From positions 1 through 58,996 of the forward strand of contig PFUL01000040.1 of the NCBI GenBank assembly GCA_002790095.1: a stretch of 58,996 bases of DNA, written 5' to 3'. This DNA comes from Elusimicrobia bacterium CG_4_9_14_3_um_filter_62_55. GTDB lineage: Bacteria > Elusimicrobiota > Elusimicrobia > UBA1565. Below, piece by piece: positions 1 to 58,996 of this stretch. Below the pieces are notes generated by a model, which was not told the DNA's origin, ran no database searches, and worked only from the letters and a program-made list of their open reading frames with translations. The position numbers were made by a program, and so were the translations under genes. Within the stretch, counting starts at the first letter, position 1, and each line of letters begins with the position of its first letter.

Positions 1-1
1 T

Positions 2-100
2 GAGATTTTCCCCCAGCGACCGTACCCCGTCCAATAGGGCTCGCGGACGCCAGTCACCCGCCCCGACGGCGCCGCAGAGGCGCCGGTTCGTCGGCCCTGC
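2..100. repeat. Copy 1 of a structured 99-bp dispersed repeat
   Basis: This block aligns without gaps to 47763-47861, with about 17 mismatches by hand count (roughly 83% identity). Both copies can form a 7-bp GC hairpin with the same GCAGA loop (here 67-73 pairing with 79-85). One base pair is swapped in a compensatory way (C72-G80 here, G47833-C47841 there). Both copies end exactly 16 bases before a -35 box. The block starts at the window edge and may extend further left. No product is proposed; it could be a regulatory RNA, an upstream promoter module or the end of a mobile element. Confidence 0.7.
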
Positions 101-116
101 CGCAACGGCGGCGACA

Positions 117-145
117 TTGACAGCCCGTCGGGGCCCCGTTATACT
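117..145 (+). promoter_or_regulatory. Sigma70-type promoter for the radical SAM gene
   Basis: TTGACA at 117-122, a 17-base spacer and TATACT at 140-145 form a near-consensus promoter. The start codon follows 20 bases after the -10 box. It sits at a fixed distance from the 99-bp repeat, the same arrangement as at 47878-47906. Confidence 0.8.
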
Positions 146-165
146 TAAACGACAACAGATTTTCC

Positions 166-1767
166 ATGTCCTACCTGCATCTCATCGACGACACCCAGAA
201 ACCGACCGCCAGCCGGGACTCCTTCCGGCCGACGCCGCTCTCGCTCTGGGAAAAGCCCCGTACGCGGCCGATCCGCGTCTTTCTGTCGACGGTCCCCTAC
301 GACACGATGAAGTTGGGTTACGGGATCAACACAAAAACCAAGAATAAAAAGAAGATTTACGGCTACACCCCGCCGTTGGGCTTAGGGATGCTCGCCCGCG
401 TCTCAAAGGAGTACGGGGCCGAAGTCATCGTCAACGACGCGGGTCCGCTCGGCGACGACTACGACGACGTGATCGCGAAAGCCGCGGCGTTCAAGCCCGA
501 CATCGTCGGCTTTACGGTGTTCACCTCCAATTTCGCCCAGGCGCTCGAGAGCGTCGAGCGCGTGCGCAAGCACCCGCAGCTGAAGGACGCGCTGGTGCTG
601 ATCGGGGGTCCGCACGTCTACACCTTCCGCGATAAGACGCTCGACGAGATCCCGGCCGACATCGCCGTTTACGGCGAGGCCGAGGTGGACCTGCACGAAC
701 TCTTCGAGTACTACGACGGCAAGCGCGACGCGCTCGCGGCGGTGAACGGCATTTTCTACCGGACCAAAAACGCGATTAAAAAGACCGAGGAAACGCACTC
801 CGCCCGTTCGCTCGACAACTTCGGCTTCCCGGACTGGTCGCAATACGATTTCTCACTGTACCGGAACATCCCCGGGCAGATTAAGCGCTACCCGATGACG
901 AGCATGATCACCTCGCGCGGCTGCCCGTACCGCTGCAACTTCTGCTTCCAGGCGGGCCGCTTTGCCGACAAGTACCGCCGCTATTCGCCGGAGCTAGTGA
1001 TCAACGAAATCATGAAGCTGCAGGCGGACTACGGCATCCGCGAGATCCAGTTTTGGGACGACATCTTCTTCATCAACAAGAAGTGGGTGCAGACTTTCTG
1101 CTCGCTGATCAAGAAGAACAAGATTGATCTGACTTGGTCCGGCTACGCCCGCGTCGACCTAGTCGATCCCGATCTCCTGAAGATGGCCGCCGACTGCGGC
1201 TGTTGGAACATCTTCTACGGCTACGAAAGCGGCACCCAAGAGATGCTCGACTTTCTCGACAAACGCGCGACGCTCGAGCAGGCGGTCAACGCGACGAAGT
1301 GGACGAAGGCGGCCGGCATCGGCATCCGCGGCTCGTTCATGGTCGGCCTCCCAAACGAGACGCCGGAAAAAGGCCGCAAGACGATCGAGTTCGCGATCGC
1401 TCTCGATCCGGACTACGCGAACTTCAACATCTTCTTTCCGGAACCCGGCACCATCCTCTACGAACGCGCGATCGAATCGGGCCGGCTGCTGTCGCAGTCG
1501 TATCTCGGGCGAACGGTGCCGGTGTACCTGCCCGAAGGCTATTCGTCTCCCGACGAGATCCGCGCGCTGCAGCAGGAGGCGTTTCGGCGGTTCTACTTCC
1601 GCCCGTCCTACATCATGCGCCGCCTGATCCGCACGCGCTCGTTCGAGGAACTCGAGCAGTACTACGAAGGCGCGATGATGCTGCTCTCGATGGGGAAGAC
1701 GAAGGTGAAGTACGCCTTCCACACCGAAAACTCGAAGACCGGGCAGGAAAGCCGGAACGTCTTTTGA
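166..1767 (+). CDS. B12-binding-type radical SAM protein
   Basis: A 533-residue protein with the architecture of the BchE/HpnJ-like group of radical SAM enzymes: an N-terminal Rossmann-like cobalamin-binding region (about residues 40-200), then a radical SAM core. The iron-sulfur motif CxxxCxxC is intact at C253, C257 and C260 within SRGCPYRCNFC. The usual cobalamin DxHxxG motif is not evident; NDAGPLG stands at about that position, so B12 binding is uncertain. The ATG lies 20 bases behind a strong promoter, without a clear Shine-Dalgarno. It overlaps the next glycosyltransferase by four bases (TTGA), so the three genes to 3938 are probably one operon, perhaps for lipid or polymer modification. 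The substrate cannot be read from sequence. Confidence 0.85.
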   Translation: MSYLHLIDDTQKPTASRDSFRPTPLSLWEKPRTRPIRVFLSTVPYDTMKLGYGINTKTKNKKKIYGYTPPLGLGMLARVSKEYGAEVIVNDAGPLGDDYDDVIAKAAAFKPDIVGFTVFTSNFAQALESVERVRKHPQLKDALVLIGGPHVYTFRDKTLDEIPADIAVYGEAEVDLHELFEYYDGKRDALAAVNGIFYRTKNAIKKTEETHSARSLDNFGFPDWSQYDFSLYRNIPGQIKRYPMTSMITSRGCPYRCNFCFQAGRFADKYRRYSPELVINEIMKLQADYGIREIQFWDDIFFINKKWVQTFCSLIKKNKIDLTWSGYARVDLVDPDLLKMAADCGCWNIFYGYESGTQEMLDFLDKRATLEQAVNATKWTKAAGIGIRGSFMVGLPNETPEKGRKTIEFAIALDPDYANFNIFFPEPGTILYERAIESGRLLSQSYLGRTVPVYLPEGYSSPDEIRALQQEAFRRFYFRPSYIMRRLIRTRSFEELEQYYEGAMMLLSMGKTKVKYAFHTENSKTGQESRNVF

Positions 1768-3023
1768 CCCGCCGCAAAGGCCTGCTGGTCTTCGCCGCCG
1801 CGCTCGCGCTGCGGCTTTCGTTTTTGGGACTCTCCCGCACCGAAACCGTCCTAACCGGCGATCAGCTCGACTACGATCAGATCGCGCATCATCTCGCGAC
1901 AGGCGGAGGCTTCGCCTACAACCCGGGCGTCCCGACCTCGATACGGGCGCCGGTCTATCCCTACGCGCTCGCGGCCGTCTACAAGATCTTCGGGAGAAAC
2001 TACGGTCGGGTTCGCGTTCTCCAGGCTCTGCTCGGCGCCGGCGTTTGCTGGCTCCTCTTCTGGCTCGTCCGGTATGAATTCGACGACCGCAGTGCTCTCG
2101 CGGCCGCAGGTTTCGCGGTGCTCTACCCGGTGTTCATGCACTATGAAACTCGGCTGCTCTCCGAATCCCTCGCCGTCTTTCTCACGCTCGCGTGCGTGCC
2201 CGGCCTGATCGCCTACGCGAAGACAGGCCGACTCGCCCCGCTCGCCGCGTCCGCGGCGATCACGGCGGCGGCCGCGCTGACGCGGCCCGGGATCATGCTG
2301 CTTCCCCTGGCCGCCGCGCCGTTTTTGCTCGCGCGCCGCTCCGGAGGCCTTCGGGCCGCCGTCCTCTATTTCGGCGTGTATGCGGGCCTGATGCTCCCGT
2401 GGTCGCTAAGAAACCAGCACCACTTCGGACATTGGGCGATCTGCACCCGCGGACCGGGCATGGGGCTTTACACGACAAGTCTGATGATCGAAGGCATGCC
2501 CTACCGCGAAGCCTTCAACAAGGCTGAAATCCTCGTCCATGAGCCCCGCTACGCCGAACCGACCGAACCGACCCACGGCTCTCATCCCTACGCCGAACTC
2601 GAAGCCCGCTACAAAGCGATGGCTCTGCCCGTGATCAAGGCCCATCCGTTCGCCTACGCCTGGATCGTGGCCAAGCGCCTGCCGCGCTTTTGGATCAGCA
2701 GCCATTCCTCGGTATTCGGAGTCGACCGGCCGCTTTCCGAGTACCGGGCCGAGGGCCGTTGGGGACCCGTGCTCTTCCGATTCCTGCTGCTGGGGCTTCA
2801 CGCGGCACTGTGCGCGCTGGCGGCGCTCGGAATCTTCGTCTGGAGGGAGCGCTGGAAAACCCTTTGGCCGTTGGCCGTGGTCCCGGCGTACTTCACTATT
2901 CACATCGGCTTCGACCTGATTCCGCGCTACGGACTCCCGGCGTTTCCGCTGCTGTTCGCGAACGCGGGCGTGGCCGCGGTTTTTCTGTTCGACCTGTGGC
3001 GCGCGCGCGCGAAAGAATCTTAG
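1764..3023 (+). CDS. Membrane glycosyltransferase of the ArnT/PMT (GT39-like) type
   Basis: A 419-residue polytopic membrane protein starting at a TTG inside the TTGA overlap with the upstream stop; the protein then runs directly into a first membrane segment (LLVFAAALALRLSFLGL). The early loop with DQLDYDQIAHHLATGGGFAY followed by RAPVYPYALAAVY matches the dolichyl/undecaprenyl-phosphate sugar-dependent glycosyltransferases, which transfer a lipid-linked sugar on the outer face of the inner membrane. Several hydrophobic segments follow to the C-terminus. With the GT2 enzyme downstream it could form a make-and-use pair: one enzyme loads the polyprenyl carrier, this one transfers from it. The acceptor is unknown. 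Confidence 0.7.
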   Translation: MTRRKGLLVFAAALALRLSFLGLSRTETVLTGDQLDYDQIAHHLATGGGFAYNPGVPTSIRAPVYPYALAAVYKIFGRNYGRVRVLQALLGAGVCWLLFWLVRYEFDDRSALAAAGFAVLYPVFMHYETRLLSESLAVFLTLACVPGLIAYAKTGRLAPLAASAAITAAAALTRPGIMLLPLAAAPFLLARRSGGLRAAVLYFGVYAGLMLPWSLRNQHHFGHWAICTRGPGMGLYTTSLMIEGMPYREAFNKAEILVHEPRYAEPTEPTHGSHPYAELEARYKAMALPVIKAHPFAYAWIVAKRLPRFWISSHSSVFGVDRPLSEYRAEGRWGPVLFRFLLLGLHAALCALAALGIFVWRERWKTLWPLAVVPAYFTIHIGFDLIPRYGLPAFPLLFANAGVAAVFLFDLWRARAKES

Positions 3024-3026
3024 AAT
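3021..3026 (+). promoter_or_regulatory. -10 box of a putative leaderless promoter
   Basis: TAGAAT ends six bases before the ATG at 3033, so transcription would begin at about the A of the start codon. No clear -35 box is seen, so this is weaker than the similar sites at 6017 and 48592. It could provide an internal start for the GT2 gene. Confidence 0.4.
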
Positions 3027-3032
3027 GCGCTG

Positions 3033-3938
3033 ATGACCCAACGGAAACCCCCGCCGCTGAGCGTCGTCGTCCCCGCCTTCAACGAGGAAGGCGGCGTCGC
3101 CGACGTGGTGCGCTCGATCGCCGGGGTGCTCGAGTCCTCGGGCTATGAAAAGGACGCCTTCGAGATCCTGGTCGTCGACGATGGGTCGACCGACGCGACC
3201 GCCGCGCGGGCGGAATCCGCCGGCGCGCGCGTGCTGCGCCATCCCCACAACATGGGCTACGGGAAGTCGCTTCTGACCGGCTTCGCCCAAACGCGGTTCG
3301 ACTGGATCTTAATGATCGACGCGGACGGCACCTATGCGGCCGCGGACATCCCGAAGCTGCTGGAGTTCGCCCCCGCATTCGACATGGTCATCGGCGCCCG
3401 GCAGGGTACGCTGTTCTGGGGGGGACTCTGGGAGTCCTTTCGCCGGAAAATCTATCTGAGGATGGCGGGCTTCGTGGCCGGCCAGAAGCTTCCGGACGCC
3501 AATTCAGGAATCCGGCTGCTGCGCAAGAACGCGGTCGAGCGGTCGATGCCGATCCTCTGCTACGGCTACTCGCTTTCTACGACGATGACGCTCTCCTTCC
3601 TGCAGGCAGGGCGCTTCGTGAAGTTCGTTCCGGTGTCCTACCGCGTGCGCAAAGGAAAATCGAAGGTGCGGCTTCTGCGCGACGTCCCGAGAACGCTGCA
3701 GATCATGACGCAGGTGATCCTCTACTACAACCCGCTGAAGTTCGTCGTCTTTCTATGTCTGGTCCCGTTCTCGGTCGGGCTCGCCTTCGCCGCGCGCTAC
3801 TGCGTCACGCACGACGGGAAAGCCGTGTACGCAACCGGCGCGGCGCTGGTCGCCACGGTCGCCTGCTTCTTGATCGGCTGTTTAATGGACTCGATCCGCC
3901 TAGGACGGCGGCGCGAGTCGGACTCTTTCCGGAACTGA
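3033..3938 (+). CDS. Polyprenyl-phosphate-type glycosyltransferase family 2
   Basis: A 301-residue GT-A fold enzyme resembling dolichol-phosphate mannosyltransferase. The nucleotide-binding acidic pair is in VVDDGSTDAT (D49, D50) and the metal-binding DAD motif is in MIDADGTY. About two membrane segments follow near residues 230-290, ending in a short basic tail. It probably transfers a sugar from an NDP-sugar to a polyprenyl phosphate at the inner membrane. It lies nine bases after the GT39-like gene and is convergent with speA, with a single base between the two stop codons. The specific sugar is unknown. Confidence 0.8.
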   Translation: MTQRKPPPLSVVVPAFNEEGGVADVVRSIAGVLESSGYEKDAFEILVVDDGSTDATAARAESAGARVLRHPHNMGYGKSLLTGFAQTRFDWILMIDADGTYAAADIPKLLEFAPAFDMVIGARQGTLFWGGLWESFRRKIYLRMAGFVAGQKLPDANSGIRLLRKNAVERSMPILCYGYSLSTTMTLSFLQAGRFVKFVPVSYRVRKGKSKVRLLRDVPRTLQIMTQVILYYNPLKFVVFLCLVPFSVGLAFAARYCVTHDGKAVYATGAALVATVACFLIGCLMDSIRLGRRRESDSFRN

Positions 3939-3939
3939 T

Positions 3940-5913
3940 TTAGTCGGACCGACTCGAGGCGACCGACCGATCGTCTCCGTGCTGGAAGTCGGCGGGCTCG
4001 CGCGCCGCGCCGTTGCGTTCGATGTAGGTGTATTCGCGCATCATCGTCTCGTAAAAATTAAGCAGGTCGACGCCCTCACGAGGCTTGAGCGCCCCGGCCT
4101 TCACGCGCTGGTCGATCGCCGCCTTCACCATCTTCACCAATTCGAATTTATTGTATTGGATGCTTTCGAGCACGTCCCAAACGCGTTGTCCCCGGATGAT
4201 CTCCTCTAGGTAGTAGCCGCCGGGCTCCTCTTCGTCCTGGAAGACGTGGACCTCGTTGACGCGGCCGAACAGGTTGTGGATGTCGCCCATCGTCGCCTGA
4301 TACGCGCCCATCAGAAAGATCCCCAGGTAGTACGGATTTCCGTTGAGAGCGTGCAGGGGAAGCGTGCTTTCATCGCCCCGAGCGGAGGCGAAGGTCGACA
4401 CCTTCCCGTCGGAATCGCAGGTGATGTCCGCGATTGACGCGCGGCGCTCGGGCTCCTCGCACAGCCGGTGAAGCGGCATGATCGGGAATATCTGCTCGAT
4501 CGCCCAAATGTCGGGCAAAGACTGAAACACGGAAAAATTAACCAAGTACTGATCGTGAAGCGTCTGGACCATCGCCGCGACGTCCTCGGGAACCGTTTCG
4601 GCGCTCGGAATCAGTTTCGCGACCTCAACGCACAAGCGCCAATAGAGCGTCTCCGCCTTCGCCTTGTCTTCCAGGCCGAGAAATCCCAGACGGAACATCG
4701 TGGAGGCTTCCTGAAGCGCCTGCTGCGCGTCGTGGTAGCTCTCCGCCAAATTCTCGACGTTGAGCATCTTCAGCGCGTCGCGGATATCCCGCACGACCTT
4801 GTGCTCGGTCGGCGTCTCTTCCACGGGAATCGGCGTCGATGAGGCCTCGATCGACCCGAACGCGTCAACGACCAGAATCGCGTGATGCGCCGTCAGCGCG
4901 CGTCCGGACTCGGTCACGATGTTCGGCTCGGGGACCTTTTCCTCCGCGCAAACCTCCTGAACGGCGTAGACCACGTCGCGCGTGTATTCCTCGAGCGTGT
5001 AATTCATCGAATGATCGCTCGAGGTTTTCGCGCCCTCGTAGTCCACGCCCAAGCCGCCCCCGCAATCCAAAAATTCCAACTCAGCGCCCATGCCTCGGAG
5101 CTTCGCGTAGACGCGCGCGCCTTCTTTCACCGCCTCTTTGACGACTCGGATATCCGTGACCTGGGATCCAATGTGAAAATGCAGCAGCTTCGCGCAGTCG
5201 AGCATTCCCCGCGCCTCGAGCTTCCTCACGGCGGCGATAATCTCAGAGGTCGTCAGGCCGAACTTCGCACCGTGGCCGGCGGACGTCGCCCATTTTCCGC
5301 TGCCCTCAGTTTCCAGTTTCGCGCGAAGGCCCACATTCGGACGCATGCCCGTTTCCTCCGCCGCGTCGAGCAGCATGTCGAGCTCGGAGAGTTTTTCGAT
5401 CACGACGACGATGCGGCGCCCGATCTTCGTTCCGACGCAGGCCAGACGCATCATCGCCATGTCTTTGTAGCCGTTGACGATCGCCAGCGCGTCGTTGGAA
5501 TTCATCGCCAACACGGCCATCAACTCCGGCTTCGAGCCCGCTTCGAGTCCGAGTTGAAACGGCTTTCCCGCGTCGAGCACTTCCTCGACGACTTCCCGCA
5601 GTTGATTGACCTTGATAGGGTAAACGCCGAAATAGCGTCCCGCGTAGCCGTATTCCTTGATCGCGCGTTTGAACGCGCGGTTGAGCACCGCGACTCGATC
5701 TCGAAGAATGTCCTGAAAACGAATCAGCGCCGGCAGCTTCACGCCGCGCGAGACGACGTCGTCCACTACGCGCTTTACGTCGATGGAGCGCTTCACGTTG
5801 CGCAGCGGCTGAAAACTAAGATGACCCGCGTCGTTGACTTGAAAGTAGTTGAGACCCCAGCCCTTTAGGTTGTAGAGCTTCTCGGAATCTTTAGGGGTCC
5901 AATCCTTCGTCAC
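3940..5913 (-). CDS. speA: Biosynthetic arginine decarboxylase (PLP-dependent)
   Basis: This 657-residue protein matches SpeA in length and order. The N-terminal alanine-racemase-like barrel carries the PLP lysine in YPIKVNQLREVV, the substrate-side LHFHIGSQ and the phosphate-binding CGGGLGVDYEG and ESGRALTAHH motifs, followed by the helical and C-terminal beta domains. It converts arginine to agmatine, the first step of the agmatine route to putrescine and spermidine, in the cytoplasm. The start is GTG at 5913, five bases behind a well-formed -10 box, so the mRNA is probably leaderless. No other polyamine gene is adjacent. Convergent with the GT2 gene. Confidence 0.95.
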   Translation of the reverse strand: MTKDWTPKDSEKLYNLKGWGLNYFQVNDAGHLSFQPLRNVKRSIDVKRVVDDVVSRGVKLPALIRFQDILRDRVAVLNRAFKRAIKEYGYAGRYFGVYPIKVNQLREVVEEVLDAGKPFQLGLEAGSKPELMAVLAMNSNDALAIVNGYKDMAMMRLACVGTKIGRRIVVVIEKLSELDMLLDAAEETGMRPNVGLRAKLETEGSGKWATSAGHGAKFGLTTSEIIAAVRKLEARGMLDCAKLLHFHIGSQVTDIRVVKEAVKEGARVYAKLRGMGAELEFLDCGGGLGVDYEGAKTSSDHSMNYTLEEYTRDVVYAVQEVCAEEKVPEPNIVTESGRALTAHHAILVVDAFGSIEASSTPIPVEETPTEHKVVRDIRDALKMLNVENLAESYHDAQQALQEASTMFRLGFLGLEDKAKAETLYWRLCVEVAKLIPSAETVPEDVAAMVQTLHDQYLVNFSVFQSLPDIWAIEQIFPIMPLHRLCEEPERRASIADITCDSDGKVSTFASARGDESTLPLHALNGNPYYLGIFLMGAYQATMGDIHNLFGRVNEVHVFQDEEEPGGYYLEEIIRGQRVWDVLESIQYNKFELVKMVKAAIDQRVKAGALKPREGVDLLNFYETMMREYTYIERNGAAREPADFQHGDDRSVASSRSD

Positions 5914-5918
5914 GGGAA

Positions 5919-5947
5919 ATTATCCCGTATTTCCCGCGCCGATTCAA
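5919..5947 (-). promoter_or_regulatory. speA promoter, predicted leaderless
   Basis: On the minus strand TTGAAT (5942-5947), a 17-base spacer and GATAAT (5919-5924) precede the speA GTG by only five bases. There is no room for a ribosome-binding site. Confidence 0.65.
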
Positions 5948-5993
5948 TGACGACGATTCCTTAAGGTCGTTTCCAAAACTTAACCCGCGCGCC

Positions 5994-6022
5994 TTTACCT
6001 CGCAACAGACGGCGGCTATACT
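5994..6022 (+). promoter_or_regulatory. Promoter of the exported-protein pair, predicted leaderless
   Basis: TTTACC (5994-5999), 17 bases, TATACT (6017-6022), then six bases to the ATG at 6029. The spacing places the transcription start on the initiation codon. Confidence 0.65.
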
Positions 6023-6028
6023 ACGGCG

Positions 6029-6862
6029 ATGCCCCCCCTGCTGCTCTTTCTCTTGATTTGCGCTCCCGCGCGAGGGGCCGAGATCAAGAGTCCGGACTCG
6101 ACGATCCGGTGGACGATCGGCGCGCCCGTCTATTCCCTTCTAACCCCGAAGGGAAAAACCCGCGAGCGCCGCCTGCCTCCGAAGCCCTCCGAGGGCAATT
6201 GGACGCGGCGGCTGTTGTTCCCGGAAAAAGGAGCTTTTTTCGGGGTTCTTGATGAAAAACGCGAAGAACTCGGACTGCACCTCGAGGGCCGCAGGGGTCC
6301 CGCGACGGCGAAACTAGCCGTCTCTGCCTCGATTCTGTATCTGCTCAGCAAACCCGGACGCGTGCTTTGGAAGAAGCGCCTGCGCGAACGCCATTTCGGG
6401 GGCGCGGGAACGGCCGATGAGATTCCTCTCAAGATCACCGATGACGGAACCGCCGCCGTACTGCTTCAAGACTCAGACCCCTACACGAAATCCCGCCCCG
6501 TGGTCCTCGTCATCGACCCGCGGGGGCGCACGAAGCTGGAACTCGGATACACCGTTTGGAGTCGGATCGACGAACTCTCGCTCTCCCGCGACGGCAGAAG
6601 CCTCGCGATCCGGGGTCTGGGACGAATCCCGGAAGGGGAAAATTGGGGGAAAGCCGTAGGCGTGTACCGGATTGATGACGACAAGGGCTGGGTAAGCGCC
6701 GTCCCCGAAGCGGAACCCTCGGGACGCGCTTTACGCGTGCACGATGAGGGATGGGTTTGCTGCGTCCGGGAAGGCCCCGTGTACGTCGCATTCGATCCGT
6801 CCGGGAGGCGCGAGCGCATGGAACCCGAAGAAATGATCCGCCGGTTCGGAGAAGGGCGTTGA
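6029..6862 (+). CDS. Exported protein of unknown function
   Basis: A 277-residue protein with an N-terminal hydrophobic stretch ending at a plausible signal-peptidase site (LLLFLLICAPARGAE). The rest is rich in alternating hydrophobic and charged strands with repeated segments such as DDGTAAVLLQDSDPY and SRDGRSLAIRGLGR, which look like blades of a beta-propeller, but I cannot name a family. It overlaps the next gene by four bases (TTGA), so the two are translationally coupled and probably act together in the periplasm. No enzyme motif was found. Confidence 0.6.
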   Translation: MPPLLLFLLICAPARGAEIKSPDSTIRWTIGAPVYSLLTPKGKTRERRLPPKPSEGNWTRRLLFPEKGAFFGVLDEKREELGLHLEGRRGPATAKLAVSASILYLLSKPGRVLWKKRLRERHFGGAGTADEIPLKITDDGTAAVLLQDSDPYTKSRPVVLVIDPRGRTKLELGYTVWSRIDELSLSRDGRSLAIRGLGRIPEGENWGKAVGVYRIDDDKGWVSAVPEAEPSGRALRVHDEGWVCCVREGPVYVAFDPSGRRERMEPEEMIRRFGEGR

Positions 6863-7764
6863 TCCGCTTCGCCCTCGCGGTTTTGCTGTGCGCGGCGCCC
6901 GCCGCGCGGGCGGCGCTGCCTTCAGCCCGTATTCCGACCGCCCGGGCGGACCCTCTCGACTCGGAGTTGCGGCGCTTGGCGCAAGACGGTTGGCGGCCCT
7001 CCGAGAAAGCCTCCTCGCGGGTTCGCGGCGGCCGCCTCGTCGCGATCATCTACTCTAAGGAGGGCGGCACGCGCGTTTCCGAGCGCCTCTACGTCTACTT
7101 CGTCGGCAGGAAGGGATTCAACACCTTGCATATGTATCCCGGTTCAAGCGTAGACCTCTCTTTGGCGGCCGCTCACGGCGACGGGACGATCCCGGACCTC
7201 GCCGGAGACTACTCCCGCATCCTCGCCTACAGGACGATTTTCCCGGGAATCGGCCAGGAGAAACTGCGGGTCTTCCGCTACGCCGGCGGAAAAATCCGCC
7301 ACCTCGCCGATTTCGATCAAGGCCGCTTCGAAGACGTCGACGGGGACAAGACCTGGGAGATCGTCACGCAGGATCGACCGCTCGGAAAGTACTTCATGAT
7401 CAACTGTAAATCCTTCTATACGATGGCCGACAAGGCCTTCCGCACGCGCGTCTACGCCTGGAGAGACAAGCGCCTCGTCAACGCATCCCGTCAATACGAG
7501 GGCTACTTCAAAACCAGAATCGAGGATGTGCGCGGCCAGGTCTCGGGAATCGACGCCCGCTCCACCAAGGACTACGGCCGCTTCCTGGCGCTGACGCTTC
7601 AGTTGTACTTCGACAGCGCCCAGATCGGAAAAGCGCGCGAGGGGTGGGGGGAGTTCAGAACGCTCTACCCGGTGAAGGCGACCGACCCGAAACCGGTCAA
7701 GCGCTGCCTGGAGCAGATGGAGACGGAACTGCGCGACCGGCTGAACATCCCCAAGGACTGGTAG
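6859..7764 (+). CDS. Exported protein of unknown function, coupled to the preceding gene
   Basis: The open frame extends upstream, but the TTG at 6859 is chosen because it forms a TTGA overlap with the previous stop and opens directly into a signal peptide (IRFALAVLLCAAPAARA). The 301-residue product contains an FG-GAP-like segment (FEDVDGDKTWEIVTQD) and an apparent tail of helices after about residue 230 that could be TPR-like. No catalytic motif is recognised. It is convergent with serS, with three bases between the stops. Confidence 0.6.
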   Translation: MIRFALAVLLCAAPAARAALPSARIPTARADPLDSELRRLAQDGWRPSEKASSRVRGGRLVAIIYSKEGGTRVSERLYVYFVGRKGFNTLHMYPGSSVDLSLAAAHGDGTIPDLAGDYSRILAYRTIFPGIGQEKLRVFRYAGGKIRHLADFDQGRFEDVDGDKTWEIVTQDRPLGKYFMINCKSFYTMADKAFRTRVYAWRDKRLVNASRQYEGYFKTRIEDVRGQVSGIDARSTKDYGRFLALTLQLYFDSAQIGKAREGWGEFRTLYPVKATDPKPVKRCLEQMETELRDRLNIPKDW

Positions 7765-7767
7765 GGC

Positions 7768-9102
7768 CTACTTCGCCTCTATCGTCTCGATTCCTCCCAT
7801 ATACGGCTTGAGAGCGGCCGGAACCGTGACGGACCCGTCGGCGTTTTGATAATTCTCGAGCACCGCGACGAAAATTCGGCCGACCGCGAGTCCGGACCCG
7901 TTGAGCGTGTGCACCCACTCCACCTCCCCCTTCTTGCCGCCGACGGGAGCCCGCCGCATCCGGGCGTTCATGCGCCGAGCCTGGAAATCCCCGCAGTTGG
8001 AGCACGAGGAGACTTCGCGCCAGCGTTTCTCGCCGGGCAGCCACACCTCGAGGTCGTAGGTCTTCTTCGCCGCGAAACCGATATCGGCGGTGCACAGCTC
8101 GATCACCCGGTAGGGAAGTTCGAGCTTCTTTAAAATCGCCTCGGCGTGGGAGGTCAAGGACTCGAGCGCCGCCATGGATTGCTCGGGCTTGACGATCCAC
8201 ACCAGTTCCACCTTTTCGAATTGATGCTGCCGGATGAATCCCTTCACATCCTTTCCGTGGGACCCGGCCTCCTGGCGAAAACACGGCGTCAGGGCCGTCA
8301 TTTTCATCGGAAGGTCCGCTTCGTCGACGATCGTCTCGCGCACGACATTGGTCAGCGGTACTTCCGCGGTGGGGATCAGATAGTAGGAGTGCGATTTCGC
8401 GCCGTCCTCGGCCTCCTCCAACTGTCCGGTCTTGTACAAGTCCTCTTCGAACTTCGGCAGCTGTCCGGTTCCCTCGAGGATTTCGGGTCTCACGATGTAG
8501 GGAACCCACATTTCGGTGTAGCCGTGCTCGCGCGTGTGCGTGTCGATCATCAATTGCGAGATCGCCCGCTGCAGACGCGCCCCTTCGCCGCGAACCAGCG
8601 CGAACCGCGATCCCGAAAGCTTCGCCGCCGTTTCGAAATCGAACGCGCCGATTCCCTCTCCGACGCCGACATGATCCTTCGCCTCGAATCCCGGCTCGGC
8701 CGGCTTCCGGTCCCCTTCGCGCACGACCGGGTTGTCGGCCTCGGATTTTCCGACCGGGACGCTCGCGTCGGGAAGGTGGGGAAGGCTCAACAGCGCCGAA
8801 CGGGACTTCTGCGTGAGGGGTTCGAGCTCCGCTTCCTTCTCCGCCATCGCGTCCTTGAGAGAGGCGACCTCCTTCTTAAGCGCTTCCGCCCGCTCCCGGT
8901 CGCCCGAAGCCATGGCCTGTCCGATCGACTTCGACGCGTCGTTGCGCTTGGAGCGCATTTCCTCGACTTCCTGCAGCAGCGCGCGGTGGCGTTTGTCGGT
9001 TTCGAGGTACTCGTCGAGCGCGGGCAGATAACGCCCCCCGCGGTTTTCGATCCCCGTACGCGCGGCGCCGGGATCTTTACGGAGCAGTTTCGGATCGTTC
9101 AT
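7768..9102 (-). CDS. serS: Seryl-tRNA synthetase
   Basis: A 444-residue class II aminoacyl-tRNA synthetase. The N-terminal region (about 30-100) is the long antiparallel coiled coil that binds the tRNA-Ser variable arm. The core has motif 2 in LTPCFRQEAGSHGKDVKGF and the serine-site TAEVPLTN. The C-terminal SSCSNCGDFQARRMNAR and LNGSGLAVGR segments complete the active site. It charges tRNA-Ser (and tRNA-Sec where present). The gene overlaps the upstream exported-protein gene by 26 bases, which suggests they are co-transcribed, though no functional link is apparent. Confidence 0.97.
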   Translation of the reverse strand: MNDPKLLRKDPGAARTGIENRGGRYLPALDEYLETDKRHRALLQEVEEMRSKRNDASKSIGQAMASGDRERAEALKKEVASLKDAMAEKEAELEPLTQKSRSALLSLPHLPDASVPVGKSEADNPVVREGDRKPAEPGFEAKDHVGVGEGIGAFDFETAAKLSGSRFALVRGEGARLQRAISQLMIDTHTREHGYTEMWVPYIVRPEILEGTGQLPKFEEDLYKTGQLEEAEDGAKSHSYYLIPTAEVPLTNVVRETIVDEADLPMKMTALTPCFRQEAGSHGKDVKGFIRQHQFEKVELVWIVKPEQSMAALESLTSHAEAILKKLELPYRVIELCTADIGFAAKKTYDLEVWLPGEKRWREVSSCSNCGDFQARRMNARMRRAPVGGKKGEVEWVHTLNGSGLAVGRIFVAVLENYQNADGSVTVPAALKPYMGGIETIEAK

Positions 9103-9661
9103 CGGTTTCTTCCTCGGGGGTCGTCGCGCGCGGCTCCGGCCGCCAAGCGACCGGGAGCGTCGTTTCCCGGACGCGGCGGTCCAGCGTTTCGCCCGGTCGG
9201 GGTTCGATCATCACGCGCACGCGAAACGCGTCGGGCCAAAAGCCCGCACGGTACATCTTCTTTAAGTAGCCGTCCAACGCGACCCGGTTAAGAGGAAGCG
9301 CTACGTCGAATTTCTTGCCCCCGCCCACGACCGGAACGCGCTTTTCATCGTTCAAAAAAGGAACCGTCCATACACCGTCGGCGCTCGTCCCGATCCTGCG
9401 CAGGCGCGCGTCGACGCAATAGCGCAAAAGGACCGCGTGTTCGGCGGCGGCGTTGGGGTTTTCCAGCGTCACGTACGCTCGCGGCAAAGACCGTTTCGGG
9501 ACCGGATTCGGGGGGAACATCCAATGATCGACGCGGTGAAACTGGGGATTCTGCTTGCGCATGCGGATGGACAACTCCCACCCGGCGTCCGCGATCAGGA
9601 CCTCAGCCGCGACCGGGATGGAAAACGACAGTAGAAGCGCAACGATCCCGAGTTTCTTCAT
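9077..9661 (-). CDS. Exported protein of unknown function upstream of serS
   Basis: A 194-residue product. I chose the ATG at 9661 because it begins a textbook signal peptide (MKKLGIVALLLSFSIPVAAE); an in-frame start 18 bases upstream would add residues ahead of the lysines. The mature part, with RAYVTLENPNAAAEHAVLL followed by extended strands, could be an immunoglobulin-like beta domain. No family or active site was recognised. Its 3' end overlaps serS by 26 bases and no Shine-Dalgarno is visible. Confidence 0.6.
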   Translation of the reverse strand: MKKLGIVALLLSFSIPVAAEVLIADAGWELSIRMRKQNPQFHRVDHWMFPPNPVPKRSLPRAYVTLENPNAAAEHAVLLRYCVDARLRRIGTSADGVWTVPFLNDEKRVPVVGGGKKFDVALPLNRVALDGYLKKMYRAGFWPDAFRVRVMIEPRPGETLDRRVRETTLPVAWRPEPRATTPEEETDERSETAP

Positions 9662-9688
9662 AAGAAGCGATTCTACCAAAACCGCGGT

Positions 9689-11014
9689 TCAGGGGCGGGC
9701 GCGGCGCAGGCGCGGTCCGACCAGCCGCATCAGCCAGCGGCGATCTTCAGGACCGAACAAACACCAAACGATCCCGGCGTCGGCGCGGCAGTCGAGCCAC
9801 GGAGAATCGTCAAAAAGCACGACATTCTCGGCCCGGCGGCTCAAGAAGCGCACGGACGCCGGAAATCCCCGCACGCTCCAAAACAACGGGGTTCTCTCGA
9901 GCAGGGCCTTGAGGACCTTGGGAAGCCGTCCGGCCCGAAGCGCGGCGTCCCGCAGCCAAAGAGTCCTGCGCAGGTCCACCGCCAAAGCCCCGAGCGCCTC
10001 GCCATGACCCGACGCTTCTTCCGGGGTACGCAATCGCCCGTTATCGAACAGCGCGTTCAATCGCGCGGCCTGGGAGATCAATAGCCCACCCGTTCGCGCC
10101 GCCCGATTCGTTTGCGTTCTGATCTCCCGGCGCATCAAGGAAACCGTCGCGGCATCGACGGCTTCCCGCATCCGCTCAAACGACTCGTCCTCCGTAAAGG
10201 CTTCCTGGGAGGCGTTCATCCCCCATCTTCCGGAATCCACCCACGCCTCGACCGCGGCGCGCGCGTTGTCGAATTCTCCGTCCTCGATGGAGACGCCGTC
10301 CAAGGACGGGTGCAGGACGCTCCGGACCCGCTCCGCCGCATTCCCGGATACCTCCAACGGCCGAACGCGGCCGCGGAAACCGAATTTGCCGACGGCCGCC
10401 TCGCCATAGCGCCGCCCGGCTCTGCGGTATTCCTCGATCTCGGCGGAGATCGATTTTCCCTCGAAAAAAATCTCGGCGCGGCTCTGCTCGACGCGCCGCT
10501 CGATCGACTCCGAATCGGCGCGCGCGATGCGAAGCGAGCGCCACAACGGCCAACGGATTCGGATCTCGTTGAGGTCCCCGTCGCGGGAGGCCTTCGAAAG
10601 ACGCCGCTGTCCGCGAAGCACGCCGGTCAACGACAGGCGTCGGTCCAATCCCTCGGTACCGGAAAGCACCGTGATGAACTCCGGCTTTTCCCGCAGTTCC
10701 CGCAGCAGCGCCCGGGCGCAGTGGAGTTCATGGCGCGGCCAACCCTCGCGGTCGTCGAGCAAACAGAGAAACGGATCCTCCAGGAAACGCCGGGAAAAGC
10801 CCGCCCCGTCGAAGCTCACCGTGAATTCGCGCAAGGTTCTCTTGAGGCGTATCCCTTCGGCCCCGGCGGCGTTCGCCGCGCGAATCCAGAGCAATTCGGG
10901 CGGGAGATCGGTTCCGGCCTGAAAATCCCGGATTTTCTCGATCGCGCGCGCGGAGTCGATCCGGAACGAGCCCGCCTCGACGAAGATTCCATCGTCCGGT
11001 TTCGAGGGCGTCAT
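9689..11014 (-). CDS. Unknown protein translationally coupled to rtcB
   Basis: The start is taken as the ATG at 11014, which overlaps the rtcB stop in ATGA; the open frame reaches further into rtcB only by chance. The 441-residue product opens with a short charged stretch, then LLWIRAANAAGAEGIRLKR followed by FTVSFDGAGF. That layout recalls the N and G1 boxes of GHKL/HSP90-type ATPase domains, but the key acidic and asparagine residues are not clearly kept, so ATPase activity is doubtful. The rest is arginine-rich and helical with no known domain. The coupling to RtcB suggests a role in RNA end repair or its control. That function is inferred only from position. Confidence 0.6.
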   Translation of the reverse strand: MTPSKPDDGIFVEAGSFRIDSARAIEKIRDFQAGTDLPPELLWIRAANAAGAEGIRLKRTLREFTVSFDGAGFSRRFLEDPFLCLLDDREGWPRHELHCARALLRELREKPEFITVLSGTEGLDRRLSLTGVLRGQRRLSKASRDGDLNEIRIRWPLWRSLRIARADSESIERRVEQSRAEIFFEGKSISAEIEEYRRAGRRYGEAAVGKFGFRGRVRPLEVSGNAAERVRSVLHPSLDGVSIEDGEFDNARAAVEAWVDSGRWGMNASQEAFTEDESFERMREAVDAATVSLMRREIRTQTNRAARTGGLLISQAARLNALFDNGRLRTPEEASGHGEALGALAVDLRRTLWLRDAALRAGRLPKVLKALLERTPLFWSVRGFPASVRFLSRRAENVVLFDDSPWLDCRADAGIVWCLFGPEDRRWLMRLVGPRLRRARP

Positions 11015-12447
11015 CCCTTCAGGACTCCCAAGGGTCGCATCCGCGCGACCTTCGCGGCCAGCCCCGCGCGGACGCAGACCTCGACGACCTCTGAAACATC
11101 CTTGTACGCGAACGGCGCCTCCTCGGCAAGCCCCCGACGCGAGTCGGTGCGCACCGAAATCCCGCGCGCGGCCAATTCCTCGGCGAGAGCGTCCCCGCGG
11201 ATCCGCCGGGCCGCTTGCGTGCGGCTCATCATCCGGCCCGCGCCGTGGCACACCGTCCCGAAGGTTTCCAGCATCGCGGTCTGCGTTCCGGCGAGCACGA
11301 AGGAAAAAGTCCCCATCGATCCGGGGACGAACACCGGCTGTCCGACGGAGCGGTAGCGCTCCGGGACGTCCGGGTGTCCGGCGGGGAACGCCCGCGTCGC
11401 TCCCTTGCGGTGAACGCAGAGGGTTCTCTCCACGCCCCGAACGCTGTGGCGCTCGAACTTCGCGATGTTGTGACTGACATCGTAGACGACGCCCATCCCC
11501 AGTTCCACCCCCGAAGCGCCGAGCGCCTGCTGCGCGGCCTCCCGCAGCAGATGCGTGATCACCTGGCGGTTCGCGCGCGCAAAATTAGAACCGGCGTTCA
11601 TCGCGCCGAGATAGGCCCGGCCTTCCGCAGAGGCGATCGGGGCGCAGGCCAGTTGGCGGTCCGGAAGGGATATGCCATAGCGCTTCCCCGCGGCCCCCAT
11701 CGTCTTCAGTGAATCGGTGCAGATTTGGTAGCCGCAGCCGCGCGAGCCGGTGTGAATCAGCGCGACGAACTGCCCTTCGAAGAGCCCGAACGCCGCGGCC
11801 GTGGCGGCGTCGTAAATCGCGTCCACTTCCTGAAGCTCCAAAAAGTGATTGCCGCTCCCCAGGGTTCCGATCTGGGAACACCCCCTTTCGATCGCCCGTT
11901 CTCCGACCGCGTCCGGATCGGCCCCGTCCACCGCCCCGGCGTCCTCGATCGTCTCCAAGTCCCCCGGCTCGCCGAAGCCGCGCTCCACGGCCCAGCGCGC
12001 GCCGCGCGCGAATACGCCCCGCATCTCCGGCTTCGCGACGCGGAGCCCGCCGCCTTTTCCGACGCCGGAGGCGACCGTCCGATGCAGTTCGTCGAGCAGC
12101 GCCTCCTTCGCCTTGCCGACGCGGCGGGCCGTGACGTTCGAGCGCAGCAACCGAACCCCGCAGGAGATGTCGTAGCCGACCATTCCCGGCGACACGACGC
12201 CGTCCTTGGCGTCCATGGCGGCGACGCCGCCGACCGGAGCTCCGTATCCCCAATGGCAGTCCGGCATCGCCAAGGACGCCCCGACGATCCCGGGGAGATG
12301 GGCGACATTGGCGACCTGTTCGGCGACGCGTTCGCGTTCGATCTTCGAGATCATCGCCTCCGACGCGAAAATCCTTCCCGGAACGCGCATGCCTCCCGTT
12401 TTCGGCAGTTCGAATCGGCAATCGTCCAGTTTGCGCAGGCGCATCAC
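11011..12447 (-). CDS. rtcB: RtcB RNA ligase (3'-phosphate/5'-OH, GTP-dependent)
   Basis: A 478-residue RtcB. The metal and nucleotide site is intact: GYDISCGVRLL (Asp, Cys), GSGNHFLELQEV, HTGSRGCGYQ, DVSHNIAKF and HRKGATRAFPAG (guanylylated His region lies C-terminal to these), plus GSMGTFSFV. RtcB joins RNA 2',3'-cyclic phosphate or 3'-phosphate ends to 5'-OH ends and is activated by archease, encoded here at 16994-17413. The start is GTG at 12447, five bases after a TATAAT box; the ATG at 12444 is an alternative. The next gene is coupled by an ATGA overlap. No RtcR-type regulator is nearby, unlike the E. coli rtc operon. Confidence 0.95.
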   Translation of the reverse strand: MMRLRKLDDCRFELPKTGGMRVPGRIFASEAMISKIERERVAEQVANVAHLPGIVGASLAMPDCHWGYGAPVGGVAAMDAKDGVVSPGMVGYDISCGVRLLRSNVTARRVGKAKEALLDELHRTVASGVGKGGGLRVAKPEMRGVFARGARWAVERGFGEPGDLETIEDAGAVDGADPDAVGERAIERGCSQIGTLGSGNHFLELQEVDAIYDAATAAAFGLFEGQFVALIHTGSRGCGYQICTDSLKTMGAAGKRYGISLPDRQLACAPIASAEGRAYLGAMNAGSNFARANRQVITHLLREAAQQALGASGVELGMGVVYDVSHNIAKFERHSVRGVERTLCVHRKGATRAFPAGHPDVPERYRSVGQPVFVPGSMGTFSFVLAGTQTAMLETFGTVCHGAGRMMSRTQAARRIRGDALAEELAARGISVRTDSRRGLAEEAPFAYKDVSEVVEVCVRAGLAAKVARMRPLGVLKG

Positions 12448-12452
12448 GCCTC

Positions 12453-12458
12453 ATTATA
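12453..12458 (-). promoter_or_regulatory. rtcB -10 box, predicted leaderless
   Basis: A perfect TATAAT on the minus strand ends five bases before the GTG start of rtcB. No good -35 box is present at normal spacing, so activity may depend on an activator or on an extended element. Confidence 0.5.
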
Positions 12459-12499
12459 GAGGACTTGACGATTTCCCGCGAGCCGCGCACCGTATGCTC

Positions 12500-13903
12500 A
12501 TGAAAAGGCGCTGGGCCATGGCGGCGGCGGGAATTCTCGTCCTCGGATCCGCCGTCTCGCACATCGGAGTGCGGGGAGTGATCGCGGAGGCCCTGCTGCC
12601 GCCGTTGTACGCCTGGGAATACTTCCATCGCGTGCTGGACCCGCGCCTGCCGCCTTCCCCCACACCGTCGATCCGCGATCCGCGGCCCCTTCACCTGCAG
12701 GCCGAAGCCATGCGCGCGGACCTCGAACGGACCTTTCTGATTGAAGACGGAAAACTGCTGGTGCTCAACCGTCCCGACTCCCACCTCGGCGACGTTTGCC
12801 TGTGGCAAGGGGTCTACGCCGCGACCGCGATTTTCGAGTGGCGCCTGCTCCCGACCGAGCGCAACCTGAAGGCCGCCGAGGCGGCGTTCGACGGCCTGGC
12901 CCTGCTGGCGACGAAGGGCAATCCCCTCGCGCGCTCGATTTATCCGGCCTCGCTGCAGACCGAACCGGGCGGCATCCAGTACCACCGCGACGAGAATCGG
13001 CAATGGAAGGAGGACGCGAGCATCGATTCCACCGCAGGGTGGATGTTCGGCATGGCCGTCGCGCTGCGGTTTCTGCCCAGCCGGCGAGCCGCCGCCCTCG
13101 CCGAACTTAGGAAGTACGCCGACGCGCTGATCGCCTCGGGATACCGTCTGGAAAACTCGGACGGCACGCCGACGCGTTTTCACCGCGTGGGAGGCGCCTG
13201 GCTCAATTCTCCGGTCGGCGTGCTGACGACGATGACCGCGCTGCGCGCGCTCGCCCACACGCCGGGGGGGGAACAGTATCTTCGCGAATGGGCACGCTTC
13301 CGGCGCGAACGGCAGGATCGCTGGGCGGCCTTCGCCTCTGGTCCGGCCCTCTGGCGCAATCAAACCACCAATCACAACATCGCGCATCTCGCGTTGAGCG
13401 CGGCGCTTTTAGTCGAAGACGATCTCGACACCGGAGGACGCTACGCGAACGGACTCGCGCGGCTTGAACGACTGACCTTTCACGAGGGCAACTCCTTTTG
13501 GATCTACCTCTCGATCTGGACTTTGGACGATTTTCGAGTGCGGCGCCGAACACTTCCCGCGGCGGCCGCGGCCTGGCTCGCAGGGAGGAACGATCACCTG
13601 GCGCGCGCGCGCCCGGCTATGTTCGAATGGAATTACCCGGAAAATAAAATGCGCGCCGAACGCCTGAACTCGGAGCGCTCCGAAATAGAGTTCGTCAAAT
13701 GGCCGTTCGGCCCGCGAACGCCGAAGCGGCCGATCCCGGTCTGGCAGCGACCCGCCTCCGACTTCGTCTGGCAGCGCCCGGCCCGCGCGCTCGACGATTG
13801 GCGCAAGCTCGAAGACAAGACGCCGCTGCGTTTCGCGCCGATGGATTTTCTGGCGGCCTACCGTCTCGGGCTTCTGATCGGGGCTTTATCGCCGGAGCAA
13901 TAG
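12500..13903 (+). CDS. Membrane-anchored or exported (alpha/alpha)6-barrel-like protein
   Basis: About 467 residues from the ATG at 12500 (an ATG two codons earlier is also possible). The N-terminus KRRWAMAAAGILVLGSAVSH is a single hydrophobic anchor or signal. The body has helix-pair repeats such as GDVCLWQGVYAATAIFEWRL, DASIDSTAGWMFGMAVALRF and NHNIAHLALSAALL, the pattern of six-hairpin glycosidase folds that process polysaccharides. Near the C-terminus two short repeats, PVWQRPASDF and FVWQRPARAL, occur back to back. No catalytic residues can be assigned. The gene is divergent from rtcB and is followed nine bases later by the DUF885 gene, so these two probably form an operon. Confidence 0.6.
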   Translation: MKRRWAMAAAGILVLGSAVSHIGVRGVIAEALLPPLYAWEYFHRVLDPRLPPSPTPSIRDPRPLHLQAEAMRADLERTFLIEDGKLLVLNRPDSHLGDVCLWQGVYAATAIFEWRLLPTERNLKAAEAAFDGLALLATKGNPLARSIYPASLQTEPGGIQYHRDENRQWKEDASIDSTAGWMFGMAVALRFLPSRRAAALAELRKYADALIASGYRLENSDGTPTRFHRVGGAWLNSPVGVLTTMTALRALAHTPGGEQYLREWARFRRERQDRWAAFASGPALWRNQTTNHNIAHLALSAALLVEDDLDTGGRYANGLARLERLTFHEGNSFWIYLSIWTLDDFRVRRRTLPAAAAAWLAGRNDHLARARPAMFEWNYPENKMRAERLNSERSEIEFVKWPFGPRTPKRPIPVWQRPASDFVWQRPARALDDWRKLEDKTPLRFAPMDFLAAYRLGLLIGALSPEQ

Positions 13904-13912
13904 GACCCCGCG

Positions 13913-15448
13913 ATGCTTGTCTCGTCGATGATCGCGTTTCTTCTCACGGCCGCTCCCGCCTCCGCGCGCCCTGCACGCTCCGTCGCTCTTCTGGAAATCA
14001 CGGCGGAGGACTTTTGGAGAGCCTACCACGCCGCCCACCCGCTGGAAGCCGTGCGAAACGACGTACGCGGCGCCGGCCGCCTTCCGGACTACTCGCCGCG
14101 CGCCGCGCGCGCGGCCCGGGCGCGCTTCGCCGAACTCTCCCGGCGGATGCGCCGCATCCCCGCCGCCGGACTCTCCGCCGAAGAGCGCATCACCCGCGAG
14201 GCCCTGTCGTTTTGGATCGAGCGTGAACGCGCCGCCGCGTCTTCGGACACGGACGCGTGGCGCTTGGACCCCGCGTTCGCGCTCTACGCCGCGCGCCTGC
14301 TCTCCCGTCGTTACGATCCCGCTTCCGAAGAATTCCGGTCGCGGATTCGGGAGATTCCGATTTATCTCGCCGGACGCGAAAAGTCCCTGCGCCGCGGTCT
14401 CGCCTCCGGCGCGGTCGCGGCAGCCGTCTCAGTCGAACGGACCGCCGAGGCCGTTGAACGCTTCGCGGCCTCGCCGCCTCCGGGGTGGGCGTCGGTCGCT
14501 CCCGCGTACCGGCGCTACGCGGAATTTCTTCGCCGGGAATTGCTCCCGCGGGCGCGTTCCGACGACTCCCCGGGCTTGATCTCCCTTCCCGGGGGGCCGA
14601 GGCTTTACCGCCTCCTGCTGCGCCGCCGCTTCGGAATCGACCGCGACCCCGCCGCGCTGCACGCCGACGGTCTCGCGGCGATCGCGCGCTTAGGCCTCCC
14701 CCCCGCCCCAAAACGGCGCTTCGCCTCCTCCGAGCGGCGGTTGCGGGAGGCTCGAAACCGTTCGAACGCCGCCGCGGCCGAGCTTCCCCGCTTCTTTGCC
14801 GTCATCCCGAACGCCTCACCGACGATCGCCGCATTGCCGCAATACGAACAAAAAGACGCCCCTGCGGGACGCTATGACTCGGGCATGATCGAACTCGGCG
14901 ACGTTCTCCCGTACGAACTGCCCGCGCTGCTCGCCCATGAAGGCCTTCCCGGCCATCACCTCGAACGCACAACCGCGCGCCGCGCGCCGGGTCTTCCGGA
15001 ATTTAGAAGGCGCTTGTCTCTGTCCGTGCATTGCGAGGGTTGGGCTCTGTACGCGGAGAGTCTCGCCGGGGAAATGGGCCTCTACAAAACCCCCGAGGAA
15101 CGCGCCGGCATGCTCGCCGCCCGCGCCTGGAGGGCGGCGCGCCTGGTCGTCGATACGGGGCTGCACGCAAAAGGGTGGAGCCGAAAAGACGCCGCCGCCT
15201 ATTTGCGCGCGCATACGCGGCTGTCCGAGAGGCGGATCGAAACGGAGGTCGTCGATCTGATCTCCAATCCCGGGCGCGGGGTTTCGTACTGGGTCGGCGC
15301 GTCCCTCATCGAGGAGCTTCGCGCGAACGCCGAGCGCACGTTGGGTCCGCGCTTCGATCTCAAGCGCTTCCATGACGCGATTCTCTCCGGAGGGGCGCTT
15401 CCGCCGATGCTGCTCGAGCGGCGCGTGCGCGCGCGGCTCGGATTCTAA
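13913..15448 (+). CDS. DUF885-family putative zinc metallopeptidase, exported
   Basis: A 511-residue protein with a signal peptide (MLVSSMIAFLLTAAPASA). The DUF885 hallmark is present: ALLAHEGLPGHHLE, an HExxPGHH zinc-site-like motif, followed by SVHCEGWALYAESLAGEMG, in which the glutamate would be a further ligand. Helices rich in Arg and Ala fill the N-terminal half. Family members are thought to be thermolysin-like or carboxypeptidase-like hydrolases, but few have been tested. An AGGA sequence eight bases before the ATG may serve as the ribosome-binding site, consistent with being second in an operon. Confidence 0.85.
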   Translation: MLVSSMIAFLLTAAPASARPARSVALLEITAEDFWRAYHAAHPLEAVRNDVRGAGRLPDYSPRAARAARARFAELSRRMRRIPAAGLSAEERITREALSFWIERERAAASSDTDAWRLDPAFALYAARLLSRRYDPASEEFRSRIREIPIYLAGREKSLRRGLASGAVAAAVSVERTAEAVERFAASPPPGWASVAPAYRRYAEFLRRELLPRARSDDSPGLISLPGGPRLYRLLLRRRFGIDRDPAALHADGLAAIARLGLPPAPKRRFASSERRLREARNRSNAAAAELPRFFAVIPNASPTIAALPQYEQKDAPAGRYDSGMIELGDVLPYELPALLAHEGLPGHHLERTTARRAPGLPEFRRRLSLSVHCEGWALYAESLAGEMGLYKTPEERAGMLAARAWRAARLVVDTGLHAKGWSRKDAAAYLRAHTRLSERRIETEVVDLISNPGRGVSYWVGASLIEELRANAERTLGPRFDLKRFHDAILSGGALPPMLLERRVRARLGF

Positions 15449-15470
15449 TTGATACACTTTGAGTCGAGCC

Positions 15471-16496
15471 ATGGCTATCGACGCCGACGTTAAAGACCTA
15501 TTGAAGCGCGTTTCGCGCTCGATGTACCTGAGCCTCTCGGTGCTGCCCGAGCCCGTGCGCGACGCGATGGGGTTGGGTTATCTCTTTTGCCGAGCCGCCG
15601 ACACCATCGCGGACACGCGGCTCGTGCCGTTGGAGAAGCGGCGCAAGACGCTCGACGAGTTTGGCGCCGCCTTCGACGGCGGCGCGACGGTAAAGGCCTC
15701 GCTCGCCGAGGGTTTCGCGCGGCATCAGGCCAGCCGCAGCGAGCGGGAACTCCTGGAGCGCCTCGGGGACTGCGTCGCTTTGTGGAAGCGCTTCCCCCAA
15801 CAGGAGCGCGTTCTGCTCCGGAGAGTCGTCGACGGGGTGGTCGAAGGGATGCGGATGGATCTCTCGCTATTCGGCGGGGACTCCGTCGAGACGCTGACGG
15901 CCTTCCCCGACGCGGAGACTCTCGATTCCTATTGCCACTACATCGGCGGTGAGCCCGGCCGCTTCTGGACCGATCTATGCCTGCTGCGCCTGCCCGAACT
16001 CAAACATCTCAACTCGGGGAAACTGCGAAAACAAGGCATCGCTCTCGGAAAGGGGCTGCAAATCACGAACATCCTCCGGGACATCTCCAAGGATCTGCGC
16101 ATCGGCCGCTGCTATCTGCCCCAACCGGAACTGAAGGGCGCGGGACTGTCGCCGAAGGATCTGCTCGATCCCGATTGCGTCGCGCGCCTGCGGCCCGTGC
16201 TGCGCAAATGGCTGGGGTGGGGGTTGGAGCATTTGGAGTCCGGAGCGGAGTATGTGCGCGCGCTCGACGGGCTGCGGCTTCGGGCCGCGGTGGCGTGGCC
16301 GCTGTTGCTGTCGCTCAAGACGCTCGCGATGGTGGCGAAGTCGCCGGACCTGCTTAAAGTAGAGGCGCGGGTGAAGATGTCGCGGGGGCAGGTCTACGGG
16401 TTGATCGCGGCGACGCCGTGGACGCTTTCCTCCAACGCCCGCTTCCAGCGCCGCTACAACCGGACGCGGCGTGAGTTAACCGCCGCTCTTTCCTAA
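15471..16496 (+). CDS. Squalene/phytoene synthase family protein
   Basis: A 341-residue all-helical prenyl synthase. Both aspartate motifs are present: DTIAD (residues 44-48) and DISKD (about 204-208, within LQITNILRDISKDLRIGRCY). These bind the diphosphates of two C15 or C20 prenyl diphosphates through magnesium. The early SMYLSLSVLPEPVRDAMGLG and overall length favour the squalene-synthase side over carotenoid CrtB. No desaturase or squalene-hopene cyclase lies nearby, so the product stays open. TACACT at 15453-15458 may be its -10 box. A TTG four codons upstream is a less likely start. Confidence 0.85.
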   Translation: MAIDADVKDLLKRVSRSMYLSLSVLPEPVRDAMGLGYLFCRAADTIADTRLVPLEKRRKTLDEFGAAFDGGATVKASLAEGFARHQASRSERELLERLGDCVALWKRFPQQERVLLRRVVDGVVEGMRMDLSLFGGDSVETLTAFPDAETLDSYCHYIGGEPGRFWTDLCLLRLPELKHLNSGKLRKQGIALGKGLQITNILRDISKDLRIGRCYLPQPELKGAGLSPKDLLDPDCVARLRPVLRKWLGWGLEHLESGAEYVRALDGLRLRAAVAWPLLLSLKTLAMVAKSPDLLKVEARVKMSRGQVYGLIAATPWTLSSNARFQRRYNRTRRELTAALS

Positions 16497-16503
16497 TTTT
16501 CCT

Positions 16504-16654
16504 ATGGGTGTCAGGCCGTCACTTTGTCACTTTTGCTCGTTTATTGGTGCTGCGAATGCATCAGTGAGTCTTGAATTTGACCGCCATGGGGATTTTCCGT
16601 GCCAGATCGTCGGGCAATTTCACGAAAGTGACAAAGTGACGGCCTGACACCCAT
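16504..16654. mobile_element. MITE/REP-like element with 30-bp inverted ends
   Basis: Bases 16504-16533 and 16625-16654 are a perfect 30-bp inverted repeat, starting ATGGGTGTCAGGCCGTCACT and separated by about 91 bases. The spacer has no gene. GTGTCAGGC-type ends resemble the flanks of IS200/Y1-type (REP-associated) transposase elements, which suggests a non-autonomous mobile unit. The RNA would fold into a long hairpin, so it may also block transcription after the prenyl synthase gene. No transposase of that class is in the window. Confidence 0.75.
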
Positions 16655-16683
16655 ACGGGCTGGATTTTCCCCCTGCGGGGAGC

Positions 16684-16689
16684 TATTCT
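16684..16689 (+). promoter_or_regulatory. -10 box, predicted leaderless promoter
   Basis: TATTCT ends six bases before the ATG at 16696. The -35 region is poor. It lies 30 bases beyond the inverted-repeat element. Confidence 0.45.
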
Positions 16690-16695
16690 AATCCT

Positions 16696-17010
16696 ATGGC
16701 ACGCAACGCGCACAAGAAGAACACGGTCAGCGAAGACCTCCCGTCGTGGGGGGAGTTGATCGGCGGGACCTTGGCCTACGCCCAGGACACCGTCGACTCG
16801 GTCGTCAATTGGGGCTTTCACAAACTGCGGGAAACCGCCGAAAAACCCCGCAAATCCGATAAACCTCGCCATCCGGCGATCGACACGGCCGCGACCGCGG
16901 CGCGCGCCACGGCCGGATTCATCGGGGAGATCGGCGAGAGCTTCTACGCCACCTACGACGCGCTCAAAGAAGACAAACGGAAAAAATCCAAAACTAAACG
17001 TCGAGAATAA
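16696..17010 (+). CDS. Small hypothetical protein
   Basis: A 104-residue, strongly basic protein with a central amphipathic part (WGELIGGTLAYAQDTVDSVV and AATAARATAGFIGEIGESFY) and a lysine/arginine-rich tail ([14 protein letters not shown]). There is no signal peptide or clear membrane helix. I do not recognise a family; the composition would suit membrane-surface or nucleic-acid binding. It overlaps the convergent archease gene by 17 bases at the 3' ends. Confidence 0.5.
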   Translation: MARNAHKKNTVSEDLPSWGELIGGTLAYAQDTVDSVVNWGFHKLRETAEKPRKSDKPRHPAIDTAATAARATAGFIGEIGESFYATYDALKEDKRKKSKTKRRE

Positions 17011-17413
17011 GCGAGGCCGTCAAGAGCCCCTCCTTTTCGACGACCGCCAGCCCGTGGTAGGTGGCGGCCTTCACCTCCGGGGAGACTCCCGCGTTTTCCG
17101 GCAGGAACGGACCGCTCACCGCGCACGCCAAGCCCCCCGCCCCCGCCGCGCTAAACGCGAAATCGCGCGGAATCTTTCCCGCGGAAAACAACAGGTGAAT
17201 CAATTCGTTGACCCAATCCACCAGCAGTTCCTCGGGAGAATCCGCCGACAATGAAACGCGGATTGTGAACGCAGACGGTCCGGAAAGCGGCGCAGCGCCG
17301 CAAACGGCGAGGAGCCCCTTCGCCGCCTGGCGAAAGAGCTCCTCGTAGGAATCCGCTTCGAGTCGGAGTCCGACCTCGGCCGTATGCGCGACGACGCGAA
17401 AGCGCCCGGTTAT
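16994..17413 (-). CDS. Archease, with an apparent ATA start overlapping the gyrA stop
   Basis: The 139-residue product matches archease from end to end: [19 protein letters not shown] at the N-terminus, [10 protein letters not shown] in the middle, and [11 protein letters not shown] followed by a final SLILDV. Archease helps RtcB become guanylylated and turn over during RNA ligation. The family motif HTAD is HTAE here, a conservative change at a metal-binding acidic position. No ATG, GTG or TTG exists in frame between 17788 and the conserved domain. The only fitting start is ATA at 17411-17413, in an ATAA overlap with the gyrA TAA, six bases after GGAGGG. A frameshift product of gyrA is the alternative. 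Confidence 0.8.
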
Positions 17414-19935
17414 TCGCCGCCCTCCGGAGTCTCCAGCTTCATCGCCGGACCTTCCGGGCCTTCCGGTTCGTCGATGATCGGCGCCACACGGGCGACCTTG
17501 TCTTCCGGCTTCAGGCGCACCAAGCGCACGCCCTGCGTGTTGCGAGACGCGGTCTTGATGTCCTTGCAGTGGAGGCGGACGGTCATCCCGCTGGTGGTCA
17601 TGATCATGAGGTCGTCGGAATCGGTCACCAGCTTGATGCCGAGTGCGTCGCCGTTGCGTTCGCTCGCCTTGATCGTGATGATCCCCCCGCCGCCGCGCTT
17701 CTGATCTCGGTATTCGGAAAGCTTCGTCCGCTTTCCGTAGCCGTTCTCGCAGACGGTCAACAGGTCCTTCTTGGAATTCTCCGGACACGCTTCCAAACCG
17801 ATCACTTCGTCGTCGGTCGCGAGACGGATTCCGCGAACGCCTTTCGCCTGGCGTCCCATCACGCGAACGTCCGTTTCGGAGAAACGAATCGCCCGGCCCT
17901 TGCGCGTCGCCACGAAGAGTTCGTCCTTCCCGTAGGTGTGTTCGACCCCTACGAGAACGTCGCCCTCCTCAAGCGTAATGGCCGCGATACCGTTGCGGCG
18001 GATATTCGCGAAGTCCGAGAGCGCGGTGCGCTTGATCGTTCCCTGACGCGTACAGAGGACGAGGGAGCTTTCCTTTCCCTTGGCCTCGTCGAACGAGCGG
18101 ATGTCGATCACCGAGGAAACTTTCTCCTCCCCCGCGAGATGAAGCAGGTTGACGAGCGCTTTTCCGCGTGCCGTTCGGCCGCCCTCGGGGATTTCGTAGG
18201 ACTTCAGCGCCAGTACGCGGCCGCGGTTGGTGAACATCAAGAGCGTCGCGTGACTGTCGGTCACGAACAAGTGCTCGATGAAATCAGCTTCTTTCATCGA
18301 CTGTCCCGAGACGCCCTTCCCTCCGCGTCCCTGTGCCTTATAGGTGTCGACCGGAATGCGCTTGACATAGCCGCCGTTGGAGAGCGTAATGACGACCTCC
18401 TCTTTGGAGATCAGGTCTTCCAGCGTCATCTCGGCGCGCTCGGTCGTGATCTGCGTCCTGCGCTTATTAGCGTAATTATTCTTCACCTCGGCGATCTCAT
18501 CCTTAATGATCGCCAAAACCTTTTGGGCGCTGGCGAGGATCGCCCGATACTCGGCGATGCGCTTCTGGAGTTCCGCGAACTCCTCCTTGATATCGTCGAC
18601 GGAAAGCCTCGTCAACTGATGAAGGCGCATATCCAGAATCGCCTGAGTCTGAACGCGGCTCAGCTTGAAGTTCTTCATCAACTTCTCGCGGGCGTCGTTC
18701 TGGTCGGCGGATCCCCGGATTATCTTGATCACTTTGTCGATGTTGTCGAGAGCGATCAAAAATCCTTCCAGGATATGGGCCCGGTCGAGCGCCTTTCGAA
18801 GCTCGAAGCGCGTACGCCGCATCACGATCTGCTTTCGGTGCTCGACGTAATGGCCCAAAATCGCCTTCAGCGGAAGAACGCGGGGGCGCCCATCGACAAG
18901 GGCGAGCATGATCACGCCGAAAGACGACTCCATGGCGGTATGCTTCCAGAGCTGGTTGAGGACGACGTTCGCGTTGCCGTCCCGTTTAATCTCGATGACG
19001 ACCCGCATTCCCCGACGATCGGACTCGTCTCGGATATCCGAGATGTCGTTGATCTTCTTGTCGCGTACGAGACCGGCGATCGTCTCGAGTAGGTTCGCTT
19101 TATTGACCTGATACGGGAGTTCCGTGACGATGATCGCCTGCCGGTTCCCCCGGATCTCCTCGATTTCCGCGAGCGCCTGAATGCGCACCGACCCGCGCCC
19201 AGTCTCGAAATAGTCGCGGATTCCGGTCTTGCCCCGCACGATGCCCGCGGTGGGGAAGTCCGGTCCCTTCATGATCTTCATCAATTCCTTGGTGTCCAAG
19301 GCCTTGGAATCGTCGATATAGGCGCAAAGCGCGTCGCAGACCTCTCCGAGATTATGCGGCGGCATGTTCGTGGCCATGCCGACGGCGATTCCCGTGGAGC
19401 CGTTTACGAGCAGGTTGGGAATCTTTGCCGGCAAAACGACGGGCTCCTCGAGTGAGCCGTCGAAGTTGGGCGAGAAATCAACCGTTTCTTTGTCGATGTC
19501 GGCGAGAAGTTCATCGGCGATTTTCGCCAAACGAGCTTCCGTATAGCGGTAGGCCGCCGCCGGATCGCCGTCCACTGATCCGAAGTTTCCCTGTCCGTCG
19601 ACGAGCGGATGCCGCATCGAGAAATCCTGCACCATGCGAACCATCGCGTCGTACACCGCCGAGTCGCCGTGAGGATGGTACTTTCCGAGCACGTCCCCGA
19701 CGACGCGAGCGGACTTCTTGTACGGCTTATTGTGCCGCAGTCCCATCCCTTCCATCGTGTAGAGAATGCGCCGATGGACGGGTTTGAGTCCGTCCCGGAC
19801 ATCAGGAAGCGCCCGTCCGACGATAACCGACATCGCGTAGTCGATGTAGGAGGATTTCATCTCCTCGCCGATGTCGCGGGTGGTGATATTCCCGATCGGT
19901 TCGGGGATCAACGGTTGTTCCTTGGATTTGCTCAT
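17410..19935 (-). CDS. gyrA: DNA gyrase subunit A
   Basis: An 841-residue GyrA. The breakage-reunion domain holds the catalytic tyrosine Y131 in [11 protein letters not shown]. The quinolone-resistance region [13 protein letters not shown] keeps S92 and D96, the drug-sensitive state at those sites. The C-terminal beta-pinwheel contains the [10 protein letters not shown] form of the GyrA box, which marks gyrase rather than topoisomerase IV. A short acidic, proline-containing tail follows. With GyrB it introduces negative supercoils. It lies 25 bases after gyrB and is the last-but-one gene of the dnaA-proximal minus-strand run, overlapping archease by four bases. Confidence 0.97.
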
Positions 19936-19960
19936 CTAAAAAGTTCTCCCTGAGTATCCG

Positions 19961-22799
<2,839 letters not shown>

Positions 22800-22804
22800 C
22801 CCCG

Positions 22805-23911
22805 TCAGGCCCGCATCGGCATGACGACGTACTTATACCCTTCCTCTCCCAGCGGCTCGATCAACGCGGGATTCACCGGGGTCGTCAACCCGATGCGCAC
22901 GCGGTCGGTTCCCATCGCTTTCAACCCGTCTAAAACGTATTGCGGATTAAACGCGATTACAAAGTCATCTCCTTTGAATTCAATGGGAACTTCATCTTCG
23001 AATTCAAGAGTTTGGCTGGAGGCGGAGACATGGAGTTTTCCTTTCTTGAACGCGAACTTGACCGACCCGGAGCGATCCTGGCTGCAAAGGGCAGCTTGTT
23101 TCGTAATCGTCTGAAGAGAAGCTGAGTCTATTTCAACCTTAATATCCTTCTTCGAGGGAATCACCTGCTCGTAGTTGGGGAAACTCCCTTCTACCAACCG
23201 GGACAACATCGTTGTTTCCTTCGTTTGAAAGGCAATTTGGTTTTCTGTAATAGAAACCGATATTTTTTCCTCAGAATCATCGAGAGAGTTTACGAGCCGG
23301 ATCAGTTCTTGAAGAATTTTGGTCGGAATAATAGCTCTAAATTCCTTATCTTTTGGAAGAATTCCCTTTTCGGAAATAGCGAGTCTTCGACCGTCGGTCG
23401 CGACCATAGTTAGAACGCCTTCGGCACCGACCCAGAATACGCCGTTGAGAACATAGCGCGTCTCATCGGAAGAAGCGGCGAAAATAGTGCGCTTCACCAT
23501 CGCCGCCAGCTCTCCCGCCGGAACCTCGAAGGAAGCGCTCTTATTAAATTCAGGGAGAACCGGATATTCGGATTTCGGGGCGCCGTTGATGACGAAGCGC
23601 GAGCGGCCGCACTTCAATAAGACCCGGTTCTCTTCATCGATCGAAAGAAAAACCTCTTGTCCCGGCTGGAGGGTGTGAAGAATGTCGGAGAATTTCTTAG
23701 CGGGGATCGTGACGCTTCCCTCGTTTTCGATTTCGGCCTTGATGTAATGCTTTACCCCCATCTGGAGGTCCGTCGAAATGAGTTTTAGTTTTGACTTCTC
23801 GGTCTCAATTAGGAAGTTTAGAAGAATAGGTAAGGTCGTGCGCGCGGAAAGCGCGGATTGAATGGTTTGGACGCCTTTTGAGAGTTCTTCGGTACTGCAA
23901 TTAATTTTCAT
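22805..23911 (-). CDS. dnaN: DNA polymerase III beta sliding clamp
   Basis: This 368-residue protein has three repeated clamp domains, including LSARTTLPILLNFLIE, LTMVATDGRRLAISEKG and the terminal YKYVVMPMRA, which matches the conserved VMPMRL end. It forms the ring that tethers polymerase III to DNA and binds partners through clamp motifs. The ATG at 23911 is preceded by a purine-rich GAGGAAGAAG. It follows dnaA with 148 bases between, which carry a DnaA-box-like site. Confidence 0.97.
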   Translation of the reverse strand: MKINCSTEELSKGVQTIQSALSARTTLPILLNFLIETEKSKLKLISTDLQMGVKHYIKAEIENEGSVTIPAKKFSDILHTLQPGQEVFLSIDEENRVLLKCGRSRFVINGAPKSEYPVLPEFNKSASFEVPAGELAAMVKRTIFAASSDETRYVLNGVFWVGAEGVLTMVATDGRRLAISEKGILPKDKEFRAIIPTKILQELIRLVNSLDDSEEKISVSITENQIAFQTKETTMLSRLVEGSFPNYEQVIPSKKDIKVEIDSASLQTITKQAALCSQDRSGSVKFAFKKGKLHVSASSQTLEFEDEVPIEFKGDDFVIAFNPQYVLDGLKAMGTDRVRIGLTTPVNPALIEPLGEEGYKYVVMPMRA

Positions 23912-24059
23912 GCGTCTTCTTCCTCTTCATTATGCGGCGGATAACGTGGATAACATATAGTCCTTCATATTTTAAAACCATTAGTTTTAAACAAGGTTGC
24001 CCCCGTTCATCCCCCTGATCCCGGCCGGACGGCGCCATCCCGGAATTAGGGTTCTTTAT
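23912..24059. promoter_or_regulatory. dnaA-dnaN intergenic region with DnaA-box-like site
   Basis: This 148-base gap contains a near-consensus DnaA box at 23945-23953 (minus-strand TTATCCACG, one mismatch) and an AT-rich stretch at 23958-23992. A perfect TTATCCACA lies just beyond it at 24067-24075, inside the 3' end of dnaA. It probably holds the dnaN promoter and may be one half of a split origin. Confidence 0.6.
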
Positions 24060-25412
24060 CTACTGGTTATCCACAGTTTTAATATGCTCCGTAGTCTTGT
24101 TTATTTTCTCCATAAAATAGGGATCCTTATCTATCAATTCCCGGATCTTATCTCGGGCATGAACAACGGTGGAGTGGTCCCGTCCCCCGAACGCCTCTCC
24201 GATTTGTGTCGTGGACATTTCCGTCAACTGCGTGGCGAGATACATCGCGATTTGCCGAGGAAAGGACACCTCCCGCCTGCGGGAGCGGGACTTCATATCC
24301 TTCGGATCGATCGCCCACTGATCGGCGACCTCCCGCTGAATCGTTTCGACCCGGACATTGACCGATTCATCCATGGAAACCGTATCCTTCAGTTGTTCCC
24401 GGGAGACCTGAACGGTCAAAGGGACTCCGGTCAGCGAGGAAAAAGCGGTCAGCCGAATAAGCGCCCCTTCAAGTTCTCGGATGTTGGACTTAAGCGCGGT
24501 CGCTATATAGAGCGTGACGTCGTCGGGAATGGATAGCCGTTCAGCTTCCGCCTTTTTTCTCAGAATGGCGATCCGCGTCTCCAGGTCCGGAGGCTTTATA
24601 TCGGAGACGACCCCGAACTCCAGACGGGAGATCAAGCGTTGTTCGAGCGGGGCCATTTCCTTCGGTGCCCGGTCGGAGGCTACGACGATCTGCTTGCGGG
24701 AATTGTACAGTGAGTTGAAGGTATAGAAAAACTCTTCTTCGCTTCTCCCTTTTCCGATCAAAAACTGAATGTCGTCGATCAGGAGACAATCAAGATTTCG
24801 GAATTTATTGCGAAAGGCGTCGGGCTTGTCGTAGCGCAGGGAATTGATATACTCGTTGACGAATTCCTCGGACGTGGTGTACAAAACGCGCGCGTTCGGA
24901 TGAACCTTCTTCATTGCGTGTCCTATGGCGTGCATTAAATGCGTTTTTCCGAGTCCGACTCCGCCGTAGATGAAGTAAGGGTTGAATTGCTGCCCCGGTT
25001 TTTTCGCGACCGCTTCGGCTGTCGCATGGGCGAAGCGGTTGGAGGTTCCTACAACGAAGCTTTCGAACGTGTAGCGCGGGTTTAGGTCGCTGAGATCGAA
25101 CGAGGATTGGGGCTTCGCCGTGCGAACGGGATCGGCGACGGGAAGTTGATTCTCGATGTCTTTACGCACGGCGTATTGCAGCGCCAGGTGCGAACCGGTA
25201 CGGCTCTTGAGACGGTCTTCAATTCTATTTTGATAATTCGAACCGATATGGTCGACAAAAAACTTATTTGGGACCTGAATTCGGAAGAGATCGTTCTCGA
25301 TGCCGAGGACCTTTACGTCGGTCAACCATAAATCGACATCCTCTTCCCCGAGTTCGGGACGAAGGGAATCTATAATTTCCTTCCAGACGATAGCGGGCTC
25401 TAGGTTATCCAC
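24060..25412 (-). CDS. dnaA: Chromosomal replication initiator protein
   Basis: A 450-residue DnaA. Domain I spans roughly 1-90, with a short linker. The AAA+ domain has Walker A GGVGLGKTHLMHAIGHA and Walker B LLIDDIQFL. Domain IV carries the DnaA signature ATQLTEMSTTQIGEAFGGRD and HSTVVHA for box recognition. The only upstream start in frame is GTG at 25412, and this codon lies inside a perfect DnaA box (25405-25413), so DnaA binding could directly block its own translation start region or promoter. Confidence 0.97.
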   Translation of the reverse strand: MDNLEPAIVWKEIIDSLRPELGEEDVDLWLTDVKVLGIENDLFRIQVPNKFFVDHIGSNYQNRIEDRLKSRTGSHLALQYAVRKDIENQLPVADPVRTAKPQSSFDLSDLNPRYTFESFVVGTSNRFAHATAEAVAKKPGQQFNPYFIYGGVGLGKTHLMHAIGHAMKKVHPNARVLYTTSEEFVNEYINSLRYDKPDAFRNKFRNLDCLLIDDIQFLIGKGRSEEEFFYTFNSLYNSRKQIVVASDRAPKEMAPLEQRLISRLEFGVVSDIKPPDLETRIAILRKKAEAERLSIPDDVTLYIATALKSNIRELEGALIRLTAFSSLTGVPLTVQVSREQLKDTVSMDESVNVRVETIQREVADQWAIDPKDMKSRSRRREVSFPRQIAMYLATQLTEMSTTQIGEAFGGRDHSTVVHARDKIRELIDKDPYFMEKINKTTEHIKTVDNQ

Positions 25413-25596
25413 AGGTTATCAACAGATGTTGATGACTTTAAAAGCTCTTATTTTTTAAAATTAAAACAGTACAAAACACCCCCCCCGTACGGACCCCTTT
25501 CGGGGCGGGAGGTCCTCAAAATTAGACTTGTGGATATCTTATTAAATTTTCAATGAATAGTCAACTAAAGACGAGATAATCAGCGATCCGGACTTA
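25405..25596. other. Likely oriC beside dnaA
   Basis: The region has a perfect DnaA box TTATCCACA (25405-25413), a one-mismatch box TTATCAACA (25416-25424) and an inverted one-mismatch box TGTGGATAT (25529-25537). AT-rich DNA lies at 25438-25478 and 25536-25570, the latter two suited to unwinding. Between them is a GC-rich block with eight cytosines (25479-25486) and a CCCCTTTCGGGG hairpin. Genes diverge from here: dnaA to gyrA on the minus strand, hpf to nfeD on the plus strand, as expected at an origin. Confidence 0.75.
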
Positions 25597-25625
25597 TTGA
25601 CACTCTAGAGGTAAAAGAATAAACT
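25597..25625 (+). promoter_or_regulatory. hpf promoter
   Basis: Consensus TTGACA (25597-25602), 17 bases, TAAACT (25620-25625). It drives the long plus-strand run starting with hpf, with a 5' leader of about 32 bases and a GGGAGAG ribosome-binding site at 25654-25660. It is one of the few leadered first genes here. Confidence 0.8.
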
Positions 25626-25663
25626 CAGTCTGCGTCTTTTCGTATCATTGGTAGGGAGAGCCC

Positions 25664-26218
25664 ATGAAAATCCATGTGACCGGCAGGCATATGCGCCTGA
25701 CTAAACCAATTCAGAACTACGTAGACGAGAAGGTCTCGAAGGCGCAGCGATACTTCGACAACATCGTTTGGGCACAGGTACTCCTTTCTGTGGAAAAGCG
25801 CTCTCATCAATGCGAAATCATCCTTCACGCTTCCAAGCAGACCTTCCGTTCCCTCGCGACCTCCTCGACGCTGTACGCGGCCATCGATATGGCTTCCGAT
25901 AAAATCGACACGCAGCTGCGCCGATACAAGGACCGGGTTAAGGGACGAAATAAGAAGGGACGGGCCTCGGCAACTCAGGCACTGAGCGAGGAAATGGATC
26001 CGACCCCCGTCCGCTTTTCGGTCGTCAAACAGGTCCCGCTGATTCCGATGACGGCCGATGAGGCCGCGCAGCAGATGGAAGATCTCGGCTACACCTTCTG
26101 GATGTTCCAGGATTCCGAGACCAAGCAGGTTAATGTGATATTCCGGCGTCTAGACGAATCGTTCGGCCTTCTGCAGCCGACGAAGAATGTCAAGGCTGCC
26201 AAGAAAGCGATCCGCTGA
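25664..26218 (+). CDS. hpf: Ribosome hibernation promoting factor, long form
   Basis: This 184-residue protein has the two-domain long HPF layout. The N-terminal S30AE/YfiA fold (residues 1-100) starts MKIHVTGRHMRLTKPIQNYV. A basic linker follows, then a C-terminal dimerisation domain (about 125-175) with LIPMTADEAAQQMEDLGYTF and FWMFQDSETKQVNVIFRR. Long HPF dimerises 70S ribosomes into inactive 100S particles in stationary phase. In many bacteria hpf lies close to rpoN and PTS genes; here it leads the HPrK-PTS block, without rpoN. Confidence 0.93.
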   Translation: MKIHVTGRHMRLTKPIQNYVDEKVSKAQRYFDNIVWAQVLLSVEKRSHQCEIILHASKQTFRSLATSSTLYAAIDMASDKIDTQLRRYKDRVKGRNKKGRASATQALSEEMDPTPVRFSVVKQVPLIPMTADEAAQQMEDLGYTFWMFQDSETKQVNVIFRRLDESFGLLQPTKNVKAAKKAIR

Positions 26219-26240
26219 CGCGGCCCCGAGCCCGGACCGG

Positions 26241-27200
26241 ATGCGATTTGTAACCGTCGGAAATCTACTCAAAGAATATCGCGCTCTTCTGAAGCTCGAG
26301 CTTCTTTCGGGACGCGCCAACCTAAAACGCAAGATCACCACGGCTGAAGTGAACCGTCCCGGGCTCGCGCTCGCGGGCTTCCCCGACCATTTTAGGGCCG
26401 AACGCGTTCAAATCATCGGACGCGGCGAGCAGTCTTACTGCATGAAAGCCTCCGCGAAAAGCCTGGAGGCGAATATCGAGAGGATGTTCGCCAACCACCA
26501 CGAAATCCCGTGTTTGGTCCTCACCCGTAAATTAAAGGCTCCTCAGACGCTCGTGAGGGCATGCCGGAAATTCAAGGTCCCGCTGCTGCGCAGCGGACTA
26601 GACACCGCCGATTTCGTTGGAGAGATCACTGCGATGCTCGACGATCGCCTCGCACCGCTCACGCGCGTGCACGGGGTTCTGGTGGACGTGTACGGCCTTG
26701 GCGTGATGATCCAAGGGGAAGCCGGAATCGGGAAATCGGAATGCGCGCTCGAACTTGTGAAGCGGGGACACCTGCTTGTCTCCGACGATATTGTGGAAAT
26801 TCGCCAGAAGCACGGGGCGATTCTGGACGGGGCCTGCCCGGAACCGCTTAAGCACTACATGGAAGTACGAGGCCTGGGGATTATCGACATGAAGCTACTC
26901 TTCGGGATCGGCTCCTTGATGCCGCATACGCCGATCGGCCTGCTGATTCATCTCGAACCCTGGGATCCTACGGCGCATTACGAGAGAACGGGTCTCGAAC
27001 GCGTGACGAAGAAGATTTTGGACGTCGAAGTACCCATGGTGCGCATTCCTGTGAGCCCGGGCCGCAATCTCGCCGTGCTGATAGAAGTCGCCTCTCTTAA
27101 TCAGCAGTTGAAAATCGATGGGGATTTCCCCGCGGAACGGTTCAACCAGCGGATTCTCGCCCGCATGAATCCGCGACGGGCTCGGACGAGGCGTCGATGA
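26241..27200 (+). CDS. hprK: HPr kinase/phosphorylase
   Basis: A 319-residue HprK. The N-terminal domain is followed by the catalytic domain with the P-loop GEAGIGKSECALELVKRG, then LVSDDIVEI and the family signature VRGLGIIDMKLLFG. It phosphorylates the regulatory serine of HPr (Ser50 in the HPr at 30361) and can remove the phosphate, linking energy state to PTS flux. The start is the ATG at 26241, because an upstream in-frame start would overlap hpf. It overlaps rapZ by four bases (ATGA). Confidence 0.95.
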   Translation: MRFVTVGNLLKEYRALLKLELLSGRANLKRKITTAEVNRPGLALAGFPDHFRAERVQIIGRGEQSYCMKASAKSLEANIERMFANHHEIPCLVLTRKLKAPQTLVRACRKFKVPLLRSGLDTADFVGEITAMLDDRLAPLTRVHGVLVDVYGLGVMIQGEAGIGKSECALELVKRGHLLVSDDIVEIRQKHGAILDGACPEPLKHYMEVRGLGIIDMKLLFGIGSLMPHTPIGLLIHLEPWDPTAHYERTGLERVTKKILDVEVPMVRIPVSPGRNLAVLIEVASLNQQLKIDGDFPAERFNQRILARMNPRRARTRRR

Positions 27201-28054
27201 ACGAGCGACGCCTGTTTATCATCTCCGGACTCTCCGGTGCCGGTAAGAGTCAGGCCCTGAAAATTTTCGAAGATCTCGGCTACTTTTGCGTCGACAATCT
27301 TCCGGTCGCCTTGATCGGATCGTTTGCCGACTGGATTTTAAGTTCTCAGGACGCGCATCACCGGAGAGTCGCTCTCGGATTGGACATCCGCGGGCGCGGG
27401 TTCATGAAGAACTTCGCCTCGGTGCTGGACGATCTCGGACGCCGCGAACTGGAATGCCGGGTGCTCTTTCTCGATTCGAGCGATGCGGTTCTCGTGCAGC
27501 GGTTTTCGGAGACGCGCCACCGTCACCCGCTGGGCAAGAACACGGTCGCCGCGATCCGGGAGGAGCGGAAGCTTCTCACGAACGTGAAGGCGCGCGCCGC
27601 CAAGGTCATCGATACCAGCGGCCTGACTCTCGGCGAGTTGAAGGAAAAGGTTTCCATCGCGCTGGAACTCAAACAGACGAGCGAAATGCAGCTGTCGGTG
27701 GTGTCGTTCGGCTACAAGCACGGCATTCCCATCGACGCGGATCTCGTCTGGGACGTCCGTTTCCTTCCGAATCCGTACTACAAGGCGCCGCTCAAGAAGA
27801 AGACGGGGCTGGACGCTCCGGTCGCGGCCTACATTTTGAAGCAGCCTCAGGCGACGCCGTTTTTGAATCGGTTTTTTGAGATGGTGAGTTCTCTTCTCCC
27901 CGATTATATCCGGGAGGGAAAATCGTATCTGACCATCGCGATCGGCTGTACGGGAGGCAGGCACCGCAGCGTGTTCGTCGCTCATTGGCTGAAGGGGGCG
28001 CTGCGGGACGCCGGATACGCGGCGCGGGAGTATCACCGGGATATCGCCCGCTGA
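27197..28054 (+). CDS. rapZ: RapZ/YvcJ-family nucleotide-binding protein
   Basis: The 285-residue product has the P-loop GLSGAGKSQALKIFEDLG and the family pattern FCVDNLPVALI, RHRHPL, and the C-terminal domain with IAIGCTGGRHRSVFVA. In E. coli RapZ guides RNase E to the GlmZ small RNA and senses glucosamine-6-phosphate; in Firmicutes YvcJ affects competence. It is coupled to hprK by ATGA and sits next to PTS genes, a conserved arrangement. Whether it binds RNA in this organism cannot be read from sequence. Confidence 0.94.
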   Translation: MNERRLFIISGLSGAGKSQALKIFEDLGYFCVDNLPVALIGSFADWILSSQDAHHRRVALGLDIRGRGFMKNFASVLDDLGRRELECRVLFLDSSDAVLVQRFSETRHRHPLGKNTVAAIREERKLLTNVKARAAKVIDTSGLTLGELKEKVSIALELKQTSEMQLSVVSFGYKHGIPIDADLVWDVRFLPNPYYKAPLKKKTGLDAPVAAYILKQPQATPFLNRFFEMVSSLLPDYIREGKSYLTIAIGCTGGRHRSVFVAHWLKGALRDAGYAAREYHRDIAR

Positions 28055-28058
28055 GAGC

Positions 28059-28469
28059 ATGGTCAACATCATCGTCATCACCCACGGGGAATTCGGAGCG
28101 TACTTGATCGAAGCGGCGGAAGGCATCGTCGGTTCGCAGGCCGAAGGAGTACGCGCGGTTCCGATTTCATCGCGGTTGAGCGTCGGGGAAGTGAAGGCGC
28201 GGCTGGAAGAGGCGATCGAAGCGCTTCGAGGCGAGGACGGCATCGTCGTCGCCACCGACATGCCCGGGGGAACGCCCTGCAACGTGGCGATGCCGTTGGT
28301 TAGGGACATGGATCGCGTTCATGTGGTCAGCGGGGTCAACCTGTACATGCTGATCGCCGCGTTCAACGCCCGGCGGGGCGCCTCGGCGTGCGAACTCGCG
28401 GAAACGATGGTGTCGGCGGGGAAGCGCTCCTGCGCCGACATTAAAAATATTTTCTTGGCGAAGGCTTGA
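28059..28469 (+). CDS. PTS mannose/fructose family IIA component
   Basis: A 136-residue single-domain EIIA of the mannose superfamily. The active-site histidine is H9 in VITHGEFGAYL, and ATDMPGGTPCNVAM is the conserved loop facing it. It takes phosphate from HPr and hands it to IIB. It follows rapZ by four bases. Unlike E. coli ManX, IIA and IIB are separate proteins here. Confidence 0.92.
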   Translation: MVNIIVITHGEFGAYLIEAAEGIVGSQAEGVRAVPISSRLSVGEVKARLEEAIEALRGEDGIVVATDMPGGTPCNVAMPLVRDMDRVHVVSGVNLYMLIAAFNARRGASACELAETMVSAGKRSCADIKNIFLAKA

Positions 28470-28474
28470 AAGAA

Positions 28475-28975
28475 ATGGCGATTTCTTTGGTCCGCATCGA
28501 CGACCGCCTCATCCACGGACAGGTTGTGGAAGGCTGGGTCCCGGCCTTGGGGATCAAACGGATTTTGGTCGTCTCTGATTCGGCCGCAGGCGATCCTACG
28601 CAATCAGCGCTCTGGAGTCTTTCGGCGCCGGAGGGGGTCGAGCTTCGAATCGAACCGGTCGCGAAAGCGCCCGGGGCCATCGCGGCCTTTTTGGCGGACG
28701 GCGTGAAAACGCTGGTTTTGGCCTCGGGACCCAAGGATATCCTGGCGCTTCTCGAGGCGGGGGTTTCGTTTTCTTCGGTCAATGTCGGAGGGCTTCATTA
28801 CGCGGCGGGAACGGTTCGCCTGGGGAAGGCGGTCTATTTGAACGAGGAAGATTTGCATTGTTTCCAGCGCATCGCGCAGCGAGGCGTGCGCATCGAAGGC
28901 CGCGCGGTTCCCGATGAAGCGGAGATCGACTTGCTTTCGGTGATTCATGACCGCGGAGCCGCGGCGGGTGGTTGA
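28475..28975 (+). CDS. PTS mannose/fructose/sorbose family IIB component
   Basis: A 166-residue IIB with the phospho-histidine in VRIDDRLIHGQVVEGW (H14) and the downstream VNVGGLHYAAG loop. I use the ATG at 28475 since it gives the usual MAISLVRIDDR beginning; a TTG at 28466 in a TTGA overlap with the IIA stop is also possible. It accepts phosphate from IIA and passes it to the sugar bound by IIC/IID. Confidence 0.92.
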   Translation: MAISLVRIDDRLIHGQVVEGWVPALGIKRILVVSDSAAGDPTQSALWSLSAPEGVELRIEPVAKAPGAIAAFLADGVKTLVLASGPKDILALLEAGVSFSSVNVGGLHYAAGTVRLGKAVYLNEEDLHCFQRIAQRGVRIEGRAVPDEAEIDLLSVIHDRGAAAGG

Positions 28976-29589
28976 GCGTGAGCGCGCTTTGGCTGATCTG
29001 CGCAATGACGGCGGCCGCGCTGTCGTTGGACCGCGTCCTGATCGGGCAGTGGATGCTGTCGCGTCCCGCGGTGCTCGGACCCTGCCTGGGAGCCGCTCTC
29101 GGCGACACCGCGACCGGGTGGTGGGTGGGACTGTTGTTCGAGGCGATGTCGTTGGACGCCTCTCCGGTGGGCGGCGTCATCGGGATGAACGGGACGATCG
29201 CGGCCGCCTCGGCTCTTCTCGCCGCTCTGGGACCCGTCCCCCTTCCGCTCGCGGCCGCGTTCCCTTTGGGCATCGGCTTCGGTTTTTTGGTTCGGCCGCT
29301 CGAGGAGCGTCTCCGGCTTCGGCGCGAGGTGTGGACGCGCCGCGTCGCGGACTCTCTACGGGAGGGACGCGACATTGCGTGGGCGCGGGCGATCGGAACG
29401 AGTCTCGCGAAGGAATTCGCGGCGCTGTCGCTTTTACTGACCGTCGGAGTGGGACTCGCGGCGGGCGCGGCGGGGGCCGTTTGGAACGTCGCGCCGGAAA
29501 CGGTTCGCGCAGCGTTTTCGGACGCGCTTGCGCTCGCGCCCCTGGCGGCGTCGGCGTCCTTAATGTTCCGGCTCGCGAGGAAGCGGTAA
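28972..29589 (+). CDS. PTS mannose family IIC component, short
   Basis: A 205-residue membrane protein with about six hydrophobic segments and the family motif RPAVLGPCLGAALGD followed by GLLFEAMSLDASPVGG. Typical IIC proteins of this family have about 250-265 residues, so this one is short. It starts at TTG in a TTGA overlap with IIB (a GTG two codons later is possible). Reduced IIC/IID pairs are seen in bacteria where the PTS mainly has a signalling role, so transport activity should not be assumed. Confidence 0.85.
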   Translation: MSVSALWLICAMTAAALSLDRVLIGQWMLSRPAVLGPCLGAALGDTATGWWVGLLFEAMSLDASPVGGVIGMNGTIAAASALLAALGPVPLPLAAAFPLGIGFGFLVRPLEERLRLRREVWTRRVADSLREGRDIAWARAIGTSLAKEFAALSLLLTVGVGLAAGAAGAVWNVAPETVRAAFSDALALAPLAASASLMFRLARKR

Positions 29590-29590
29590 A

Positions 29591-30364
29591 ATGAATCCGG
29601 GAACGCGCGCGGCTATGTTCGGCAGATCGTTCTTCCTCCAGGCGCTGTGGAGCCCTGCGGGAATGCAGAATTTGGGCCTGTTGTTCGCCTTAGAGCCCGC
29701 GCTCAAAGAGATTTATCCGCAAGAACAGGAGCGCCGTCGGGCGGGGTTGCGCCACATGGGTTATTTCAACACGAACCCGTACATGAGCGGCTTCGTCCTA
29801 GGGGTCGTCGCTCGTCTTGAAAAGTCTTTGTGCGGTTGCGCCGATCCCGAACGCGCCGAGGAGCGCCTCGACGCGCTGAAGAAGGCGATGGGCGCGGCGC
29901 TCGCGGCCGTCGGAGACGCGGCAGTATGGGGGGCCCTGCAGCCGGCCTGCGCGGCCGCTGCGGTTTTGGCCGCGACGGTTTCCTGGCTGTTCGATTTTAA
30001 ATTCGCGGCGCTCGCCTGCGCGCTCGGATATCTCGCGCTGTTTAATGCCCCGACCCTTTGGCTCCGGTGGAAGGGATTGTCCCTGGGCTATGATCTCGGC
30101 GAGAACCTCCCGGCCGCCCTGCAGGAATGGAACTGGCGGCGCACGGTGCTCCGGATTCGTTTGGCGGGCTTTCTCTGCGCCGCGGCCGCTCCCGCGCTGC
30201 TCTTGGTTCGCGAGGCCGGATTCGTCGGCTGGCGCTCTGCGCTTGCAGCGGCCGCGTTTGGAGCGTTTTTCGCGCTTCGCCGCGCGGGATGGTCGAGTCC
30301 GGCCGTCTACGCCTCGTGCGTGACGGCGGCGTTCGGATTCAGAGGGGTCTTGGCGCTGTTATGA
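29591..30364 (+). CDS. PTS mannose family IID component
   Basis: This 257-residue protein begins with the conserved RSFFLQALWSPAGMQNLG segment and the YFNTNPYMSGFVLG motif of IID proteins. The middle contains a hydrophobic section, and the C-terminus has three or four membrane segments. It pairs with IIC to form the sugar channel. It starts one base after the IIC stop and overlaps HPr by ATGA. Slightly shorter than the usual 270-300 residues. Confidence 0.87.
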   Translation: MNPGTRAAMFGRSFFLQALWSPAGMQNLGLLFALEPALKEIYPQEQERRRAGLRHMGYFNTNPYMSGFVLGVVARLEKSLCGCADPERAEERLDALKKAMGAALAAVGDAAVWGALQPACAAAAVLAATVSWLFDFKFAALACALGYLALFNAPTLWLRWKGLSLGYDLGENLPAALQEWNWRRTVLRIRLAGFLCAAAAPALLLVREAGFVGWRSALAAAAFGAFFALRRAGWSSPAVYASCVTAAFGFRGVLALL

Positions 30365-30639
30365 TCGAAAAGGAATTCAAGGTCACGACCAAATTGGGGC
30401 TGCACGCCCGCCCCGCCTCTCTGTTCGTCCAGACCGGATCCCGGCACTTGTGCAAGGTCACCGTGACCAAGCATCACAACGGCGAGGAAATGGTCGTGAA
30501 CGGCAAGAGCGTGATGGGGCTGATGATGCTGGCGGCCGCTCACGGAGAAACCCTGAAGGTCGCGCTTGAGGGGCCCGATGAGGACGAGGCGATGCGGGCT
30601 TTCGAAAAATTGTTCGCGCGGAAGTTCGATGAGGATTAA
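30361..30639 (+). CDS. HPr phosphocarrier protein
   Basis: A 92-residue HPr. The EI-dependent site is H15 in KLGLHARPAS and the HPrK-dependent site is S50 in VVNGKSVMGLMML, so both regulatory phosphorylations are possible. It shuttles phosphate from EI to IIA, and its seryl form usually lowers transport and controls transcription factors in Gram-positive bacteria. Overlaps IID by four bases; ptsI follows after three bases. Confidence 0.96.
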   Translation: MIEKEFKVTTKLGLHARPASLFVQTGSRHLCKVTVTKHHNGEEMVVNGKSVMGLMMLAAAHGETLKVALEGPDEDEAMRAFEKLFARKFDED

Positions 30640-30642
30640 CGC

Positions 30643-32361
30643 GTGATCGTCATCAAGGGGGTCCCGGCGAGTCCGGGGATCGCGATCGGACGGGCCTACG
30701 TTCTCGAGAACGAGGAGATCGTTATTTCCCGGGTCGACATTCCCAAGCAGCAGATCCGCGTGGAAGTGAAGCGGTTTAAATTGGCTCTTGAAGCCACGCA
30801 CCGGGATCTCGACGCCACGGAAACGAAGGTTCTTAAAATGCTCGGAAAGGAGCATGCGCGCCTGATCGACACGCATCGCTTGATTCTTCGCGATCCGTTG
30901 ATCACCAAGGACGTTCCCAAACGCATTCAAGACGAGAAGGTCAACGCCGAGTTCGCCCTGTCCGAGGCGCTGGAAGTGGTCAACCAGGCGTTCGAAAAGA
31001 TGCATGATGAGTTTTTCCGCGAACGCCGCCACGATCTCTTCGACGTCGGAAAGCGCCTTCTGTCGCATCTGCTTAAAACCGAGAAGAAGACGCTTTCCGA
31101 TGTGAAAAGGCCGTCGATTTTAGTGTCGCGCAATCTTCTTCCGTCGGATACGCTCAATCTGAAGGAAAACAACATCCTCGGATTCGTGACCGATTTGGGC
31201 GGAAAGACGAGCCATACCGCGATCCTGGCCCAGAGCATGGAGATCCCGGCCGTGGTCGGGCTCTCCGACGCGAGCCACCGGATCAAGGCTGGCGACGAGG
31301 TCATTTTAGACGGCGATCAGGGCCTGGTCATCATTCACCCCAGCCCCGAGGCCGTGGTCAAGTATGAAAAAGTGCGCGAGCGCTCGATCCAGGAAGAGGA
31401 GGTCCTCGAGAAGCTGCGCGGCGTCCCCGCGAGCACGGCGGACGGAAAGCGGTTCAAAATGGCCGTCAATCTCGATACCCTCGAGGAATTGAAGACGACG
31501 CTTCTCTTAAAGCCCGACGGCGTCGGACTGTTTAGGACCGAGTACTTATTTCTCAACCGCACGACGGCGCCCTCTGAGGAAGAGCAGACGGAGGCCTACT
31601 CGAAAGTCGCCGAAGCCATGTCCCCCCATCCTTTGGTCATCCGGACGGCCGACATCGGAGGGGACCGGCTTTCCCAGTTGGGGCTTGAAGGGCCCAAGAA
31701 CGAAGCGAACCCGTTTATGGGATTGCGCGGCATCCGGCTTTTTTTGCGGCATTCCGAACTGCTGAAGACGCAGTTTCGGGCGATTTTAAGGGCGACGCTT
31801 CAAGGGAGGGTTTCGGTGCTGCTCCCGATGGTTTCGTCGCTTCGGGAACTTCAGAGCGCCCGCCGGATTTTTTTTCAAGCGCAGCAGGAACTGCTCGCCG
31901 AAGGCGTCCCGCTTCCGAAAAAAACCCCAGTGGGGATCATGGTGGAGATCCCCTCGGCCGCCATCCTGCTCGACCATTTTCTCGAAGAGGCGGACTACGT
32001 TTCGATCGGGACCAACGACTTGATCCAGTACACTCTCGCGGTCGACCGGATCAACGAAGAGGTCGCTCATCTCTACGATCCGTATCACCCTGCGGTGCTC
32101 CGGCTGCTTCACGGCATCGTTGAAACCACGCACAAGCACGGCAAGAAAGTGACGGTCTGCGGCGAGATGACCTCCGATCCCAAGGCGGTTCCTCTGCTGA
32201 TCGGTCTCGGCGTGGACGTGCTTTCGGTGACGCCGCGCATGTACCTGCGCGTCAAGCAGATCCTTCGGTCGCTGCGCTTCAGCGACGCTCAGGCGATGGT
32301 CGCAAAGGCGCTCAAGCAGAGCGACTCCAGCGAAATTCGAAAACTCGTCGGCGAGCTTTGA
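30643..32361 (+). CDS. ptsI: PTS enzyme I (phosphoenolpyruvate-protein phosphotransferase)
   Basis: This 572-residue EI has the active-site histidine H191 in GGKTSHTAILAQ, the PEP-binding FRTEYLFLNR, and the C-terminal barrel with MVEIPSAAILLDHF and SIGTNDLIQYTLAVDR, followed by VCGEMTSDP. It takes phosphate from PEP and passes it to HPr. The start is GTG at 30643, three bases past the HPr stop. Because EI, HPr, HPrK, IIA, IIB, IIC and IID are all in one run, the cell has a complete phosphorelay in this locus. Confidence 0.96.
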   Translation: MIVIKGVPASPGIAIGRAYVLENEEIVISRVDIPKQQIRVEVKRFKLALEATHRDLDATETKVLKMLGKEHARLIDTHRLILRDPLITKDVPKRIQDEKVNAEFALSEALEVVNQAFEKMHDEFFRERRHDLFDVGKRLLSHLLKTEKKTLSDVKRPSILVSRNLLPSDTLNLKENNILGFVTDLGGKTSHTAILAQSMEIPAVVGLSDASHRIKAGDEVILDGDQGLVIIHPSPEAVVKYEKVRERSIQEEEVLEKLRGVPASTADGKRFKMAVNLDTLEELKTTLLLKPDGVGLFRTEYLFLNRTTAPSEEEQTEAYSKVAEAMSPHPLVIRTADIGGDRLSQLGLEGPKNEANPFMGLRGIRLFLRHSELLKTQFRAILRATLQGRVSVLLPMVSSLRELQSARRIFFQAQQELLAEGVPLPKKTPVGIMVEIPSAAILLDHFLEEADYVSIGTNDLIQYTLAVDRINEEVAHLYDPYHPAVLRLLHGIVETTHKHGKKVTVCGEMTSDPKAVPLLIGLGVDVLSVTPRMYLRVKQILRSLRFSDAQAMVAKALKQSDSSEIRKLVGEL

Positions 32362-32369
32362 TCCGTCCT

Positions 32370-34172
32370 ATGAGCGAACCGAAGCGTATCCGAAACTTCT
32401 CCATTATCGCCCACATCGACCACGGCAAGAGCACGCTCGCGGATCGGCTGCTGGAGCATACCGGAACGATCGATCCGCGAAAAATGAGCAATCAACTGCT
32501 CGATTCGATGGAATTGGAAAAAGAGCGGGGGATTACGATCAAGGCGAAGGCCGTCCGAATGCTCTACAACAGCAAAAGCGGCGAACAGTACATCTTCAAC
32601 TTGATCGATACTCCCGGGCACGTCGACTTCACCTACGAAGTGTCCCGCGCCCTCGCGGCCTGCGAAGGCGCCCTCTTGGTCGTCGACGCCACGCAGGGGG
32701 TCGAAGCCCAGACGCTCGCGAACTGCGACTTGGCCAAGAACCTGAAACTGAAGCTGATTCCCGTCATCAACAAGGTCGATCTGCCTTCCGCGGACCCCGA
32801 GGGAGTCGAAGAGCAGATCTTCGACGTGCTGCACATCCTCGAGGACAGTGTGTATGCGTCGGCGAAGGAAGGCAAGGGCACGGTTGAGGTTCTCGAAGCG
32901 ATCATCGCTCAGATTCCGCCGCCGACCGGGTCGGACGACAATCCGCTCGCCGCGCTCATCTTCGACTCGCTGTACGATCCCTACCGGGGCGTCATTCTTT
33001 ATTTGCGCGTCGTGGACGGAGTGCTCAAGAAGGGGGACAAGATCAAGTTCTTCTCGACCGGCGATGAGGTTCAAGTCGAGGAAGTCGGATTCTTGACCCC
33101 GGCGAAGATTCCCACGGAGGAATTGACCTCCGGCGAGGTCGGCTACCTGGTCTGCGGCATCAAGGACATCCATCAGGTGCGCGTCGGAGACACGCTCACG
33201 GGAATCGTGAAACCGGTGAAGACGGCGCTTGCCGGCTACGAAGAAGCGAAATCCGTCGTTTTCGCCGGCGTGTTTCCGGTAAACCCCGCGGATTATCCGG
33301 ATTTGAAAGCGGCGCTCGAGAAGCTGAACATGGAGGACTGCTCCTTCCATTACCAGGTCGATACCTCGAAAGCGCTCGGTTTCGGTTTCCGCCTCGGGTT
33401 TCTCGGGCTGCTTCACATGGACATCGTCAAAGAACGTCTCGAGCGGGAGTTCGGTCTGAGCTTGATCGTGACCGCCCCCAACGTCGTCTTTCGCGTTAAG
33501 GCGAAGGGGAACGCCGATTTCGAGACGATCGATAACCCCGCGAATTTCCCGCATTACGGCGATATCGAGGCGATCCACGAACCCTATGTGGACGTGACGA
33601 TCATCCTCCCCACGAATTATCAGGAACCGGTGATCAATCTCCTCAAAGACCGGCGAGGGATTTACAAGGACATCGAGTACGTGCCGGGACAGAGGATGAT
33701 CATTCGCTACGAACTCCCGCTCTCGGAGATCGTGTTCGATTTTTACGACAAGCTCAAATCCGTCTCCCGAGGCTACGCCTCGTTCGATTACGTCCCGTCG
33801 ATCGAGCGCGAGGCCGACCTCGTGAAACTGGAAATTCTCGTGCACGGCGAGCCCGTGGACGCGCTGAGTTCGATCGTGCACAAGGAAAAGGCTCACGTAA
33901 TGGGAAAGGGGATGTGCGAAAAGCTCAAGGAGTTGATTCCCCGCCAGATGTTTGAGGTGGCGCTTCAGGCGTCGGTACGCGGCCGCGTCGTGTCCCGTGA
34001 AACGATCCCGGCGATGCGAAAAGACGTGATCGCCAAATGCTACGGGGGAGACATCACCCGCAAGCGCAAACTGCTCAACAAGCAGAAAGAAGGCAAGCGA
34101 AAGGCGAAACAACTCGGGTCGGTCGAAATCCCCCAAGAGGCGTTCTTGGCGGTCCTTAAAATCGAGCGCTGA
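32370..34172 (+). CDS. lepA: Elongation factor 4 (LepA), ribosome back-translocating GTPase
   Basis: A 600-residue LepA starting MSEPKRIRNFSIIAHIDHGK. The G motifs AHIDHGKSTLADRL, DTPGHVDF and NKVDLP are intact. Domain II, the EF-G-like domains and the LepA-specific C-terminus with PRQMFEVALQASVRGRVVSR and KCYGGDITRKRKLL follow. It binds stalled ribosomes at high ionic strength and aids 30S biogenesis. I prefer the ATG at 32370, which gives the usual family length, over the TTG at 32358 in a TTGA overlap with ptsI. It precedes lepB, as in E. coli. Confidence 0.97.
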   Translation: MSEPKRIRNFSIIAHIDHGKSTLADRLLEHTGTIDPRKMSNQLLDSMELEKERGITIKAKAVRMLYNSKSGEQYIFNLIDTPGHVDFTYEVSRALAACEGALLVVDATQGVEAQTLANCDLAKNLKLKLIPVINKVDLPSADPEGVEEQIFDVLHILEDSVYASAKEGKGTVEVLEAIIAQIPPPTGSDDNPLAALIFDSLYDPYRGVILYLRVVDGVLKKGDKIKFFSTGDEVQVEEVGFLTPAKIPTEELTSGEVGYLVCGIKDIHQVRVGDTLTGIVKPVKTALAGYEEAKSVVFAGVFPVNPADYPDLKAALEKLNMEDCSFHYQVDTSKALGFGFRLGFLGLLHMDIVKERLEREFGLSLIVTAPNVVFRVKAKGNADFETIDNPANFPHYGDIEAIHEPYVDVTIILPTNYQEPVINLLKDRRGIYKDIEYVPGQRMIIRYELPLSEIVFDFYDKLKSVSRGYASFDYVPSIEREADLVKLEILVHGEPVDALSSIVHKEKAHVMGKGMCEKLKELIPRQMFEVALQASVRGRVVSRETIPAMRKDVIAKCYGGDITRKRKLLNKQKEGKRKAKQLGSVEIPQEAFLAVLKIER

Positions 34173-34230
34173 GGGAACGTTCTGGCGTCTCGCGCGTCTA
34201 AAACGTTTAATCTTTACCAAGGAACGGAAC

Positions 34231-35226
34231 ATGGAAACCAGACTTTTCTTCATCGGCGTCGCGATGGGCGCGTACGCGTTCGCGACGCGGCGCTGGACGA
34301 AGACCGGGAAACTCGACTCCCGGACGGCGACCGCCCTTTGGCATGGGCTGTTTTATCTGCTCGCCGGATTCGGCATCACGTTGGTGGCGGTGCTCTCGAT
34401 TGAAAGCCGCGTCCGCTTCGTCGACGCGGCCTCGGGCGTGCTGTCGGCCCGGGAAATTCTCACGGGCCTGCTCGGGGGATTGCTTTTGGGGACGTGGGGC
34501 TTTTTCCGCGCCTGGACGCAGGGGGGCGAGGAGCAGGCGCGCAGGTTCTACCTTGAAGAAGATCTCGAGTGGGCGGAAACGGTTTTTTCCGCGGTGCTGC
34601 TGGCCGCCGTGCTGATGTACTTCGTCGTCCAGGCGTTCAAGATCCCCTCCGGGTCGATGCTCAACACTTTGCAGATCGGCGATCACCTCTTCGTGAACAA
34701 ATTCATATACGGGTTTCGCATCCCGCTGACGGACAAGCGCGTTCTCGAGTTGCGCCCGGTCGGGCGGGGAGACATCATGGTCTTCCGGTTTCCCACCGAC
34801 GATCCCACCGAGGTGCACTGCGGCAGCGTTCAATATGGAAAGGACTTCATCAAGCGGGTGATCGGGCTTCCAGGCGAGACCGTCGCGCTTCGGGACGGCA
34901 AGGTGCTCATCGACGGGAAACCCCTCGGGGACGAACCGTACGTCCATCTCCGCCACTCCGTACGCTACCCCGCACCCTCGATCCAATTGACCCCGGAACG
35001 CTATCAGGAGTTTTGGCAAAACCGGGAACTCGACTCGAAGCTCGGGGATACGATGAAGGATCACTTCGGACCGGTCACGGTCCCCGAGGGTTCCTATTTC
35101 GTGATGGGCGACAATCGCGACGCTTCCTGCGACGGCCGCTTTTGGGGGCCGGTGCAGAAGAAATACGTGAAGGGCAAAGCCTGGATTCTCTACTGGCCTC
35201 CCAACCGAATGGGCGGGATTTCATGA
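34231..35226 (+). CDS. lepB: Signal peptidase I
   Basis: A 331-residue LepB with the catalytic serine S142 in FKIPSGSMLNTL and the general-base lysine K208 in DFIKRVIGLPGE. The box D/E motifs MVFRFP and VMGDNRDASCDGRFWGPV are present. The N-terminal 140 residues hold about three membrane segments, more than the single anchor of Gram-positive types. It cleaves Sec and Tat signal peptides at the outer face of the inner membrane. An AAGGA ribosome-binding site stands upstream. It overlaps nfeD by ATGA. Confidence 0.93.
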   Translation: METRLFFIGVAMGAYAFATRRWTKTGKLDSRTATALWHGLFYLLAGFGITLVAVLSIESRVRFVDAASGVLSAREILTGLLGGLLLGTWGFFRAWTQGGEEQARRFYLEEDLEWAETVFSAVLLAAVLMYFVVQAFKIPSGSMLNTLQIGDHLFVNKFIYGFRIPLTDKRVLELRPVGRGDIMVFRFPTDDPTEVHCGSVQYGKDFIKRVIGLPGETVALRDGKVLIDGKPLGDEPYVHLRHSVRYPAPSIQLTPERYQEFWQNRELDSKLGDTMKDHFGPVTVPEGSYFVMGDNRDASCDGRFWGPVQKKYVKGKAWILYWPPNRMGGIS

Positions 35227-36539
35227 AACGCTTTGCCGCTGCTTTGATCCTCACCGCTTTTCTTTCCGTTCCCCTATTCGCTGCTTCGCGCGTCCTCGTG
35301 GCTCCCTACTCGGGAATCATCACGCCCGTCGCGTCCGAATTCATGCGCGGGGCGATGGCGCGAGCCGAGGAAGGGGGCTACGACGCGCTCGTCATCGAAC
35401 TCGACACCCCCGGCGGCCTGATGGAGTCGATGCGCGACATCATTAAAGGGATCTTCGCCTCGAAGGTCCCCGTCATCGTGTACGTCTCGCCGGAAGGCGG
35501 TCGGGCCGCGTCGGCGGGGGTTTTTATAACGATGGCGGCGCATGTCGCCGCGATGGCGCCCGGAACGAACATCGGCGCCGCGCATCCCGTATCGATCGGC
35601 TCCCCGGGAGGGTTGAAGCCTCCGATGGGAGAAAAGAAAGAAAAGGCGGGTCAGGATACGATCATGGAGGAGAAGGTGGTCAACGACGCGGCCGCCTACC
35701 TGAAATCCATCGCGCAAAAGCGCGGGCGAAATGAAGAGTGGGCGTACGCCGCCGTCACCCGCAGCACCTCTATTCCCGCCGGGGAAGCCTTGACGCTGGG
35801 GGTCGTGGACCTGATCGCGGCGGACCGGACGGCGCTTTTTGCCGCGATCGACGGCCGCAAAATAGCGGGATTTACGAGTCTGCTGCGCGTCAAAGGCGCC
35901 TCCGTGGATTTTTACGAGATGACGCGCAGGCAGCGCTGGCTCGCGACGATCAGCGATCCGAATGTCGCGATGATCCTGATGAGTCTCGGCGCCGGGGGCT
36001 TGTTCATCGAGCTGTACAACCCGGGACTAATTCTCCCGGGAGTGGTCGGCGCGGTCTGTCTGCTGCTGGCGTTCTACGCCTTTCAAACCCTGTCGGCGAG
36101 TTATGCCGGGGTGCTCCTGATCGCCGTGGGAATGATTTTCTTCCTGCTGGAAATTAAGGTAACCAGTTACGGCATGCTGGCGTTGGGCGGCATCGCCGCG
36201 ATGCTCTTGGGGGTTCTGATGCTGTTTCAGCAATCGTTGGGCGGTCTCGGCGTTTCCTGGAGCGTGATCGTGAGCACGATCGGCGGGCTGCTGGTCGTGA
36301 CCTTCGGCGTTTCGGCGTTGGTGATGCGCGCCTACGGCCGCAGGGTCGTGACCGGGGAAGAGGGATTGCTCGGGCAAACTGGAGAAGCCCTCGAACGCTT
36401 GGACCCGGACGGCACCGTCCGGGTCGCCGGGGAACTCTGGAAGGCCCGTTGCGTCGGGGACCCGGTCGACGCCGGAACCCCCGTTGTGGTCGTCTCGGTG
36501 GACGCGATGACGCTGACCGTCCGCGGGCGTAGGCCTTAA
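35223..36539 (+). CDS. NfeD-family membrane serine protease
   Basis: A 438-residue protein from the ATG in the ATGA overlap with lepB; the frame open further upstream is chance. A signal peptide (ALILTAFLSVPLFAAS) leads into a ClpP-class protease domain: IELDTPGGLMESM, and the nucleophile S97 in GRAASAGVFITMAAH. After residue 230 come three or four membrane segments, then a small soluble OB-fold (NfeDC) domain near GEEGLLGQTGEALERL. Long NfeD proteases pair with SPFH-domain membrane proteins such as stomatin; none is adjacent here. Coupling to lepB hints at envelope protein turnover. Confidence 0.9.
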   Translation: MKRFAAALILTAFLSVPLFAASRVLVAPYSGIITPVASEFMRGAMARAEEGGYDALVIELDTPGGLMESMRDIIKGIFASKVPVIVYVSPEGGRAASAGVFITMAAHVAAMAPGTNIGAAHPVSIGSPGGLKPPMGEKKEKAGQDTIMEEKVVNDAAAYLKSIAQKRGRNEEWAYAAVTRSTSIPAGEALTLGVVDLIAADRTALFAAIDGRKIAGFTSLLRVKGASVDFYEMTRRQRWLATISDPNVAMILMSLGAGGLFIELYNPGLILPGVVGAVCLLLAFYAFQTLSASYAGVLLIAVGMIFFLLEIKVTSYGMLALGGIAAMLLGVLMLFQQSLGGLGVSWSVIVSTIGGLLVVTFGVSALVMRAYGRRVVTGEEGLLGQTGEALERLDPDGTVRVAGELWKARCVGDPVDAGTPVVVVSVDAMTLTVRGRRP

Positions 36540-36591
36540 GCCGGCGCCGCCTTAGGCCTTTCTGCTCATAGCGGCCGCGGGCGGGGCCTGC

Positions 36592-36597
36592 TATCTT
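36592..36597 (+). promoter_or_regulatory. -10 box, predicted leaderless promoter
   Basis: TATCTT ends six bases before the ATG of the M28 peptidase gene. There is no good -35 box and no ribosome-binding site. Confidence 0.4.
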
Positions 36598-36603
36598 CCT
36601 CAT

Positions 36604-38097
36604 ATGAAAGCCCTCCTCTCCCTCTTCGTTTCTCTGCTGTTGGCCGTCCCCGTTGGGGCCGCCCCCACCGTTTTCAAGGGACCCGGACGCGCCATGAGCG
36701 CTCCGCTCGCCGTTCCCGTTTCCGCCGCCGGCGCGGTCGCCGCGATCGGCTTTCAGCTCGATCACCTGTCGCTCAGCTTAGGGACTTTCTTGCCGGAGTT
36801 AAGCCGCGTCGGACTTCCCGCGGAGGGGCTGACGCCGATTTCGGAAACAGCGGCCGTGGAGTTCCTCGCGCGGGAATCCCTCCCGTCGATTTACGCCGCG
36901 AACGCGCCCGCCCCGTCCCCCGCGGCGGCGGCACGACCCGAAGCGGCGCGGCTGATTTCGGCGGCGCTGGCGGATCCCGCCAAATGGGAAGCGCTGTCGC
37001 GCACCTTGCGGGAACGCGGCGGCGAGTCCGGCGCGCGCGCGGCCGATCAGCTCGACGCGGCGGCCCGAAGCACTCAGCTCTCTCCGCTCTTTGAGCGTCT
37101 CGGCCGCGATTTCTCCGATACGAAGGATTTCGAGTCCCGACTGTCTGCTCTCTTCGACGGCGGAACCTTCGCTCCGCGTTCGGTCGCGCCGCGGGCGAGC
37201 GAGACTCCCGAATCCTTCGTCGCCTACGCGCAGCGCCGTTTCGCCGCCGGCCGCGCCCGTCTCGGGGTGCTCGCGGCGAACCGAATCGCCGCCGGGGTCC
37301 CGACGGACGGGGAACTGCACGATTCCGTGGCGCTTTCGCCGTTGACCAACCCCGAACGGGAACGCGTCCTTATCGACTTATTCGAACGCGCCGGGGCGAG
37401 CCGCGAGGAAATCCATCTTCAGGACGCCGGACGGGGACGCAGCAACATCTACGTGGTCAAGCCCGGAAAATCCGACCGGATCGTCGTCGTCGGCGGGCAT
37501 CACGACAAGGTGAGCCGCGGCGCCGGCACCATCGACAACTGGACCGGCGCGACGATGGTCGCCAACCTCTATCAGGCGATGCGCGATCTCGCCACGGACG
37601 CGACGATCGTCTTCGTGGGATTCGCGCGTGAAGAAGAGGGGCTTCTGGGCTCGAAGGCGTTTTTGCGGGAAATGCCCGCCGAAGAGCGAAAGCGCATCGA
37701 CGCGATGGTGAATTTAGACACGCTCGCCGTCGACGGCACCTTCTCCTGGAGGAACAATTCCGACCGGTCGCTTTTGGATTTGATCCAGCGCGTCGCCGCG
37801 CGCGCCCGATTGGCGTTGACGGAAACGACGCTGTGGGGCGGGGACGCAGATTCCTCGTCTTTCCGCCGCTACGGAATCCCGGCGATCACCGTCTTCGGGG
37901 CCTCGCAGGACGTGATCTTCGACATCATCCACTCCGAGCGAGACACCATCGCGGCCTTCTCCTTGCCCCACTACAAGAACGCCTTTTTGCTGACGCTGGA
38001 GACGATGAAGACGCTCGCGGAAAAGCCGCTGTCGGGTTTTGCGCGCTGGACGGCGGCCGTGTCCGGATTTCTGCGCGCCGCGTTCAGGCCTTCTTAA
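36604..38097 (+). CDS. Exported M28-family metallopeptidase (aminopeptidase-like)
   Basis: A 497-residue protein with a signal peptide (LSLFVSLLLAVPVGAAP), then about 220 residues of alanine-rich helical propeptide-like sequence, then the catalytic domain. The two-zinc site of M28 is complete: HHD at 299-301, D311 in TIDNWTGA, catalytic E343-E344 in AREEEGLLGS, D372 in NLDTLAVD, and H443 in IIHSERDT. Members remove N-terminal amino acids or trim peptides in the periplasm. It ends 14 bases inside the convergent histidine kinase gene. Confidence 0.88.
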   Translation: MKALLSLFVSLLLAVPVGAAPTVFKGPGRAMSAPLAVPVSAAGAVAAIGFQLDHLSLSLGTFLPELSRVGLPAEGLTPISETAAVEFLARESLPSIYAANAPAPSPAAAARPEAARLISAALADPAKWEALSRTLRERGGESGARAADQLDAAARSTQLSPLFERLGRDFSDTKDFESRLSALFDGGTFAPRSVAPRASETPESFVAYAQRRFAAGRARLGVLAANRIAAGVPTDGELHDSVALSPLTNPERERVLIDLFERAGASREEIHLQDAGRGRSNIYVVKPGKSDRIVVVGGHHDKVSRGAGTIDNWTGATMVANLYQAMRDLATDATIVFVGFAREEEGLLGSKAFLREMPAEERKRIDAMVNLDTLAVDGTFSWRNNSDRSLLDLIQRVAARARLALTETTLWGGDADSSSFRRYGIPAITVFGASQDVIFDIIHSERDTIAAFSLPHYKNAFLLTLETMKTLAEKPLSGFARWTAAVSGFLRAAFRPS

Positions 38098-38746
38098 AGC
38101 GGATCGAGAAGACCGTTTCCTCGCCCGGCTCGAGGGAGACGCTCGCTCCCATTTTGCCGAGGGCCTTCTTGACGTAGGCGAGTCCGAGGCCGATGCCCTT
38201 GGGTTTGGTCGTGTTGAACGGTTCGAACAGGCGCGCGAGCGCCTCCTGCGGAACCCCGCCGGCCGTATCCGCCACCCGAACGCTTCCGTCCGCCGCGGTT
38301 TCGATCCGGATCTCCGCGTCCTCATCGAGGGAAGCGGCCTGCACCGCGTTTCGAATCAGATGGGCCAAGGCCTTCACCGCCAACTCCGGATCGGCCTCGA
38401 CGCGGGCGCCGCCGTCCGCGTACTCGGATTCGATCAATGTCCCGTCGGGCAGCGCGACCCCGGCCCGGGCCGTGTCGACGATCTGGCGCAAAGAATACGG
38501 GGCGAGCTTCGGCTCCTTCATGCGGCAATAGAGTAAAATCTCCTCCAAGACGTCGTTGGCGTGGGTCAGTTCGGATTCGATGATGCTCAAGTGGCGCGCG
38601 ACTTTTTCGTCCCGGACTCCGAGATTGCCGAGCTTCGTCTTGATAAAATAGGAGGAGTTCTTGATCACGGCCATGGGATTGCGCAGTTCATGGCTGACGA
38701 TCGGGGCCAGCAGCTGCAGGGCTTCATCGATCTCTTCGGGCTTCAT
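38084..38746 (-). CDS. Minimal soluble histidine kinase
   Basis: This 220-residue protein starts almost directly at the H-box (PIVSHELRNPMAV, H19), followed by the dimerisation helices and a complete ATPase domain (LIRNAVQA, DTAGGVPQEALARLFEPF, GIGLGLAYVKKAL). It has no sensor, membrane or receiver domain, so its input must come from a partner. No response regulator is adjacent. It could act on an unlinked regulator or be controlled by protein contact. Confidence 0.85.
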   Translation of the reverse strand: MKPEEIDEALQLLAPIVSHELRNPMAVIKNSSYFIKTKLGNLGVRDEKVARHLSIIESELTHANDVLEEILLYCRMKEPKLAPYSLRQIVDTARAGVALPDGTLIESEYADGGARVEADPELAVKALAHLIRNAVQAASLDEDAEIRIETAADGSVRVADTAGGVPQEALARLFEPFNTTKPKGIGLGLAYVKKALGKMGASVSLEPGEETVFSIRFKKA

Positions 38747-38752
38747 GACGCT

Positions 38753-38781
38753 ACTTTAGCCGAATAAACCATGACGGGCAA
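38753..38781 (-). promoter_or_regulatory. Promoter of the minimal histidine kinase, predicted leaderless
   Basis: On the minus strand TTGCCC (38776-38781), 17 bases, TAAAGT (38753-38758), then six bases to the ATG at 38746. The -35 box lies inside the divergent HAD gene. Confidence 0.5.
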
Positions 38782-39388
38782 GACTCGCGACATTCAGGCC
38801 GTATTCTTCGACATCGGCAACGTTCTTGTCTCCTTTGACGGGGGCGCGGTGCTGCGCGACCTCGCCTGGGCCGCCCGCCGCCATCCGCTCAAGGTCGCCC
38901 GTCTCTTCTGGAACGGCAAGCTGATCGACCGCATCGAGCGGGGCGAAATCCTCCCGCGCGAGCTGTATAAGCAACTGCGCGATGAGATGGAGTTCAAAGG
39001 GGGCTTTCCCCATTTCAAGCGGGCCTGGTGCGGACACTTCCGACTGATGCGGGATTCGGTGCGTCTCTTGGAGCGGGTCGCCAAACGCCGCCCCACCTAT
39101 CTGTTGTCCAACACCAACCGGCTGCATTACGCGGCGCTGCAGCGCCGCTACGCCTTCACCCGCAAGGTCAAGGCCGCCGCGTTGTCGCATAGGCTGGGGG
39201 CTCGCAAGCCGGAGGCGGCGATCTATCATGCGGCCTTGACAATGGCCGGGGCCGCCCCGGAGGGGAGCCTGTTTATCGACGATCTCTCCGCGAACGTCGC
39301 CGCCGCTAAGAAACTGGGCTGGAACGCGGTGCGCTTTACCACGGCCAAGGCGCTGCACGACGACCTCATCCGCTACCGAATCCTCTAA
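38771..39388 (+). CDS. HAD-superfamily hydrolase
   Basis: A 205-residue HAD-IA-type phosphatase. The nucleophile is D14 in VFFDIGNVLV; position +2 is glycine rather than the usual acid aspartate, as in several DxG-type members. Motif II serine is in YLLSNTNRLH, the lysine in GARKPEAAIY, and the metal-binding acid pair in LFIDDLSANV. A helical cap lies at about residues 25-100. Substrates are probably small phosphate esters. It is divergent from the kinase at 38746 with 24 bases between starts. Confidence 0.85.
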   Translation: MTGKTRDIQAVFFDIGNVLVSFDGGAVLRDLAWAARRHPLKVARLFWNGKLIDRIERGEILPRELYKQLRDEMEFKGGFPHFKRAWCGHFRLMRDSVRLLERVAKRRPTYLLSNTNRLHYAALQRRYAFTRKVKAAALSHRLGARKPEAAIYHAALTMAGAAPEGSLFIDDLSANVAAAKKLGWNAVRFTTAKALHDDLIRYRIL

Positions 39389-39462
39389 TCAAAGATCGCT
39401 TTTTCGGTCCCCGGTCATAAGCCAATCTTATATGATCGGCTTAGGCGCAGGAGGGGTTCCCT

Positions 39463-40560
39463 ATGAAGTTCTACGACTTTCTTTTCCGTCATCGAGAGGC
39501 GATCCTCGCCTTGACCCAAAAAAAGGGATCGGTCGTCTCGGGAGCGCGGGCGAATTCCGAAATCCTGGAGCGAGGGCTGCCCATTTTTTTCGACAACCTC
39601 ATCGCGGTGCTGCGCCGGGAAGAGGGCTTATCCCCGGAGGGGGCCCCCAAGGATGATTCTCAGGCGACCACCGAGCGCGGTCAAGAGCTCTCCCGGCTCG
39701 ACTACACCATCGCGCAGGTGGTGTACGGCTATGGCGCGATTTGTCAGGCGATCACGGAAATGGCGAAGTCTCTCGAGGTCGGCGTCGAGGCCGAGGAGTT
39801 CGGCATCCTCAACCGCTGCCTGGACAAGGCCATCGCCGAAGCCGTCACCGAATTCGAGAGGGCCCGCGTCGTTCAAGCGGAGGTCGACGAGAGCAAGCGT
39901 TTGGGTTTTCTGACCCATGAATTGCGCAACGCCCTGACCGCCGCCAGTTTGGCCTACCACCTGGTCCAGCAGGGAGGGCGGGGCCCCGACAGCAGCATGG
40001 GCGAGATCGTGACCCGAAACCTGGGCCGCATGCAGAATTTGATCGACGGGGCCTTGTCCGAGCTGCGTCTCAATGTGGAACCTTCCGTGGATCGTCGGCC
40101 GCTGCGCCTCCTGGATGTCGTTGAAGAGGTGGAGGCGACCGCGGTGCTGGAGTGCCGCGCCAGAGGAATCCACCTGTCCGTGGAGGTCGACCCCGGACTT
40201 CAAGTCAACGCCGATCGCCAATGCCTGATTTCCGCGCTGGCGAACCTGGTGCAAAACGCCATGAAATTCACGAAGCCCGGCACCGGGGTCACCGTGCGCG
40301 GCCGCGAGGACGGTGAGCGCGTCGTGCTCGAAGTGGAAGACCGCTGCGGGGGACTGTCGGACGAGCAAATCGCGGGACTCTTCAAGCCCTTTACTCAAAA
40401 AGGCAAGGACCGCAGCGGCTGCGGGCTGGGGCTGGCGATCAGCCGGCGCGCCATCATGCTCAATGACGGCGACATTTCCATCCGCAGCATCCCCGAGGGA
40501 TGCGTGTTCACCATCACCTTGCCGAAGTTTTCCGGCGAGCAGAAGCCCGTCGAAAACTAG
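39463..40560 (+). CDS. Cytoplasmic histidine kinase with an N-terminal helical sensor domain
   Basis: This 365-residue kinase has an N-terminal all-helical domain (about 1-130, HREAILALTQKKGSVVSGAR), which resembles the RsbRD-type or globin-like helical sensor region, then the H-box LGFLTHELRNALTAA (H152), the N-box ANLVQNAMKFT (about 260) and DRCGGLSDEQIAGLFKPF and GLGLAISRRA. No membrane helix is present. An AGGAGG ribosome-binding site precedes the ATG. No regulator is adjacent, and the two soluble kinases near each other may share one. Confidence 0.85.
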   Translation: MKFYDFLFRHREAILALTQKKGSVVSGARANSEILERGLPIFFDNLIAVLRREEGLSPEGAPKDDSQATTERGQELSRLDYTIAQVVYGYGAICQAITEMAKSLEVGVEAEEFGILNRCLDKAIAEAVTEFERARVVQAEVDESKRLGFLTHELRNALTAASLAYHLVQQGGRGPDSSMGEIVTRNLGRMQNLIDGALSELRLNVEPSVDRRPLRLLDVVEEVEATAVLECRARGIHLSVEVDPGLQVNADRQCLISALANLVQNAMKFTKPGTGVTVRGREDGERVVLEVEDRCGGLSDEQIAGLFKPFTQKGKDRSGCGLGLAISRRAIMLNDGDISIRSIPEGCVFTITLPKFSGEQKPVEN

Positions 40561-40569
40561 GCCGGCCGC

Positions 40570-41505
40570 TCAAAAATAAAAGGTGAGGCTCAGATGCTGC
40601 AGCCCGCCCAAATCCGGGGAATTGCCGAAGGCGTAGTCCAAAGCGAAGCCTCCGCCCCGGTAGCCAAGCCCGAAGGACAGCCCCTCGGCCGCCCGGCCGA
40701 ACACCCAGCCCGTGCGCAAAGCGATGCGGTTGAGAAACTGCGGGGTCAGCCCCAGTTCAAGCCCCACGCGCGGGGAGAGATCCTCGTGGAGCACCTGCAC
40801 CACGTCGGCCGCCGCGGTGAGATCGAAGGCCTCCAGATCGACGCTGGGGTCGATCTTGCGCGCGTCCACGTCGGGAAAGCGCAGGGCGACGCCCGCGCGC
40901 ATCGTCCGCGGCGGCGGGTCGCCGGCGCTTTCGAAGGTGATGTTCGGCCCCAGATATTGATAGGCGCCGCCCAGGCTCACGCCGCGCAAAGGGGTTTTCC
41001 AGTGGATGCCGAAATCCCCCTGCTGCGAACTCGCCGTGGCCGTTTGGGCCAGCTGCATCCGCAAAAAACGCGCCGTCGCGCCGATGCTGACGCCGAAGGC
41101 CAGCGGGAGCGCGTAGCCGGCGTACGCCGCCAGGTCCTCCTCCGCGGTGACCGTCCCGCGCGTCCCGTTGGAAAGGTTCAGTTCGATTCTCCCCGCGTTG
41201 AAGTAGACGGCCCCGGCCGTCGCCACGCCGAGCGGGAGCGGGTGGGCGTAGCCGAGAAAGCCGAAATTCGTGGAGCCGTACGCGTTCAGATAGGTCGTCG
41301 AGAGCGTGCGCTCGCCGATCGTCGCGAGGGCGGCCGGATTGTACTGGACCGCGTCCGGGCTGTAGGAAACGGCCGCGTGGGCCGAACCCATCGCTGCGGC
41401 GCGCGCCCCGAGCGTCCTCTGCAAAAACGCCGCGCCCGTGCGCCCCGGTTCGCAGGCCGCGGGGGAGGCGAAGAGCAGCGCCGACAGCGCCGCGGCGGCT
41501 TTCAT
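40570..41505 (-). CDS. PorV/PorQ-like outer-membrane beta-barrel protein
   Basis: A 311-residue protein from the ATG in the ATGA overlap with the gene upstream. It has a signal peptide (AAAALSALLFASPAACE) and then a typical PorV/UPF0164 start: FLQRTLGARAAAMGSAHAAVSYSPDAVQYNPAALA, with about twelve further amphipathic strands and a terminal aromatic strand (HLSLTFYF). PorV shuttles substrates of the type IX secretion system to the cell surface. Coupling to a protein with a FlgD/T9SS-like C-terminal domain supports a related role, but no PorK-N or SprA gene is in the window. Confidence 0.75.
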   Translation of the reverse strand: MKAAAALSALLFASPAACEPGRTGAAFLQRTLGARAAAMGSAHAAVSYSPDAVQYNPAALATIGERTLSTTYLNAYGSTNFGFLGYAHPLPLGVATAGAVYFNAGRIELNLSNGTRGTVTAEEDLAAYAGYALPLAFGVSIGATARFLRMQLAQTATASSQQGDFGIHWKTPLRGVSLGGAYQYLGPNITFESAGDPPPRTMRAGVALRFPDVDARKIDPSVDLEAFDLTAAADVVQVLHEDLSPRVGLELGLTPQFLNRIALRTGWVFGRAAEGLSFGLGYRGGGFALDYAFGNSPDLGGLQHLSLTFYF

Positions 41506-42995
41506 TTGATCACCACGATCTTCTGCACCGTCTTGAGCCCCGGTCCGCTGACGCTGAGCAGATACACCCCGCTGGCCACGACATTGCCCGCCGAGCTGCG
41601 CCCGGCCCAATTCAGAGTCGTCGCGCCGGAGGGCATCGGTCCGTCGAAGAGGGTCGCGACGCGCGCCCCGCTCACGGTGTAGAGCTCGACCTTCACCGTC
41701 CCCGCCTGGAAAATCCGGACCTCGATCGCCGCGCTGCCGCCTTTGAGCGGACGGAACAGGTTGTCGGTGATCACGACGCTGCCCGGCGGGAGTTTGATGG
41801 TCAGCGCCGCGTTGAGCGTCCCGCGCGCCCCGTCGGGATTGGCCGCGAAGACCCGGTACACGCCGGTATCGAGGCCCGTGAGATTAAAGGTTCCGGTCAG
41901 CGAGAGGTCGCTCGCGATGACGGTGCTCGCCGCCGTAAAGGTCGGCGTGCTCGTGACGCTCAAAGACACCGTCGGCGCCGTCGCGTTGTTGAAGATCTCC
42001 CCGGCGAGCGTGTAGGAGATCGTCTGTCCGGTAAAGGCCTCGCTCGGGGTGAAGGAGTCGATCACGGGCGAACGGGTCAGCGCGCTGGACACAAACGGGA
42101 TGCTCGAACCGTCCTGCGTGTACGTGGAAAACAGCCGCCACCGGTAGGTCTCGGTGCTGCGCACGATGAGCGGCGGGCCGAGATCGGTCGGCGCCGCCGT
42201 GGAAAGGCGCGTCCCGCTTTCAGCGGTAAACGAAACGCCTTTTTCGGAAATCGCCGAGAGCAGCTGCCCCGCCGTCGTGTTCCCGCTCAGGGGCTGGGTG
42301 TAGTAGAGCCGGGTGCGCCCGTCGGTCAAAGTGGAGACCGCGACCCCCAGCGCCTGCACGCCGCCGAGCACGACGCCGGTAGTGGAAAAGGACAGCCCCC
42401 CATCGGTCGAAGTCGCGGCGAAGACGCGGAAATCCGAGGGGGAATGCGCGCCGTTTTCATCGGCGATGTAAAACAGGCTGAGCTGGGTCGCGCTCACGTC
42501 GAACGGGGCGAGCTGTCCGATAAACCCCGCGCCGGTCGCGACCTGCAGGCGATAGCCGCTCTCCTTGCCGAAGACGAGCCCGTTGGTGGAGGTCGCGCTG
42601 AGCACGCTCCAAAACCCCTGCGAGCTGATGCCGACATAATACATGCGGTAAAAGTTGCCGCTGGTGGAGAGGTGAACGGCGACGGCGGTGATGGACGAGG
42701 TGTCGAGACTCGCCGCGGAGGTGGTCAAGCGGATTCCCGGCTCCATCGTCCAATTGACGAGATTCGTCGAAGAGGCGGAGACGATTTCGTACGCGCCGCT
42801 AGTCAAATACATGCGGTAGCCGCCCGTCGCGATCGGCGAGATCGCATGGGCGGTCAACGAGGAGACGATGTGATTGTTTTCCGGGGTGAAATCGGGGACG
42901 GCCGCGGCCGGGCGGGCCGACGCGGCGAGGCAGAGGGCGGTCGTCGCGGCGAGCAGCGCGCGGCGGGCCCCTTGGGCGAGGCGGCTTGACGGCAT
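41502..42995 (-). CDS. Exported beta-propeller protein with FlgD/T9SS-like C-terminal domain
   Basis: The 497-residue product has a signal peptide (ALLAATTALCLAASARPAAA) and a region of repeated blades (GYRMYLTSGAYEIVSASSTN, FYRMYYVGISSQGFWSVLSA and similar), resembling a five-bladed glycosidase-43 or sialidase-like propeller. An immunoglobulin-like domain follows, then the last 80 residues with VKVELYTVSGARVATLFDG, GVYLLSVSGPG and KIVVIK, which match FlgD Ig-like and type IX sorting domains. It is probably surface-exposed and may bind or cleave glycans. The ATG at 42995 follows a 5' leader of about 50 bases and a good promoter. Confidence 0.75.
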   Translation of the reverse strand: MPSSRLAQGARRALLAATTALCLAASARPAAAVPDFTPENNHIVSSLTAHAISPIATGGYRMYLTSGAYEIVSASSTNLVNWTMEPGIRLTTSAASLDTSSITAVAVHLSTSGNFYRMYYVGISSQGFWSVLSATSTNGLVFGKESGYRLQVATGAGFIGQLAPFDVSATQLSLFYIADENGAHSPSDFRVFAATSTDGGLSFSTTGVVLGGVQALGVAVSTLTDGRTRLYYTQPLSGNTTAGQLLSAISEKGVSFTAESGTRLSTAAPTDLGPPLIVRSTETYRWRLFSTYTQDGSSIPFVSSALTRSPVIDSFTPSEAFTGQTISYTLAGEIFNNATAPTVSLSVTSTPTFTAASTVIASDLSLTGTFNLTGLDTGVYRVFAANPDGARGTLNAALTIKLPPGSVVITDNLFRPLKGGSAAIEVRIFQAGTVKVELYTVSGARVATLFDGPMPSGATTLNWAGRSSAGNVVASGVYLLSVSGPGLKTVQKIVVIK

Positions 42996-43052
42996 CAAAA
43001 TCGGTACGGAAAACGCCCTTGAGGGGGCGCCTACTCGGCGGGGTGCCCGGCT

Positions 43053-43081
43053 AGTGTAGCCGCGGTCGGCGGGGTTGTCAA
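43053..43081 (-). promoter_or_regulatory. Promoter of the propeller-PorV operon
   Basis: On the minus strand TTGACA (43076-43081), 17 bases, TACACT (43053-43058). The roughly 50-base leader that follows contains a small CGCCC/GGGCG hairpin. The -35 box is perfect. Confidence 0.75.
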
Positions 43082-43156
43082 TGGAAGGGGGCTCCAGGCG
43101 ACGCGCTCCCGCGCATCACGCGCGTGCATGCCGCAACGGAAATTTCAATCGAGAGC

Positions 43157-43176
43157 AACTGTCCCCGGGGACAGTT
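43157..43176. repeat. 20-bp perfect palindrome in intergenic DNA
   Basis: The palindrome AACTGTCCCCGGGGACAGTT stands alone in a 200-base gap. CTGTCCCCGGGGACAG palindromes are common in remnants of Y1-transposase/REP-type elements, so this may be such a remnant. The surrounding bases show no gene. Confidence 0.6.
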
Positions 43177-43244
43177 CATCGTAAACACGAATCTTCGAGC
43201 ATCGAGCACGAAGCGCGAAACAAGACGCCGTTGATCAGGCAAAA

Positions 43245-43568
43245 CTACGGGAACATGGCGAAGGGGGGGCGCGGCCGCCTCACGGGACGCGGCGCCGGCT
43301 GCGGCGCAGGAGGCTGGGAGTAAATGAAAGTGTGCCGATCTTCCCGCCAGCCGTAATGCGCATGTCCCCACCCGTAGGGCCAGGGGTCGTAGATGTAGTG
43401 AGTGACGACATCCCTTTGGGCTTTCAAAGCGTCGCGCAGGTCGGCCTGGGCCTCCCGGGCCAGGCGCGCCAAGTCGTGTCCGCCGTGACGGCGCCAGGCG
43501 TCCACCGCGATTAGGGCGGCCGCGGCGAACAGCGACGCGAACAGCAGGACGGCTGTGCGGGATCTCAT
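43245..43568 (-). CDS. Small membrane-anchored or exported protein
   Basis: A 107-residue product from the ATG at 43568, which has a good GGGAGG ribosome-binding site upstream. One hydrophobic segment (TAVLLFASLFAAAALIAV) is followed by a charged helix, then a His/Tyr/Trp-rich stretch (THYIYDPWPYGWGHAHYGW) and a proline-rich end (PPAPQPAPRPVRRPRPP). The pattern fits an inner-membrane-anchored periplasmic protein, perhaps metal-binding. No family recognised. Confidence 0.5.
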   Translation of the reverse strand: MRSRTAVLLFASLFAAAALIAVDAWRRHGGHDLARLAREAQADLRDALKAQRDVVTHYIYDPWPYGWGHAHYGWREDRHTFIYSQPPAPQPAPRPVRRPRPPFAMFP

Positions 43569-43707
43569 GGTCGCCTCCCGTTTCGCCATAGGGTAGCCCG
43601 CCGGGTTTAAAGAATTCTCAAATCGGGCTCCTCTTAAAGTGCCGGCAAAATTTCATGAAGGCGCGCCGAGCCTACGCCAACCAGCTCTCGGGGGGCGCTC
43701 AGTTGCG

Positions 43708-44964
43708 TCACCGGACGAACGCCCCGCGCATCGACGCGAGCTCTGAGGACGGGATATCCAGCCTTCGGGCCGCGTGCTCCCAGCCCGACACGGTTTCTTT
43801 CACCCGGCTCATGATTTCCGCGGCGCGCGCGTCGCTGAGGCGGAAATAACCGCGCACGCTCCAGGCCAAATCGAAATCCAGCGCGTTGTCGTTCTCGGAG
43901 ATGGACAGGCTCAGGCCGCGGCCGTGCGGCTCGGGGTTGAGGTCGTAGGCGGGCGACAGGCGCCAGCCGTCGGGCCGGAGCAGGAAGCCGTGGTTGCGCA
44001 GGTGGTCGTCGGTGTTGGCGACGGCGATGGAAAATACCACGCGGCGCCACAACTCCGCGCAATCCTCATCGGGGCGCGCGCCATGCTTGGCGATGATCTC
44101 CACGAGATCCAGGTAGCTCGCGGACTCTCCGTCGACGCGCCCCAGCATCGTCATCGCCGACGCGAAGTGAACGCGCGCGCCGGACGCCGTCCGGTCGAAG
44201 CGTCGGGTCAGGAAAGTACGGCCGCCGCTGGAGAGGCGCTTAACGGCGGCGTCGGCGACGCGGATGCCGGCGGCGCGCGCGAGGTCATGGGCGACGAGTT
44301 CCCAAGCGGCATGGTCGCGCTCGTCGCGGCGGCGGGGAAACTTGGCGATCCACAGGCGCCCCTCGGGGTCGGCGACGCCGGCCTTAGGGCGCGCGCCTCC
44401 CAGCGAGGTCCCGGGCGCCAACAGCAGCGCGAGCCAGTCCTCGTACGCGGGGTCGTCGGCGGCATCGTCGCGCTCCAGCGACAGGCTGGCGTGCTCGAGT
44501 TCCCTAAGCGACGCCCACGGCGGGACCGGCGCCCCTCCGCCTTCGCCGAGGAACGGACCGTCGGGACGGTCCTTGAAGCGCAGGCCGCCGAGGCGTTGGG
44601 CGTCGTGGACGCCGAGCAAGTAGTCGGACTCCCGGAGGCTGCGTTCCGCCCGGCCCTCGGCGCGCGCCTGAGCGGCCTCGCGTCGGCGTAGGAGCAGTCG
44701 TCCCCAGCGGTCCGGCGCGGAATCAAGGAAGAGGCCGAAGTTGCTCTTGTGCGCGGCGCCCAGGTACTGGGGACCCGGATAGAGACCGAGGTCGGGATCG
44801 AGGAGGCGGGCCCCGGGGGATTTGAGCCAGGCATCGTCGTAGGAGAACGAGAATACCTCCGCGGCGCGCGACGGCGTCGCGGTGAGTTCCCCCATGGGGC
44901 GCAGGTCCTGCCCCTCCCAGTCGGCGAAGACGAAGAGGCTCCGTCTGGCGGGCTTAGTCGGCAT
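43708..44964 (-). CDS. hipA: HipA-family serine/threonine kinase toxin
   Basis: A 418-residue HipA. The small N-terminal domain is followed by the kinase core with SLGGARPKAGV, the catalytic NTDDHLRNHGFLL and the metal-binding SPAYDLNPEP motifs. E. coli HipA phosphorylates glutamyl-tRNA synthetase and induces dormancy. It overlaps hipB by 11 bases and the hipB-hipA order matches typical modules. All catalytic residues seem present, so the toxin should be active unless neutralised. Confidence 0.9.
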   Translation of the reverse strand: MPTKPARRSLFVFADWEGQDLRPMGELTATPSRAAEVFSFSYDDAWLKSPGARLLDPDLGLYPGPQYLGAAHKSNFGLFLDSAPDRWGRLLLRRREAAQARAEGRAERSLRESDYLLGVHDAQRLGGLRFKDRPDGPFLGEGGGAPVPPWASLRELEHASLSLERDDAADDPAYEDWLALLLAPGTSLGGARPKAGVADPEGRLWIAKFPRRRDERDHAAWELVAHDLARAAGIRVADAAVKRLSSGGRTFLTRRFDRTASGARVHFASAMTMLGRVDGESASYLDLVEIIAKHGARPDEDCAELWRRVVFSIAVANTDDHLRNHGFLLRPDGWRLSPAYDLNPEPHGRGLSLSISENDNALDFDLAWSVRGYFRLSDARAAEIMSRVKETVSGWEHAARRLDIPSSELASMRGAFVR

Positions 44965-45283
44965 CGCCCCGCTCCCGACGCGGAGCGCGCCGCCCGGTCA
45001 GCAGCCCTGCGTCCTGGAGTTTGCGTCCTAGTACATCGTCGCGCGCAACGGCGGCGAGGTCCTGCTCCAGGCCGAGGACGAAGAGGACTTGAATGTAGGC
45101 GCCGACGGCGACCTTTGCGGAGCCTTTCTCGACCGAATAGATCGTCATCCGGGATAGATGCGCCCTCTCCGCGACCTGGGCTGCGGTCAGTCTGCGCCGC
45201 AGGCGGGCGAGGCGGAGGTTGGTGCCGAGTTCTTCCAGTATTTTTTTGGATTTGGGGAGAATGGGGGGGCGTTTTATTCTCAT
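44954..45283 (-). CDS. hipB: HipB-like XRE-family antitoxin and repressor
   Basis: A 109-residue helix-turn-helix protein. The XRE domain is at about 15-70 (LGTNLRLARLRRRLTAAQVA, HLSRMTIYSVEKGSAKV), followed by a basic C-terminal tail of 40 residues. As antitoxin it should bind HipA and repress the operon. The region ahead has an inverted repeat around the promoter that could be its operator. The gene is AT-flanked, unlike the GC-rich body around it. Confidence 0.85.
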   Translation of the reverse strand: MRIKRPPILPKSKKILEELGTNLRLARLRRRLTAAQVAERAHLSRMTIYSVEKGSAKVAVGAYIQVLFVLGLEQDLAAVARDDVLGRKLQDAGLLTGRRAPRRERGDAD

Positions 45284-45289
45284 AATGTA

Positions 45290-45330
45290 TAATACTATAT
45301 GCTAAACAGTGTATATTGTCAATAGTATTA
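45290..45330 (-). promoter_or_regulatory. hipBA promoter bracketed by an inverted repeat
   Basis: On the minus strand TTGACA (45317-45322), a 17-base spacer and TATAGT (45294-45299) are flanked by a perfect 9-bp inverted repeat (TAATACTAT at 45290-45298 and ATAGTATTA at 45322-45330 on the plus strand). The centres lie 32 bases apart, three helical turns, which suits a pair of bound HipB dimers. Confidence 0.75.
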
Positions 45331-45407
45331 GACATCTGTAATATTGAGATAGGCTGTGCGCTGCGCGTGGTCAACGGCGGCCCAAACGGCTTCATTATGT
45401 TTTACTA

Positions 45408-45466
45408 TTGACACAGTAGTTAACTGTTATTACACCATTGTTGATTTTAAAACTTTAAATCAACAA
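45408..45466 (+). promoter_or_regulatory. Promoter plus inverted repeat upstream of the interrupted gene
   Basis: TTGACA at 45408-45413, 17 bases, then TACACC at 45431-45436. Between this and the ATG at 45473 is a perfect 10-bp inverted repeat (TTGTTGATTT at 45438-45447 and AAATCAACAA at 45457-45466) with a nine-base loop. It could be an operator or a leader hairpin. The AT-rich DNA contrasts with the neighbours. Confidence 0.6.
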
Positions 45467-45472
45467 TAACGT

Positions 45473-45714
45473 ATGAAAATAGATGAATTATGCCCTCTTT
45501 TAAGGAACCCCTATCATGCGGGCGCTCCCGGCGGCATCGAAAAAATCGCTGAACAAGGCTACGAAAACATCTGGTTCGTCGTGCCCCCGGCTCCGCCGCG
45601 CGTGGTCCCCGACAACCTCCCGGTCGCGCAGATGGCGGCAGCCAACACCGTTCTCGGCCGTCTGCCTGATTTTCGCCGGATGGACGAAACCGATCGGCTT
45701 ATCAACTACTTTTT
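45473..45714 (+). pseudogene. 5' part of a small gene cut by an insertion sequence (Fic N-terminal-like)
   Basis: The frame starts at ATG 45473 behind a promoter and runs 80 codons up to the left end of the insertion sequence, where it meets a TAG four bases into the element. The peptide contains WFVVPPAPPRVVPDNLPVAQ and AANTVLGRLPDFRRMDETDR, which resembles the N-terminal helical domain of Fic/DOC proteins (PPLPP followed by a short helical pair). No HxFx(D/E)GNGR AMP-transfer motif exists in the window, so any catalytic part is missing. The identification is tentative. Confidence 0.45.
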
Positions 45715-45723
45715 CCCATAGCG

Positions 45724-46683
45724 TCAAAAGTCCGTTGGATTGGGGGTCAGCGCGTGCCTAAAGCGACCGTTGGCGCGCGGCTTCGGCAGTTGGGCGCTCA
45801 AGGGCCGGCCGAGGCCGCGGGCCAAAGCCCCCAGTTGCGTGCGAAGGCGGTGGTGGCGGATGAGTCCCCGAAGCTGATCGTAGGAGGCCTTCATCAGGTC
45901 CTTGCCCACGTCGCTGAGTAGGTGGGTATGGCAGCCCAAGATGGGGGTGTCCCATTCCATTTCCAGGACCAGTTGTTCGGCCGCTTCGATCGGGGCGCGA
46001 CCCAGGTCCCGCATGATCGCGCAAGGTCGCCCAAAGGCCTGGGCCACCTGCCGCAGCCGAGGCAAGATCAGATCGGCGCGTTCGGTCGAGAGCTTCCAGG
46101 CCCCTAGCGCCCATTGCCGCCACGCGTTGTAGACAACGAAGGTCGTGCCTCGCCCGTTCTCGCCGGTGGCGTCGATGTGCATCGGATAGCCGCCGTCTTC
46201 GCGCATCGCAGCCGCCAGTTGGGGGGCCCGTTTCCAGTGGAGGGCCTCCAGGTGTTCGACGAAGCGCCCGGCGAGGCGGCTCTCCTGTCCGGTGGAAACC
46301 GAGATGCGATGCTCGTTGAGTTCCCCGCGAACTTCCTCGCGTTGATGGTGCTGGAGATGGCGCGCCGAGCCCACGTGGACCTCCAAGTCGTAACCGTAGA
46401 CCGCGACCGGAGCTACCTGACGGGCCAAGGTCTGCGAGCGGACGATGGTCGGCTGTCCCGACGGCTCTCGGCAACCGGACTTGCACACGCGCAGCACCTC
46501 GTGCGCCACGAAAGGCCCGTGCGCCAGAGTGACGACGTTCCGATCGGCGGACCTCTGGAAGAGCGTCGGCCCCGCGCAACGGGGGCAGGACTCGTCTTCC
46601 GGCAAAGCCGCCACCGTCAGGCCCGCCGTGCTTGAAGCCCGGCACCGAGTCTCGGCCTCGGCCAGGCGCCGGTGGGTCCTCAA
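45724..46683 (-). CDS. Transposase with zinc-ribbon N-terminus
   Basis: A 319-residue product. Cysteine pairs CPRC and CKSGC (about 30-75) form a zinc ribbon. A following segment has HIDATGENGRGTTFVV and CAIMRDLGRAPIEAAEQL, whose aspartates are the likely DDE-type catalytic residues (RNase-H-like fold), and LEMEWDTPILGCHTH provides a possible third acidic residue. It starts at TTG in an overlap with the upstream gene and its stop lies within the left inverted repeat. It should cut and join the element ends. The family name is uncertain. Confidence 0.75.
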   Translation of the reverse strand: MRTHRRLAEAETRCRASSTAGLTVAALPEDESCPRCAGPTLFQRSADRNVVTLAHGPFVAHEVLRVCKSGCREPSGQPTIVRSQTLARQVAPVAVYGYDLEVHVGSARHLQHHQREEVRGELNEHRISVSTGQESRLAGRFVEHLEALHWKRAPQLAAAMREDGGYPMHIDATGENGRGTTFVVYNAWRQWALGAWKLSTERADLILPRLRQVAQAFGRPCAIMRDLGRAPIEAAEQLVLEMEWDTPILGCHTHLLSDVGKDLMKASYDQLRGLIRHHRLRTQLGALARGLGRPLSAQLPKPRANGRFRHALTPNPTDF

Positions 46684-47360
46684 CGCCGCGAGCGCGGCGA
46701 GCGGACCCCCTTTTTTCGGCCCAGCTTGTAGCGCTCGAAGACCTGGCGGACTTGGGCCGCCGTGGCGCCTACCCCACGGGCGACCAGCCGCCGGGCGACT
46801 TCCGCGGGCGTAGCGTCCACCGTGGCCGCATCCAGAAGTTCCAGTAGCACCTCGATCACCAGGTCGGAGGGCGGCCTGCCCTCAGACGCACTTACATCGA
46901 GCCTGCGCGCGAGTTGTTCGCAGGCGCGCTCCCCATCCACGCTCACATAGAGCGAGCGCTCCTCGCTGGAAGACTCTCGCCGTATCTTGCAGGCACGCGC
47001 CAAGTCGAGCAGGGCGTTGTTGACGCGCACGCGCAGAATCTCGTGCAGCTCGCGCGGCGTCCGGCCGGCGGAGGATGAGTCTACCAGGTCCACCACCGAC
47101 GCCTTGAGCGTCCCCGCGCGGGAGAATCCGACGTCGCGGTAATGCCAGAGGCCGAAGGCGTCAAACTCAGGAATGCTGCGCAGGGTGTAGAACCGGCACG
47201 TGTGAGTGTAGCTGGAGAGGTAGCCGACCTCCTTCATCCTCCGGAACACGCTCATGCGCGAGCGCGTTTGGAGGGCCTGATAGAGCGCGCGTAGTTCAAC
47301 GACGGGCGTCCTTCGGAATAGCTTCTGTAGCGCGGTCTTTGCCTGGAGAGAGTCGAGCAT
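46680..47360 (-). CDS. Accessory insertion-sequence protein with a winged-helix-like N-terminus
   Basis: A 226-residue protein. The N-terminus (TPVVELRALYQALQTRSRMS, then FRRMKEVGYLSSYT) reads like a winged-helix DNA-binding domain; the C-terminus has alanine-rich helices and a basic end (YKLGRKKGVRSPRSRR). It is coupled by TTGA to the transposase, so it may bind the element ends or repress transcription. The inverted repeats at 47371-47402, just upstream, could be its operator. I do not know a named family. Confidence 0.6.
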   Translation of the reverse strand: MLDSLQAKTALQKLFRRTPVVELRALYQALQTRSRMSVFRRMKEVGYLSSYTHTCRFYTLRSIPEFDAFGLWHYRDVGFSRAGTLKASVVDLVDSSSAGRTPRELHEILRVRVNNALLDLARACKIRRESSSEERSLYVSVDGERACEQLARRLDVSASEGRPPSDLVIEVLLELLDAATVDATPAEVARRLVARGVGATAAQVRQVFERYKLGRKKGVRSPRSRR

Positions 47361-47370
47361 GGTGCCTCGG

Positions 47371-47402
47371 ATACACTGAGTATATTAGTGTATGGAGTGT
47401 AT
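47371..47402 (-). promoter_or_regulatory. Candidate operator upstream of the insertion-sequence genes
   Basis: ATACACT (47371-47377) and AGTGTAT (47387-47393) form an inverted repeat, and AGTGTAT repeats at 47396-47402. A minus-strand TATACT at 47379-47384 lies between the arms, so binding there would control transcription of the coupled genes. ATACACT also recurs around 47482. Confidence 0.45.
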
Positions 47403-47563
47403 CATACGGAAGGGCAGAATACCAGCTCTTGCAAAGTCGGCTCCGACGGAAGGGGCAACTACAGGTGGAGGTGAGGCTGATACACTCAGGAGTTAGCGGC
47501 GACGGAAAAATCTTTGTATTTCAATTCAAACTAGGCGACCCAACGGACTTTTGACGCTATGGG

Positions 47564-47670
47564 TTTTCGCAGATGCTGTGGGCGGAACTGACGCACACCG
47601 TCGTAGATCCCGGCCGGCTTCGCGCCTTGCTAGAGCGGCGCATCCAGATTCGATTCGATACCAGCTAGAC
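47564..47670 (+). pseudogene. 3' remnant right of the insertion sequence
   Basis: Removing the element and one TTTT copy joins 45714 to 47568 and gives an open frame of 114 codons plus a TAG at 47668-47670. The sequence after the joint (ADAVGGTDAH and so on) does not look like a conserved domain, while another frame reads SQMLWAELTHTVVDPGRLR, which looks more protein-like. So either the joint is not exact, or a frameshift also occurred. No function is proposed. 47671-47762 holds nothing recognisable. Confidence 0.3.
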
Positions 47671-47762
47671 CCCAAGCGCCGTACGTGCCCCGGTCCGCCG
47701 TGCCGCCGCCCTAACCTAAGCTGAGCCCAGCCAATACGAACCCGTCCCGCGGGCTCGTGTGC

Positions 47763-47861
47763 GAGATTTTCCCCCAGTGACCGCACCCCACTGAATCGGC
47801 CTCGCGGGCCCCGGCCGCCCGCCACGACGGCGGCGCAGAGCCGCCGATTCGTCGGCCCTGC
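47763..47861. repeat. Copy 2 of the structured 99-bp dispersed repeat
   Basis: Matches 2-100 without gaps. The 7-bp hairpin is at 47828-47834 and 47840-47846 with loop GCAGA. A second possible short stem pairs 47777-47780 with 47802-47805, again with a compatible change (G-U here for G-C in copy 1). It ends 16 bases before the -35 box at 47878, exactly as copy 1 does. It lies in the accessory region, 200 bases from the insertion sequence. Confidence 0.7.
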
Positions 47862-47877
47862 GGGCGATTCCGTCAGC

Positions 47878-47906
47878 TTGAACTGAGTCGAGTCGGCTGA
47901 TATACT
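47878..47906 (+). promoter_or_regulatory. Promoter of the DUF433 gene
   Basis: TTGAAC (47878-47883), 17 bases, TATACT (47901-47906), then 11 bases including GGTAGGA to the ATG at 47918. It has the same position relative to the 99-bp repeat as the promoter at 117-145. Confidence 0.7.
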
Positions 47907-47917
47907 GGCGGTAGGAT

Positions 47918-48154
47918 ATGGAAAACCTTCAGGTCCAAGAGTACATCGCGGTCGACAAAGACATCTGCCACGGGAAGCCCTGCTTCAAGGGGACCCGGGT
48001 CATGGTCGCTTCAGTCCTTGAGCTTCTCGAAGCCGGCCAGACGACCCATGAGATCATCCAAGGTTATCCGGCGCTCACGCCCACCCACATCAAGGCCGCG
48101 CTTCATTTCGCGGCCCAGGCTATCGACAGCGGCAAATTCGTCCCGTCGGCCTGA
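47918..48154 (+). CDS. DUF433-domain protein, antitoxin-like, orphan
   Basis: A 78-residue protein with the DUF433 pattern: ICHGKPCFKGTRVMVASVLELLEAGQT followed by IIQGYPALTPTHIKAALHFA. This small helix-turn-helix-like domain often serves as antitoxin to a PIN-like DUF5615 nuclease encoded just downstream. No such nuclease follows here; the next 450 bases have no intact gene. It may be a remnant pair member or act alone as a DNA-binding protein. Confidence 0.8.
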   Translation: MENLQVQEYIAVDKDICHGKPCFKGTRVMVASVLELLEAGQTTHEIIQGYPALTPTHIKAALHFAAQAIDSGKFVPSA

Positions 48155-48238
48155 TGCTGTTCCTGCTCTACTGTCCCACTTTTCGCTGAGAACAGGAATT
48201 CGAGGGGTTTAGATATAGAAATTTGTAAAAATACACTT

Positions 48239-48316
48239 ATTTTTTCAGCGTAATCGAATTTCCAATGAAGTGCTGAAAAAATATGGATAAATCGCCTTGG
48301 CGCGCCAAGGCGATTT
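48239..48316. repeat. Inverted repeat and adjacent 28-bp perfect palindrome
   Basis: Arms 48239-48249 and 48272-48282 (11 bp, perfect, 22-base spacer) lie six bases before a 28-bp perfect palindrome at 48289-48316, built from AAATCGCCTTGG, CGCG and its complement. Run lengths of A and T at the ends would also suit a bidirectional terminator. It could instead be a mobile-element scar or a recombination or protein-binding site. Confidence 0.7.
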
Positions 48317-48568
48317 GTGCATAAAAAATAAGAATTTAGTTGATTCTTCGATTATGCCGCCAGGCAGATTCGGGCAGCAGATACTGGGTCAGGGATTGGC
48401 GGCGCGGCGATCAGCGTGGAAGGAACGAGCCGGATGCCGGTTAGGTTCACGCGGCGGGTCTGTCGATCCAATCCGGCTTTTCAATCTTCGATTCCGGCAC
48501 GACGAGGAAGTCACGCTCGACGCGCAGGAATTCCCTAATGAGCTTCACGGGCCGCCTTATGAGGCCTA

Positions 48569-48597
48569 TTGATATCAGGATATTTCAAACCTATACT
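48569..48597 (+). promoter_or_regulatory. Promoter of the ATPase-helicase operon, predicted leaderless
   Basis: TTGATA (48569-48574), 17 bases, TATACT (48592-48597), then TTGAAA and the ATG at 48604, six bases after the -10 box. This is the clearest leaderless promoter in the window. Confidence 0.75.
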
Positions 48598-48603
48598 TTG
48601 AAA

Positions 48604-49830
48604 ATGTCTGATATTAAGCGTGTCGCCGAATCTCGGATCCATTCTCTTCTAGCGCGTTTTCCCTGCGTAACCGTGCTCGGCGCCCGCCAGGTCGGCAAGA
48701 CGACCTTGATCAAGAAAGTCCTGCCGCAGGCGCCGTTTTACGACATGGAGCGGCAGGCGGAATTCTTGCGCGCGAAAGAAGACCCGGATTTTTTTCTTTC
48801 CGCGCTGGAAACGCCCGTCGTCATCGACGAAGCCCAGAAGGTCCCGGAGCTTTTCAGCGCTCTGCGCGTGGCCATCGACCAGGACCGCAGGGCCGGGCGT
48901 TTTCTGATCAGCGGCTCCGGCTCGCCGGAGCTTCTCAAAGGGGTCACGGAAAGCCTGGCGGGCCGCGTCGCGGTCTTTGAACTGGGAGGATTTTCGTCGG
49001 AGGAGATGTGGGAGCTTGCGCCTTCTCCGTTTTACGAGATTATTAAGGAAAAACGCTTCGACGACCTGCGCGGCCTTAAGCCTCGGACGAAGCCCGACCA
49101 GTGGACCTCGGCTTGCGTCTGCGGATCCTACCCCGAGTCGTTTCTAAATCGCAAGGACGCCGAGCATGTCCGCTTGTGGATGGAGAACTACTTCGACGCC
49201 TACATCAAGCGCGATGTCCGGGATCTCTTCCCGGGCCTCAACATTATCGCCTACCGGACCTTCCTGCAGATGCTGGCCGGCGCTTCGGGAGAGATGCAGA
49301 ACGCCTCCGTCTTCGCCCGGTCGCTGGATGTTTCCCAGCCTACCGTCAAGTCGTATTGGCGCATCGCCGAGGGCACCTTCCTCTGGCGAAATCTGCCGAG
49401 CTATACGAAAAATGTGGTCAAGCGCGTCACGCAAATGCCGCGCGGCCATTGGCGGGACTCGGGTTTGCTCTGCCACCTTCTGCGCGTGCGCTCAGCGGCG
49501 GAACTCCGGGTTCATCCCCAGGTCGGCGGTATATGGGAAGGATTCGTCATCGAAGAGCTTCTGAAGGGCTTTAAGAACAGAATGATCGCTTGCGACGCAT
49601 TTTACTACCGGACGCACAATCAAGCGGAGATCGATCTCGTTTTAGAGGGGGATTTCGGCATTCTTCCTATCGAAATCAAATGGGGGATGAAGACGGATCC
49701 GCGAAGGCTGGGTGCCCTGCGGAATTTCGTGAAGGAGCACCGAGCTCCTATCGGTTTGTGCATCAACAACGCGGAACGCGTTGAACTGTTGGCTCCCGGG
49801 GTGCTGCAGATTCCGGTGACTTATTTATAA
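48604..49830 (+). CDS. AAA+ ATPase with C-terminal DUF4143 domain
   Basis: A 408-residue protein. Walker A is GARQVGKTTLIK (26-37), Walker B PVVIDEAQKVPEL (71-83), and the sensor region FLISGSGSPELL follows. A winged-helix-like part (FARSLDVSQPTVKSYW) and the C-terminal nuclease-fold-like DUF4143 (NQAEIDLVLEGDFGILPIEIKWG, resembling the PD-(D/E)xK pattern with D, E and K) complete it. Proteins of this family are widespread, of unclear role, and often in accessory DNA. I prefer ATG 48604 to upstream starts because of the promoter. It is coupled to the helicase two bases downstream. Confidence 0.85.
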   Translation: MSDIKRVAESRIHSLLARFPCVTVLGARQVGKTTLIKKVLPQAPFYDMERQAEFLRAKEDPDFFLSALETPVVIDEAQKVPELFSALRVAIDQDRRAGRFLISGSGSPELLKGVTESLAGRVAVFELGGFSSEEMWELAPSPFYEIIKEKRFDDLRGLKPRTKPDQWTSACVCGSYPESFLNRKDAEHVRLWMENYFDAYIKRDVRDLFPGLNIIAYRTFLQMLAGASGEMQNASVFARSLDVSQPTVKSYWRIAEGTFLWRNLPSYTKNVVKRVTQMPRGHWRDSGLLCHLLRVRSAAELRVHPQVGGIWEGFVIEELLKGFKNRMIACDAFYYRTHNQAEIDLVLEGDFGILPIEIKWGMKTDPRRLGALRNFVKEHRAPIGLCINNAERVELLAPGVLQIPVTYL

Positions 49831-49832
49831 CC

Positions 49833-52800
49833 GTGACTAACATCTCTTCACGCACCGCCGACGCGTTCCCGGCGCTTTGCCTCTCGATCGACCTGGAAGT
49901 CGGCAAACAGAACAACCAAATCCACCAATTCGCCGCCGTGCGCAGCGACAACGGAGAAGCATTCGTATTCAAGAAGGGCGCCTTGTCCGCAGCCCTAAGC
50001 GATCTCGACGCCTTCGCGCGGCCCGCGGCGATGCTGCTCGGCCACAACCTCATTGCGTTCGATATCCCCCGCCTCGCCGCGGCCGAACCCGGCCTGCGCC
50101 TGCTCAAGCTGCCGCTCGTGGACACTCTCTGGCTCAGCCCGCTCGCCTTTCCCCGCAACCCCTATCATCACCTCATCAAGCACTACCAAGACGGCGGGAT
50201 TCGTCGCGGATCTCTCAACGACCCGGAACTTGATGCCCGACTCGCCTTGGAGGTCTTCAGCGAAGAAGTCCAGGCGCTCAAGGAGGCCGACCCCGATCTG
50301 CTCACCGCCTGGCATTGGCTGACCACGGCAGACGGAGCGTCGCCTGGATTCGATTCCGTGTTCGCGAGTCTGCGAAAACGGCGGCGTCCCTCCGACGGCG
50401 AGGCCGCGGCGGCCATCGAGGCGCTGCTCAACAATAATGCCTGCCTTTTCCACGCGCGCGGACTATTGGCCGACGCGCACAAGCAAGGCTGGGCCCTGTC
50501 CTACGCGCTCGCATGGCTTTCGGTGGCCGGCGGAAACTCGGTGATGGCGCCCTGGGTGAACCACCAATTCCCCGAGGCCGGAAAGCTGGTGCGGCTCCTG
50601 CGGAATGTCCCCTGCGAGAACCCCGCCTGCGCCTGGTGCCGCGAGCGTCATGACGCCCGCAAGGAACTCGGCCGCTGGTTTGGATTTTCGGAGTTTCGCC
50701 CCGAGCCGATAGGCCCGGACGGCAGGCCGCTGCAGCAGACCATCGTCGAGGCCGCCATGCGCGGCGAGCATCTCCTCGCGATTCTTCCCACCGGCGGCGG
50801 CAAGTCCCTTTGTTATCAGATCCCCGCCTTGTCCCGGTACGATAAAACCGGAGAACTGACGGTGGTCGTTTCCCCGCTGGTGGCGCTGATGGCCGACCAG
50901 GTGGCGGGCATGGAGGCGCGCGGCATCTTCTGCTGCGCGGCGATCAACGGTCTTCTCTCCATGCCCGAACGCGCCCAGGTGCTGGACCGCATCCGCCTCG
51001 GGGGTGTCGGCATTCTGCTCGTCTCTCCGGAGCAGCTTCGCAATCGCACCCTTCGAAAAACCCTTGCTCAGAGGCAAATCGGCGGCTGGGTGCTCGACGA
51101 GGCCCACTGCATTTCCGAATGGGGCCATGCCTTTCGTCCGGATTACCGTTATGTAGCGCGATTTATCAAGGAAAAGACGGGCGCCGGCCCCCTCTCGCCG
51201 ATCCTCTGCCTGAGCGCGACGGCCAAACCGGAAGTCGTGGGCGACATCCGCGGCCACTTTCGCGGCAAGCTCGGCATCGATATGAAGCTGCTTGACGGGG
51301 GCGCCCGGCGCAGTAATCTGGAGTTCGAGGTCATTGCAACCACGCCGGGCGAGAAATTCGCGCATGTCCACCAAGTGCTGAGCGAACGCCTCCCTGCCGA
51401 CATTCCAGGCGGCGCCATCGTCTATTGCGCCTCCCGCCGCCAAACCGAGGAAGTCGCCGAGTTCTTGTGCGCCAAGGAACTGTCGGCCGGGTACTACCAC
51501 GCGGGCCTGCGGCCGGAGGCCAAGAAGGAAGTCCAGGAAGCCTTCATCCACGGCGGCCTGCGGGTGATCTGCGCGACGAACGCCTTCGGCATGGGCATCG
51601 ACAAACCGGATGTGAGGCTTGTCGTCCACGCCGATATCGCCGGTTCGCTTGAGAACTACATGCAGGAGGCCGGCCGCGCCGGCCGGGACCGGAAGGCGGC
51701 CGCCTGCGTGCTGCTCTACACCCCCGAGGATGTGGAGCGCCAATTCGGAATGTCCGCGCGCTCGCGGCTCACGCGCCGCGAGATCCAATCGGTGCTCAGG
51801 TCGCTGCGGCGGTTGGACCAAAAGAAGCGGCTTGGCGGCGAGGTCGTGGCAACCGCCGGCGAGATCCTCGCCGAGGACGAGGAGGGGGAATTCGAACGGG
51901 ACTCCGCCACAGACGACACGCGCGTGCGCACGGCGGTCGCTTGGCTTGAGGAGGCGGCCCTCTTGTCCCGAGAGGAAAATCAGGTGCAGGTATTTCCATC
52001 TTCGCTGCGCGTGAGTTCGATCGCCGAGGCTAAAGCGAAGCTGGACAAGCTCTCTCTTTTCGCGGAGCAACGGCGCCGGCTCCTGTCTCTGGTCGAGGCG
52101 CTGATTGCCGCCGATCCCGATGAGGGGATTTCCACCGACCAGCTCATGGGCCAATCCGGCCTCAGCGCCGAGAAGCTGCGCGGGGCTTTGCAGGAGCTGG
52201 AGCGGTGCGGCCTCGCAAGCAACGACACGGCGCTGACCGCCTTTGTCCATTCCGGCGTCGAGCGCTCCTCAGCCAAGCGCTTTAGCGAGACCGTCGCGTT
52301 GGAGCGGGCCTTAATCGAGGCGATGCGCGAAGCCGCCCCGGAACTAGGCAAGGGGGATTCCTCCCCGCTGCACTTGCGCCTCGCGGCGCAGCGGCTTCGG
52401 GACGCCGGGTGCGCCCACGCCCAGCCCGAGCGATTGAAACGGATTCTCCGCAGTCTCGCCGAAGACGGGCGCGGCGAGGACGGAGGCGTCGGCAGCCTCA
52501 AGCTCGGCCGCATCGACGCCGAAGCGTTTCATGTCAAGCTCCAGCGCGACTGGACCGCGATCATGGCCGCCGCCGAGCGCCGGCGAACGGCGGCGCAGCG
52601 TCTGCTCGAGCATATCCTGAGCCGAGTGCCCAAGGAGGCGCGCGGGCTCGACCTCTTGGCCGCGACCACGATGAGCCATCTTTTCGCCGCCCTGGAGCAA
52701 GACCTTGTGATCAAGGCGGAGACGCGCAATCTGTCGAAACTCCTGGAGAGGGCGCTGCTCTGGCTCCACGAACAGGAAATCCTTAAACTCAACAAAGGCC

Positions 52801-54953
52801 TCGCGGTGTTTCGGCCCGCGATGACCCTCCGGCTCGCCTTGAAGCCGCGCGGCTTCGTTAAATCGGATTTCGTTTCACTCCAACGCCACTACGACGAGCA
52901 GGTCACGCAGATCCATGTCATGGGCGAATACGCGCAGCGCGGCTTGAGGGTGATGGCCGACGCCGTGCGCATGGCGATGGATTACTTCAGCCAAGGCCGC
53001 GACGAATTTTTGCGCAACTGGATGGCGGAGCGCGCGAAGGACCTCAATCGCCAGACCACGCCCGAGTCCTGGCGCCGCATCATCGACAGCCTCGAAAATC
53101 CCGTGCAGCAGCAGATCGTCGCCGATGACCGCGAGCAGACGAATGTCCTGGTATTGGCCGGCCCGGGATCGGGCAAGACGCGGGTGCTGGTGCACCGGAT
53201 CGCCTACCTCATTCGCGTGAGGCGCGAGAACCCGCACGGCATTCTCGCGCTGGCCTACAACCATCACGCCGCGGCCGAGATCCGCCGTCGTCTGGGAGAG
53301 CTCATCGGCGACGACGCCAAGGGCGTTATCACGATGACCCTGCACGCCCTCGCCATGCGCCTCGTCGGCGTGAGCTTCGCCGGCAGGGCGGCGAGGATGA
53401 AGGACGACTCGTTTCAGGATGTGCTGCGAGAGGCGGTCGCGCTGCTCAAGGGAACGGGCCTCCCGCCCGAGGAAGCCGACGCCCAGCGGGATCGGCTGCT
53501 GGCTGGATTTCGGTGGATCTTGGTCGACGAATACCAGGACATCGATGCCGAGAAATACCAACTCATCTCGGCGCTGGCGGGCCGCACCCTGCAGGATGAG
53601 GACAGCCGACAGAGCCTGTTCGCGGTCGGAGACGACGATCAGAACATCTACTCATTTAACGGCGCCTCGGTCGAGTTTATCCGCGCCTTCGAGAAAGACT
53701 ACGCGGCCAGGCCGGCGTTCCTGACCGATAACTACCGCTGCACGGGCCACATTCTTTCCGCCGCGAATTTGGTCATCTCGCCTGCCGGCAACCGCATGAA
53801 GGCCGAGCGCCCCATCACGATCGACCGCGCCCGACGCAGCGAACCCGGCGGCGGCGCGTGGGAAAGGCTGGACCCGGTCGGCCAGGGGCGCGTGCAGATT
53901 CTCCCCGCGGGCGGCGACGAACGGACGCAGGCGGTCGCGGTGATGACCGAACTGCGGCGGCTGTCTCGGTTGGACCCGCACTGGGATTGGGCCAAGGCGG
54001 CCGTGATCTCCCGCGGCTGGAGTCTACTCGAACCTGTTCGCGGTTTCTGCGCTCTCCACGGGATCCCCGCCCAATTCGGACGCGAGGAAGCGGTCCGTTT
54101 CTGGAAACTCCGCGAAACGCAGGCCTTGCTCGACTGGTTGCGCTCTCGAAAGAACCGGCTGATCGACTGCGCTGCGATCGGAAAATGGCTAAGCGGCCGA
54201 CCCCCGGGGGGATTTTGGAAACTCATCTCGGAAGCGGTCGCCGCGTACGCGCAGGAGTCGGGCGGGACTGAATTCCCCGTCGATAATTTCATCGAATGGC
54301 TCGCGGAGTGGGGAAGGGAATTGCGCCGCAAACAGACGGGGCTGCTGCTGCTTTCGGCTCACGGGGCGAAGGGCCGCGAGTTCGACCATGTCGTGGTCCT
54401 CGATGGGAGATGGGGGGCGCGCGGTGAAGACGCCGACGCCGAGCGCCGCCTCTTCTATGTGGCGATGACGCGCGCTCGAAAGACCCTCACCTTGGCTAAG
54501 ATGAAGTCCCCGCATCTTTTCCTCGACCCGCTGCGGGATCAGCCAAGCCTGCTGCGAAGGGCCCCGATCGCGCTGCCGGAGCCTCCGCCGGAGCTGGGGC
54601 AGCTGCTTGTGAGGCTGTCGCTGAAAGATGTGGATATGGGATTTGCGGGACGTCATTTGCCTGATGACGGTGTTCACGGGGCGATTCGTGAGCTCTCGCC
54701 GGGGGATCCGATTCAATTGCGCGGGGGGAATGGGGGGTGGGATTTGTTTGATGATAGGGGGCGAATGGTGGGGCGGCTTGCTCAGGCGTTTACGCCGCCT
54801 AAGAATGCGGGGTTTCTTTCGGGGTCGGTGGGGGCGATTGGGGTGCACCGGCGGGGTGAAACGGAGGAGAGGTATCGGGGGTTGGTGCGGTGTGAGCGGT
54901 GGGAGATTGTTGTTCCGGAGTTGCGATTTGTGCGGGGGGAGGGGGGGGTGTGA
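49833..54953 (+). CDS. Giant exonuclease-RecQ-UvrD fusion helicase
   Basis: A 1706-residue protein. An N-terminal DEDD exonuclease-like domain (D20 and E22 in SIDLEV, D77 in HNLIAFD) is followed by a possible zinc site (CENPACAWCRERH, about 260-280), then RecQ: Walker A LPTGGGKSLC (318-327), DEAH in LDEAHCISEWGH (about 422), and the arginine-rich motif QEAGRAGRDRK (about 611). A winged-helix linker leads to a UvrD/Rep module: AGPGSGKTRVL (about 1109), VDEYQDID (about 1231), GDDDQNIYSFNG, SAHGAKGREFDHVV and YVAMTRARKTL. Start GTG, no ribosome-binding site. Two 3'-5' helicases in one chain suggest fork or R-loop repair, or a defence role. Codon use becomes G-rich in the last 100 codons. Confidence 0.9.
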   Translation: MTNISSRTADAFPALCLSIDLEVGKQNNQIHQFAAVRSDNGEAFVFKKGALSAALSDLDAFARPAAMLLGHNLIAFDIPRLAAAEPGLRLLKLPLVDTLWLSPLAFPRNPYHHLIKHYQDGGIRRGSLNDPELDARLALEVFSEEVQALKEADPDLLTAWHWLTTADGASPGFDSVFASLRKRRRPSDGEAAAAIEALLNNNACLFHARGLLADAHKQGWALSYALAWLSVAGGNSVMAPWVNHQFPEAGKLVRLLRNVPCENPACAWCRERHDARKELGRWFGFSEFRPEPIGPDGRPLQQTIVEAAMRGEHLLAILPTGGGKSLCYQIPALSRYDKTGELTVVVSPLVALMADQVAGMEARGIFCCAAINGLLSMPERAQVLDRIRLGGVGILLVSPEQLRNRTLRKTLAQRQIGGWVLDEAHCISEWGHAFRPDYRYVARFIKEKTGAGPLSPILCLSATAKPEVVGDIRGHFRGKLGIDMKLLDGGARRSNLEFEVIATTPGEKFAHVHQVLSERLPADIPGGAIVYCASRRQTEEVAEFLCAKELSAGYYHAGLRPEAKKEVQEAFIHGGLRVICATNAFGMGIDKPDVRLVVHADIAGSLENYMQEAGRAGRDRKAAACVLLYTPEDVERQFGMSARSRLTRREIQSVLRSLRRLDQKKRLGGEVVATAGEILAEDEEGEFERDSATDDTRVRTAVAWLEEAALLSREENQVQVFPSSLRVSSIAEAKAKLDKLSLFAEQRRRLLSLVEALIAADPDEGISTDQLMGQSGLSAEKLRGALQELERCGLASNDTALTAFVHSGVERSSAKRFSETVALERALIEAMREAAPELGKGDSSPLHLRLAAQRLRDAGCAHAQPERLKRILRSLAEDGRGEDGGVGSLKLGRIDAEAFHVKLQRDWTAIMAAAERRRTAAQRLLEHILSRVPKEARGLDLLAATTMSHLFAALEQDLVIKAETRNLSKLLERALLWLHEQEILKLNKGLAVFRPAMTLRLALKPRGFVKSDFVSLQRHYDEQVTQIHVMGEYAQRGLRVMADAVRMAMDYFSQGRDEFLRNWMAERAKDLNRQTTPESWRRIIDSLENPVQQQIVADDREQTNVLVLAGPGSGKTRVLVHRIAYLIRVRRENPHGILALAYNHHAAAEIRRRLGELIGDDAKGVITMTLHALAMRLVGVSFAGRAARMKDDSFQDVLREAVALLKGTGLPPEEADAQRDRLLAGFRWILVDEYQDIDAEKYQLISALAGRTLQDEDSRQSLFAVGDDDQNIYSFNGASVEFIRAFEKDYAARPAFLTDNYRCTGHILSAANLVISPAGNRMKAERPITIDRARRSEPGGGAWERLDPVGQGRVQILPAGGDERTQAVAVMTELRRLSRLDPHWDWAKAAVISRGWSLLEPVRGFCALHGIPAQFGREEAVRFWKLRETQALLDWLRSRKNRLIDCAAIGKWLSGRPPGGFWKLISEAVAAYAQESGGTEFPVDNFIEWLAEWGRELRRKQTGLLLLSAHGAKGREFDHVVVLDGRWGARGEDADAERRLFYVAMTRARKTLTLAKMKSPHLFLDPLRDQPSLLRRAPIALPEPPPELGQLLVRLSLKDVDMGFAGRHLPDDGVHGAIRELSPGDPIQLRGGNGGWDLFDDRGRMVGRLAQAFTPPKNAGFLSGSVGAIGVHRRGETEERYRGLVRCERWEIVVPELRFVRGEGGV

Positions 54954-55046
54954 GGGGGCATGTCAATCTGCGAGGTGCTAAAAGGGTGACATTTCATCTA
55001 TGGCGCCGTTGGAACTTGCGGCCCGCGAACTGTTTGAAGTCGAGCT

Positions 55047-55931
55047 TTAGGTGAGAATCAGTCCCATGAGGGCTTTTGCCGTCGCTGGGAGATAGCGGCC
55101 TTTGCGCTGCAGAATTCCGTACTCGTCTACGGGGAAGCCTTCCGGAGCCGGGCGTACGGAGACCTTCCTTCGGTCTCCCGGCAGCAGGCAGAACTCCGGA
55201 ACGAGCGCGATCCCAAGGCCTTTAGAGACATAGGTCTTCGCCAGGTCCCATCCGCCGACCTGGAGAGCCATTCTAATCGGGACGCCGCGCTGAGCGAAAT
55301 ATCGCTGCAGGGCGCCGTATCCTCGGGTTCCCTCGCTGGCCCCGACGAAGGCCTGATCCTTCAGGTCCTCGGCTTTCTGCACTTTCTTTAAGGGAGACCC
55401 TTTCGGAACGATGAGTTTGTAGCCGATCTGCTTGACGGGTTGGAACCGCAAGTCCTTGGGGATATCGTCGCGCTTGGCCGAACGCAGCGCGAAATCAAGT
55501 TCACCGGCCCGAAGCGACTTGATTGTCTCGCTAAAGAGCTGAATGCGGATCGAGAGTTCCACATCGGGATTCTCCCTGTGAAACTGCTCAACCGCGTCGG
55601 GGAGCAAATAGTGCGCCGCCGTCGCGCCGGCGCCGACGCGGACGGGGGCGTTTACATGTGCGCCGGCTTTCTCTTGAAGTCTCGGCGCGATGACGTTCCA
55701 GCGGTCCCTCAGATCCTGCAGTTCATTCCGCAATTCTTCCCCGTAGACCGTCAATTTCTTGCGGCGTCCGTCGGGTTCGAAGAGGGGTAAGTCTTTGCCG
55801 AGTTCGCGCTGCAGTTCGGCCATTTTTCGGCTGATCGCGGGTTGACTCGTGTGGAGGGCCAGGGCGGTCTTCGTGAAGGAGCATCCCAACTCGGCGAGTT
55901 TGAGAAATGATTCGATCTGATCTTTTTCCAT
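55047..55931 (-). CDS. LysR-family transcriptional regulator
   Basis: A 294-residue protein. The N-terminal winged helix has KLAELGCSFTKTALALHTSQ and PAISRKMAELQRELG, and residues 90-290 form the periplasmic-binding-protein-like effector domain (VRVGAGATAAHYLLP, QLFSETIKSLRAGELDFALR). Length and layout match CysB-like LysR proteins. No metabolic gene is beside it, so target and effector are unknown. A minus-strand TATAAT at 55949-55954 lies about 17 bases before the ATG. It is divergent from dnaB and convergent with the helicase. Confidence 0.9.
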   Translation of the reverse strand: MEKDQIESFLKLAELGCSFTKTALALHTSQPAISRKMAELQRELGKDLPLFEPDGRRKKLTVYGEELRNELQDLRDRWNVIAPRLQEKAGAHVNAPVRVGAGATAAHYLLPDAVEQFHRENPDVELSIRIQLFSETIKSLRAGELDFALRSAKRDDIPKDLRFQPVKQIGYKLIVPKGSPLKKVQKAEDLKDQAFVGASEGTRGYGALQRYFAQRGVPIRMALQVGGWDLAKTYVSKGLGIALVPEFCLLPGDRRKVSVRPAPEGFPVDEYGILQRKGRYLPATAKALMGLILT

Positions 55932-56067
55932 GGGAATAAGCAGAATCCATTATATATCGAAATACGTATAGATAGTCTTTTAAATCATTATTGGAATGAA
56001 TCAAAAACTCTTTTCTATCGTGTTGACCGCCGCAAAAACCGTCGAGTCCACGGATAGAGGAGTTCCT

Positions 56068-57471
56068 ATGCCCGAGCCGTTAACGCACATCCCGCCGCAG
56101 TCTTTGGAGGCCGAAAAGTCCGCCCTTGGATCGATGCTGATCGAAGCCGAGGCCGCCGAACACGCCCTAGAGAACCTGACCCCCGAAGATTTCTATGCCT
56201 CGCAGAACCGCCTGGTCTTTACCGCAGCCGAGGCGCTGTCGAAGAAGGGAACGGCCATCGATGTGGTCACCGTCTCCGTTGAACTCAAGCGCATCAATAA
56301 GTACGGCGATGCCGGGGGGGCGACTTACCTGAAGGAACTGTGCGCGTCGGTCGCGACGGCGACGCACATCGAGCATTATACGCAGGCGGTCAAAAATATG
56401 TCGGTGCTGCGGCGTCTTATTAAAGAGGCCTCGGGCATCGTTTCGGACTGCATGCTCCGCAACAAGGAGACCTCCGACATCCTCGATAAGGCGCAGGCCA
56501 GGATTCTGGCCGTTGCCAACGAGCGCGGCGAGAGCGGGTTCCGTTCGATCAGCCCCATTACGCACGAGACGCTCGACAAGCTGGAGAAGCTGTCCAAATC
56601 CAAAGGAGAGGTCACGGGCGTCTCCTCGGGCATCAAGGGAATCGACAAGATGACTTCGGGATTTCAGAACGGCGATCTGATCATCCTCGCCGCGCGGCCC
56701 AGTCAGGGTAAAACCGCTTTGGCCCTGAATTTCGTGTCGCACATGGCGATGCGCGCCGATCCCCCCGTTTCTGTGGGCTTCTTCAGCCTCGAGATGGGAG
56801 CGGACCAACTGGCAACGCGGATGATCTCCGCCGACTCCGGGACCGACCAGCAGATGTTGCGAAGCGGGTACTTTCCGCGTTCGAAATGGACCGACATCAC
56901 CAACGCGGCTTCGCGCCTCGCTGCTGCGCCCCTTCACATCGACGATACCGCCGGACTTTCTATCCTCGAAGTGCGCGGCCGGGCGCGTCGTCTCGACCGC
57001 GACCTGCGGGCGAAGGGAAAAAAACTCGGGGTGATCCTGATCGATTACCTGCAGTTGATGCGCGGCTCCGGCGGTCGCCAGGAAAACCGCCAGCAGGAGG
57101 TTTCGGAAATCAGCCGCGGGCTCAAGCAGATGGCGCGCGATTTGGGCGTGCCGGTGATCGCTCTCTCCCAGCTTTCCCGGCGCGTCGAGGATTCGGGGCG
57201 CACTGATAAGCGGCCGATCCTCTCCGATTTGCGGGAATCGGGTGCGCTTGAGCAGGACGCGGATGTGGTGGCGTTTATTTTCCGGGAGTCGTATTACAAG
57301 CGGGACGATCCGACGCTGGAGAATAAGGCGGAGGTTATTATCGCCAAGCAGCGGAACGGTCCGATCGGGAAGGTGGAGTTGATTTTTAGGAGGGAGTTGA
57401 CGCGGTTTGAGGATGCGTATCAGGGGGAGGAGCCGGATGATGGTGGGGAGCAGGCGGATATTGCGTGGTAG
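56068..57471 (+). CDS. dnaB: Replicative DNA helicase
   Basis: A 467-residue DnaB. The N-terminal helical domain (IPPQSLEAEKSALGSMLI) and the RecA-like core follow, with Walker A ARPSQGKTALALNF, GFFSLEMGADQLATRM, and the H4 motif LIDYLQLMRG, then QLSRRVEDSGRTDKRPILSDLRESG. The start is the ATG at 56068, behind GAGGAG. It is the hexameric ring helicase of the fork. The DciA-like protein at 22491 could load it. The last 60 codons shift to G-rich usage, and the acidic tail (GEEPDDGGEQADIAW) is common for the family. Confidence 0.96.
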   Translation: MPEPLTHIPPQSLEAEKSALGSMLIEAEAAEHALENLTPEDFYASQNRLVFTAAEALSKKGTAIDVVTVSVELKRINKYGDAGGATYLKELCASVATATHIEHYTQAVKNMSVLRRLIKEASGIVSDCMLRNKETSDILDKAQARILAVANERGESGFRSISPITHETLDKLEKLSKSKGEVTGVSSGIKGIDKMTSGFQNGDLIILAARPSQGKTALALNFVSHMAMRADPPVSVGFFSLEMGADQLATRMISADSGTDQQMLRSGYFPRSKWTDITNAASRLAAAPLHIDDTAGLSILEVRGRARRLDRDLRAKGKKLGVILIDYLQLMRGSGGRQENRQQEVSEISRGLKQMARDLGVPVIALSQLSRRVEDSGRTDKRPILSDLRESGALEQDADVVAFIFRESYYKRDDPTLENKAEVIIAKQRNGPIGKVELIFRRELTRFEDAYQGEEPDDGGEQADIAW

Positions 57472-57535
57472 GTGTAGGGTGCGCTTCCTTGCAAATTTAC
57501 CTTGCCGGGGTTACATACAGGGTTAGGGGCGTTCC

Positions 57536-58939
57536 ATGCCGAACTCTGGATACGATGAATTGGGCCGCAAGGCCGGCCAGTTGGCGTTGCGCTATCAAGG
57601 CGGCGACAAGACCGTCGAGGGAAAGCTTTTCCACGCCACAAAAGACTTGGTCTACGGCTTCCTGAACCGAAAGGTTCTCGAGTCCCGCCAGACACTCACC
57701 GGCGTTCCCGGATATATTGACGCTGAAGACATCTTCACGGATGTCATGGATGCAATCTTTCGGGTGCTGGGAAACGCGGCTTACTCCGACAAACAGAAAT
57801 ACAAATCCTGGGTCCTGAGGATCTCCTACAACAAGTTCCTCGATTCCTTGTTGGGACGCAAAGGTGAAGCGCGCCAAGAAGGGGAGGGCGGCGCGATCTC
57901 GATCGAGGATGCGATCGAAAAGTCGGGAGATTCTGAGGGGCGCCGCCGAAAGGGGGGCGTCCCGGCGGTTCCAGACGACATCCCGAACAAGCTTATCATT
58001 CGCGAAATCATGAACCTCGTCCTAAGCGGCCTGTCGGATGTAAAGAACCAGGACCACGCGAACATATTCGTTGCGCGGGTGATTCTGGGAAAGACTGAAC
58101 AGCAGGTCTGCGAGATATTCGACATCAGCCCCGCGATGGCAAAAACCAACCACCGTCGGGCGTGCCAGAAGATCTTGAAGTCCATCGAGACGAACAAGGA
58201 TTATCCGAAAGTCTCCCTGAAGGGTATTCAGAAACTCTGCGAGGAGCTCTTGGTGCTCAAGCGCAAGGACCTGGACTTGATCGACGATGAGACCGCGCGA
58301 AAGGCGCTTTGTGCCGCCGCGGGAAAGCACAGTTCTTTGGAGGATTTGTCGGAAGTCTTAGGCCTGCCGATCGAGAAGAGCTTGGCGATCCTGCGGCGCG
58401 GCATTGCAGCGCTCTCACGGGCGAAGATGACTCGGGCTCAGCAGGGGCGACCCCTCGATGAAGTCGCCAAGGACGCCTTCGTTTGGGAGGCGGTCGACCG
58501 CGCGATCGCCAGCTATCCCCGCGCGATGGCCAGGACGCGGAATGTGTCGTACCCCGATGATGTCGAGGAAGCCGTGGCCCTATGCTCCATCTCCGTCTAC
58601 CTCGCCTATGCCGGGGGAGGCGATGAGCCTTGCACCTCGTTGGGACAGCTATTGAGCAAGCGCGTGTCTCCCGAAGAAGTGCCGGGAGTGGCCAAAGATC
58701 TCAAATTGGATTCTCATAAGGTCTGGCAGCTGCTCTCCGACACCTTGCCCGAAGAGGAAATGACGGAAAATCTCCTCAAGCGCATCGAGCGGAAGATCGG
58801 CATCGAGCGTGACGCGATCGAAGCGGCGCTTAGCGCGAGCCAGGTCGTCGGCAAGAGGCTTCCTACCCGAAGCCTCTCTCAAGAGGCGGAGAAGAGGTAT
58901 TTAGCGGGCCCGACATCCAGTAGCTATTGCAACACTTGA
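57536..58939 (+). CDS. ECF-type sigma-factor-like protein with a long C-terminal extension
   Basis: A 467-residue product. Residues about 40-125 resemble a sigma2 domain (IDAEDIFTDVMDAIFRVLGN and WVLRISYNKFLDSLLG), and 175-220 a sigma4 helix-turn-helix (RVILGKTEQQVCEIFDISPA). The usual ECF is under 200 residues; here over 240 more residues follow, made of helical segments with KHSSLEDLSEVLGLPIEKSL and VPGVAKDLKLDSHKVWQLLS, which look like further small DNA-binding folds. It lies 64 bases past dnaB. No anti-sigma gene is in the window. It may be a regulator rather than a true sigma factor. Confidence 0.65.
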   Translation: MPNSGYDELGRKAGQLALRYQGGDKTVEGKLFHATKDLVYGFLNRKVLESRQTLTGVPGYIDAEDIFTDVMDAIFRVLGNAAYSDKQKYKSWVLRISYNKFLDSLLGRKGEARQEGEGGAISIEDAIEKSGDSEGRRRKGGVPAVPDDIPNKLIIREIMNLVLSGLSDVKNQDHANIFVARVILGKTEQQVCEIFDISPAMAKTNHRRACQKILKSIETNKDYPKVSLKGIQKLCEELLVLKRKDLDLIDDETARKALCAAAGKHSSLEDLSEVLGLPIEKSLAILRRGIAALSRAKMTRAQQGRPLDEVAKDAFVWEAVDRAIASYPRAMARTRNVSYPDDVEEAVALCSISVYLAYAGGGDEPCTSLGQLLSKRVSPEEVPGVAKDLKLDSHKVWQLLSDTLPEEEMTENLLKRIERKIGIERDAIEAALSASQVVGKRLPTRSLSQEAEKRYLAGPTSSSYCNT

Positions 58940-58996
58940 CGCAAGCCGTCGTCTTCGTTTTGGTCCGTCTTCCTTGCCGTAATCTTAGCCGTTGCC

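Follow-up and report, generated by a model that had tools for sequence, protein, structure and literature searches.

Within the window, i.e. the whole stretch of 58,996 nucleotides that was analysed, two copies of a repeat, c1 (2-100) and c2 (47763-47861), lie upstream of a B12-binding radical SAM gene and a DUF433 gene (PF04255, E 7.6e-22), respectively (Table 1). A preceding sequence-only reading had aligned the two without gaps at 83 % identity, which we confirmed, and had described them as a 99-bp module present in two places. Both window copies are real, but a search of the whole source genome (G000, a draft assembly assigned to Elusimicrobiota by the relatives of its genes) with window positions 1-145 returned a total of six (c1-c6), four of them outside the window, and a looser pattern search recovered the identical set. 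Five of the six copies are located at contig ends, which is the signature of a repeat that breaks the assembly. Oriented alike, all six terminate at the identical base (...CGTCGGCCCTG), past which no sequence is held in common and the flanks are unrelated. The true last base is 99 in c1 and 47860 in c2, one base earlier than first read, the following C being shared by chance. In the other direction, the extent of 99 bp proved too short, as c2 is identical to the C121 terminus (c3) back to 47738. No left end belonging to c2 was found in the window, and this copy is probably truncated. Furthermore, c1 and c4 are identical over 93 bases on contig C171, and c5 and c6 form a second identical pair; we regard the members of both pairs as recent copies.

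The region upstream of c2 contains a HipA-type kinase gene and an IS-like unit that is bounded by perfect terminal inverted repeats of 24 bp (CCCATAGCGTCAAAAGTCCGTTGG), has T runs on either side and ends 174 bp upstream of c2. Its two minus-strand ORFs had no Pfam or NCBIfam match above the cut-off, and the unit possibly represents an undescribed transposase family. Its left end interrupts an 82-aa ORF resembling the start of a Fic-type protein, for which neither a Pfam match nor an obvious continuation past the unit was found, and a 34-aa reading-frame fragment upstream of c2 likewise had no family match.

Table 1. Features of the two window copies and their surroundings, and location and predicted promoters of the four copies outside the window
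Feature	Position	Strand	Remark
c1, right end of the putative transposon	1..99	+	5' part lost at contig end; terminates at 99
c1, target-site duplication CCGCAACGG	100..108	.	matches left junction at C111 start
c1, predicted -35 box TTGACA	117..122	+	17 nt past element end; kept in element-free L007/L008
c1, predicted -10 box TATACT	140..145	+	sigma70 score
B12-binding radical SAM gene	166..1767	+	downstream of c1
HipA-type kinase gene	43708-44964		upstream of c2 region
82-aa ORF	45473-45721		Fic-like start
IS-like unit	45715-47563
319-aa ORF of IS-like unit	45724-46683	-
226-aa ORF of IS-like unit	46680-47360	-
34-aa reading-frame fragment	47564-47665		upstream of c2
c2, right end of the putative transposon	47738..47860	+	at least 123 bp; matches C121 terminus
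c2, expected duplication CGGGCGATT	47861..47869	.	by analogy with c1, c3 and c6; right copy only
c2, predicted -35 box TTGAAC	47878..47883	+	sigma70 score
c2, predicted -10 box TATACT	47901..47906	+	sigma70 score
DUF433 gene	47918..48154	+	downstream of c2
c3, predicted promoter TAGACA/TATAAT	C121 end
c4, predicted promoter TGGCCG/TATACT	C171 start		-35 poor
c5, predicted promoter TTGACA/TATACT	C194 end		spacer 16
c6, predicted promoter TTGACA/TATTTT	C21 end

Fixed spacing to predicted promoters

The 115 nt following the repeat (offsets 0-114) were scanned in each copy with a bipartite sigma70 score built on approximate E. coli frequencies, with the genome base composition as background. In all six copies the top sigma70-like score fell at offset 17, where the score summed over the six copies was 90.6 as against 35.9 at the runner-up offset; genomic positions scoring equally well amount to a fraction of 8e-6 to 1.4e-3, depending on the copy. 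The -35 and -10 boxes that the sequence-only reading had assigned to c1 and c2, each with a 17-nt spacer, were recovered, whereas its gap of 16 bases before the -35 box becomes 17 nt, since the repeat ends one base earlier. The fixed sigma70 spacing itself extends to 6/6, none of the four further copies lacking it, while the shared TATACT is a property of c1 and c2 but not of c3 or c6. In c5 the distance to the -35 box is maintained and that to the -10 box is not, and this single case hints at anchoring on -35 rather than on -10. All six copies are in one orientation, with the right end facing the predicted promoter (“right” denoting the promoter-side end, named without reference to a transposase gene).

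The genes behind the copies had been called unrelated for the window pair, and this is true of all six: radical SAM, DUF433, methyltransferase, nucleotidyltransferase-like, sigma-70 region 4, and an FtsX/M23 peptidase fusion. At c5 (L026, C194), the element lies upstream of the gene for the sigma-70 region 4 protein and may therefore affect a regulator.

Left end, target-site duplication and empty sites

The left end was identified at c6. The G000 ortholog of the gene that stands upstream of the c6 site in G001, a member of the same genus, sits at the end of contig C125, which past the stop codon of this ortholog reads ...CCAT TATTAAGGT CAGCCCTGAAGAATAGG... and then stops. The nine bases that follow the element at c6 are likewise TATTAAGGT. 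This 9-bp target-site duplication at both c6 junctions defines CAGCCCTGAAGAAT... as the left end. When this end was used as a query, two more left ends were recovered, one at each end of contig C111, which are preceded by CCGCAACGG and CGGACGCGG, the nine bases following c1 and c3; the start of C111, reversed, reads ...GA CCGCAACGG and, across the junction, CAGCCCTGAAG..., the left junction matching c1. Thus, the c6 duplication defined the left end, and those of c1 and c3 were predictions that were confirmed, the length being unambiguously nine only at c6, as c1 and c3 are also readable as ten. For c4 and c5 the expected duplications are TGAAGAATG and GCGTTCGGG, seen as for c2 on the right side only, and left junctions of these three copies were not found. 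The duplications share no sequence consensus. The left flanks had no promoter at the mirror offset 17 (scores -4.9, -12.4 and -11.3).

Matching duplications imply the contig joins C110(start)-element-C111(start), C111(end)-element-C121(end) and C125(end)-element-C21(end), C110 being the contig of the window, and the window at base 1 therefore runs through the element into C111. A tRNA-Met (CAT) gene is found immediately left of the c1 insertion, at the C111 start (L085/L082). The two ends of the element, CAGCCCTGAAGAAT and CAGGGCCGACGAAC, are unequal, sharing 9 of their first 13 bases and 10-12 of 17. Left ends (L080, L081, L082) contain subterminal repeats of TTTTTCGCA(C/A)C, and a CCGTCGTrGC motif is common to left and right ends; both could possibly serve as transposase binding sites.

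Relatives provide sites that lack the element. In G005 and G001, the orthologs of the c1 gene (78 % and 74 % identical, respectively) keep the promoter CATTGACAGCC, the element is absent, and an upstream gene, not found in G000, ends at or immediately before the -35 box. At c6, G001 displays the uninterrupted site ATTAAGGTAGACGGTATTGACA...GGCGGCTATTTTG without element, and before the c6 gene it has ATTAAGGTAGACGGTATTGACAACTGCCTATTTGGCGGCTATTTTG where G000 has ATTAAGGTAAACGGACTTGACAAGGGCCCGCTTGGCGGCTATTTTG right after the element. Because element-free orthologous loci keep the promoters, comparison of these loci shows them to be older than the element at c1 and c6; the promoter is the target of insertion, not its cargo.

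Interpretation and rival readings

A transposase-bearing interior was absent from the bin, no contig continuing the element ends was found by end overlap, and no complete copy (CAG...CTG plus 9-bp repeat) was convincing, in both cases within the 1.28 Mb of G000 examined. Neither the ISKra4-type transposase (NF033572) nor the ISAs1-type transposase domain DDE_Tnp_1_assoc (PF13808) matched in G000, both weak results as the bin is without the interior, which is probably missing because a multi-copy contig escaped binning. About 340 other Elusimicrobiota genomes held no convincing copy, the phylum scan giving 76-79 bits for the six copies of G000 and 25 bits or less for all else, and plasmid, phage and viral collections had no match to the element. 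BLAST matches in 56 relatives were discarded as copies, being short and, where inspected (L010-L022), resembling coding sequence. Plasmid pHTA426 was tried and set aside as a yardstick for ISLre2, since its annotated ISGka4 gene is IS66-type and a decayed ISLre2-like copy yielded no clear ends.

The junctions and alignments establish the termini of the element, its duplication, its orientation and its spacing to the predicted promoters. We have high confidence that it is a promoter-targeting transposon, and the best explanation overall, which we hold to be very probable, makes the 99-bp block the right-hand end of a DNA transposon that inserts upstream of promoters, presumably by p-MULT 3-like targeting. 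Elements of p-MULT 3 (TnGBS, ISLre2) integrate 15-17 nt before the -35 box, with a peak at 16, their right end facing the promoter, and have 8- or 9-bp repeats; the orientation is attributed to their unequal ends, and they have been proposed to contact RNA polymerase (PMC3942029). For TnGBS, an 8-bp repeat and a distance of 15-16 bp from -35 are reported (PMC4701971). Since our element agrees with these published ones in its fixed distance, its single orientation, the inequality of its ends and the length of its duplication, a TnGBS/ISLre2-type mechanism is favoured, and p-MULT 3 appears the most likely, if unproven, family.

The element has the structure 5'-CAGCCCTGAAGAAT ... CGTCGGCCCTG-3', with unequal terminal inverted repeats and a 9-bp target duplication. 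At its spacing to the predicted promoters, the joint of one strand lies 8 nt and that of the other 17 nt before the -35 hexamer, i.e. near -44 and -53 relative to the start site. A Mutator-like DDE transposase (p-MULT, TnGBS/ISLre2-like, PF06782) would find its site via promoter-bound RNA polymerase/sigma, and unequal recognition of the two ends would fix the orientation. Insertion at this position would avoid coding regions and keep the core promoter whole. Of the sequence-only reading, mobile DNA at a fixed sigma70 spacing is retained and a promoter carried by the element is not; its proviso that the block might prove the end of a known insertion sequence came true insofar as the block is a transposon terminus, although none was identified by name.

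The rival that survives best is a transposon of an unrelated DDE family, whose promoter targeting evolved independently, through either RNA polymerase contact or reading of -35 DNA. The ends of the element begin with CAG, unlike the GGG of the sole ISKra4-type copy delimited in the phylum (L220), the inverted repeats are weak, and the bin is without a p-MULT 4 transposase; moreover, protein-adjacent targeting at a fixed distance is found elsewhere, e.g. in ISAjo2/IS1202 at 5 bp from XerC sites (PMC10132070). However, the element agrees with the published p-MULT 3 pattern in its distance, its orientation rule and the length of its repeat, and we rate this rival as rather unlikely. That another transposase family, new to promoter targeting, is at work, in which case integration guided by RNA polymerase with single-base precision would have had more than one origin in bacteria, we consider doubtful.

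A regulatory DNA element (an activator-binding module or UP-like element), kept at a fixed helical phase throughout a regulon, could account for the diverse genes downstream, and a class I activator site would likewise show exact spacing and one orientation. Yet 9-bp target duplications flank both junctions, the left end is distinct, near-identical copies stop abruptly, and a sister species has an empty site, with orthologous promoters lacking the block. As origin, this reading is refuted, and its overall standing is very poor; a regulatory side effect after insertion is possible. Hardly credible, too, is random insertion followed by selection purging all but promoter-upstream insertions: gene disruption would be harmful in a compact genome, but purging alone cannot give one exact distance and orientation in 6/6, recent copies included.

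The hairpin pointed out earlier is present and forms part of the element's right end, but its C-G/G-C swap does not stand as a sign of structural selection, as the pair is mismatched in c3 and covariation is no greater than in shuffles. A structured RNA is not supported either, with covariation at 259/500 versus shuffles and no Rfam match above threshold. The notion of a mobile promoter, in which element and promoter transpose as one module, is refuted by the empty sites and is the least plausible of all: even though a promoter-like site stands just outside each of the six copies, the element is followed by the 9-bp duplication, copies have no relation past base 99, and the promoters exist before orthologous genes in relatives without the element.

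Comparison with known systems

Promoter-targeting transposons are rare and known mainly from Firmicutes; p-MULT 3 itself is distributed chiefly there, with few members in Fusobacteria and Synergistetes (PMC3942029). A clean case in a GC-rich Elusimicrobiota genome, with a single exact distance in all copies and a natural empty site in a sister species, points to a conserved component of the bacterial transcription machinery as the targeting cue. The inner joint at 8 nt from -35 is a sharp testable prediction, and such elements could reveal which predicted promoters of uncultured bacteria are real.

Like TnGBS/ISLre2, the element is found at a fixed short distance before a sigmaA/sigma70 -35 box, in a single orientation, with unequal ends and a consensus-free short duplication. 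It differs from them in standing at exactly 17 in 6/6, in its short terminal repeats, and in a 9-bp duplication as compared with the 8 bp of TnGBS. Subtracting the repeat length, we infer that the inner joint would lie 7-8 nt from -35 in TnGBS versus 8 nt here. Inverted repeats of p-MULT 3 measure 18-39 bp with a conserved terminal cytosine; both ends of our element begin with C, whereas their similarity fades past ~17 bp.

Some members of the ISKra4 group (p-MULT 4) also reside upstream of sigmaA promoters, and the L220 copy has a 9-bp duplication. In contrast to our element, promoter-targeting ISKra4 members have near-perfect inverted repeats and occur in both orientations. The ISAs1 family has ends starting with CAGGG and duplications of 8-10 bp, as at the element's right end, but the left end begins with CAGCC and G000 is without the ISAs1 transposase domain; to our knowledge, promoter targeting is not known in this family.

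The one-sided orientation and fixed distance from a protein-bound site are also reminiscent of ISAjo2/IS1202, the “pdif hunters”, where direct contact was proposed (PMC10132070), although these target XerC sites and have TGT ends and 5-bp duplications. Our model further resembles yeast Ty1/Ty3 upstream of Pol III genes, in which the transcription machinery guides integration and the Ty1 integrase is tethered to Pol III (PMC10050235), except that those are retroelements using a eukaryotic polymerase.

Follow-up and report, generated by a model that had tools for sequence, protein, structure and literature searches.

Does a gene that overlaps rtcB take part in the work of RtcB? The question arises in the stretch of DNA analysed here (58,996 nucleotides, hereafter the window), where rtcB (11011-12444, minus strand) encodes an RNA ligase of 477 aa (PF01139, E 2e-165), the sole match in the window genome, and runs into a gene for a 441-aa protein (P0001, 9689-11014, minus strand; hereafter the partner). 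As the original prediction had it, an ATGA joins the two genes: bases 11011-11014 of the minus strand, read directly, hold both the stop codon of rtcB and the start codon of the partner. It had also pointed to an archease gene in the window, which we found at 16997-17401 (minus strand) as the sole match in the genome, and had proposed the partner as an added part of RNA repair. Archease stands apart from rtcB here, although the two adjoin in several relatives; the genes that part them lie on the plus strand (12494-16496) and encode a 469-aa protein without a Pfam match, a DUF885 protein and a member of the squalene/phytoene synthase family, and blastp with the DUF885 and synthase genes found no match in those rtcB stretches of relatives that were searched. 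Behind the partner come a gene of ~190 aa (9077-9661, minus strand), which had no Pfam match, and serS (7768-9102, minus strand), the next gene in the conserved order. The partner looks like a real gene, because its codon score was 0.234 against 0.072 for the best other frame when it was left out of the training, and because it keeps the motifs of the family described below; its score ranks 14th lowest among the 40 window genes.

The partner had no match in Pfam, NCBIfam or PADLOC, nor in the PDB when searched as a single sequence. We rely for its identity on an AlphaFold2 model made from 25 sequences (pLDDT 81.4, pTM 0.80), with which Foldseek returned 519 matches at E 0.001 or better, and the best 50 of these 519 were all Hsp90-family PDB entries. 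VIA-align gave Z scores of 15-18 among the 50 Hsp90 entries listed, and against HSP90B a Z of 18.2 over 366 of the 441 residues (rmsd 5.6). Residues 11-441 of the model align on residues 11-538 of the HSP90B chain, so that the last residue of the partner falls on residue 538, which we take to be the end of the middle domain, with the C-terminal domain starting after it. Since the alignment stops there, the whole partner is predicted, on the strength of the model, to be an Hsp90 N-terminal (GHKL) domain plus middle domain without the C-terminal domain. A profile of 35 family members searched against the PDB pointed the same way weakly, with Hsp90-family chains in 8 of the 10 rows (E 0.5-1.6) and antibody Fc chains, which are chance rows, in the other two. 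The degenerate ATPase-like N-terminus read from the letters was thus correct as to a degenerate GHKL domain but understated, the whole protein being Hsp90-like in the model; the structure prediction that had been suggested as a check of the N-terminus returned the Hsp90 fold.

With Hsp90, HtpG and TRAP1 (PF00183) the partner shares an N-terminal GHKL fold followed by a middle domain in the same order, but unlike them it has no ATPase residues, no C-terminal domain and no Pfam match. A canonical Hsp90 match above the cut-off is present separately in the window genome and in 3 of the 56 other genomes searched. An Hsp90-like fold is also found in phage RIIA, the second-ranked viral match of the partner model (E 1e-10), although the structural alignments show only 10-15% identity to the partner. 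RIIA proteins have a role in phage exclusion.

The partner is one of many. Its family had matches in 13 of 57 genomes (its own included), with 3-20 in each and 10 in the window genome. The partner scored 363 bits (E 1e-109) against the family profile, in whose alignment it is itself included, and 99 bits against a member from another genome (G004), a comparison independent of the profile; in the alignment it carries the family motifs SGSFRVD, FDG and LNASQ, and the strong motifs of the family, which are conserved in the alignment, are not those of the ATPase. Members were drawn from 15 genomes, one of them (G015) in part only. A scan of species genomes with one peptide pattern returned 20 loci; the titles of 19 read Elusimicrobia or Elusimicrobiota and that of the other "bacterium", so within the reach of that pattern the family appears to be one of Elusimicrobiota. 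Our searches of open-licence papers turned up no description of the family, and this family of catalytically dead Hsp90-like proteins looks new and unnamed.

Many of the family genes lie directly behind a gene whose product, of ~575 aa, has an intact GHKL domain. This protein has a HATPase_c_3 match and scores 51.4 bits (cut-off 50) with the sacsin-type N-terminal ATP-binding domain. Its model (pLDDT 78.7, pTM 0.68) matches Hsp90s first (Z 15.9, rmsd 13.4), and the C-terminal part of the model is not settled. The dead and the intact families are colinear over the N and middle domains in hhalign (probability 98.2, E 5e-14). What parts the two, homologous and adjacent as the intact protein and the long-form dead members are, is the ATPase residues, which the intact protein keeps. 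The catalytic Glu, the Asn, DDGxGM and GxxGxG are present in 18/18 intact proteins. For the dead family the residue table holds 101 of the 111 called members, the remainder having failed length or start filters. The Mg-binding Asn and the first Asp of DDGxG were found in 0/101 dead members against 18/18 intact ones, the three Gly of GxxGxG together in 0/101, the catalytic Glu in 3/101 against 18/18, and the middle-domain Arg in 6/101 against 18/18. In the partner all of these (Glu, Asn, first Asp, GxxGxG and Arg) are absent at the aligned columns; it retains the second Asp with the Gly that follows, and has a Glu two columns off the catalytic position. A tree of the 119 sequences parts the 18 intact from the 101 dead at one edge with support 1.0. 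Judged by this residue loss, the partner and its family are predicted to be dead ATPases.

The two families go together. Across 294 genomes of the phylum the dead family was found in 13 and the intact protein in 13, and these are the identical 13 (searches scoring five candidates per genome for the dead family and four for the intact protein); the intact protein has 1-4 matches per genome, the dead family 3-20. A dead member lies directly after the intact gene on the same strand in 18 of 19 readable loci, these 19 lying in stretches fetched around family members, and in the exception (L198) the dead neighbour is on the other strand. An unbiased list of 20 places of the intact gene includes 18 with a readable downstream side, and in 17 of these a dead member comes next; at the remaining two the contig ends first. 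Upstream of the intact gene, 7 of the 19 loci have an AAA+ gene and a ~330-aa gene, with a coiled-coil gene before these in six, and kinase, kinase-like and WD40 genes recur nearby. Neighbouring genes were called with a codon model trained on the window genes and clustered by single linkage, one cluster mixing family members with kinases and WD40 proteins. The window genome has its own intact-ATPase operon on contig C132. In this locus (L036, G000:C132) and in L045, L048, L195, L199 and L202 we observed an uncharacterised operon of coiled-coil protein, ~330-aa protein, AAA+ ATPase, intact Hsp90-like ATPase and long dead Hsp90, in some cases also with a ~112-aa protein and kinase-like/WD40 genes. 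Neither the partner nor the AAA+ protein had a plasmid match; the intact protein matched three plasmid records, through its GHKL part only.

Other members are scattered. Among the 105 with a readable upstream gene, 76 follow a gene that belongs neither to the intact nor to the dead family, and these upstream neighbours include transporter-like, nudix-like and rhodanese-like proteins (names read by eye), kinases and rtcB. The subclade of the partner has ten members (support 0.78), and no other copy in it is beside rtcB. When the flanks of the ten copies of the window genome were compared for signs of mobility, the sole match was between two neighbouring operon copies whose fetched flanks overlap, and around the partner we found short imperfect repeats only, with no mobile signature. 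As a separate observation, one locus (L049, G007:C161:1-7214) holds a head-to-tail array of dead Hsp90s, which comprises four ~500-aa frames, another of 284 aa where the contig ends, and a fragment of 59 aa; the four frames have ~230 extra N-terminal residues, which gave no Pfam match in the one tested.

How did a scattered copy come to lie beside rtcB? Among the 22 relatives with any rtcB match we read 19 rtcB loci, leaving out three partial matches, and a family member was next to rtcB in 0/19; in G001 a family copy lies ~6 kb from rtcB on the other strand. The conserved neighbourhood by which the original prediction was to be judged is absent from these loci. In eight relatives (G002, G004, G006, G007, G009, G011, G013 and G056) a homologue of the ~190-aa gene comes directly after rtcB, with -4 to +30 bases between the rtcB stop and its start, and serS is next in line. 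This empty site indicates that the window copy is an insertion between rtcB and the ~190-aa gene. The family is present elsewhere in six of these eight genomes and absent from the other two. Archease is upstream of rtcB in 6/8; of the other two stretches, one stops at a contig end and one is without an archease match, and G010 and G040 have archease after rtcB. In the window a promoter-like motif, TTTTGGTAGAATC (9669-9681, minus strand, direct reading), still immediately precedes the ~190-aa gene, and five relatives have similar motifs at this position. The partner sits upstream of TTTTGGTAGAATC.

The overlap itself is ordinary. Scattered copies overlap a co-directional upstream gene in 25/76 cases against 85/406 for neighbouring genes (p 0.026), and have an upstream gene within 25 bases in 35/76 against 155/406 (p 0.20). 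Moreover, rtcB ends in ATGA without the partner in 3 of the 10 relatives read at that point. Overlap with a well-known gene can mislead: the link to rtcB resembles a shared function and is an insertion.

The scattered copies diverge fast. Thirteen member pairs, from twelve locus pairs whose place is conserved, have open frames, with pN/pS of 0.36-0.90 (uncorrected for base composition). In 11/12 locus pairs the members have diverged further than the majority of the flanking genes compared with them, the exception being L142/L158, where the member is more conserved than 3/4 flanks. In six comparisons covering four locus groups, the divergence of the overlapping upstream gene roughly matches or exceeds that of the dead Hsp90. 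In three loci (L042 3272-5665, L043 5925-8396, L172 1206-3635) the overlapping upstream partner appears, on inspection by eye, to be a degenerate protein kinase fused to a propeller, with a Reg_prop match in L042, and these genes diverge at a rate similar to that of the dead Hsp90. RtcB shares 65-69% identity with its ten closest relatives, and so is not a fast-diverging partner of this sort; for comparison, serS is 55-64% identical in the seven with near full-length matches.

On balance, we think it probable that the partner is a scattered pseudo-Hsp90 copy inserted beside rtcB, and that its family provides non-catalytic subunits of the intact ATPase. The copy was placed between rtcB and the gene that is next to it in relatives, and the partner would be transcribed and translated along with rtcB without acting in RNA ligation, so that the link to rtcB looks incidental. 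The dead family would most likely supply non-catalytic subunits to the intact ATPase/AAA+ operon, acting either as partners of that ATPase or in substrate binding: a single engine with a varied set of adaptors, much as pseudokinases serve kinases. The Hsp90 fold, the colinear homology, the residue loss, the co-occurrence, the adjacency, the copy number and the insertion together point to this reading. Against it are the three members that keep a Glu at the catalytic column, the nearby Glu of the partner, the strand of the dead neighbour in L198, the raw correlation between the family and rtcB, and the fast divergence of the scattered copies, which would also fit relaxed selection. A fuller version, with the intact ATPase and its AAA+ partner using up to ~20 interchangeable dead subunits per genome, each co-expressed with its client, and with RtcB a client newly recruited by the insertion, seems to us unlikely. 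Hsp90 is usually one ATPase working as a homodimer, so many dead proteins of N and middle domains beside an intact relative would be a natural experiment on what the Hsp90 scaffold can do in the absence of ATP.

The main rival is a role in conflict. If the dead Hsp90s, kinases, kinase-like proteins and beta-propellers were sensors or decoys around an AAA+/Hsp90-like core, the scattered copies would be conflict or defence parts, which we regard as a possible but rather improbable account. The many divergent copies, the kinase and WD40 neighbours and the fast divergence of the copies together with the overlapping upstream genes in four locus groups would suit it. Operon proteins also match methylation-associated defence parts weakly, the AAA+ protein matching mad8 in PADLOC at E 1e-4 over 29 residues and the kinase-like/WD40 protein matching MAD6 with 28.6 bits (cut-off 460). 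For NTP-dependent conflict systems, inactive forms of enzymes have been described as effectors (PMC7159879, in which "hsp90" has 0 occurrences). Set against this, the dead proteins had no PADLOC match (the PADLOC search also gave weak coiled-coil matches), the GHKL-bearing models matched by the intact protein (TmtA, E 1e-11) cover ~85 residues only, several copies and the core operon hold their place between species, and RtcB is not fast-evolving.

That the scattered copies, the partner included, are decaying duplicates without function is very doubtful. Decay would explain the fast divergence, with pN/pS reaching 0.90, and the lost ATPase residues, and an internal stop does occur in two family matches of the 57-genome search, one of them in the window genome (C57), yet a 283-aa frame is open there. 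The other family matches have no internal stop, the partner shows unremarkable codon usage even if excluded from the training set, the non-ATPase motifs are conserved and, as noted, several copies keep their place between species. Least likely of all is the RNA-repair accessory, a dead Hsp90-like protein that would fold, guard or activate RtcB and whose synthesis would be coupled to that of RtcB by the ATGA. Besides the overlap and the archease in the window, it can draw on the distribution of genomes: some rtcB is present in 12/13 family-bearing genomes against 11/44 others (p 2e-5). The proposed check of co-occurrence was in this respect positive, but no signal is seen within lineages, since the two taxonomic families where the dead family is general gave counts of 10, 1, 1 and 0 (p 1), with too few family-less genomes to test well. 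One genome (G005) has the family and no rtcB match, and 4 of the 12 rtcB genes of family-bearing genomes belong to a distant subfamily (27-31% identical). RtcB and archease are both encoded in the window, but the position of the partner next to them is not conserved, six of the eight relatives with the empty site own the family elsewhere, and other copies adjoin many kinds of gene. The RNA-repair link was rejected on the relatives' rtcB loci and the empty site, despite the genome-level correlation.

The original prediction had further read a perfect -10 and a poor -35 box at rtcB as activator control. The boxes are as described: a TATAAT (12453-12458, minus strand) ends 8 bases before the rtcB ATG, and no promoter of two hexamers came out of our scan of 8900-12700, which agrees with a poor -35. 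The lone -10 can be explained without activator control, because a -10 close to the start is common in the clade. Of 338 first-in-unit genes in the window and the family loci, 51 have a -10-like hexamer whose end lies 5-9 bases upstream of the start codon, against a mean of 2.0 and a maximum of 7 in shuffles and one gene at 45-49 bases; in the window genome alone the count is 5/59. A Shine-Dalgarno core precedes 1/51 of these genes against 89/287 of the others, and a start-proximal -10 without a Shine-Dalgarno is a sign of leaderless mRNAs in the clade. Examples in the window are 12453-12458 and 9670-9675. The TATAAT of rtcB fits the leaderless -10 pattern of the clade, and since a GAGG follows it, rtcB may have both a -10 and a Shine-Dalgarno.
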